From the NCBI GenBank assembly GCA_030154025.1, contig JASKKT010000025.1, positions 1 to 32,603 of the forward strand: 32,603 bases of DNA, in the 5' to 3' direction. This DNA comes from Methanolobus sp. (lineage in GTDB: Archaea; Halobacteriota; Methanosarcinia; Methanosarcinales; Methanosarcinaceae). The position numbers and the translations under genes are program-made. Shown piece after piece: positions 1-32,603 of the stretch. The number at the start of each line of letters is the position of its first letter. The first letter of the stretch is position 1. The notes under the pieces are model-generated. The model saw nothing but the letters and a program-made list of their open reading frames with translations, did not search any database and was not told the origin of the DNA.

Positions 1-1536
1 AAGGCTGACCTTGATGAGAACGATTTCCTCTATTTCTTTGACAAGGATAAAGATACGTCCGTCATTGCTGCATACCTTGAAGGGATAAAGAACGGGCCGG
101 ATTTCATAAAGGTTGCAAGGCAGGTAACCCGCTCCAAGCCTGTAATTGTTGTGAAATCAGGAAGGACCTCTGTAGGTTCCAGGGCAGTATCATCCCACAC
201 AGGCACTCTTGCGGGTGCTGATGCTGCATATGATGCGGCATTCAGGCAGAGCGGGGTGCTGCGTGCAGACTCCCTGGCAGAGATGCTTGACAAGTCCAGG
301 GCCTTTTCGGCTTATCCACTGCCAGCCGGCAGGAATATTGCTATTGTGACCAACGCCGGAGGCCTCGGGATACTTACCGCGGACGCATGTTCCAATGCAG
401 GGCTGACCATCACATCTCTTGAGGAGTCCACCATTGCAAAGCTCAGGGAAGCACTGCCACCGGCTGCGGGACTGTACAATCCCGTGGATGTGCTCGGGGA
501 TGCAAGTGCCGATGTGTATGCCTATGCACTTAAGACAGTGCTTGCGGACAGGAATGTGAACGGGGTGATCGTCCTGGTGTCCCCGCAGGCAATGACCGCT
601 GTGGGAGAGATCGCGGAGAAGATAGTTGATACTGTTAAGAGCTCTGATAAGCCTGTGCTCTGCAATCTGGCAGGTGGTACACGGGTTCAGGAAGGTGAGG
701 ACATCCTGCACCGAAATGGTATCCCTAATTATCCATTCCCTGAAAGAGCGGTCACAAGCATGTATGCATTGTGTGAGTACTATTCCATCAAGAACAGGAA
801 TTACGCCCCACATGATGAGGTAAGGGTGGACAGAAGCCATGCAGGTGAAGCCATAAATAAGGCACGCGTGAATAAGACAAGGACCCTTGGCCTTGAGTCT
901 ATGGGCATATTGTCTTCATACGGCATTCCTGTGGTAGATTCCAGGATAGCGAAAACTCTCCCCGAAGCAGTGAGGATTTCCGAAGAGATAGGATACCCTG
1001 TGGTCATGAAGATCGTATCGCCTGACATTTCACACAAGACCGATGTGGGAGGCATCCGTCTCAATCTACAGCACGCCGATGACGTGGAGCGCGCCTATAA
1101 TACTATGATGTCTGATGTGCGCCACTATATGCACAATGCACAGATAACCGGTGTCCAGATCCAGAAAATGCTCAGCGGGGGGAAGGAAGTGATCATCGGA
1201 ATGAACCGTGATCCTCAATTCGGACCCCTGCTGATGTTCGGGCTTGGAGGCACCTATGTGGAGTTCCTCAAGGATGTTTCCTTTGCCGTAGCGCCCATAA
1301 GCGTCGAAGATGCAAAGCACATGATCACCTCCATCAAGACATATCCTCTAATTGCAGGTGTCAGAGGTGAGCAGCCTTCGGATATTGGGTCTATAATAGA
1401 CACACTCCTGAAAGTATCTCAGCTGAGCATGGATTTCCCTGAGATAATGGAGTTCGAGATCAACCCTCTCATGGTAATGCCTGAGGGCAAGGGCTGTGTT
1501 GCAATGGATGTGCGTTTTACCATAGACACAAAATGA
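1..1536 (+). CDS. acd: ADP-forming acetate/acyl-CoA ligase (fused alpha-beta), 5' partial
   Basis: The reading frame is open from base 1 and already coding there, so the true start lies left of the window; the ATG at 151 is internal. The enzyme interconverts acyl-CoA + ADP + Pi and acid + CoA + ATP, the archaeal route to ATP from acetyl-CoA. The visible part has the end of the CoA-ligase alpha region with the SSHTGTLAG motif (about 191-217), whose His is the expected phospho-histidine, and then the beta ATP-grasp region. That begins near GIPVVDSRIAKTLPEA and contains SHKTDVGGIRLNL (about 1030-1068), where the second relay His of the family lies. Alpha and beta are fused in one chain, as in many Methanosarcinales. 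The next gene follows after 58 nt on the same strand. Substrate (acetate versus branched or aryl acids) cannot be told from this sequence. Confidence 0.93.
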   Translation, partial: KADLDENDFLYFFDKDKDTSVIAAYLEGIKNGPDFIKVARQVTRSKPVIVVKSGRTSVGSRAVSSHTGTLAGADAAYDAAFRQSGVLRADSLAEMLDKSRAFSAYPLPAGRNIAIVTNAGGLGILTADACSNAGLTITSLEESTIAKLREALPPAAGLYNPVDVLGDASADVYAYALKTVLADRNVNGVIVLVSPQAMTAVGEIAEKIVDTVKSSDKPVLCNLAGGTRVQEGEDILHRNGIPNYPFPERAVTSMYALCEYYSIKNRNYAPHDEVRVDRSHAGEAINKARVNKTRTLGLESMGILSSYGIPVVDSRIAKTLPEAVRISEEIGYPVVMKIVSPDISHKTDVGGIRLNLQHADDVERAYNTMMSDVRHYMHNAQITGVQIQKMLSGGKEVIIGMNRDPQFGPLLMFGLGGTYVEFLKDVSFAVAPISVEDAKHMITSIKTYPLIAGVRGEQPSDIGSIIDTLLKVSQLSMDFPEIMEFEINPLMVMPEGKGCVAMDVRFTIDTK

Positions 1537-1594
1537 CAACATTAATCATTCATACAAATAACAGGTAAATAAAGGACAGGTCGGGAGCAAAAGC

Positions 1595-2668
1595 ATGGCA
1601 TCGATATTGGTAAGTTCATCTGAGGAATATTCAGGTAAGAGTTCCATCTGCATGGGACTGGGTAAGATCTTCCAGAACAAAGGCTATGTCATCGGATACA
1701 TGAAGCCGGTCGGGAATCTTCTGATCAATGTGTACGGGTCCCTTGTGGATGAGGATTCGGAGAGTATCAAACAGCTCCTCGGACTGCAGGATCCCAGTGA
1801 GCTCATCACACCGGTATATCTTACTGACAGCCTCATCAATGACACCTTGACCGGGATCAGGAAGGATCTTGATAATAAGCTGCGTGAGGCATATGCAAGG
1901 ATATCGGAAGGTAAGGATATTGTAATTATCGAAGGCACCGGAGGCATCGGAGGCGGTGCGATGTATGATCTCTCCGACCCCGAGATCGCTTCAAAGCTTG
2001 GTACACGGATGCTGCTCGTAACCCGTTTTGATTCTATATATGCAGTTGATCGCATACTGTGCGACCTGCGGATAATACGTGATCCGGATATGCTTGCGGG
2101 AGTTATCCTCAACGAGGTGCCGCCTGCCATGCTCGACAGGGTAAAGGAACTCGTAGTTCCCTTCCTGGAAAGAAGAGGCATCAGTGTCTTTGGCGTAATA
2201 CCGCAGGACGAGACCCTTCGCTCCATTCCTGTATCGGACATTGTGGACGGGCTCCATGGTGACGTCCTTGTGGGATCCGACAGGCTTGCAGAGCTTGTGG
2301 ATAACTATCTTGTGGGCGCAATGGAGGCAGGCTCCGCTATAAAGTATTTCCGCAGGACACCTGACAGTGCGGTGATAACCGGAGGCGACAGGGCGGACAT
2401 ACAGATGGCGGCCATTGAAGCCAGGGTCAAATGTATTGTCCTGACCGGAAATATGCAGCCGAGCGGCGCCGTCCTCTCAAGTGCGGAGGCTGCGGGTATT
2501 CCCGTTGTGCTTGTGAGGGGGGATACCATGAGCACGATCGAAAGGATGGAGCACCTGATCGGCCATGCTCATGTTAAACAGCAGGTCAAGCTTGACAGGA
2601 TACTCTCCCTGCTGGAAAAGAATGTCAATGTGGAAGCTATAGCTGAAAGTATGGGCATCAAGATTTGA
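1595..2668 (+). CDS. BioD-like P-loop/DRTGG-domain protein (phosphotransacetylase N-terminal-like)
   Basis: This 357-residue protein starts with a dethiobiotin-synthetase-like P-loop region (SSSEEYSGKSS, residues 7-17; GTGGIGGG near 115). Its C-terminal part resembles a DRTGG domain (about 245-330, including IVLTGNMQPSG). The same pair of domains forms the N-terminal regulatory half of long bacterial phosphotransacetylases, but the catalytic PTA domain is absent, so it should not make acetyl phosphate. GGAG at 1584-1587, 7 nt before the ATG, supports the start. It lies 58 nt after the ADP-forming acetyl-CoA synthetase and probably shares its transcript. A regulatory or assembly role for that enzyme is a reasonable inference, not shown. 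Confidence 0.85.
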   Translation: MASILVSSSEEYSGKSSICMGLGKIFQNKGYVIGYMKPVGNLLINVYGSLVDEDSESIKQLLGLQDPSELITPVYLTDSLINDTLTGIRKDLDNKLREAYARISEGKDIVIIEGTGGIGGGAMYDLSDPEIASKLGTRMLLVTRFDSIYAVDRILCDLRIIRDPDMLAGVILNEVPPAMLDRVKELVVPFLERRGISVFGVIPQDETLRSIPVSDIVDGLHGDVLVGSDRLAELVDNYLVGAMEAGSAIKYFRRTPDSAVITGGDRADIQMAAIEARVKCIVLTGNMQPSGAVLSSAEAAGIPVVLVRGDTMSTIERMEHLIGHAHVKQQVKLDRILSLLEKNVNVEAIAESMGIKI

Positions 2669-2671
2669 GAG

Positions 2672-2696
2672 GATAAGAGGCGTAATTCCTCTTATC
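2672..2696. terminator. Hairpin between convergent genes
   Basis: GATAAGAGG (2672-2680) and CCTCTTATC (2688-2696) form a perfect 9-bp stem with a 7-nt loop, just after the stop codon at 2668. The next gene is convergent and ends at 2726, so the hairpin could mark the transcript ends of both. No long T-run follows. Confidence 0.55.
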
Positions 2697-2725
2697 TATA
2701 AACTCTCAAGCAGAAGGCCGGCAGG

Positions 2726-3289
2726 CTACTTCATCATTCCTAGCACATCGCACAGTTTGTTGACAGTATCAACTGCCGTCTTCATTCCTTCTTCATCTTC
2801 AGATGCGGGTTTTTGGAGTATTCCACCAAAGTGGCCCCCATCCCCTACAACTATCATGCCGTGGATGTGCATCCATTCATGAATGGACTGTATGGTCTTT
2901 TCCTGCCCTCCGTTCCTTGAACCTCCGACAGCCATGGCAGCACCGACCTTGTTACTTAGCTGGAAACCCTGTCTCCTGAGAAGCACACTCCTGTCAAAGA
3001 TTGCTTTCAATTGTGCTGTCATCGTTCCGAAGTAAACAGGAGACGATACGATAATCCCGTCTGCCGAGACCAGCTTGTCGTAAACCGCCTGCATGTCATC
3101 GTTTATGGGGCACTGCCCGCCTTCTTTAGCACATGCGTTACAGGCCGTACATGGAGCTATTGAAGATGACGAGATGAATACAGTATCGGTCTCAAAGCCT
3201 CTTTCCCCGGCAATACCCAATACTTTTTTGATGAGCGTGTCATTATTTCCGTCTTTCTTAGGACTTCCTGAAATTCCCAGTATCCTCAT
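2726..3289 (-). CDS. Iron-sulfur flavoprotein (Isf-type NADPH-dependent FMN reductase family)
   Basis: This 187-residue flavodoxin-fold protein starts MRILGISGSPKKDGNND, the FMN phosphate-binding loop of the FMN-reductase family. It carries a compact cysteine cluster C47-x2-C50-x2-C53-x6-C60, the arrangement that binds [4Fe-4S] in the iron-sulfur flavoproteins first described in Methanosarcina. SSPVYFGTMTAQLKAIFDRS is the conserved flavin-site region. Family members accept electrons from ferredoxin and reduce oxygen, peroxide or other acceptors. A GGTGAT site (3293-3298 on the minus strand) lies 3 nt before the ATG. It is divergent from phosphoglycerate kinase. The natural acceptor is unknown. 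Confidence 0.88.
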   Translation of the reverse strand: MRILGISGSPKKDGNNDTLIKKVLGIAGERGFETDTVFISSSSIAPCTACNACAKEGGQCPINDDMQAVYDKLVSADGIIVSSPVYFGTMTAQLKAIFDRSVLLRRQGFQLSNKVGAAMAVGGSRNGGQEKTIQSIHEWMHIHGMIVVGDGGHFGGILQKPASEDEEGMKTAVDTVNKLCDVLGMMK

Positions 3290-3428
3290 ACTATCACCAG
3301 GCTGGATTAAATGTCAAAGGATATTAGTTTTTGGATATATCTATTCAGATACATTGTTTGAAGGCCGGACCTGCTGTCCCCTTATAGAAAAGGATATAAC
3401 CGGCTTTGTTCATTTACAGCAAAATGTG

Positions 3429-3472
3429 GTAGTTAACTACTTTATATCACATAAAAGCATAATGTATATAAG
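3429..3472 (+). promoter_or_regulatory. pgk promoter with a 12-bp palindrome beside TATA boxes
   Basis: GTAGTTAACTAC (3429-3440) is a perfect 12-bp palindrome directly abutting TTTATATC (3441-3448). A second TATA-like stretch, GTATATAAG, lies at 3464-3472. Either could serve pgk, whose best start is at 3533. The palindrome next to the TATA box is where an archaeal repressor or activator would be expected to act; no regulator is identified. Confidence 0.5.
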
Positions 3473-3532
3473 CTCCGTATATAGGATATATTGCCGGAGA
3501 GGACAGAGGCTACTAATTGTGGTGATGGAACT

Positions 3533-4765
3533 TTGACTGCTAGAGATTATCTTACTATCGATGATTTTGATATGGAAGGAAAAACAGTCCTGGTGAGAGT
3601 GGACCTGAATGTGCCCATGGACCCAGAGGATAACATCCTTGACGACATGAGGATAAAGAGCCATATACCTACCCTGAGGGACCTGGAAGATGCGAAGGTT
3701 GTTTTGCTCGCACACCAGAGCAGGGCCGGAAAAAGCGATTTCACCACGATGAGGCCACATGCCGAACGCATGTCACGTTACCTTGGAAAAGAGGTTAAAT
3801 ATGTGGACGATATCTTCGGCTCGTATGCAAGGTCAAAGATTACTTCCATGAAGAATGGTGATGTAATATTACTTGAGAACGTCAGGTTCTATGCCGAGGA
3901 AAGCCTGGAGCGTTCTGCAAAAGCGCACTCACAGACACATATGGTCAAAAAGCTTTCTCCGGTGATCGATATTTTCCTCAATGACGCTTTTGCAGTATCC
4001 CACAGGTCACAACTTTCTATTATGGGCTTTACCGAAGTTCTCCCTACCGGTGCCGGAAGGGTCATGGAAAAAGAGATAAGCTCTCTTGACAGGGGTATCA
4101 AGGGAGGTGAATTCCCCTGCGTTTTTGTGCTCGGAGGAGCCAAAGTGGATGACTCCCTCAATGTCACCGATAATGTGCTTAGCAACGGCAGTGTTGACCG
4201 CGTGCTGCTTACAGGTGTGGTTGCCAATGTCATGCTTGCAGCCACAGATGTCAATATAGGCAAGGTAAACATGGATTTCATTGAATCCCAGGGATACCTT
4301 GATCAGATCGAGCGTGGCAGAAAACTCCTTGACAAGTTCGATGGCAAGATAGGCCTGCCCATAGATGTTGCACTAAATGATAACGGCAAGAGGATAGAGG
4401 TCTTGGTGGAAGAGCTTCCGTCGGACCAGTTTCCGATCAATGATATCGGGCTTGAGACAATAGTGGCCTACTCCAAGGAAATAAGGAATGCAAAGACGGT
4501 CGTGCTCAATGGCCCGGCGGGTCTTTCCGAACTTAACCTCTTTGCACTGGGCACCCATGAGATAATCAAGGCTGCCGTACACTCCGAGTATTCGATTGCA
4601 GGCGGAGGCCACATCTCCGCTGAGATAAGGAACCTGGGATACGAGGACCGCTTCTCTCACCTGAGCACAGGTGGCGGTGCATGTATCGATTATCTGGCAG
4701 GCATGGTCCTGCCGGGCATCGAGGCGCTGAGAACTGCTGCAGCACGTTATAGAAATAACCCATGA
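3533..4765 (+). CDS. pgk: Phosphoglycerate kinase
   Basis: It converts 1,3-bisphosphoglycerate + ADP to 3-phosphoglycerate + ATP, or the reverse in gluconeogenesis. The 410-residue sequence has the N-terminal substrate-binding strand KTVLVRVDLNVPMDP, the LLENVRFY block, FVLGGAKVDDSL, VVLNGPAG and the C-terminal nucleotide-site AGGGHISAEI. I chose the TTG at 3533 because GGTGAT (3521-3526) lies 6 nt before it and the protein then starts MTARDYLTIDDF, as expected for archaeal homologues. An upstream in-frame TTG at 3491 would add 14 unlikely residues over the SD. The AMMECR1 gene follows on the same strand. Confidence 0.95.
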   Translation: MTARDYLTIDDFDMEGKTVLVRVDLNVPMDPEDNILDDMRIKSHIPTLRDLEDAKVVLLAHQSRAGKSDFTTMRPHAERMSRYLGKEVKYVDDIFGSYARSKITSMKNGDVILLENVRFYAEESLERSAKAHSQTHMVKKLSPVIDIFLNDAFAVSHRSQLSIMGFTEVLPTGAGRVMEKEISSLDRGIKGGEFPCVFVLGGAKVDDSLNVTDNVLSNGSVDRVLLTGVVANVMLAATDVNIGKVNMDFIESQGYLDQIERGRKLLDKFDGKIGLPIDVALNDNGKRIEVLVEELPSDQFPINDIGLETIVAYSKEIRNAKTVVLNGPAGLSELNLFALGTHEIIKAAVHSEYSIAGGGHISAEIRNLGYEDRFSHLSTGGGACIDYLAGMVLPGIEALRTAAARYRNNP

Positions 4766-4843
4766 ACTGCTAATTACAAAATGTAACAGCAAACGCATAA
4801 GCCTGAAGACGGCTGAGAATGAAAGTACATGGGAGTGATCGTA

Positions 4844-5488
4844 ATGGAAGAAAGGGAAGAAAGAGCAGCATTGCTCACACAGGAAGAGGGCAGGACAGCT
4901 GTAAGGCTGGCCAGGGATACCATAGAAACATATCTGCGGACCGGTGAGATGATCGACGGTTCGGAGATGCAGCTTCCCGCTATATTCAATGAGCCCAGGG
5001 GAGTATTTGTGACCCTCACCAAGAAAGGGCAGCTGAGGGGATGTATAGGACATCCTTATGCTGACTCCGCCCTGAAACACGCAATAACGGATTCTGCCAT
5101 CTCGGCAGGTTTCAGGGACCCCAGGTTCCCACAGGTGCGTATCGATGAGATGACAAACGTGACTGTGGAGGTGACAGTCCTCACGCAGCCAAGGCGCATG
5201 AATGTTCCCCCCAAGGACCTTCCTTCATCCATAGAGATAGGCAGGCATGGCCTGATCATTAAAAGCGGTTACCGGCAGGGTCTGCTTCTTCCTCAGGTTG
5301 CCCCTGAGAACGAGTTGGACGAGGTCGAGTTCCTGAACCACACCTGTCTCAAGGCGGGTCTTCCTCCTGATGCCTGGGCGGCCGGTGCTGAGGTCTATTG
5401 CTTTGAGGGTCAGATCTTCACTGAGAGGGAGCCTAACGGGGAAATATTCGAGAAGGATATCCGGGAGAAAGCCTGCTTACGGGAGTAA
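4844..5488 (+). CDS. AMMECR1-domain protein
   Basis: This 214-residue protein is of the conserved AMMECR1 family, found in archaea and eukaryotes. It has the family hallmark LRGCIGHP and the following region with PRFPQVRIDEM and VEVTVLTQPRRM. The biochemical role of the family is not established. The fold suggests a small-molecule or nucleic-acid-related function, and in many archaea the domain occurs beside MEMO and radical-SAM genes, which are not seen here. The ATG at 4844 is preferred because GGAGTGAT (4832-4839) sits 4 nt upstream; an in-frame ATG at 4829 has no such site and would add 5 residues. Its 3' end converges on the transporter gene with a 13-nt gap. Confidence 0.9.
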   Translation: MEEREERAALLTQEEGRTAVRLARDTIETYLRTGEMIDGSEMQLPAIFNEPRGVFVTLTKKGQLRGCIGHPYADSALKHAITDSAISAGFRDPRFPQVRIDEMTNVTVEVTVLTQPRRMNVPPKDLPSSIEIGRHGLIIKSGYRQGLLLPQVAPENELDEVEFLNHTCLKAGLPPDAWAAGAEVYCFEGQIFTEREPNGEIFEKDIREKACLRE

Positions 5489-5501
5489 CAGGGCTCTGTC
5501 A

Positions 5502-6428
5502 CTATTCTTTTTTAACAGCTGGTGCTCCCTTTCCGGCCCAGTACGAGGCAAGGAAAGATCCCGAGATGTTGTGCCATATACTGAAAAGTGCTCCGGGGAG
5601 GGCAGCTGCAGCTGAGAAGTGCTTGATGGCAAGGGCAACGCTCAGGCCGGAATTCTGCATCCCTACCTCGAAAGCGATCGTCCTGGCCTCTATCTCGCTC
5701 AGGCCCAGCATCCGGGAAAACGCGTAACCGCCTGCAAGCCCAAGCAGGTTATGCGCTACCACAGCGATGATCACCAGTATGCCTGCGGACACGACGGTAT
5801 CCCTGTTCAGGGCCATGATGGTCGCTATTATGAAAATGATAATGAGTACGGAAAGTGCAGGGAAGGCATACCTTATCCTGTCGATGCGCTCATGCAAGAG
5901 CGTATTGAGGGCTATCCCAAGGGCAACCGGCAATACCACTATCTGCAGGATGCTGACGACCATGCCGTAGATATCTACAGGGATGGTCTGGCCTATATAG
6001 AACCATGTGAGCAGCGGGGTCATTACAAAGGCTATCAGCGTTGATACTGATGTAAGCATGATGGAAAGTGCCACATCGCCCCTTGCAAGATAGCAAATAA
6101 CGTTAGAGGCCGTACCTCCCGGACAGCATCCCAGGAGCACGACCCCGGCAGTAAGCTCCGGAGAGAGGCCCAGTGCCCTGGAGATCACGAAACCTATTAG
6201 TGGCATCAATGTGTACTGCATGGCAGTCCCCAGCAGGATCACGCCGGGCCTTTTGAGCACCAGCAGGAAATCCTTGACCGATAATGTCATTCCCATGGCG
6301 AACATGACAAGTCCCAGAAGCATGGGAATGGCGCTACTGTAGGGAAGGAACATCTCCGGGTAAAGGAGTGCAACAGCTGAGAGTATTAATGCCCATAAGG
6401 GAAACAGGGTGGTGAACCTTTGTAGCAT
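5502..6428 (-). CDS. Bile acid:sodium symporter (BASS/ASBT) family transporter
   Basis: This 308-residue integral membrane protein has about nine to ten hydrophobic helices. It carries the two signature crossover motifs of the family, GCCPGGTASNV (about 100-110) and EVGMQNSGL (about 251-259), which line the Na+ and substrate sites in ASBT structures. Bacterial and archaeal members move organic anions (for example pantoate, pyruvate or other carboxylates in characterised cases), so bile acid is not the likely substrate here. It is transcribed on the minus strand downstream of the deoxyribosyltransferase with a 153-nt gap, and TTAAAAG-like DNA near 6445-6452 suggests its own promoter. The substrate is unknown. 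Confidence 0.9.
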   Translation of the reverse strand: MLQRFTTLFPLWALILSAVALLYPEMFLPYSSAIPMLLGLVMFAMGMTLSVKDFLLVLKRPGVILLGTAMQYTLMPLIGFVISRALGLSPELTAGVVLLGCCPGGTASNVICYLARGDVALSIMLTSVSTLIAFVMTPLLTWFYIGQTIPVDIYGMVVSILQIVVLPVALGIALNTLLHERIDRIRYAFPALSVLIIIFIIATIMALNRDTVVSAGILVIIAVVAHNLLGLAGGYAFSRMLGLSEIEARTIAFEVGMQNSGLSVALAIKHFSAAAALPGALFSIWHNISGSFLASYWAGKGAPAVKKE

Positions 6429-6581
6429 GGCGCTTGTCCGAAATTCTTTTAATGTATTATGCTGGCAACTTTTAATAACATATCCTTGGTACCGGAAGTG
6501 ACCGGTTTAGTATAAGTAGAAAAGAATGCGGAAAAAGAACGTACAAATAGAAGTGAAGACCGCAAAGCGGCCAGACTGAAC

Positions 6582-7043
6582 TTACCTGTAAGCCTCAAGC
6601 ACTTTAATTATCTCTTCCACATCCCTGGCCAGCACATCGACCGACATCTCCATCATGAGATTGACGATGCCTTCCTCTCCGAATGTTCTGAAATCGGTCT
6701 TCAGCCCCAGGATCTTCTTGCCCCTGGCATAGGCATACCCCATCTCCCAGGCAGTCCCGGAGTCGACATCACTACCTCCGTCAAGCACGGCAAGCACAAT
6801 ATCCGACTGGTCTATCCCTTTTATATCATTCTCGAAAATACACATCTGCCTTTCATGCATCCTGTTCTCAAGATTATCCTCGCCATCCACCTGTGGCAGG
6901 AAGACCCTGAATCCAATTTCCACCAGCTTGTCCCTGAGATACACATTAAAATCCCTCTCGGCCTTTGAAAAAAGAGGTCCTGCAAGGTAGATCTGTTTTT
7001 TAGCTTCCATCATCTCATCCGTCCGTTTCAGAGGGACATACAT
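6582..7043 (-). CDS. Nucleoside 2-deoxyribosyltransferase family protein
   Basis: This 153-residue protein belongs to the family that cleaves the N-glycosidic bond of 2'-deoxynucleosides or nucleotides and may transfer the sugar to another base. Visible motifs are IYLAGPLFSKAERD (residues 18-31), which forms the substrate pocket, SDIVLAVLDG, and the SGTAWEMGYA segment with E100 as the expected nucleophile. Length agrees with the family (about 140-155). Starts at residues 11/12 (near 7010-7013), behind a GGATGAG stretch, are also plausible and would give about 142 residues starting just before KKQIYLAGP. A nucleotide-salvage role is likely, but some members are 5'-monophosphate glycosidases. 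Confidence 0.85.
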   Translation of the reverse strand: MYVPLKRTDEMMEAKKQIYLAGPLFSKAERDFNVYLRDKLVEIGFRVFLPQVDGEDNLENRMHERQMCIFENDIKGIDQSDIVLAVLDGGSDVDSGTAWEMGYAYARGKKILGLKTDFRTFGEEGIVNLMMEMSVDVLARDVEEIIKVLEAYR

Positions 7044-7161
7044 TGTCGGGATGGTTAATAATATTGATGTAAGCAGGGTGAAACTGACGGGCAGGAAGAA
7101 CGGATATCAGGGCCAGGATACTTTTAATCAGCTTGCCGGTGTTAATCTATAATGCTTAACT

Positions 7162-7170
7162 ACATATAAG
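7162..7170 (+). promoter_or_regulatory. TATA box for the histidine kinase gene
   Basis: ACATATAAG (7162-7170) is a good archaeal TATA element. It lies about 60 nt before the GTG start at 7226 and would give a leader of about 35 nt. The gene on the other side is divergent. I see no clear SD for the kinase start. Confidence 0.45.
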
Positions 7171-7225
7171 AGGCAAATAATGTTCATGTAGTAAGGATCT
7201 GTGGGGTTATAGCATCGTTGCGACA

Positions 7226-10200
7226 GTGAGCTCGGATATAGGTTTTGTACACGATATGCTTCAGGGAAGCTATTTTTCGCTATTGTACGATACCACGGAG
7301 GAACTCACGAGCATAGTAGCGGTATTCCTCGAGGCGGGCCTGCAGAACAATGAACGCTGTGTGTGGGCAGTCTCGGGCCAGATCGATGCTGAACGGGCTC
7401 GGGAATCCCTCCGGCAGAGGGGTGTGGATGTCGGAAGATATCTTAAGAGCGGACAGCTGATAATAACTCCCTGTACGGAATGTTACTTCTCAGGGAGGGG
7501 TCCCTTCCTGGGAGGTATCCCCGATATGTGGGATTCATTCTATAGTGAGTCGATCAATGCAGGCTATGAAGGCTTGAGGATAGTGGACAAGTTCACAATA
7601 GCCGGGGAGGAGGCATGGAATGCCTTTACAGCTTATCTTAAAGAAGGCATGGATGCAATACGCCGTAAACGTATCGTGGCCATGTTCGCCTTTCTCAAGG
7701 ATGCAAGGACGGGACAGGAGATACTGGACATAATCGGCATGCATGACAGCACGGTGATCAGGAGAGGTGACAAATGGACACTGCTCCAGAGTTCCTCCTA
7801 CTGCAGCCCCTTCCTTAAAGAGAATCGTTTCCCGGATGATGTGCTTGAAAATATCTGGACCGGCGTATGGGCTGTTGACAGGAACGATAATATAGTATAT
7901 TTCAACAAAGGCATGGAATCAATATCCGGCCTTTTAAGGGCCGATGTGCTGGGGAAGAAGCTGGTGGAGTTCATACCGAGGCAGCTGAACGATGAAGAAC
8001 TCGGTTTTGTTGACCTTTTCCAGATAGCAAAAGAAAACCTGCAGTCGAAAAGCTATGACGTTTTTCCCTTCATCAAACCTGACGGTCAGTTCATTTACCA
8101 TAGTGGTGTCCTGCTCCCTCTGGTCGATGAGGACGGTAGGTATAAGGGAATGATGGGCACTATTGGTAAGGTCTTTGAGCAGAACATCACTCACAGCATA
8201 CTCCGGGACAGGCTTCGGTCCCTGGAAAAGTTGGAAGACATCTACAGGAAGAGCCCGGTGGTCGCCTTTCTCTGGAGGGCGGACGAGGGCTGGCCTGTGG
8301 AATTTGTCTCCGAGAACATAAGCCAGTTCGGATACACGCCGGAGTTCCTGACTTCCGGGCACCTGAGATACGAGGATATTGTGCACCCGGACGACCGTGA
8401 TATGGTACGAAAGGATGTCTCACAGCTTGAGCTTGAAGGAAGGACATATTTCTCAAAGGAATATCGTCTGCTGACAAGGTCAGGAGAGGCACGCTGGGTG
8501 ACCGAGAGGTCATACCTGATAAGGGATGAGAAAGGTGCTCCCTCCTATTTCCAGGGGATAATAATAGACATCAATGACCGGAAAAAAGCTGAAGAGGCTG
8601 CCCTGGAGGCTGAGAAGAAATATCACCTGATATTTGAGAACTCGCCTCTGGGAATATTCCATTTTGACGAGAACGGTATCATTACCCATTGCAATGAGAA
8701 GTACCTGGAGATCATAGGGCTTCAGAAAAAGGAGGATATTATCGGCTTTAACATGGTAACGACCGTGAAGGACGAGAAAATGAAAAAAGCAGTTGATTCC
8801 GTACTTTCAAGGAAAACCGGGCACTTTGAAGGTGAGTATCATACGGCAGTCAGCGGCATAACTATAGCCATAAAAAGTCACTTCAGCCCTAACATCTCAG
8901 ACGATGGCAAGTTCCTGGGTGGCATCGGCATATTTGAGGATATTTCGGGACGTAAGAAGGCCGAAGAGGCATTCCGCCTGGATGAGTCCAGGCTTGAAAC
9001 GCTACTGAAGCTGAATCAGATAACGAACAAGTCCCTTAAGGAAATAGCAGATTTCGTACAGGAGGAGGCTGTAAGGCTCACTCAGAGCAAAATGGGATAC
9101 CTCGCCTTCCTCAACGAGGAAGGAAGTGTGCTCACGATTTACTCATGGTCGAGGAATGTAATGATAGACTGCAATGTGGATGAAAAGAAGTTTGATTACC
9201 TGCTCGAATCCACCGGCCTCTGGGGCGAGTCTGTCCGTCAGAAGCGTCCTCTCATAATAAACGACTATACGGTGCCCAACCCCCTAAAAAAGGGTTATCC
9301 TCCCGGCCACATCAAGATGAAACGCTATATGAGCGTTCCCATTCTTGACGGTGATAAGGTCGTTGGGGTTGCGGGTGTTGGCAATAAGAGCAGCGATTAC
9401 GACCAGGCTGATGTCAGGCAGCTGACCCTGCTCATGGAAGGAATGTGGCAGATAATCGAGCAGAAGAAAGTTGACGATACCCTGCGCAGGTATGCAGGTG
9501 AGCTTGCCCAGGTCAACAGGGAGCTGTACAAGGCAAACCTTGAGCTGTCTGCAGCCAATCAAGAACTGAAATCGCTGGACAGGATGAAGGATGAATTCCT
9601 GTCCAATGTGAGCCATGAGTTCAAAACACCTCTTACTTCCATTCAGGGTTACAGCCAGCTCATATCCGACGGGACCCTCGGTGCGGTCAACGAGCAGCAG
9701 AAAAAGGCAGTGGATACCGTAATACGTAATTCCGAGAGGCTCAGGAAACTGGTGGATTCCCTTCTATATATCAGCAGGGCGCAGGCGGGAAGTCTCACAT
9801 ATTCCTTTTCCGACGTATCGATAGTCTCGGTTATCGGCAACTCCATACAGGACCTTGCCCTGCAGGCTGAAAAGAAAGATATCACCATTAAAAAGGATGT
9901 AGGTGAGGACCTGCCTGTCATCTGGGCAGACAGGGACAAGCTTGTCGATGTAATGGTGAACCTTCTTGATAACGCGATCAAGTTCACTCCACAGGGAGGA
10001 ATTGTGGAAGTAAGTGCTTTAGTTGAAGAGGACCAACTTCACATCCGTGTAAGTGATTCTGGTATCGGTATTCCGGAAGACAAGTTGCCCAATCTCTTCG
10101 GGCGTTTCTACCAGGTGGATTCCTCCATCCGGAGAAGGTATGGCGGGACAGGTCTTGGCCTGTATATCTGTAAGATGATAGTGGAGGATCATAAGGGAAA

Positions 10201-10270
10201 GATATGGGCTGAGAGCGAAGAAGGAAAGGGAAGTACTTTCCATGTGCTCCTGCCTTTGAAAAAAGACTGA
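7226..10270 (+). CDS. Soluble MEDS-PAS-PAS-PAS-GAF sensor histidine kinase
   Basis: This 1014-residue protein has no membrane segment. The order is: MEDS (methanogen/methylotroph DcmR sensory) domain, about 10-190; three PAS domains near 205-315, 335-452 and 465-575, the second and third ending in DINDRKKAEEA and DISGRKKAEEA; GAF, about 590-745; a coiled coil, about 750-790; HisKA with the phospho-acceptor H797 in SNVSHEFKTP; and HATPase with N box NLLDNAIKF (912-920), G1 DSGIGIP (944-950) and G2 GGTGLGL (973-979). All catalytic boxes are intact. The start is GTG without an obvious SD; ATG at residue 11 is the alternative. No response regulator gene lies nearby, so its partner is elsewhere. 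The signal is unknown; MEDS domains are linked to C1/methylotrophic regulators, which fits a methanogen. Confidence 0.93.
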   Translation: MSSDIGFVHDMLQGSYFSLLYDTTEELTSIVAVFLEAGLQNNERCVWAVSGQIDAERARESLRQRGVDVGRYLKSGQLIITPCTECYFSGRGPFLGGIPDMWDSFYSESINAGYEGLRIVDKFTIAGEEAWNAFTAYLKEGMDAIRRKRIVAMFAFLKDARTGQEILDIIGMHDSTVIRRGDKWTLLQSSSYCSPFLKENRFPDDVLENIWTGVWAVDRNDNIVYFNKGMESISGLLRADVLGKKLVEFIPRQLNDEELGFVDLFQIAKENLQSKSYDVFPFIKPDGQFIYHSGVLLPLVDEDGRYKGMMGTIGKVFEQNITHSILRDRLRSLEKLEDIYRKSPVVAFLWRADEGWPVEFVSENISQFGYTPEFLTSGHLRYEDIVHPDDRDMVRKDVSQLELEGRTYFSKEYRLLTRSGEARWVTERSYLIRDEKGAPSYFQGIIIDINDRKKAEEAALEAEKKYHLIFENSPLGIFHFDENGIITHCNEKYLEIIGLQKKEDIIGFNMVTTVKDEKMKKAVDSVLSRKTGHFEGEYHTAVSGITIAIKSHFSPNISDDGKFLGGIGIFEDISGRKKAEEAFRLDESRLETLLKLNQITNKSLKEIADFVQEEAVRLTQSKMGYLAFLNEEGSVLTIYSWSRNVMIDCNVDEKKFDYLLESTGLWGESVRQKRPLIINDYTVPNPLKKGYPPGHIKMKRYMSVPILDGDKVVGVAGVGNKSSDYDQADVRQLTLLMEGMWQIIEQKKVDDTLRRYAGELAQVNRELYKANLELSAANQELKSLDRMKDEFLSNVSHEFKTPLTSIQGYSQLISDGTLGAVNEQQKKAVDTVIRNSERLRKLVDSLLYISRAQAGSLTYSFSDVSIVSVIGNSIQDLALQAEKKDITIKKDVGEDLPVIWADRDKLVDVMVNLLDNAIKFTPQGGIVEVSALVEEDQLHIRVSDSGIGIPEDKLPNLFGRFYQVDSSIRRRYGGTGLGLYICKMIVEDHKGKIWAESEEGKGSTFHVLLPLKKD

Positions 10271-10346
10271 GCACCATGGTCCCGCTAACCAAAATCCATA
10301 TACATCTTCCTGCAATTCTGATTCTATACAAGGAGAAGTGACAGAA

Positions 10347-11384
10347 ATGAAAGTGATAATCATCGGTGGCTTCCTGGGAAGCGGGAAGACAACAGCCTTG
10401 CGGAATCTTGGCAAGCACCTCGTGGAGAAAGGTCACAAGATAGCGATAATAGTCAACGAGATAGGTGAAGTTGGTGTTGACGGCGAGACAATATCAGGCG
10501 GCGGGCTGGTGACAAAGGAACTCACCAGCGGCTGCATCTGCTGCTCCCTGCGCATAAGTATGGAATACACACTACAGACCCTTGTGGAGGAGTACAATCC
10601 AGATACTGTTATAATAGAGCCCACTGGCATAGCTTTTCCCATGCAGATCAAGGAGCATATTGAACTGATGGATGTGGAGGATGTTTCCTTTGCTCCGGTG
10701 GTGTCACTGGTGGACGCCAGCAGGATCAATATGGAGATAAGCCAGGTCCCGACATTCATAGCCAACCAGATAAAAGAGTCTGAGATCGTCTGTATCAACA
10801 AGATCGACCTGGTGGACATGGAAACCGTGGCATCGGTCACCAGGACCGTAATGCAGCTTAACCCGGATGCTCTGGTCATCGAGATGTCCGCAAGGAGAAT
10901 GGACGATAAGTTCCACATGTTCATGGACCTGCTTACGGGTGAGAGCCAGGCGGAACACACAGGTGCCGACCTGAATTCCATAGGGATGTCAGGCGTGGGG
11001 AGCTATTCCGGAGAATATGTCCTGCATGCTGATAACCTGCATGCAGACAAGGTCACCACAATGCTGGTACATCTGCTGTCCTCGGTAAAGTCAGAGCTTC
11101 AAAAGATCAACCCGGAGTTTATCGGCCATGTGAAGATGACCCTGAAGTTCAGGGAAGGTCTCATCAAGGCAAATCTAACATCGTCATATGGCGAGCCCTT
11201 CGTGGAAATACTGGATGAGGCCGGGGATGGCGAGCAGCATCTCAGGTTCCTCTCAGCGGTGACACTTGTGCCCAAGGACAAACTTATCATGATCGTTGAG
11301 AGTTCCATCCGGGATACCCTTGAGAAGGAAGGTATCAGCTTCGAGAAGAGACCGCAGCAGGGTCAAAAACCCATAAGCCTGTAA
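10347..11384 (+). CDS. CobW/P47K-type G3E GTPase (metal chaperone family)
   Basis: This 345-residue GTPase has Walker A GGFLGSGKTT (7-16), the metal-binding CxCC motif SGCICC (C63, C65, C66) before LR, the Walker B-like VIIEPTG (about 88-94) and the guanine-specificity motif NKID (151-154). The family inserts or delivers metals (Zn, Co, Ni) or helps cobalamin enzymes; no His-rich metal stretch is present. I chose ATG 10347 because the SD-like GGAGAAGTGA (10332-10341) ends 5 nt before it; a GTG at 10338 lies inside that site. It follows the histidine kinase by 76 nt and precedes a cysteine-rich DUF2148 gene, suggesting a metalloprotein-related pair. The exact metal or client is unknown. Confidence 0.88.
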   Translation: MKVIIIGGFLGSGKTTALRNLGKHLVEKGHKIAIIVNEIGEVGVDGETISGGGLVTKELTSGCICCSLRISMEYTLQTLVEEYNPDTVIIEPTGIAFPMQIKEHIELMDVEDVSFAPVVSLVDASRINMEISQVPTFIANQIKESEIVCINKIDLVDMETVASVTRTVMQLNPDALVIEMSARRMDDKFHMFMDLLTGESQAEHTGADLNSIGMSGVGSYSGEYVLHADNLHADKVTTMLVHLLSSVKSELQKINPEFIGHVKMTLKFREGLIKANLTSSYGEPFVEILDEAGDGEQHLRFLSAVTLVPKDKLIMIVESSIRDTLEKEGISFEKRPQQGQKPISL

Positions 11385-11417
11385 CCGGCAGGTTTTCTCG
11401 GACATGGTAAAAAACGC

Positions 11418-11426
11418 ATAAATAGG
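11418..11426 (+). promoter_or_regulatory. TATA box, leaderless start likely for the DUF2148 gene
   Basis: CATAAATAG (11418-11426) is centred about 25 nt before the ATG at 11447. The bases between (TTATAACCTTCC and a T-run) contain no SD, so transcription probably starts at or beside the ATG. Confidence 0.45.
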
Positions 11427-11446
11427 ATTATAACCTTCCTTTTTTC

Positions 11447-11995
11447 ATGAAAGTCAATCCCGAACCTGAAATCCTGGATTCGCTTGCAAAGACCATCCTT
11501 GTAGCCGCAAGGACTGCACCAAAGGGAAAAGGTATCGATGATATCGTGACCGCACTCCTTGATGACAACGACAGGGAAGACCTTGCAAGCAAGATGGAAG
11601 AGCTGAGCGACATAAAAGGGATAAAGTTCCTGCTGCGTGACGCTAAGAATATAAGGGATTCTGATTCAGTTATTCTCATCGGGCTGAAGTCCTCAGGTGC
11701 AGCCGGGCTTGATTGCGGAGCATGCGGCTTCGAGACATGTAAAGGCATGCTTGAGGCCAAAAAGGTCAAGAAGGAATTTACCGGTCCCCACTGCATGATC
11801 AAGTACCTGGACCTTGGGATTGCAGTGGGCTGCGCGGCATCTAAGGCAAAGGACCTGTGCATCGATAACAGGATCATGTACAGCGCGGGTGCTGCGGCCT
11901 GCTACTTTGAGATGATGGATGCGGACGTGGCTATGGCGCTGCCTCTGAGTATTAAGGGGAAGAATATATTCTTTGACAGGGTGTCTATGAAATAG
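11447..11995 (+). CDS. DUF2148 ferredoxin-domain protein (COG4739 type)
   Basis: This 182-residue protein belongs to an uncharacterised archaeal/bacterial family described as containing a ferredoxin-like domain. It has seven cysteines, including the cluster C90-x2-C93-x4-C98 (GLDCGACGFETCKG) and further C116, C129, C138 and C152, so an iron-sulfur cluster is probable. The function is not known. It follows the CobW-type GTPase by 62 nt but has its own TATA box and no SD, so it may be expressed separately as a leaderless message. Its last codons (RVSMK, stop) lie within the first copy of a 27-bp tandem duplication. Confidence 0.85.
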   Translation: MKVNPEPEILDSLAKTILVAARTAPKGKGIDDIVTALLDDNDREDLASKMEELSDIKGIKFLLRDAKNIRDSDSVILIGLKSSGAAGLDCGACGFETCKGMLEAKKVKKEFTGPHCMIKYLDLGIAVGCAASKAKDLCIDNRIMYSAGAAACYFEMMDADVAMALPLSIKGKNIFFDRVSMK

Positions 11996-12030
11996 GCATC
12001 CGTCAGGGTGTCTATGAAATAGGCATCCGA
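11977..12030 (+). repeat. 27-bp tandem duplication across a stop codon
   Basis: Two head-to-tail copies, 11977-12003 and 12004-12030, match at 26 of 27 bases, differing only at the last base (T versus A). Each starts CAGGGTGTCTATGAAATAGG. Copy 1 contains the end of the DUF2148 gene including TAG; copy 2 is untranslated, but because 27 is a multiple of 3 it would repeat the same residues if the first stop were lost. It looks like a recent replication-slippage event. Confidence 0.9.
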
Positions 12031-12034
12031 CGGA

Positions 12035-12049
12035 CCGCCTACTAGGCGG
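12035..12049 (+). terminator. Possible terminator hairpin after the DUF2148 gene
   Basis: CCGCCT (12035-12040) pairs with AGGCGG (12044-12049) around a 3-nt loop, 40 nt after the stop codon. The DNA beyond is T/G-rich (GATTGTTTGT) rather than a clean T-run. A second weak hairpin TTAAAC-GTTTAA lies at 12100-12116. The rest of 11996-12263 shows no gene. Confidence 0.4.
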
Positions 12050-12263
12050 GAGGTTGATTGTTTGTCTGCGAGGTAGGATCTGTGTCTACTAGATGAGAAT
12101 TAAACTTGCTGTTTAACCTGCCTCTTCTGATATCTTGTTCATCATCAATCAAAACCTCTGCTCTACAATCTGAAATAAGGTATTAATGATCCTGTTCTTT
12201 TGTGTCTTCCTGATGTTTTCACAGAGCTGAGAAAATCAAATGAGATCAAAACGGAGAAAATGG

Positions 12264-12725
12264 ATGAAAAGGACATTGCTCATACTAATGGTGCTGATGG
12301 TGACTTTTATTCCCGTGGCAAGTGCCGATATTGTCAATGACCTCGACAGCAAGGTCAGCGAATATAACCAGAACACTGAATACGTACCTTCCTACCTGAA
12401 GTCCCTTTTGGGCAACGAAGTGATCAAACTTGTGATCGTTACTGATGAAGGGAACGAGAGATATTTGAAAGCGGTTACCGAAAAGTCCCATATCACTACA
12501 TTTGAAGAGGTTGAAGCAGATACACAGTTTGATGCGACCGTGGTAGTGGGAGCAAATGAAGCTACAGTAAGAACAGTGTTAAATTCCAGGTACCCGCTGG
12601 AAGAGTTCACTGCCACAAAGAACAACGGTGAGATTCTGATCGAGACCATAGGTCTTGTCAGTACTGCTAAGTACACAGTCGCAAATGTGGCAATGAAAGT
12701 ATTACAGTTGTTTGCTTTCATTTGA
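12264..12725 (+). CDS. Small exported protein of unknown function
   Basis: I do not recognise a family for this 153-residue protein. It has a clear signal peptide (KR, then LLILMVLMVTFIPV and ASA cleavage near residue 21), followed by a mixed, acidic, cysteine-free domain with VIKLVIVTDEG and DATVVVGANEATVRTVLNSRYP segments that look like alternating strands and helices. ATG 12264 is preferred over the in-frame ATG at 12240 because GGAG (12253-12256) lies 7 nt before it and the signal peptide is then of normal length. The last residues (VAMKVLQLFAFI) are hydrophobic and could form a short anchor. It stands alone between intergenic gaps. Surface or pseudoperiplasmic location is inferred. Confidence 0.7.
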   Translation: MKRTLLILMVLMVTFIPVASADIVNDLDSKVSEYNQNTEYVPSYLKSLLGNEVIKLVIVTDEGNERYLKAVTEKSHITTFEEVEADTQFDATVVVGANEATVRTVLNSRYPLEEFTATKNNGEILIETIGLVSTAKYTVANVAMKVLQLFAFI

Positions 12726-12785
12726 GTTATGCAACAGGGACCGTGTGGATTGTCAGATGACCTTCCCTTTATTTTTTGACCGCCT

Positions 12786-12809
12786 CCATCATATATGCAA
12801 AGATGATGG
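12786..12809 (+). terminator. Weak hairpin downstream of the small exported protein gene
   Basis: CCATCAT (12786-12792) and ATGATGG (12803-12809) form a 7-bp stem with a 10-nt loop, 60 nt after the stop codon. The DNA just before it is T-rich. Nothing else is seen between 12726 and 12948. Confidence 0.3.
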
Positions 12810-12948
12810 TCGCTTACTTCTGAGAAAGGCCTGCCTGTCACAGGGAAAGAACTTCTCTATTGGTATGCACTTCATGGAGTCTCGCTTGCAGTACCCTGGC
12901 AAGCATAGGCTGGCAATGCTGAAATAGAATTAAGCAATAGATATCTCT

Positions 12949-13413
12949 ATGAAAGTCAGAGATGTGATGAATCCGGATGTCGTAGTATGCAGCCCTGAGG
13001 ATACCATCGGGGATGTTGCACGCCTGCTCAAGCAGAACAACATAAGTGGGCTCCCTGTCGTGGATGATGACAAGGTCGTTGGCATTGTGTCCGAGGGTGA
13101 CCTGCTCAAGCTGCTCGAGGTTCCTGATCGCAGCGGACTCTGGCTTCCCAGCCCCTTCGAGGTATTCGAGGTGCCTATCCGGGAGCTGATCAACTGGGAG
13201 GAGACAAAGCGCATGCTCGACGATGTGGGTTCAAAGCCCGTGGAGGAGATCATGAACAAGAGAGTCTACACGGTTTCCCCGGAAGACTCTATCGAAAAAG
13301 CTTCCACGATCATCACTAAACACAAGATAAACAGGCTTCCTGTCATCGAAGGCGGCCTGCTGGTCGGTATTGTCACCCGCGGTGACATTATCCGCGGACT
13401 TGGCAAGTTATAA
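12949..13413 (+). CDS. Two-CBS-domain protein
   Basis: This 154-residue protein consists of a CBS pair: residues 1-58 (VRDVMNPDVVVCSPEDTIGDVARLL with GLPVVDDDKVVGIVSEGDLL) and about 95-152 (VEEIMNKRVYTVSPEDSIEKAS with RLPVIEGGLLVGIVTRGDII). A linker of about 35 residues joins them. CBS pairs bind adenine nucleotides such as AMP, ATP or SAM and report energy state to a partner. No enzymatic domain is attached, so it would act on another protein. It ends 12 nt before argJ and may be co-transcribed with argJC, which suggests, without proving, a link to arginine synthesis. No strong SD is seen before the ATG. Confidence 0.9.
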   Translation: MKVRDVMNPDVVVCSPEDTIGDVARLLKQNNISGLPVVDDDKVVGIVSEGDLLKLLEVPDRSGLWLPSPFEVFEVPIRELINWEETKRMLDDVGSKPVEEIMNKRVYTVSPEDSIEKASTIITKHKINRLPVIEGGLLVGIVTRGDIIRGLGKL

Positions 13414-13425
13414 GAAGGGAATCAT

Positions 13426-14610
13426 ATGAAATTCATTGAAGGCGGTATTTGTGCGGTAAAGGGCGTACGTGCCGGCGGGATCAAACCCGGAAAGATGGGA
13501 ATTGCGGTCATACAGGCAGAAGGAAATGCTGCAGGAGTATTTACAAGGAACAAGGTCATTGCAGCTCCTCTCATGCTCACAAGGGAGCGCCTGGCAAAGA
13601 CCGGCAGTCTCTCAGGTGTTATTGTGAACAGTGGCAATGCCAATGCTTTCACCGGCGAGCAGGGAATGGCTGATGCGAGGACCATGGCTTCCCTGCTGGC
13701 AAGGAAACTGGGAGTTGACGAGGAGCTCATAGGTGTGTCATCAACAGGTGTTGTGGGACGCAAGCTCGATACCGACTGGATCAGCACCCACTTACAGGAA
13801 GCCATGGATTCCATGGGTGAGGACGCCGCAGCCAGCATGAGGGCGGCACGCGCTATCATGACCACTGACACGATCCCTAAGGAGATAGCCATTGAGATGG
13901 AGTCCGGCATCCGTATAGGAGGTATTGCCAAGGGCTCTGGAATGATCGAACCCAACATGGGTACAATGCTTGCCTTCATCTACACCGATGCACAGATCCC
14001 GTCAAAGGAGCTGCAGTCATGCCTCACCACTGCCGTGGACAAGAGCTTCAACATGGTTGTTGTGGATGGAGACACCAGCTGCAACGATATGGCGCTGCTG
14101 ACAGCTACCGGAAGCTCTGGCATAAGTCCTGGAATCGCAGACTTCCAGTCCGGCCTTGACCTTGTGCTGACAGAGCTTGCCAAGATGATCGCCGTCGATG
14201 GCGAAGGCGCCACCAGGCTGATTGAATCAAAGGTCACCGGTGCGGCTACGACAGAGGATGCCCGCCTTGTTGCTAAATCCATAGTCCGCTCCCCGCTGGT
14301 GAAATCCGCTATCTTCGGCAAGGACCCCAACTGGGGCCGCATTGTAGTTGCAGCCGGATATTCCGGTGCCAATATGGACCAGACGAAGATCTCCCTGTCG
14401 TTCTCAGCCGGCAGCGAGGTCGTCGAGCTTGTAAAGAGCGGCAAGGTCGTACGTAATGACGAGGCCACACTGGCCCAGCTGAAATCCATCATGTCACAGG
14501 ACGAGGTCTTCATCATCACCGACCTTGGGATGGGACATGAGAGCGCAACTGCCTGGGGCTGTGACCTTACCTACGACTATGTGAGGATCAACGCGGACTA
14601 TACTACCTGA
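13426..14610 (+). CDS. argJ: Bifunctional glutamate N-acetyltransferase / amino-acid acetyltransferase
   Basis: ArgJ recycles the acetyl group from N-acetylornithine to glutamate and, in bifunctional forms, also makes N-acetylglutamate from acetyl-CoA. At 394 residues it has the usual length. The self-cleavage site that splits the precursor into two subunits is visible in GSGMIEPNMGTMLAF, with T180 as the new N-terminal nucleophile. VNSGNANAFTG (about 67-77), DGDTSCNDM and GKDPNWGRI are further family blocks. It starts 12 nt after the CBS gene and is followed 17 nt later by argC, so the two arginine genes form an operon. Whether it is mono- or bifunctional is not decided here. Confidence 0.95.
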   Translation: MKFIEGGICAVKGVRAGGIKPGKMGIAVIQAEGNAAGVFTRNKVIAAPLMLTRERLAKTGSLSGVIVNSGNANAFTGEQGMADARTMASLLARKLGVDEELIGVSSTGVVGRKLDTDWISTHLQEAMDSMGEDAAASMRAARAIMTTDTIPKEIAIEMESGIRIGGIAKGSGMIEPNMGTMLAFIYTDAQIPSKELQSCLTTAVDKSFNMVVVDGDTSCNDMALLTATGSSGISPGIADFQSGLDLVLTELAKMIAVDGEGATRLIESKVTGAATTEDARLVAKSIVRSPLVKSAIFGKDPNWGRIVVAAGYSGANMDQTKISLSFSAGSEVVELVKSGKVVRNDEATLAQLKSIMSQDEVFIITDLGMGHESATAWGCDLTYDYVRINADYTT

Positions 14611-14627
14611 TCCAACTGAGGAAGACG

Positions 14628-15569
14628 ATGTACAAGATATATGTGGACGGCCAGCATGGCACTACAGGCCTGCTGGTGAACGAGCGTCTGGCAGATCATC
14701 CGGAAGTGGAGATTCTTGAAATTCCCTATGAAAAGCGCCACGACAAAGAACTGAGGAAGAAGCTGCTCAACGAGGCAGATCTGGTGTTCCTGTGCCTGCC
14801 GGACGAAGCGGTTGCAGAAGCGGTGAGCCTGATCACAAACCCGGACGCGAAGATCATCGATGCATCCACAGCCAACCGCGTGAACGAATCATGGGCTTAC
14901 GGACTGCCCGAGCTATCCGCCGCACACAGGAACAAGATTGCCGGAGCGAGCAGGGTTTCCAACCCCGGCTGCCATGCAACGGCATCCATCGTTGCCCTGT
15001 ATCCCCTGCTGGAGGAAGGCATCATCTCTAGGGAAACTGCTGTCCCGCTCTTCTCCATCACCGGATATACCGGCGGCGGGAAAAAGATGATCGAGACCTA
15101 TGAAACCACGAAAGAGCGGGCCTATAAGGCACCAAGGCAGTATGCGCTGGGGCTTAACCACAAGCATGTGCCTGAGATCATGGTCCACTCCGGCCTGAAA
15201 GTCAAACCCATTTTCATGCCGGTGGTTTCTAACTATCCGAGGGGGCTGGCGGTCACACTGCCCATGTCCGTGAAGGATCTGGAGAAACCTCTTACTAAGC
15301 AGGGCCTGCATGAGCTCTATCAGAAGTACTATGGCAACTCTATCTTCATCCGCATTCATGCAGCCGATGAGACAAAGGACCTGGTGGAGAATGCCTTTGA
15401 TGTGCAGGCAAGCAACGACACTAACTATCTGGACCTCTACATTTATGGCAACGAGGAGCAGATACAGGTACTGTCCCGCCTGGACAATCTCTGGAAAGGC
15501 GCCTCCGGGGCAGCTATACAGAACATGAACATCATGCTCGGCATGGATGAAACGACCGGCCTTTTGTGA
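14628..15569 (+). CDS. argC: N-acetyl-gamma-glutamyl-phosphate reductase, short (type 2-like) form
   Basis: ArgC reduces N-acetylglutamyl-5-phosphate to the semialdehyde with NADPH, the step of arginine synthesis after ArgB. This 313-residue version has the features of the short class known mostly from Proteobacteria: an N terminus IYVDGQHGTTGLLVNERL instead of the Rossmann GxSGYxG of the long form, DASTANRVNESWAYGLPEL, the catalytic cysteine C115 in SNPGCHATAS, and SITGYTGGGKKMI. The long type 1 form (about 340 residues) is what I would expect in a methanogen, so lateral acquisition is possible, although base composition does not stand out. It starts 17 nt after argJ with a GAGGAAG-type SD. 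Confidence 0.92.
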   Translation: MYKIYVDGQHGTTGLLVNERLADHPEVEILEIPYEKRHDKELRKKLLNEADLVFLCLPDEAVAEAVSLITNPDAKIIDASTANRVNESWAYGLPELSAAHRNKIAGASRVSNPGCHATASIVALYPLLEEGIISRETAVPLFSITGYTGGGKKMIETYETTKERAYKAPRQYALGLNHKHVPEIMVHSGLKVKPIFMPVVSNYPRGLAVTLPMSVKDLEKPLTKQGLHELYQKYYGNSIFIRIHAADETKDLVENAFDVQASNDTNYLDLYIYGNEEQIQVLSRLDNLWKGASGAAIQNMNIMLGMDETTGLL

Positions 15570-15574
15570 GGCCG
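15557..15574 (+). terminator. Hairpin overlapping the argC stop
   Basis: CGGCC (15557-15561) and GGCCG (15570-15574) form a 5-bp GC stem with an 8-nt loop containing the argC stop, followed by CTTGTTTTAAT. It may act together with the stronger terminator at 15629. Confidence 0.35.
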
Positions 15575-15628
15575 CTTGTTTTAATGCCAGAGGCTGCAAC
15601 CCTATCTAGGATTATAGAGGGCTCACTT

Positions 15629-15656
15629 CTGCCTTCTTTTCCCGGCAGTTTTTTTT
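15629..15656 (+). terminator. Intrinsic-type terminator after argJC
   Basis: CTGCC (15629-15633) pairs with GGCAG (15644-15648), directly followed by eight T residues (15649-15656). This is the most classical hairpin-plus-T-run in the window. T-runs alone terminate archaeal RNA polymerase, so the T8 is the key element. Confidence 0.6.
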
Positions 15657-15816
15657 CTGAACTATCAGATCATCTCTTAATATGGTATAGTATCTAAACA
15701 GTGCTGGCTTTGTATTACAATGTAAGTACTGTCTCTGTATATCGGGTCCTTGCTTTTGCTGCACCTTTGCTGTCACAGGAACTCCTGTTAGGCCAGAACA
15801 GTCCCCCATCCAATCC

Positions 15817-15825
15817 TTATATATG
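15817..15825 (+). promoter_or_regulatory. TATA box for the sugar kinase operon
   Basis: TTATATATG (15817-15825) lies about 42 nt before the chosen ATG at 15863 and would start a leader of about 17 nt containing the SD GGTGA (15853-15857). The remainder of 15657-15816 shows no gene or repeat. Confidence 0.5.
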
Positions 15826-15862
15826 AATTCCTTACATAACTTCTATTAATTGGGTGAGATGC

Positions 15863-17353
15863 ATGGAGATACAGGACTGGGAAAAGCATTACGAAACTGC
15901 CTATTCAGATATAACTCGTTCTTTAAAGGACGTCCGCGGGGTTTTTGTGGCCTATAACAGTAATATAGATGCCATCAAGCATGTCAAAGAAGAAGAAGTG
16001 AGAAAGCTCGTTGACCTTCTGGGGTGCAGTGCTATCCAGGAACAGGTCGTGCAGTACCCACGGGAGATAAAGGAGCCTGTGGACCTTATGGCCAGGCTGG
16101 TCATTTCCATGCGTGATGGGAAGGCGGCTGAAGTGCCGACCTACACAACGGATATCCATGAGTGGCTTCAGGGTAACCTCGGGTTCGACCGGGCCCGCAT
16201 GGGCGGGCAGGCGGGCATCATGTCCAACCTGCTGGCAAACCTGGGTATTCAAAATGTCATCACCTATGTACCCTGGCTGTCGAAGGAGCAGGCCGAGTAC
16301 TTCGTGGACTCCCCCAACCTGCGCCATCCGGCGATGGAGAACGGTCAGCTTGTGCTGAGGCACCCAAAGGAAGTCTATAACCCGGATACGAAGCCAAAGG
16401 TGAACTGGATACTGGAATTCTCCAAGGGAACCAGGGTTTGCTGCTCTGGGGAGTGTTTCGCGGTTCCCAGGGATAACCGCCTCATAATATCCTCCCGGCC
16501 CGAATGGCTGCACATCGATATGAGTAAAGAGCTCTATGAGAGCCTTCCTCAGATCAGGCAGAAGATAGACGGAGCGCTGCTTGCCGGATATCAGATGATA
16601 AGGGAGGAGTACGAGGACGGAACTACCTACCATGATTATGTGGAGAAGTCCGTCAGTGTCATCTGCCGGCTGAAGGAATGCAATCCCAGGATGCAGATCC
16701 ATGTTGAGTTCACATCCATACAGAACAAGGTTATCCGCAAGGCTATCCTGACAGAGATAGTCAGGGAGCATGCCACTTCCCTTGGTCTTGATACCGTTGA
16801 GGTCGCCAATGCGCTCAACGTGCTAGGCTACGAGGAACTGGCGTTCGCGGTCATGAGCAAGGACGAAAGAAGCGTGATAGCCTTATACGAAGGAGCTGTC
16901 CGGCTGCTCAAGGACCTGCAGCTGCAGGTGGTCAATATCCATTCACTTGGCCACTATATCAGCCTTGTTTCCAGTGACCATCCGGTGGGCGTGGATGGGC
17001 ACCGCGATGCGCTGCTGTTTGCTTCGGTGCTGGCTGCTACCCAGGCTTCTGTTGGGCATATCAACAGTATCGATGACACAAAGGAAGGCCTGAAGGTACC
17101 CTTATATGAAAAAGGTCATGAGGATCTTGCCAGCCTAGCGGAGTATCTTGTGCGCAAGGGAGTATGCTCCCTGGAAGAGTTCGAGGACGGATGCGTCAAT
17201 GCTATGGGGCATAACTTGGTTATAGTGCCCACAAAGGTCGTGGACAAGCCCGCAGGCACCGTGGGAATAGGGGACGCAATCTCCGCTGGTGCCTTTGTGG
17301 CCTTGCTCACCAAGATAAAAGACAAAGGCGAAAAATGTGCGGAGCAGGCATGA
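15863..17353 (+). CDS. pfkC: ADP-dependent phosphofructokinase/glucokinase family kinase
   Basis: This 496-residue protein belongs to the ADP-dependent sugar kinase family, which phosphorylates fructose-6-phosphate or glucose with ADP as donor in the modified archaeal glycolysis. Visible are the N-terminal YNSNIDAIKHV, the sugar-binding ARMGGQAGIMSN (about 112-123), HVE (280-282) for the Mg/phosphate network, and the catalytic GIGD (468-471, base D471) in GTVGIGDAISAG. The usual NxxE motif reads DTVE here (310-313), that is N changed to D with E kept. ATG 15863 is chosen because GGTGA is 5 nt upstream; GTG 15854 lies inside the SD. It overlaps the next gene by 4 nt. Fructose-6-phosphate versus glucose preference is not decided from sequence. 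Confidence 0.88.
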   Translation: MEIQDWEKHYETAYSDITRSLKDVRGVFVAYNSNIDAIKHVKEEEVRKLVDLLGCSAIQEQVVQYPREIKEPVDLMARLVISMRDGKAAEVPTYTTDIHEWLQGNLGFDRARMGGQAGIMSNLLANLGIQNVITYVPWLSKEQAEYFVDSPNLRHPAMENGQLVLRHPKEVYNPDTKPKVNWILEFSKGTRVCCSGECFAVPRDNRLIISSRPEWLHIDMSKELYESLPQIRQKIDGALLAGYQMIREEYEDGTTYHDYVEKSVSVICRLKECNPRMQIHVEFTSIQNKVIRKAILTEIVREHATSLGLDTVEVANALNVLGYEELAFAVMSKDERSVIALYEGAVRLLKDLQLQVVNIHSLGHYISLVSSDHPVGVDGHRDALLFASVLAATQASVGHINSIDDTKEGLKVPLYEKGHEDLASLAEYLVRKGVCSLEEFEDGCVNAMGHNLVIVPTKVVDKPAGTVGIGDAISAGAFVALLTKIKDKGEKCAEQA

Positions 17354-18702
17354 ACATCCTCTGTGCATACAATGCGAACATAGATGCCATCTATAAAGTG
17401 GAGGGTCCGCAGATAAGCCTCTTTGCCAGTAACTACGAGGAAGAGATAGCCGCAGGACTGAAGTGCCTACCTGGCTCCATATCCTCCATACCTGACTTCT
17501 TTTCAGGACTCTTCTCCTGCATGCAGCATGGCACAGGAGCCGAATGGATGATTCTGGACAAGGGAGTCTACCAGTGGATCAGGTCGAACTTCCTCGACGG
17601 CTCTTTCCTGCGCATGGGTGGTAATATGGGCATTATGGCGAATGTACTCTCAGAACTGGGAGCATCCAGAGTCATACCTAACGTCCCCAATCCTTCCCCG
17701 CTACAGATGTCTTTTTTCTCGGACAGGGCGATCTTCATCCCTTATGAGGGAAATCTGAAAAAGAGCTCGCATTTATCTGAAGATGATCCATCGGCTTCTG
17801 CTTCCGAACTGATACATTTCGTATTCAATTTCAGGAAGGGAGATAGCTTTATCCTTGAAGGGGAGGAGACAAAGGTGCCCAGGGAGAACAGGTTCATTGC
17901 AACCTACGACCCTCTCAACTTTGAACTGTACGCGGATGAGCACTTCAGCCGTTACGCTCTGGACAATGTCAGGTCCATGGACGGGGCTTTGATAGCGGGT
18001 TACCACCTGCTCCGCGAGACATATCCGGACGGCAGCGGGTATGCGGATAAGCTTCGCAGGTCCCTGGAACAGTTAAGCTCATGGAAGGCCGGCAACAGCA
18101 AACTGCAGATCCATGCGGAGCTGGGTCATTTTGCTTCTGTGAACATAGCTTCGGACGTTTTTTCAGGCCTTGCTCCCATTGCTGACAGTATCGGCCTGAA
18201 CGAGGACGAGCTGGCCACACTTGCAGATATATATAAGATTGGCAGTTCCGGAGTACTTGAGATGGATGCAATGTCTGTCATCAGGACCGCTGCATCCCTA
18301 TGTGACTTATTCGGTATCAGAAGGATATTGGTGCATACAAGGGAATTCGTTGTCTCGGTATCCAGGACGCCGGTCCCTTCATCACTGAAAACCTTCGAGG
18401 CTCTGCAATTCGGTATCAGGTGCGCTGCAGCATTTGCATGTACAGGGAAGCTCGCAGACCGGAATACGCTGGTGGCAGTCTCCTCCGAGATAGAGGAGAG
18501 TGATTATGGCAGGATGCAGATAGCGGGACTGGAAAAAGAGATCCCTGTGGTGTACAGGGAGAACGGTGTTATTGCAGAGTATCGTAACTACTCGGTATGT
18601 GCCGTCCCCACCAGGTTATGTAGCCAGCCGGTATCCACGGTGGGACTGGGTGACACCGTATCCTCCGCTATATTCTTAAGGGAACTTGAACTTGGGTCCT
18701 GA
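17350..18702 (+). CDS. Second, divergent ADP-dependent sugar kinase homologue
   Basis: This 450-residue paralogue of the preceding kinase has a matching layout: CAYNANIDAIYKV (5-17), RMGGNMGIMANVL (88-100), HAE (255-257), a canonical NEDE (284-287) for NxxE, and GLGD (432-435) with the catalytic base D435 in STVGLGDTVSSA. All recognised catalytic elements are present, so it is probably active. It is strongly diverged and shorter than its neighbour, so its sugar or nucleoside substrate may differ. The ATG overlaps the upstream stop (ATGA at 17350-17353) with GGAG at 17341-17344, which implies translational coupling. It ends 1 nt before the best start of the glycosylase gene. Confidence 0.82.
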   Translation: MNILCAYNANIDAIYKVEGPQISLFASNYEEEIAAGLKCLPGSISSIPDFFSGLFSCMQHGTGAEWMILDKGVYQWIRSNFLDGSFLRMGGNMGIMANVLSELGASRVIPNVPNPSPLQMSFFSDRAIFIPYEGNLKKSSHLSEDDPSASASELIHFVFNFRKGDSFILEGEETKVPRENRFIATYDPLNFELYADEHFSRYALDNVRSMDGALIAGYHLLRETYPDGSGYADKLRRSLEQLSSWKAGNSKLQIHAELGHFASVNIASDVFSGLAPIADSIGLNEDELATLADIYKIGSSGVLEMDAMSVIRTAASLCDLFGIRRILVHTREFVVSVSRTPVPSSLKTFEALQFGIRCAAAFACTGKLADRNTLVAVSSEIEESDYGRMQIAGLEKEIPVVYRENGVIAEYRNYSVCAVPTRLCSQPVSTVGLGDTVSSAIFLRELELGS

Positions 18703-18703
18703 T

Positions 18704-19543
18704 ATGTACGAGCTCTTCTGCGAGGATTTCAATCTTGATTACACCCTGGACTGCGGTCAGGTGTTCAGGTGGGACAAGCTGGGTGACTGGTGGGTGGGTG
18801 TTGTGAAAGGCAGCGTCGTGCGTCTGCAGCAGGACGAGATGACCAGTAAAGTGCTTGTCGACTCCCCCTTGCCAAAAGAGTTCCTTGAACACTACTTCAG
18901 GTTCGATGACGACCTGGATGATATCCTGCGCCGGGTCAACAGGGATATTTTCATGGACGAAGCTATAAGGAAGTACAGGGGGCTGCGGCTCATAAGGCAG
19001 GATCCATGGGAGTGCCTGATATCCTACATGCTCGCCACGGCCTGGAGCATCCCCAACATCAAGAGAGGCATATCCCTGTTGTCGGCCCGCTACGGGAAGA
19101 AGATCGAGGATAGCTATTACAGCTTCCCGGAGCCGGAAATCCTTGCCGGCCTGTGTGATGGCGAGCTGAAGGACTGCAAGCTGGGATTCAGGTCCAGTCG
19201 CATTTCTAAGGCCGCAAGGCATGTCGTGGGTGGTAATCTTGTACTGGAAGAGCTCTTCAGGGCCGACTACCGGGAAGCAAGACAGAGGCTGATGTTCCTG
19301 GAGGGCATAGGTGAGAAGGTTGCAGACTGCATCCTGCTCTTTGCATTCGGGAAAATGGAGGCCTTCCCGGTGGATACCCACGTGGAAAAGGTCGTAAGGT
19401 ATTATTACGGTGACCATGAGTTCTTCGATGGCAGCGTCACAAAAAGCAAAATCGGTGACTGGGGGCGTATGTACTTCGGGGAATACTGCGGCTATGCTCA
19501 GCAGTATTTCTTCTACCAGAAGAGGCTTGAAGGCCTGATATGA
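18704..19543 (+). CDS. 8-oxoguanine DNA glycosylase, OGG1 type
   Basis: This is a 279-residue base-excision repair enzyme that removes 8-oxoguanine and nicks the abasic site. The N-terminal OGG domain has LDCGQVFRW (15-23), and the HhH-GPD domain has LEGIGEKVADCILLFAFG with the catalytic lysine K205 and PVDTHVEKV with the aspartate D224, closely matching the corresponding stretch of human OGG1 (K249, D268). ATG 18704 follows the kinase stop by one base; an upstream in-frame TTG at 18686 would add 6 residues and overlap the kinase. It is the third gene of a tight cluster with the two sugar kinases, an association with no obvious metabolic logic. It converges on the CCA-adding enzyme gene. Confidence 0.92.
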   Translation: MYELFCEDFNLDYTLDCGQVFRWDKLGDWWVGVVKGSVVRLQQDEMTSKVLVDSPLPKEFLEHYFRFDDDLDDILRRVNRDIFMDEAIRKYRGLRLIRQDPWECLISYMLATAWSIPNIKRGISLLSARYGKKIEDSYYSFPEPEILAGLCDGELKDCKLGFRSSRISKAARHVVGGNLVLEELFRADYREARQRLMFLEGIGEKVADCILLFAFGKMEAFPVDTHVEKVVRYYYGDHEFFDGSVTKSKIGDWGRMYFGEYCGYAQQYFFYQKRLEGLI

Positions 19544-19601
19544 TAGTCGGCCAAGAGGAAACAAACAGGAAGGAGATGCGCGAAATAAGAAACGGTCGTG
19601 T

Positions 19602-20972
19602 TCAGTTGCCTCTCCATTTATTCAGGGACCGCCTGAAATCCTCCTCTTCTATAAGGCAGATTTCCTCATTCTCCAGTATCCTGTACCCCTGCCTTACGGA
19701 CTCGGTGAGCTGCTTTCCCATGGAGCAGCCAGCCAGCTTTTCCTGGAGGAGGTCTTTTGCCGCCGTGAACTTCCTTTTTATGTCTGCAACATAGTATCCG
19801 TCCTCTATGTAAAAGGCAAAAGTGCCTGCAGAGCCTTTGTACTTTGATATGAAATTCTGTGCATGCTTACGTTCCCATACAGGAGGGCCCCTGTGCTTTT
19901 TCACATCAGGCAGCTTCGCACAAAGCAGTTCCAGCACGATGGCGGCTTGCTTTCCTGCCCACCCGTTACTGTTTAATATAGTGAAGCCGTGCTGTTCAAG
20001 CAATGCTCTGACACTTGATTCCATCTTATCCAGCTGCGGGTAGAGTACATCGTCAACAATGTCCGGCTTGTCGAACACTATTGTCACAAAGGAGCTTTCC
20101 CTCTCTCTTATCATGCCGATCACCTGTTGGTCTGTAAGCGGCGTCTCCGGTTCGGGGAAGAAGAAGCTAAGGGAAGGTTCCTTCAGATATGAACAGCATG
20201 CGTCGATGAACCTGCAAAACCTGTCCAGGGAAAGAGCAGCGGCTACATTCCGCTTAGGGTCGGTGGGGTCAATAACAACAAGAGACTCACTGTGTGTCAC
20301 TGTCCCATGCCCCTGAAGATCGATGGTTACTCCAGGTTTCCAGTCACATGCACCGGATATGGCCGCTTGGAAAGAGCCATAGTGAATGATCAGCAGTTCT
20401 GTAAGATAGCCGGAAAAACCCTGCGTCCGTAGCTCAGAACCATATACTCCGGTCCCTTTCATGAATTGCTTGAGCTTGAGAACCTCATCTTCCATCCCTT
20501 TGATATGTATTTTGACAAACTCGCTGTGAAAAGGCGTCCTGTCAACAGCAGATTTCATATCGGAGGCGCAGTCGACTGCAAAACAGGGTACCATGTCAAC
20601 ATCGAACCCTCTGTAGTACATATTAAGATAAGGATGTTCAGCATAGCGTTCTTCATACCTGTCCGCATCCTTTGCGATCTCCCTTGCAATCAGGAGACCG
20701 TACTTTTCCAGTTCATCTCTGGTCGTCTGTACAGGGAAGGGGATAAATATGTCAAGGTCGTGCGTCCCGGATGTCCATGTATCCCTCGCAGCGGAACCTA
20801 CCAGTTTTGCACGTATGCCACTGACACCAAGTCCGGCAGCAGTGGAATCCACTTTACTGAGCAGGTCCTGTACTACCGCCAGAAGCCCTTCTTTTTCTTC
20901 CGGGGATGGTTTCACCCTGCGGAGAACTTCACTTTCCACATTGATTCTTCTATCCATCACTGAGGTAGTCAT
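19602..20972 (-). CDS. cca: CCA-adding enzyme (archaeal class I tRNA nucleotidyltransferase)
   Basis: This 456-residue protein adds or repairs the 3' CCA of tRNAs without a nucleic-acid template. The nucleotidyltransferase head has LVGSAARDTWTSGTHDLDIFI (about 57-77) with metal-binding D72 and D74, and the third carboxylate in GFDVDMVPCF (about D126). TQGFSGYLTELLI is the conserved block of the central domain, and the tail domain ends near 440. The length is typical of archaeal class I enzymes. The start MTTSVMDRR is preceded by AAAAGG on the minus strand; M6 is an alternative. The gene is single and convergent with the glycosylase. Confidence 0.95.
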   Translation of the reverse strand: MTTSVMDRRINVESEVLRRVKPSPEEKEGLLAVVQDLLSKVDSTAAGLGVSGIRAKLVGSAARDTWTSGTHDLDIFIPFPVQTTRDELEKYGLLIAREIAKDADRYEERYAEHPYLNMYYRGFDVDMVPCFAVDCASDMKSAVDRTPFHSEFVKIHIKGMEDEVLKLKQFMKGTGVYGSELRTQGFSGYLTELLIIHYGSFQAAISGACDWKPGVTIDLQGHGTVTHSESLVVIDPTDPKRNVAAALSLDRFCRFIDACCSYLKEPSLSFFFPEPETPLTDQQVIGMIRERESSFVTIVFDKPDIVDDVLYPQLDKMESSVRALLEQHGFTILNSNGWAGKQAAIVLELLCAKLPDVKKHRGPPVWERKHAQNFISKYKGSAGTFAFYIEDGYYVADIKRKFTAAKDLLQEKLAGCSMGKQLTESVRQGYRILENEEICLIEEEDFRRSLNKWRGN

Positions 20973-21066
20973 CCTTTTCTGATATCAAGTTTTGCATAAT
21001 GCTGCACTTCAGCACCAATAGCTCTCATTCCTGTATCACGTGTGCTCTGGCTTTCACACGTTAATT

Positions 21067-21118
21067 TGTTGTTATTGAAATAACAACAGAAAACCGCATT
21101 TTGATAAAGTATTTATAG
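21067..21118 (+). promoter_or_regulatory. Operator-like palindrome plus TATA box of the exporter operon
   Basis: Arms TGTTGTTATT (21067-21076) and AATAACAACA (21079-21088) form a perfect 22-bp palindrome with a GA centre. TATTTATAG (21110-21118) is the TATA box, about 22 bp downstream of the palindrome edge, so a bound protein would sit over or next to the factor B site. The predicted transcript begins near 21140. The TrmB-family regulator at the end of this gene group is a natural candidate binder. The remaining bases of 20973-21184 hold no gene. Confidence 0.6.
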
Positions 21119-21184
21119 AATCAATCCTATCTATCCCAAAATTATAGATGTTCAAACCCAACTAAAAATCGAGGAGGCTTATAT

Positions 21185-23551
21185 ATCAAAAATCTATTTG
21201 AGAAGCTTGGTCAGTTCATTGAAGATAACACCATCCCTATAATCCTCATCGCTTTTCTGTGCATCATAATATCATTCCAGGGTGCCCAGTTCATAGAAAT
21301 GAAGTCGGGTACGGATACCTTTGTAGAGAAGACTTCGACTCTATATCAGGACTTTGACCATCTCTACCTCAACCTTTTCAGCACCGGCTCCATCGTAATA
21401 CTGGTGGAGGGGGATGATGTAGCGGACCCTGCCGCCTTGCAGGCAATGGACCGGATACACCAGATCACCCAAAATATCCCGGGCGTGCTGGAGGTCACAT
21501 CCCCTTCCCAGGTAATAAAGGAAACCAATTACCGTAATACAGGCACCCGTACGCTCCCGGATGACGCTGATACGCTCGATTCCATCATTGCCTCCGATAT
21601 GCCCTCATACATAATGCCTGACAGGACGCATGCTGTCATCTCTGTTGTTTTCAGTGGTACAACCTCTGAAAGCATGCAGGAGGAAATCCTCCGGGAGACA
21701 CAGGCTGCCATCGGTTTTGCCGAGTTCCCTCCCGGCTACAAGGTAATAGTTACGGGTGACGTGGCTTTCGGCACTGCAATAAATGACGAGATGAACTCCA
21801 GTATGGGCACCCTGCTGGTAATTTCAGTGCTGTTGATGGTTGTGGTGTTGTATCTGGTCTTCAGGCACGTCCGCTGGAGACTCCTGCCCCTTCCGGTAGT
21901 CCTGCTCGGAATTATTTTTACATTCGGTGCAATGGGATACCTGGATATACCGATGACCATGGTATCTATGGCAGCCTTCCCTGTGCTCATAGGCCTTGGT
22001 ATTGATTATGCTATCCAGTTCCATAACCGTATCGAAGAGGAATTCGAGCGTAATCACTCTGCAGCCACTGCAGTGATAGAGACAATTAAGCATACAGGTC
22101 CTGCAGTACTGATAGCGCTCATTATTACCGCGCTTGGTTTCTCCTCGCTGTTCACATCCTCAGTTCCCATGGTGCAGGACTTTGGGAAACTGCTACTGAT
22201 CGGCATAATAATGTGCTTCCTTTCCTCTCTCTTTGTGGGTGTCACGGTTCTCTATGGCTTCCATGAATTTTCTCAGCATCCTGTTCTCAGTAAGCTTCCT
22301 TTCAGAAAGAAAAGATCGGATGTGAATAAAAAAGCAAAGCACGAGGACACAGTCCATAAACCCGATCTTACAGAGCGACTTCTGGAAAAGGCAGCCGTGC
22401 TTTCTATGCGCCATCCCTTGATTGTGATAGGGGTTGCAGGTTTCCTTTGCCTGGGAGGCCTCTATTTTGATGCGCAGGTCCCTATACAGACCGATGTACA
22501 GACATTTGTTCCGCAGGATATGCCTGCTCTTATTGATCTGGTTCACATGGGTGAGATTCTTGGAGGGAGCGAGGAACTCAATGTTATCATAAAAACAGAT
22601 AATAATGCTGATCCACAGCTACTGGAGTGGATAGATCGCTTCTCTTCCCACGAGGTTGAGAACAGGGGTCACATCTACAGTTCTTCCAGTATCGTTGATG
22701 TTGTCAAGTCCATGAACGGCGGTGCAATACCCGATGATTCCCGGGAGGTCAGGGCATTGTATGCACAGGTCCCGGAAGTCCAGAGAGAGAGGCTGCTCCA
22801 TGGCAACAACATGCTGATCCTTAACCTGGGAATTGGCAATGCCATGAGAGAGCTCGGGCTGGAAGGTATCGAGGATCTTACACATGTGGTACAGGAAGAC
22901 ATAGGATGGATGCCGCCACCGCCAGGTACCAGTGTGACAATAACAGGTGGTTCTGTTGTGTTCTTCACGGTCATCTCGGCACTCACATCCGGGCGTATGC
23001 TCATGACCCTGCTTGGACTCGTACTGGTCTTTGCTGGCTTGCTTGTGATCTACCGTGATTATCTGAAGGCCCTTACGCCTGTGGTCACAATGTTCATGGT
23101 GATCGGATGGTCAGGCGGCCTGATGTATTACCTGGGCGTGGAGTACACTCCCATGACAGCCACGCTGGGAGCTCTCATACTTGGTGTCGGTTCGGAGTAT
23201 GCAGTGCTTATGATGGAAAGATACTTCGAGGAAAGGGACAAGGGTGCGGCTCCGGAAGAGGCAATGAGAGAAGCCAGCGTCAAGATCGGAAAGGCGATCG
23301 TGACCTCAGGTCTTACGACAGTCTTCGGTTTCTCAGCCCTGATAGCCTCACCTTTCAGCATGACAAGCAATTTCGGTTTCATAACTGTCATGGATGTCAT
23401 TCTGGCATTGCTCGCCTCGTTCATTGTGTTCCCGGCAGTTATCGTTTTGCTCGATAAGCACCGTGAAGGCCGCAGGCTTCGGAATAATGAGCGTGCACTG
23501 CAAGTTGCAGGTTCTGATATAAAAGCAGCCCATAAGGAGGCAGCGTTGTGA
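21185..23551 (+). CDS. RND/MMPL-family exporter (COG1033, HAE3-like), apparent ATC start
   Basis: This 788-residue transporter has two repeats, each one helix, one extracytoplasmic domain and a helix bundle: a helix at about 18-36, a loop domain at 40-205, helices at 208-358, then a helix at 413-428, a loop at 430-600 and helices at 608-758. The conserved fourth-helix-type motifs are GLGIDYAIQFH (270-280) and GVGSEYAVLMMER (667-679). The first in-frame ATG (21299) lies after the first helix. The frame is open from 21119 but has no ATG, GTG or TTG before 21299. GGAGG (21173-21177) is followed 7 nt later by ATC (21185), giving (M)KNLFEKLGQFIEDN, a normal cytoplasmic N terminus. The next gene overlaps by 4 nt. 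Relatives move lipids or hydrophobic compounds; the substrate is unknown. Confidence 0.85.
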   Translation: MKNLFEKLGQFIEDNTIPIILIAFLCIIISFQGAQFIEMKSGTDTFVEKTSTLYQDFDHLYLNLFSTGSIVILVEGDDVADPAALQAMDRIHQITQNIPGVLEVTSPSQVIKETNYRNTGTRTLPDDADTLDSIIASDMPSYIMPDRTHAVISVVFSGTTSESMQEEILRETQAAIGFAEFPPGYKVIVTGDVAFGTAINDEMNSSMGTLLVISVLLMVVVLYLVFRHVRWRLLPLPVVLLGIIFTFGAMGYLDIPMTMVSMAAFPVLIGLGIDYAIQFHNRIEEEFERNHSAATAVIETIKHTGPAVLIALIITALGFSSLFTSSVPMVQDFGKLLLIGIIMCFLSSLFVGVTVLYGFHEFSQHPVLSKLPFRKKRSDVNKKAKHEDTVHKPDLTERLLEKAAVLSMRHPLIVIGVAGFLCLGGLYFDAQVPIQTDVQTFVPQDMPALIDLVHMGEILGGSEELNVIIKTDNNADPQLLEWIDRFSSHEVENRGHIYSSSSIVDVVKSMNGGAIPDDSREVRALYAQVPEVQRERLLHGNNMLILNLGIGNAMRELGLEGIEDLTHVVQEDIGWMPPPPGTSVTITGGSVVFFTVISALTSGRMLMTLLGLVLVFAGLLVIYRDYLKALTPVVTMFMVIGWSGGLMYYLGVEYTPMTATLGALILGVGSEYAVLMMERYFEERDKGAAPEEAMREASVKIGKAIVTSGLTTVFGFSALIASPFSMTSNFGFITVMDVILALLASFIVFPAVIVLLDKHREGRRLRNNERALQVAGSDIKAAHKEAAL

Positions 23552-24648
23552 AGGATATAAATAAAAGAATGCTTCTGAGGAGGTTTAGCCTGATTGCTGC
23601 AGGGATCTGTATCCTTACGGCCACAATGATGCCTGTGACATTTGCATCGGCATCAAAGGAATTCATACCTCCTTCTGATCAAACCACTACAAACTACTAC
23701 CGCAGCTATGGTGAGCCGGATATATCAGTTTCCGTGCTGGGTGACACCGAGCTCGAAAGAGGGGAAACTGCCAACCTTGAACTGGTCCTCTCTAACAGGG
23801 GAATATTCTATGGTGTCAAAAGCATCACCAGTGTAGGTACATCCACTGCCGCTCATGCTCTTTCTTTGCAGGAACTGGAGTATGAAAAGCTCAGGACGAC
23901 CGCATATGGAGTAAAGACGAGCCTTGTTTCCGGCACGGAGTATATCAAGGTAGATCCCACTACCAGCAGCCAGACACTGAAAGACCCCCTGTATCCCGGC
24001 TCATTGCCAAAGGACCCGCTCTCGTACACAATTACTGTTTCCAATAATGCACCGGCCGGAGTCTATATGCTGGAAATGCCTGTTACCTACGAGTATCAGA
24101 GTGATGTAAGGATGACCCGCGGAGAGTCAGTGGTCCTGGGATTGCCGGACCTGGACCATGTAAAATACTATACTCCTGTCAGCAAGACCCTCCATGTCCC
24201 GGTCATAGTAAAGCCGGCAGCAAAATTCGAAGTGACGAATGTTTCAGGTGAACTCATAGCCGGCAGGCAGAGCTTTGTCAACATCACCTATACCAATATG
24301 GGAGAACTCCCTGCAGCAGATGCGGTTGCCCGGCTGATCGTAATGAAACCACTCGCTGCCGACAGCTCAGTAAGGCCCATGGGCACGCTTATGCCGGGTG
24401 AGAGCAGGACTGTATCGTTCAGTATCTCTTCAGAGAGGGGGGCACTCGACAAGACATATGCCCTCGATACAGAAGTGAAATACCGTGATGTGAACGAGGA
24501 CCTTGCTTACTCCGGGAATATGAAAGCCAATGTGGATATGCAGTCTTCAGAGAGACAATTCAATATTACCGCCCTGGCTCTGGCAGGTATAGTGGTAATG
24601 TGTATCGTACTAATCATAAAGACCATGAAAAAGAATCGTAAAGGATAG
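23548..24648 (+). CDS. Membrane-anchored COG1361-type surface protein A
   Basis: This 366-residue protein has an N-terminal signal (RR, then FSLIAAGICILTATMMPV, cleavage near FASA at about 35), an extracytoplasmic part of two Ig-like beta domains (about 55-200 and 215-325) and a C-terminal membrane helix (about 340-360) with a basic tail KKNRKG. It belongs to the archaeal COG1361 / S-layer-domain group. The GTG start overlaps the exporter stop (GTGA), with GGAGG at 23536-23540, 7 nt upstream. It is a paralogue of the next gene: both share the NYYxxYGxPDxS opening and the NAPAGxYxL segment. The position suggests an accessory or adaptor subunit of the exporter; this is inference. Confidence 0.82.
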   Translation: MKDINKRMLLRRFSLIAAGICILTATMMPVTFASASKEFIPPSDQTTTNYYRSYGEPDISVSVLGDTELERGETANLELVLSNRGIFYGVKSITSVGTSTAAHALSLQELEYEKLRTTAYGVKTSLVSGTEYIKVDPTTSSQTLKDPLYPGSLPKDPLSYTITVSNNAPAGVYMLEMPVTYEYQSDVRMTRGESVVLGLPDLDHVKYYTPVSKTLHVPVIVKPAAKFEVTNVSGELIAGRQSFVNITYTNMGELPAADAVARLIVMKPLAADSSVRPMGTLMPGESRTVSFSISSERGALDKTYALDTEVKYRDVNEDLAYSGNMKANVDMQSSERQFNITALALAGIVVMCIVLIIKTMKKNRKG

Positions 24649-24674
24649 AACCAATAGGACGGAGGAGGAAAATC

Positions 24675-25781
24675 ATGCCTAGGATAGGAAGACTGAAGAA
24701 AGCAACTTCAATCTTTATATTAATGATTATAATTATGCAGGCTGCGGTGCCTGCAAGTGCACAGATGGCCGTTATGGACATCAAGCTGCCCGATTTCTTC
24801 AATTTTGACGAGAACTACTATACGGTATATGGCGGTCCGGATGTGAGTGCCACATTCGTAGGAAGCAATGAGTTCTCGCGGGGAGACAAAGTGACTATCA
24901 ATCTTAACCTCATGAATAAGGGTGTTATAACCGGTTTCAAGTCCGAGACCAGGTATGATTCCGTATCAACCCTCGATCATAAGATACAGCGGGCCGAGAT
25001 GGGTTACGAAGCCCAGAGAACCACAGCTATCGGAATAGTTGCAGTCCTCAACTCCAGCTCCCCGCATGTAAGGGTGAAGTCCGGTCCTCAGGAAGCAGGG
25101 ACCCTGCCCAGCGGCCAGCAGGTTGAAGATCCTGTGAGATTCAACATCGAGATATCAAAGAACGCACCAGCAGGAACTTATCCTCTCAGGCTTGACCTGT
25201 TCTATGGTTATCAGGAGAATGTGCAGATCAGCGGGGACGATGAAACTGATCTTGGAATAACCAATATGGAGGTCGGATTGTGGTATGCAGTGGGACACCA
25301 GAACCAGACTATGAACATCATCGTAAAGGATGAGGCACGGTTTGAAGTAGTGGATGTAGAGGGTGATCTTTATGCAAACCAGGAGAACCTGCTCTACGTA
25401 ACTTTCAGGAACAGTGGTGAGGAGCCTGTGAAGGATGCTATAGTAAGGATAAGTGCAGATACTCCCTTCAGTACCACAGATGACCAGGCATTCCTGGGTT
25501 CTCTTGCACCAGGGGAAACTGCACGGGCGCTCTTCAGGTTGAAGGTGGACGAGTCGGCCGTACCGAAAGACTATGCCATCAACAGCGAGATCAGATATGA
25601 GGACAGTGACGGGCACAGCCGGATTTCCGATACTCTCAAGATAAGGACACAGACACTGCCCGCAAGATCTGCCTTTGACGGGCTTGCAGCAAATGCAGGG
25701 ATCCTGGCAGTTATAGTTCTTGCTCTTGTTGCTGTGGCAGGATACTTCGTATATGGCAGGTTCCTGAAGAAGAAGGAGTAA
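24675..25781 (+). CDS. Membrane-anchored COG1361-type surface protein B
   Basis: This 368-residue protein has the same layout as its neighbour: signal peptide (RLKK, then IFILMIIIMQAAV and PASA cleavage near 29), NYYTVYGGPDVSATFVG at about 51, NAPAGTYPLRL at about 160, a second beta domain with LYVTFRNSGEEPVKDAIVRIS (about 237-257), and a C-terminal helix AGILAVIVLALVAVAGYFV with a KKKE end. GGAGGA at 24661-24666 gives a strong SD before the ATG. It lies 26 nt after protein A. The two are diverged duplicates, so they may form a heteromer around the exporter or do different jobs. No enzymatic motif is seen. Confidence 0.82.
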   Translation: MPRIGRLKKATSIFILMIIIMQAAVPASAQMAVMDIKLPDFFNFDENYYTVYGGPDVSATFVGSNEFSRGDKVTINLNLMNKGVITGFKSETRYDSVSTLDHKIQRAEMGYEAQRTTAIGIVAVLNSSSPHVRVKSGPQEAGTLPSGQQVEDPVRFNIEISKNAPAGTYPLRLDLFYGYQENVQISGDDETDLGITNMEVGLWYAVGHQNQTMNIIVKDEARFEVVDVEGDLYANQENLLYVTFRNSGEEPVKDAIVRISADTPFSTTDDQAFLGSLAPGETARALFRLKVDESAVPKDYAINSEIRYEDSDGHSRISDTLKIRTQTLPARSAFDGLAANAGILAVIVLALVAVAGYFVYGRFLKKKE

Positions 25782-25788
25782 AAGAATG

Positions 25789-25811
25789 AGAGATAAGGCT
25801 TCCTTATCTCT
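25789..25811 (+). terminator. Strong hairpin at the end of the exporter operon
   Basis: AGAGATAAGG (25789-25798) and CCTTATCTCT (25802-25811) form a perfect 10-bp stem with a 3-nt loop, 8 nt after the stop codon of surface protein B, followed by T/C-rich DNA. It separates the exporter genes from the regulator, which has its own TATA box. Confidence 0.6.
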
Positions 25812-25863
25812 TCCTTCCTCCTGTCCGGTTCGTCGAACACACTTATCCAATCGTTTCTCTGAA

Positions 25864-25872
25864 ATCTTATAC
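25864..25872 (+). promoter_or_regulatory. TATA box for the TrmB-family gene, leaderless start likely
   Basis: ATCTTATAC (25864-25872) is centred about 25 nt before the ATG at 25893, and no SD precedes that ATG. A small palindrome GTTCG-T-CGAAC (25828-25838) lies about 25 bp upstream of the TATA box and may be an operator; it does not resemble the 22-bp palindrome before the exporter. Confidence 0.4.
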
Positions 25873-25892
25873 AGAAGAACTCTATCGGCAAC

Positions 25893-26708
25893 ATGGCAAA
25901 TTTATTTGATTCACTGCGTAACCTTGGACTTACCGCCTATGAAGCCAAAGTACTTGCAGCTCTCACTAAAAAGGGCAGCAGCACTGTTGCTGACGTCCAC
26001 GAGCTTTCAGGCATTCCCAGGTCCGCTGTGTATGGTGCTTTGAAAAAACTGGAAGATAAGGGCATTGTTGAGATCCATAACACCAAGCCGCTGAAATATA
26101 AGTGCGTTCCTCCTGAGGATGCGATAGAGAGGCTGAAGCAGGATTTCACGATCGAGTCTTCCAACGCACTCCGGCAGCTTGAGGATATATACCGCTCAGC
26201 TGTTACGGATGATGAGGAAGAGGGCACCTGGACAATAAACGGGTATCGCCATGTAACAGAGAAGATGATACAACTGCTCAGCAGTGCAAAAGAAGAGCTC
26301 TTCCTGACCGCTCCTCATCCGTTCTACAGGAAAATAACAGGGGTTACCCCCCGGCTTGCCGAGAAAAAACAGTGCATGATGCTCGGAATATTATCGGAGA
26401 AGATAAGTTCGGGCGTGAAGGTCCGTCTTATATCCTATGACCATGAAAAGGCCTTCTTCATATCAAAGGCCCTGCCCGGAGCTCATGTAAGGCTGTATGG
26501 CAGGAAGGACGGGGAACTGCCTTCCAAAGGCGGTGTAATGGTTGTCGACTCCAGGGAAGTGCTCATAGATATAAAAGAAGCAGCAGGGAATAAGGAGGAT
26601 CTGACTGCGCTGTGGTCTGACGGGAAGGAGTTCGTGACAATATTCAGGCACCTGCTGGAAGTCGAGTGGGAATCCTCGGAAGATATCAATGCTTTTCCGA
26701 GTGATTGA
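25893..26708 (+). CDS. TrmB-family transcriptional regulator
   Basis: This 271-residue protein has an N-terminal winged helix-turn-helix (about 1-70, LGLTAYEAKVLAALTKKGSS, then VHELSGIPRSAVYGALKKLE as recognition region). A short helical linker (about 70-105) leads to a C-terminal ligand or oligomer domain (about 110-265, with HVTEKMIQLLSSAKEELFLTA). The family includes sugar-sensing TrmB but many members have other ligands, so sugar sensing is not assumed. It is placed right after the exporter operon on the same strand, beyond a hairpin and with its own promoter, and is the obvious candidate regulator of those genes. Its last 23 bases overlap the convergent proB end. Confidence 0.88.
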   Translation: MANLFDSLRNLGLTAYEAKVLAALTKKGSSTVADVHELSGIPRSAVYGALKKLEDKGIVEIHNTKPLKYKCVPPEDAIERLKQDFTIESSNALRQLEDIYRSAVTDDEEEGTWTINGYRHVTEKMIQLLSSAKEELFLTAPHPFYRKITGVTPRLAEKKQCMMLGILSEKISSGVKVRLISYDHEKAFFISKALPGAHVRLYGRKDGELPSKGGVMVVDSREVLIDIKEAAGNKEDLTALWSDGKEFVTIFRHLLEVEWESSEDINAFPSD

Positions 26709-27828
26709 ATAATCCTATATTCTCTTTTTTGACAACGTTATTGTAGTTCTTGTATCCAAGTATGCCTGCTATCAGGTTGGTATGCTTGCCTTTAATCTTC
26801 TCAAGCTCTTCTGATGTATAGTCTGTTATGCCCTTCGCAAAAACCTCGCCGTTGCACCTGATCTCTATGATGTCTCCCCTGTCAAAACTTCCATTGACAT
26901 TGATTATCCCTGAAGGGAGCAGGCTCATACTGTCCATTATGGCATCCTTTGCACCCTGGTCCACCTCTACAGAACCTGAGGCCTTTGAAAGTATTATCCA
27001 GCGTATCCTGTTCTTGTGAACCTCCTGGTTTGCAAGGAACAATGTGCCGATATCCTCTCCTTCAATCACTCTCCTGACAACGTCATCGGCGCTGCTGTTC
27101 GCAATTATCATGTTGCAGCCGGACATGTGGCATATCTTGGCCGCATCGATCTTTGTGCGCATCCCGCCAACACCTTTCATACTGGTGGGGCTGCCTCCGT
27201 AGCTCTCCACCTCGGGAGTGATCTCCTCGATGACGCTGATCATCTGAGCATCATGATTGCGTTTTGGGTTCTTGTCGTAAAGGCCGTCGATATCGGAAAG
27301 TATTATCAGCAGGTCTGCCTCTGTTTTGCTTGCCACCACGGCTGAAAGCTTGTCATTGTCCCCGAAGGTGGCTTCGATCTCGTTGACGCAGACAGTATCG
27401 TTCTCGTTGATGATGGGGATGACCCCGTAGCTGAGCAGGGTGGAAATACTGTTCCTCAGGTTGAGATAGGTGAGTCTGTTTGAGAACGATTCGTAGGTCA
27501 GAAGTATCTGGGCCACTTTCAGGTCGTGCATGGCAAAGGATCTGCTCCACTCCTGCATGAGCACACTCTGGCCTACTGCGGCACAGGCCTGCCGGACTGG
27601 TATTTCTCTGGGGCGGCAGCCAAGTCCCAGTATGTCGATGCCTATGCCAATGGCCCCTGAGCTTACCAGGATGACCTGCTTTCCCTGCCCATGGAATGCA
27701 GCAACCTGGGCTGCCACGCCGTCCATGAACCGATGATTGAGTCTCCCGTCTTCCGTACTGATGGAAGACGTGCCTATCTTCACCACTATTTTATTAAGGC
27801 CTTTAAACAGTTCTTTCCGATTGATCAC
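26686..27828 (-). CDS. proB: Glutamate 5-kinase with PUA domain
   Basis: ProB phosphorylates glutamate to gamma-glutamyl phosphate, the first step of proline synthesis. The 380 residues have the amino-acid-kinase domain (about 12-265: VVKIGTSSIS, LVSSGAIGIG at 54-63, INENDTV at 140-146, FGDNDKLSA at 155-163, and GGMRTKIDAA at 221-230) and a C-terminal PUA domain (about 276-355). The length is that of full PUA-containing enzymes, where feedback inhibition by proline is common. The start is GTG, with GAGG (27837-27840) 8 nt upstream on the minus strand. It lies 60 nt downstream of proA. Confidence 0.95.
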   Translation of the reverse strand: MINRKELFKGLNKIVVKIGTSSISTEDGRLNHRFMDGVAAQVAAFHGQGKQVILVSSGAIGIGIDILGLGCRPREIPVRQACAAVGQSVLMQEWSRSFAMHDLKVAQILLTYESFSNRLTYLNLRNSISTLLSYGVIPIINENDTVCVNEIEATFGDNDKLSAVVASKTEADLLIILSDIDGLYDKNPKRNHDAQMISVIEEITPEVESYGGSPTSMKGVGGMRTKIDAAKICHMSGCNMIIANSSADDVVRRVIEGEDIGTLFLANQEVHKNRIRWIILSKASGSVEVDQGAKDAIMDSMSLLPSGIINVNGSFDRGDIIEIRCNGEVFAKGITDYTSEELEKIKGKHTNLIAGILGYKNYNNVVKKENIGLFNHSEKH

Positions 27829-27888
27829 GATCAGTGCCTCTGTGTCAGGGATATCTTGGGTACTTGCCTCTATGTGCTCACTGCATTC

Positions 27889-29244
27889 TCATTCCATATT
27901 GATGATTTCCGAAAGGTCCTTGTCGAGCCTCCTGTGGGTGAAACCGCGGGCATCAGGACCAACGTAATCCGCTACCTTGTGACCGTTGCCAAGTAATATA
28001 TACTTGTATATCAGGAGCCCCTCCATGCCCACCGGACCTCTGGCGTGGATCTTGTTGGTACTGATACCTACCTCCGCGCCCTTGCCATACCGGAAGCCGT
28101 CTGCGAACCTGGTGGAAGCGTTCACCATTACGCTTGAGGAGTCCACAAGGTCTGTGAATGCTTTTCGGTTGAATGGGTTCTCTGTGATGATGACATCGGT
28201 ATGATGGGAGCCATATGTGTTTATGTGCTCAATGGCGCTTTCGATGGAGTCCACGACCCTGATGGAAATAACAAGATCATTGTATTCAGTGGACCAGTCC
28301 TCTTCCGTAGCCCTGACAATGCTCTTGAGGAAATCGATGTGTTCAAGGATGGCATAGGAACTTGCATCGCATCTCATCTCAACACCTGCACTGTCATACA
28401 TACGTGCCATCGCGGGCAGGAACCTGTCAACCACGCTCTCGTGGATGAGCAGGGTCTCAATGGCGTTACAGACCGCAGGATACTGTACTTTTGAATCAAG
28501 GCAGACACTATATGCTTTACCAAGGTCTGCATAACTGTCAACATAGGCATGGCATATGCCGTCTGCGTGTCCCAGGACCGGTATCCTAGTATTATCCTGA
28601 ATGAATTTTACGAATGCATTGGATCCTCTGGGAATAAGCAGGTCTATGTAAGCGTCCATGCTTAAGAGATCCTTTACTTCCTCCCTGGTCTCTATCAACT
28701 GAAAAGCACCCTGCGGCATTCCTTCTACAGATTCTGCAGCCTCAAGCAGCAGATCGAATATCGCACGGTTGGAACATGCTGCCTCGCTTCCTCCCTTGAA
28801 TATGGTTGAATTCCCGCTTTTGAGGCACAGGGACATTACCTGGGGCACAACGTCAGGACGAGCCTCGAAAATGACCCCTATCAGGCCGATAGGGCAGCTT
28901 ACTTGATAGAGGTCCAGGCCCTTATCCAGTTCAAGAGCATCGATGGTCTTACCTACTGGATCATCCAGTTTTATGACATCCCTTATGCCGCTTATCATTC
29001 CTGTGATCTTGCTGTCACTGACCTTGAGCCTGTCAACCATTGCCTGCGGGAGTTCGCCCTTCCTTTTCAGCTTCTCTGCAAGCTCAACATCCCTCCTGTT
29101 TGCTTCCAGGATCCTGTCGCGTTTCTCGTCCAGCGCTCTTGCCATAGCTTCAAGGGCAGCATTCTTTGTCGCCGTATCAACACTAGCTAGGACTATTGAT
29201 GCTCTTTTTGCCTGTATTACCTTGGCGTCTATATCTGTAACCAT
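27889..29244 (-). CDS. proA: Glutamate-5-semialdehyde dehydrogenase (gamma-glutamyl phosphate reductase)
   Basis: ProA reduces gamma-glutamyl phosphate to glutamate-5-semialdehyde with NADPH, acting directly after ProB. The 451-residue sequence has the aldehyde-dehydrogenase-like fold with GLIGVIFEARPDVVPQ (about 120-135), FKGGSEA and the catalytic cysteine C259 in SKVQYPAVCNAIETLL. IPRGSNAFVKFI and HTDVIITENP are further family blocks. proA precedes proB in this minus-strand operon. CTTTTATGA centred near 29269 is a TATA candidate about 25 nt before the start, while a GGATGAT stretch 5 nt before the ATG resembles an SD, so a leaderless start is not certain. A proC was not found in the window. 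Confidence 0.95.
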   Translation of the reverse strand: MVTDIDAKVIQAKRASIVLASVDTATKNAALEAMARALDEKRDRILEANRRDVELAEKLKRKGELPQAMVDRLKVSDSKITGMISGIRDVIKLDDPVGKTIDALELDKGLDLYQVSCPIGLIGVIFEARPDVVPQVMSLCLKSGNSTIFKGGSEAACSNRAIFDLLLEAAESVEGMPQGAFQLIETREEVKDLLSMDAYIDLLIPRGSNAFVKFIQDNTRIPVLGHADGICHAYVDSYADLGKAYSVCLDSKVQYPAVCNAIETLLIHESVVDRFLPAMARMYDSAGVEMRCDASSYAILEHIDFLKSIVRATEEDWSTEYNDLVISIRVVDSIESAIEHINTYGSHHTDVIITENPFNRKAFTDLVDSSSVMVNASTRFADGFRYGKGAEVGISTNKIHARGPVGMEGLLIYKYILLGNGHKVADYVGPDARGFTHRRLDKDLSEIINME

Positions 29245-29401
29245 AAATGATCATCCGGATAGATTCATAAAAGAGAATATGGGATATGTCTCTCATAACT
29301 AGAATATAACCTATTGCAAATAATTCTTTACACATATATTTGTCGATTACGATTTATTATGTGGACTTAGATCCAAGGGAATCTGCACAAGCCTCGCATA
29401 A

Positions 29402-29410
29402 TACTTTTAA
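29402..29410 (+). promoter_or_regulatory. TATA box for the TauE/SafE gene
   Basis: TACTTTTAA (29402-29410) lies about 25 nt before the ATG at 29431, and no SD is seen in between, so a leaderless message is likely. The rest of the divergent 29245-29430 region holds only this and the proA promoter. Confidence 0.4.
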
Positions 29411-29430
29411 TCTGTCCCGTAAATATCTCC

Positions 29431-30171
29431 ATGATGCCAGAACCGGACCTTCTCTTCTTCATAGCCGCCCTTTTCTCAGAGATAGTGGGAACCATGGCAG
29501 GCTTTGGCTCCTCCACGATCTTCCTCCCAATAACCCTGTTCTTCTTTGATTTCAGGACCGCACTAATATTAGTAGCGATATTCCACATGTCAGGTAACAT
29601 CGGCAGGATCGCCTTCTTCAGGCATGGCTTTGACAAGGCCCTCCTACTCAGGTTTGGGATTCCCAGCGTCATGTTCACAATTATAGGTGCATTGCTTGTA
29701 GACCTGATCTCCCAGCCCGCACTGAAACTTATCCTTGGCAGTTTCCTGGTCGTCTATGTTGTGCTATCCATTTCCAGGCCCGGCCTTTCCATGAGACCGA
29801 CAGGAAGAAACACTCTGATCGGTGGCAGCGTCTCAGGTTTCTTCGCCGGGCTTATTGGTACAGGCGGGGCGCTGAGGAGTTCTTTCCTGACATCATACAA
29901 TCTGGAGAAATCGGCCTACATCTCTACTGCCGCGGCAATATCCCTGGCCGTTGACATCTCTAGGATACCGGTCTATCTGGCAAGCGGATATCTCCCGCAG
30001 GAGTACTACTATTTCATTCTGCTGCTTTTCTTAACGGCTATCACCGGCTCATTCCTCGGGAAAAGAATCGTATCCCGGGTGCCGCAGGAGAAATTCAGGA
30101 CTTTCGTACTGGTCTGCATCGGACTGGTAAGCCTGAAGTTTATCCATGATGGGCTTAGCCACCTCTTTTAA
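29431..30171 (+). CDS. TauE/SafE-family membrane permease
   Basis: This 246-residue integral membrane protein has about eight hydrophobic helices. The N-terminal half has EIVGTMAGFGSSTIFLPITLFFF and the second half the matching GGSVSGFFAGLIGTGGALRSSFL, the inverted-repeat glycine motifs of the TauE/SafE (DUF81) family. Characterised members export sulfite, sulfoacetate or related organosulfur anions, but most are unassigned and this one carries no extra clue. ATG 29434 is an equally possible start. It is flanked by the divergent proA and the convergent RMD1-type gene, with no operon partner. Confidence 0.88.
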   Translation: MMPEPDLLFFIAALFSEIVGTMAGFGSSTIFLPITLFFFDFRTALILVAIFHMSGNIGRIAFFRHGFDKALLLRFGIPSVMFTIIGALLVDLISQPALKLILGSFLVVYVVLSISRPGLSMRPTGRNTLIGGSVSGFFAGLIGTGGALRSSFLTSYNLEKSAYISTAAAISLAVDISRIPVYLASGYLPQEYYYFILLLFLTAITGSFLGKRIVSRVPQEKFRTFVLVCIGLVSLKFIHDGLSHLF

Positions 30172-30185
30172 TGCAGGAAATCACC

Positions 30186-31247
30186 TTAGATCACCCTTTC
30201 CACCACTGCCATGACGATCTCCAGTGCAATAAGAGCTATCACTATCCATTCCAGGAAATTGGAATGCTGGATGCGGACTTCTTCCGAGAGCATCGAATAG
30301 TTGTCCCTTATCACTTTGATCTTATGGCTCACGCTTTCACTCCACTGGCTGCTTCGCAGTGTTTTAAGGACGGATGCGTAGACCCTGGCGTAGTAGACAT
30401 CCTCGGTGACTTTGACAAGGTTGTTCACTTTCTCAGTGACCTCCGATATCTCGGCGCTGTTCTGCATCAGCTGCATCATGATCTTCCTGTATTTCTGCCT
30501 CCTCCTGAAAGGCGGGAGCTTGTCGGCAAGTACGATGTCATCATACATCTTCCCCATCTGGCGGCTCAGTTCCCTGTCATAGTAGCGCAACTCGAAGACC
30601 TGGACGTTCGCAAACTCTATGAGGTCGAAAAGGTCTGTAGGACTGTCCGGATTGCATAGCAGGGCCGAGTCCCAGGAGAGTATGGCAATATCGTCTTTAG
30701 TATAGCTTTGCGAGTCCCTCAGTATTTCTTCTATCATCTGGGGACAAAAATCCCTTCTTTCTCCTGCCAGCAGGGGTATGGGGTCTATGGACGCATCCAT
30801 CCAGTCCATAAGGTAGACCGTATAGTCCTCAAAAAAGTCTGAGTTAAGGGAAAAGCCCCTGCTGTGTGACTTGAGCATGCCGGCAAGTGTATCCAGATGC
30901 ACTGTAAAGAGACTGGAAAGTCCGTCCTGTCCGGAAAAGAGCAGTCCTGTTTCTTCCAGGAGCCTGAAATCAGACTCCGGCCTCTCATAGACAAAGCACA
31001 GACTGATGGCTCCTATATCAAATATGCGGGCAAAAACATTGAAATTGAACGTCCTGCCTTCCTTTTCCAATGCTGCCTGACCCAGGCTGATCGTCAGAGG
31101 CGGCACATCCATTCTGATGGATGTGGGCTTAACACGCAGGAAGCTTGTCCTGGCGGTTGTAAAACTGCTGGCAAGTTCCTTTTCCAGCCAGTCAAGATCT
31201 ATCTCCAGCCCGATGTCATAGATCCTGTAGAACCGAAGCATTATCAA
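30186..31247 (-). CDS. RMD1/DUF155-family C-terminally anchored protein
   Basis: This 353-residue protein ends in EEVRIQHSNFLEWIVIALIALEIVMAVV, a single C-terminal membrane helix preceded by a conserved L/FEW motif that matches the end of the RMD1 (Sad1-interacting factor / RMND1) family. That family includes the mitochondrial translation factor RMND1 and bacterial YagE. The middle part has RYYDRELSRQMGKMYDDI and a charged helical stretch (about 235-320), and the N terminus is a mixed alpha/beta domain. Biochemical activity of the family is unknown. The TTG start at 31247 has GGAGA 9 nt upstream; ATG at 31241 is the alternative and gives 351 residues. Confidence 0.7.
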   Translation of the reverse strand: MIMLRFYRIYDIGLEIDLDWLEKELASSFTTARTSFLRVKPTSIRMDVPPLTISLGQAALEKEGRTFNFNVFARIFDIGAISLCFVYERPESDFRLLEETGLLFSGQDGLSSLFTVHLDTLAGMLKSHSRGFSLNSDFFEDYTVYLMDWMDASIDPIPLLAGERRDFCPQMIEEILRDSQSYTKDDIAILSWDSALLCNPDSPTDLFDLIEFANVQVFELRYYDRELSRQMGKMYDDIVLADKLPPFRRRQKYRKIMMQLMQNSAEISEVTEKVNNLVKVTEDVYYARVYASVLKTLRSSQWSESVSHKIKVIRDNYSMLSEEVRIQHSNFLEWIVIALIALEIVMAVVERVI

Positions 31248-31548
31248 GTTTTTTTATCTCCTGCAGCAGCACAATGTGCTCTGTTTCTGCATGGTATTCA
31301 CTTGCACTCTCTTGATGCTGTTCATCCAGATATGGGCATCGGTCGGAGTAATTGAAAAAGGGAACTGGAGCTTGAGAGAATACTAAAAATCATAAATATG
31401 TCTATAGGATTCCTTACTGACTATAGAACATACATAAACAAATGACATGAAGCCCACAGAGATTCATTATTCGCCTTCATATGTTGATTTCGGGACTTAT
31501 AGGTCCTTTGTCTTTTGTGAAGCCGTTATTTTTTATTTGAATAAGTTT

Positions 31549-31559
31549 CTATATAAAAG
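31549..31559 (+). promoter_or_regulatory. Strong TATA box
   Basis: CTATATAAAAG is close to the ideal archaeal TATA element. Transcription would start near 31582, giving either a structured leader of about 277 nt for the secreted-protein gene at 31859 or a separate small RNA covering the inverted repeats. Confidence 0.45.
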
Positions 31560-31630
31560 AAATTACTATCTAAAAATCTATTATGGCCACACTATCAAAC
31601 TGAATATGTGTATAAATTGAAACCCCAAAC

Positions 31631-31670
31631 TCCTCAAAAGTTTCAAGCATCTCTTCTTGTAGTTTGAGGA
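31631..31670 (+). repeat. Inverted repeat 1 (8-bp arms)
   Basis: TCCTCAAA (31631-31638) and TTTGAGGA (31663-31670) are perfect inverted arms around a 24-nt loop. It is the first of three consecutive inverted repeats in this gap. Confidence 0.5.
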
Positions 31671-31711
31671 TTTGACCATAAATTATTTTAATATTCTCTA
31701 TGTAAGTTCAT

Positions 31712-31731
31712 TTGAACACATATGTGTTCAA
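31712..31731 (+). repeat. Perfect 20-bp palindrome, operator-like
   Basis: TTGAACACATATGTGTTCAA has no unpaired centre and reads the same on both strands. It lies about 80 bp upstream of the TATA-like element at 31808. The outer TTGAAC half-site recurs close by (GTTCA at 31706-31710, GGTTCAA at 31735-31741, TTGAACC at 31761-31767), which suggests a cluster of sites for one dimeric DNA-binding protein. Confidence 0.7.
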
Positions 31732-31770
31732 TGAGGTTCAAATAACTTCCCAAAGCAGACTTGAACCTCA
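31732..31770 (+). repeat. Inverted repeat 3 (10-bp arms) sharing the TTGAAC core
   Basis: TGAGGTTCAA (31732-31741) and TTGAACCTCA (31761-31770) are perfect 10-bp arms with a 19-nt loop, directly abutting the 20-bp palindrome. As RNA it could form a hairpin; as DNA it could be two more half-sites. Confidence 0.65.
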
Positions 31771-31858
31771 CTGTGCCCGGAGGCAAATGAAAATTGGCTT
31801 TAAGAGTACTTATAGCTTGTCTTGTTTGCCTCCTGAGATGCAAAAAGAGGTAAAACAC

Positions 31859-32603
31859 ATGAAAACAAACCTAAAAATTAGAGTGCCAATAATATTCATA
31901 ACAATATTGTTGGTAAGCTCAGTACTGATGTCGGTATCGGCCACAGCCAACGAAAATAAAGCAGCAGATAACAACATGGCTGTCCCACAATTTGAAGAGT
32001 GGGCAAAGCCCATGAATCTCTCTGAATATAACGGGCACAAGCCCCAGTTAAAAACAGAGTCACCTTCTCTGGAAGCTCTTGAAAAAGCAAATCCTGACAT
32101 AATTGCTTTAAGTGAATTGGAGAAAAATAGGTTCAATAGTATTTCCAGAGAAAATGTAGCTTTTGAATATTCTTTTGAACCAGACAATACGGTTTCGGTG
32201 AAAATCCCGATGGAGACGACAAAGTTATCAAAAGGGGAAGTCGGAGTGAAATCCAATCCTGATGTAAGGATTACAGAAGTGACTTATTCTTGGTATTGGA
32301 CACAGGACATAACCTTCAATAACGATGTGAAGATTCAAAACTATGGAACCTCAACTGCAAGCGGAAAAGTTCTCTTTTGGTCTTTAGAAGATGGTTATGG
32401 ATATTACCGGACTTTTAGCAATTTGGCCCCAAATGCAAACACGACTGTAACTGTTCCTTTCCAAGCAGTAAGTGCTTACAGTTCCATAGGAGTAAAGCCT
32501 ATTGCTATAGAAGTTCGTGTTGATCCAAATGATGTTTCTACACACTTTGCTTGGATGCCTGTAGATGGTATTGAAAAATACAATAATAATGCAGGTCATT
32601 TAT
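31859..32603 (+). CDS. Secreted protein of unknown function, 3' partial
   Basis: This frame is open from ATG 31859 to the right edge (248 codons) and has no stop inside the window. GAGGT (31847-31851) lies 7 nt before the start. The product begins with a clear signal peptide (KTNLKIR, then VPIIFITILLVSSVLMSV, cleavage near SATA at residue 30). A linker with SPSLEALEKANPDIIALSELEKNR follows, then from about 140 a beta-rich part (VRITEVTYSWYWTQDITFNND, NLAPNANTTVTVPFQ, VKPIAIEVRVDP) resembling a CARDB/Ig-like extracellular domain. I do not recognise a specific family. GC content is roughly one third by eye, well below the neighbours, suggesting a gene of different origin. Surface or extracellular location is inferred. 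Confidence 0.8.
   Translation, partial: MKTNLKIRVPIIFITILLVSSVLMSVSATANENKAADNNMAVPQFEEWAKPMNLSEYNGHKPQLKTESPSLEALEKANPDIIALSELEKNRFNSISRENVAFEYSFEPDNTVSVKIPMETTKLSKGEVGVKSNPDVRITEVTYSWYWTQDITFNNDVKIQNYGTSTASGKVLFWSLEDGYGYYRTFSNLAPNANTTVTVPFQAVSAYSSIGVKPIAIEVRVDPNDVSTHFAWMPVDGIEKYNNNAGHL

Follow-up and report, generated by a model that had tools for sequence, protein, structure and literature searches.

A putative AUH start codon conserved across Methanosarcinales in an HAE3-family RND exporter gene

Introduction

The near-cognate codons used as starts in eukaryotes are AUA, AUC, AUU, ACG and CUG, and initiation factors of the eIF1, eIF1A and eIF2 types are common to archaea as well. Among bacteria, infC starts with ATT in E. 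coli and with ATC in Streptomyces, as cited in PMC5472188; this gene encodes the proofreading factor IF3 and autoregulates. Streptomyces sigR, whose product is not a translation factor, has a GTC start conserved in the genus and repressed by IF3; annotation had put the start at a GTG inside AGGAGGTG instead of at the true GTC (PMC5472188). For archaea, the only starts listed in a recent review of translation initiation are AUG, GUG and UUG (PMC7531240), and no report of archaeal AUU, AUA, AUC or ACG starts was found in the open literature searched, most subscription papers not being covered.

The exporter gene of Methanolobus described here resembles infC in that an AUH start is conserved between species, and the reading of a weak start by a proofreading factor, known for infC, is proposed for it too. 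However, its product is an archaeal membrane protein and archaea use aIF1/aIF2, not IF3; since the product is an RND exporter and not an initiation factor, this is not autoregulation of the infC type. With sigR it shares genus-wide conservation in a gene that does not encode a translation factor, and among the exporter relatives the same trap occurs of a misleading GTG within the Shine-Dalgarno sequence. Yet sigR uses GTC or GTT in one bacterial genus, whereas the exporter start would be AUA, AUU or AUC in an archaeal order and has no experiment behind it yet. The codon set is that of the eukaryotic near-cognates, but the exporter start appears to be positioned by a Shine-Dalgarno sequence, without long-range scanning.

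Results and Discussion

The exporter gene and its putative start

The window, i.e. the whole stretch of 32,603 nucleotides that was analysed, carries on its forward strand an exporter frame (21119-23551) that is open throughout and has an in-frame TAG stop directly upstream (21116-21118). The first-pass annotation had stated that this frame contains no ATG, GTG or TTG before 21299 and that a GGAGG (21173-21177) lies exactly 7 nucleotides before an ATC codon, and the sequence agrees on both counts: there are no canonical codons between 21119 and 21298, the ATG at 21299-21301 is the first, and the GGAGG, which is part of a longer GAGGAGG (21171-21177), is followed by CTTATAT and then by the ATC at 21185-21187. 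Read from this ATC, the coding sequence (21185-23551, forward strand) has 788 codons and would begin with (M)KNLFEKLGQFIEDNTIPIILIAFLCIIIS. The product is clearly a full-length HAE3 RND transporter, scoring 724.1 bits against a cut-off of 351.9 for TIGR00921 (NCBIfam), with residues 19 to 755 aligned to positions 7 to 733 of the 733 in the model; it also matches Pfam MMPL and has orthologues genus-wide. Other members of this group of MmpL/HpnN relatives start with ATG or GTG in distant lineages instead, and a paralogue in the same genome (L002, 44% identical) has an ordinary ATG start.

Codons 2 to 38 (21188-21298), which lie 5' of the first ATG and hold the first membrane helix, differ between the window and its relative L005 by 13 synonymous and 3 non-synonymous codon changes, third positions carrying 14 of the 18 substitutions; against L004 the changes are 4 and 0. 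No coding-constraint pattern was seen in the 22 triplets 5' of the ATC in the same comparison. Because codons 2 to 38 are constrained and the upstream triplets are not, the stretch that includes the first membrane helix is inferred to be translated, with no visible upstream extension. A start annotated at 21299 would, as had been predicted, remove that helix. The Met codon at 21299, conserved in 77 of 78 relatives, has no Shine-Dalgarno sequence and appears to be an internal Met rather than the start, although an additional short form initiated from it cannot be excluded.

Conservation of the start codon

Within the main clade of relatives, which comprises Methanosarcinaceae and ANME-2-type archaea, the codon aligned with the ATC of the window is ATA in 38 genes, ATT in 28, ATC in 12 and ATG in only one (n = 79). 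Loci known from one same genome were removed before this count and genes with ambiguous starts (L071, L073, L098 and L187) were left out; L085 was scored by hand as ATC at the -6 place, the tree script having printed GTT without being able to apply the -6 offset. The putative non-canonical start is therefore conserved across species (78/79). The genome nearest to the window, with a protein 95% identical, shares its ATC. In the next group of Methanolobus the codon is ATA, and in the remainder of the genus it is ATA, ATT or ATC. The Methanosarcina copies fall into a group with ATT and a group with ATA. ATA also occurs in Methanococcoides and Methanomethylovorans, and of the Methanohalophilus records (L086, L131 and L135) two carry ATT and a further one ATG. 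In the ANME-2 records the ATC or ATA is placed two codons earlier, 8 nucleotides from a GGGGG Shine-Dalgarno sequence of their own. Altogether, a Shine-Dalgarno sequence with ATH at the same codon was found in about 80 related genes, far beyond chance; its spacing, 7 to 8 nucleotides across the genus, exceeds that of most genes.

The first-pass annotation had left open whether the ATC was a genuine non-canonical start or a single-base error or mutation of ATG, and had suggested an alignment with close relatives. One base (21187) would indeed be enough to restore ATG. However, codon 1 is ATC in the nearest genome too and ATC, ATA or ATT in close and distant orthologues, and it occurs in independently assembled isolates and MAGs, so that an error of sequencing or assembly is excluded, as is a recent mutation of an ATG. 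The exporter start is very probably real, and it is conserved.

A conserved internal isoleucine would likewise show ATH and never ATG at this column, with initiation elsewhere in the frame, either upstream, for instance at a GTG, or only at ATG 21299; the conservation of that Met and the presence of some upstream NTG in 26 of the 79 relatives are compatible with such a reading. Yet 53 of the 79, the window among them, have no in-frame canonical codon upstream of the start, and in a further 21 the sole upstream canonical codon is at -9 to -15, within the Shine-Dalgarno zone. The GTG at -9 of other Methanolobus (in GGAGTG) was considered as a start and rejected, since it overlaps the Shine-Dalgarno sequence and has none of its own, and since in 53 of the 79 relatives the upstream frame is entirely free of canonical codons. 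Initiation at ATG 21299 would lack a Shine-Dalgarno sequence and lose the first membrane helix, and the onset of coding constraint at codon 2 also speaks against an internal isoleucine. The same column has ATG, GTG or TTG in outgroups, among them most of L175-L186, and ATG or GTG in the more distant families (L301, L303, L305, L306 and L109), so the odd codon appears to occupy the place where others start. We consider the internal-isoleucine reading improbable. The exporter has a non-canonical start with a Shine-Dalgarno sequence and without an in-frame alternative, and in this it meets an infC/sigR-like criterion.

A related family (f7, inferred to be Methanotrichaceae) was found to be divided at the start column: one group has mostly ATG, TTG or GTG, another has ATA or ATT, and a third, consisting of one genus, has an invariant ACG (L163, L167, L171-L173 and L315). 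Exporter copies in G017, G014, G158, G150, G172 and G108 have an in-frame TGA or TAA within the matched stretch; these are perhaps decaying paralogues or matches that overrun the gene end.

Other near-cognate starts in the same genomes

We scanned two complete Methanolobus genomes (G004 and G020) over several hundred kilobases and roughly 350 distinct genes. Nearly all gene pairs had ATG, GTG or TTG in common; besides the exporter, three genes differed. QueC (G004:C1, 136361-137105, forward strand; also L239-L244, L249 and L257) has a Shine-Dalgarno sequence with ATC, ATT or ATA in Methanolobus and in g11 (Methanomethylovorans by record match), while most of the other genera use ATG. The second is a response regulator whose output domain is MetOD1 (G004:C1, 255423-256296, reverse strand; also L269-L274); it has a Shine-Dalgarno sequence with ATT, ATA or ATC in Methanolobus and ATG, TTG or GTG elsewhere. 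The third gene encodes a protein without Pfam match (L362, L363, L365, L366 and G004/G020; six species), with an apparent ACG start located just after an in-frame stop and behind a Shine-Dalgarno sequence in four Methanolobus species, and ACG also in two other genera. Several other pairs flagged by the scan were dropped as shadow ORFs, a probably leaderless TTG or ordinary GTG/TTG starts. By our estimate, near-cognate starts amount to about 1% of the genes in this two-genome sample. That further genes have them speaks for genuine AUH initiation by the ribosomes of these archaea and makes it less likely that the exporter is unique.

Within the window, a sensor kinase-like gene (ORF 7181-10270, forward strand) has a presumed GTG start at 7226 that aligns with an ATA in G006, and neither has a clear Shine-Dalgarno sequence.

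Rarity of ATG and proposed mechanism

The near-cognate starts of QueC, the response regulator and the ACG gene would also fit an exporter start that is real but without regulatory meaning, near-cognates being tolerated behind a good Shine-Dalgarno sequence and the codon itself being neutral. Such an explanation places the start at the same position and differs only in what it means. A neutral site, however, should reach ATG more often. G is the third base in 1 of 78 sequences at the start codon, compared with a mean of 20% over 80 conserved fourfold columns of the same gene, which served as an empirical control and among which just one was as G-poor. The true contrast should be larger still because ATG is normally the preferred start (79% of the longer genes in M. 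mazei, PMC11456600). On a tree built with FastTree, ten start-codon changes were counted within the main clade. A single one leads to ATG and the other nine interchange ATA, ATT and ATC; alone, this count is weak statistics. Taken from these alignments, selection against ATG at the exporter start is likely, not proven, and a neutral codon remains possible, if the less probable of the two. An AUH codon is evidently not strictly required at the aligned position, given the ATG of Methanohalophilus and a CTG in one Methanococcoides-like copy.

With good confidence, then, we propose that the exporter is translated from the AUC at 21185 by means of the Shine-Dalgarno sequence and Met-tRNAi, with AUG rare at this site and the start probably kept weak by selection. 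The strong Shine-Dalgarno sequence would set the small subunit 7 nucleotides 5' of the AUC, and the initiator Met-tRNA would pair with it despite the third-position mismatch, so that Met is inserted. Across Methanosarcinales the codon drifts among AUA, AUU and AUC and almost never to AUG, which suggests that selection keeps the start weak, and this weakness may hold the pump low or tunable. The probable gate is start-codon proofreading of the aIF1 type. In Sulfolobus, aIF1 disfavours complexes on non-AUG codons, and its fidelity function has been studied in Pyrococcus (PMC6237735); for that reason one would expect a weak exporter start that responds to proofreading. A Pfam search found the aIF1 gene in 23 of 24 genomes, with an in-frame ATG in both of the starts that were read, the source genome not being one of these. 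Start position, conservation and rarity of AUG rest on the comparison of sequences, and Met as first residue, low efficiency and control by aIF1 are inferred without data from proteins, ribosome profiling or reporters. The earlier comparison of a weak, regulatory start with the AUU of bacterial infC is a fitting analogy; a regulatory role has not been demonstrated and is merely made likely by the long-term avoidance of ATG.

The start could in principle be made effectively canonical by frameshifting, by editing of the RNA or by a second initiator tRNA dedicated to it. We found no support for any of them: neither a conserved RNA structure nor an Rfam match was found in the leader, and a whole-genome pattern search for a second initiator tRNA was negative, since among six matches to the initiator-type anticodon arm GGGCTNNNAACCC the only tRNAs were tRNA-Met(CAT) and tRNA-Arg(TCT). 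A TAT-anticodon-like match at G000:C33 is not a tRNA. These mechanisms are accordingly given very little credence.

A broader reading of the proposed AUC initiation, toward which we lean only slightly, is that in Methanosarcinales AUA, AUC and AUU, and probably ACG, may form a standing class of Shine-Dalgarno-dependent starts for about 1% of genes, with a eukaryote-like laxity of aIF1/aIF2, and that in addition the weak start of the HAE3 gene may have been kept by selection as a translational throttle from the ancestor shared by ANME-2 and Methanosarcinaceae onwards. If true, a deeply conserved AUH start, accompanied by other examples in these genomes, would give infC and sigR a counterpart in archaea and offer a natural substrate for testing aIF1 start proofreading in vivo. 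The N-termini of such genes would then be systematically mis-annotated, standard gene finders misplacing or truncating them.

Upstream region and operon

A perfect palindrome, TGTTGTTATT-GA-AATAACAACA (21067-21088; TGTTGTTATT-N2-AATAACAACA in general form, strand not assigned), is located in the interval that separates cca from the exporter gene, 5' of a TATA-box-like sequence TATTTATAGA (21110-21119, forward strand) from which a leader of about 40 to 45 nucleotides is predicted. Its arms are invariant in six genomes and its spacer is altered in 4 of 5 relatives (L004-L007 and L027), with a chance expectation of 0; it was not found in other groups of Methanolobus. The palindrome is likely an operator, and a TrmB-like regulator gene is found three genes further 3'. 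Transcription of the exporter is probably controlled too.

Two proteins of secreted type are encoded after the exporter (23548-25781). The first (23548-24648, forward strand) is a secreted or membrane protein without family match whose gene starts with GTG here and with ATG in G006, and the second has a NEW3 domain. Both probably belong to one operon with the exporter and are possible partners of the pump.
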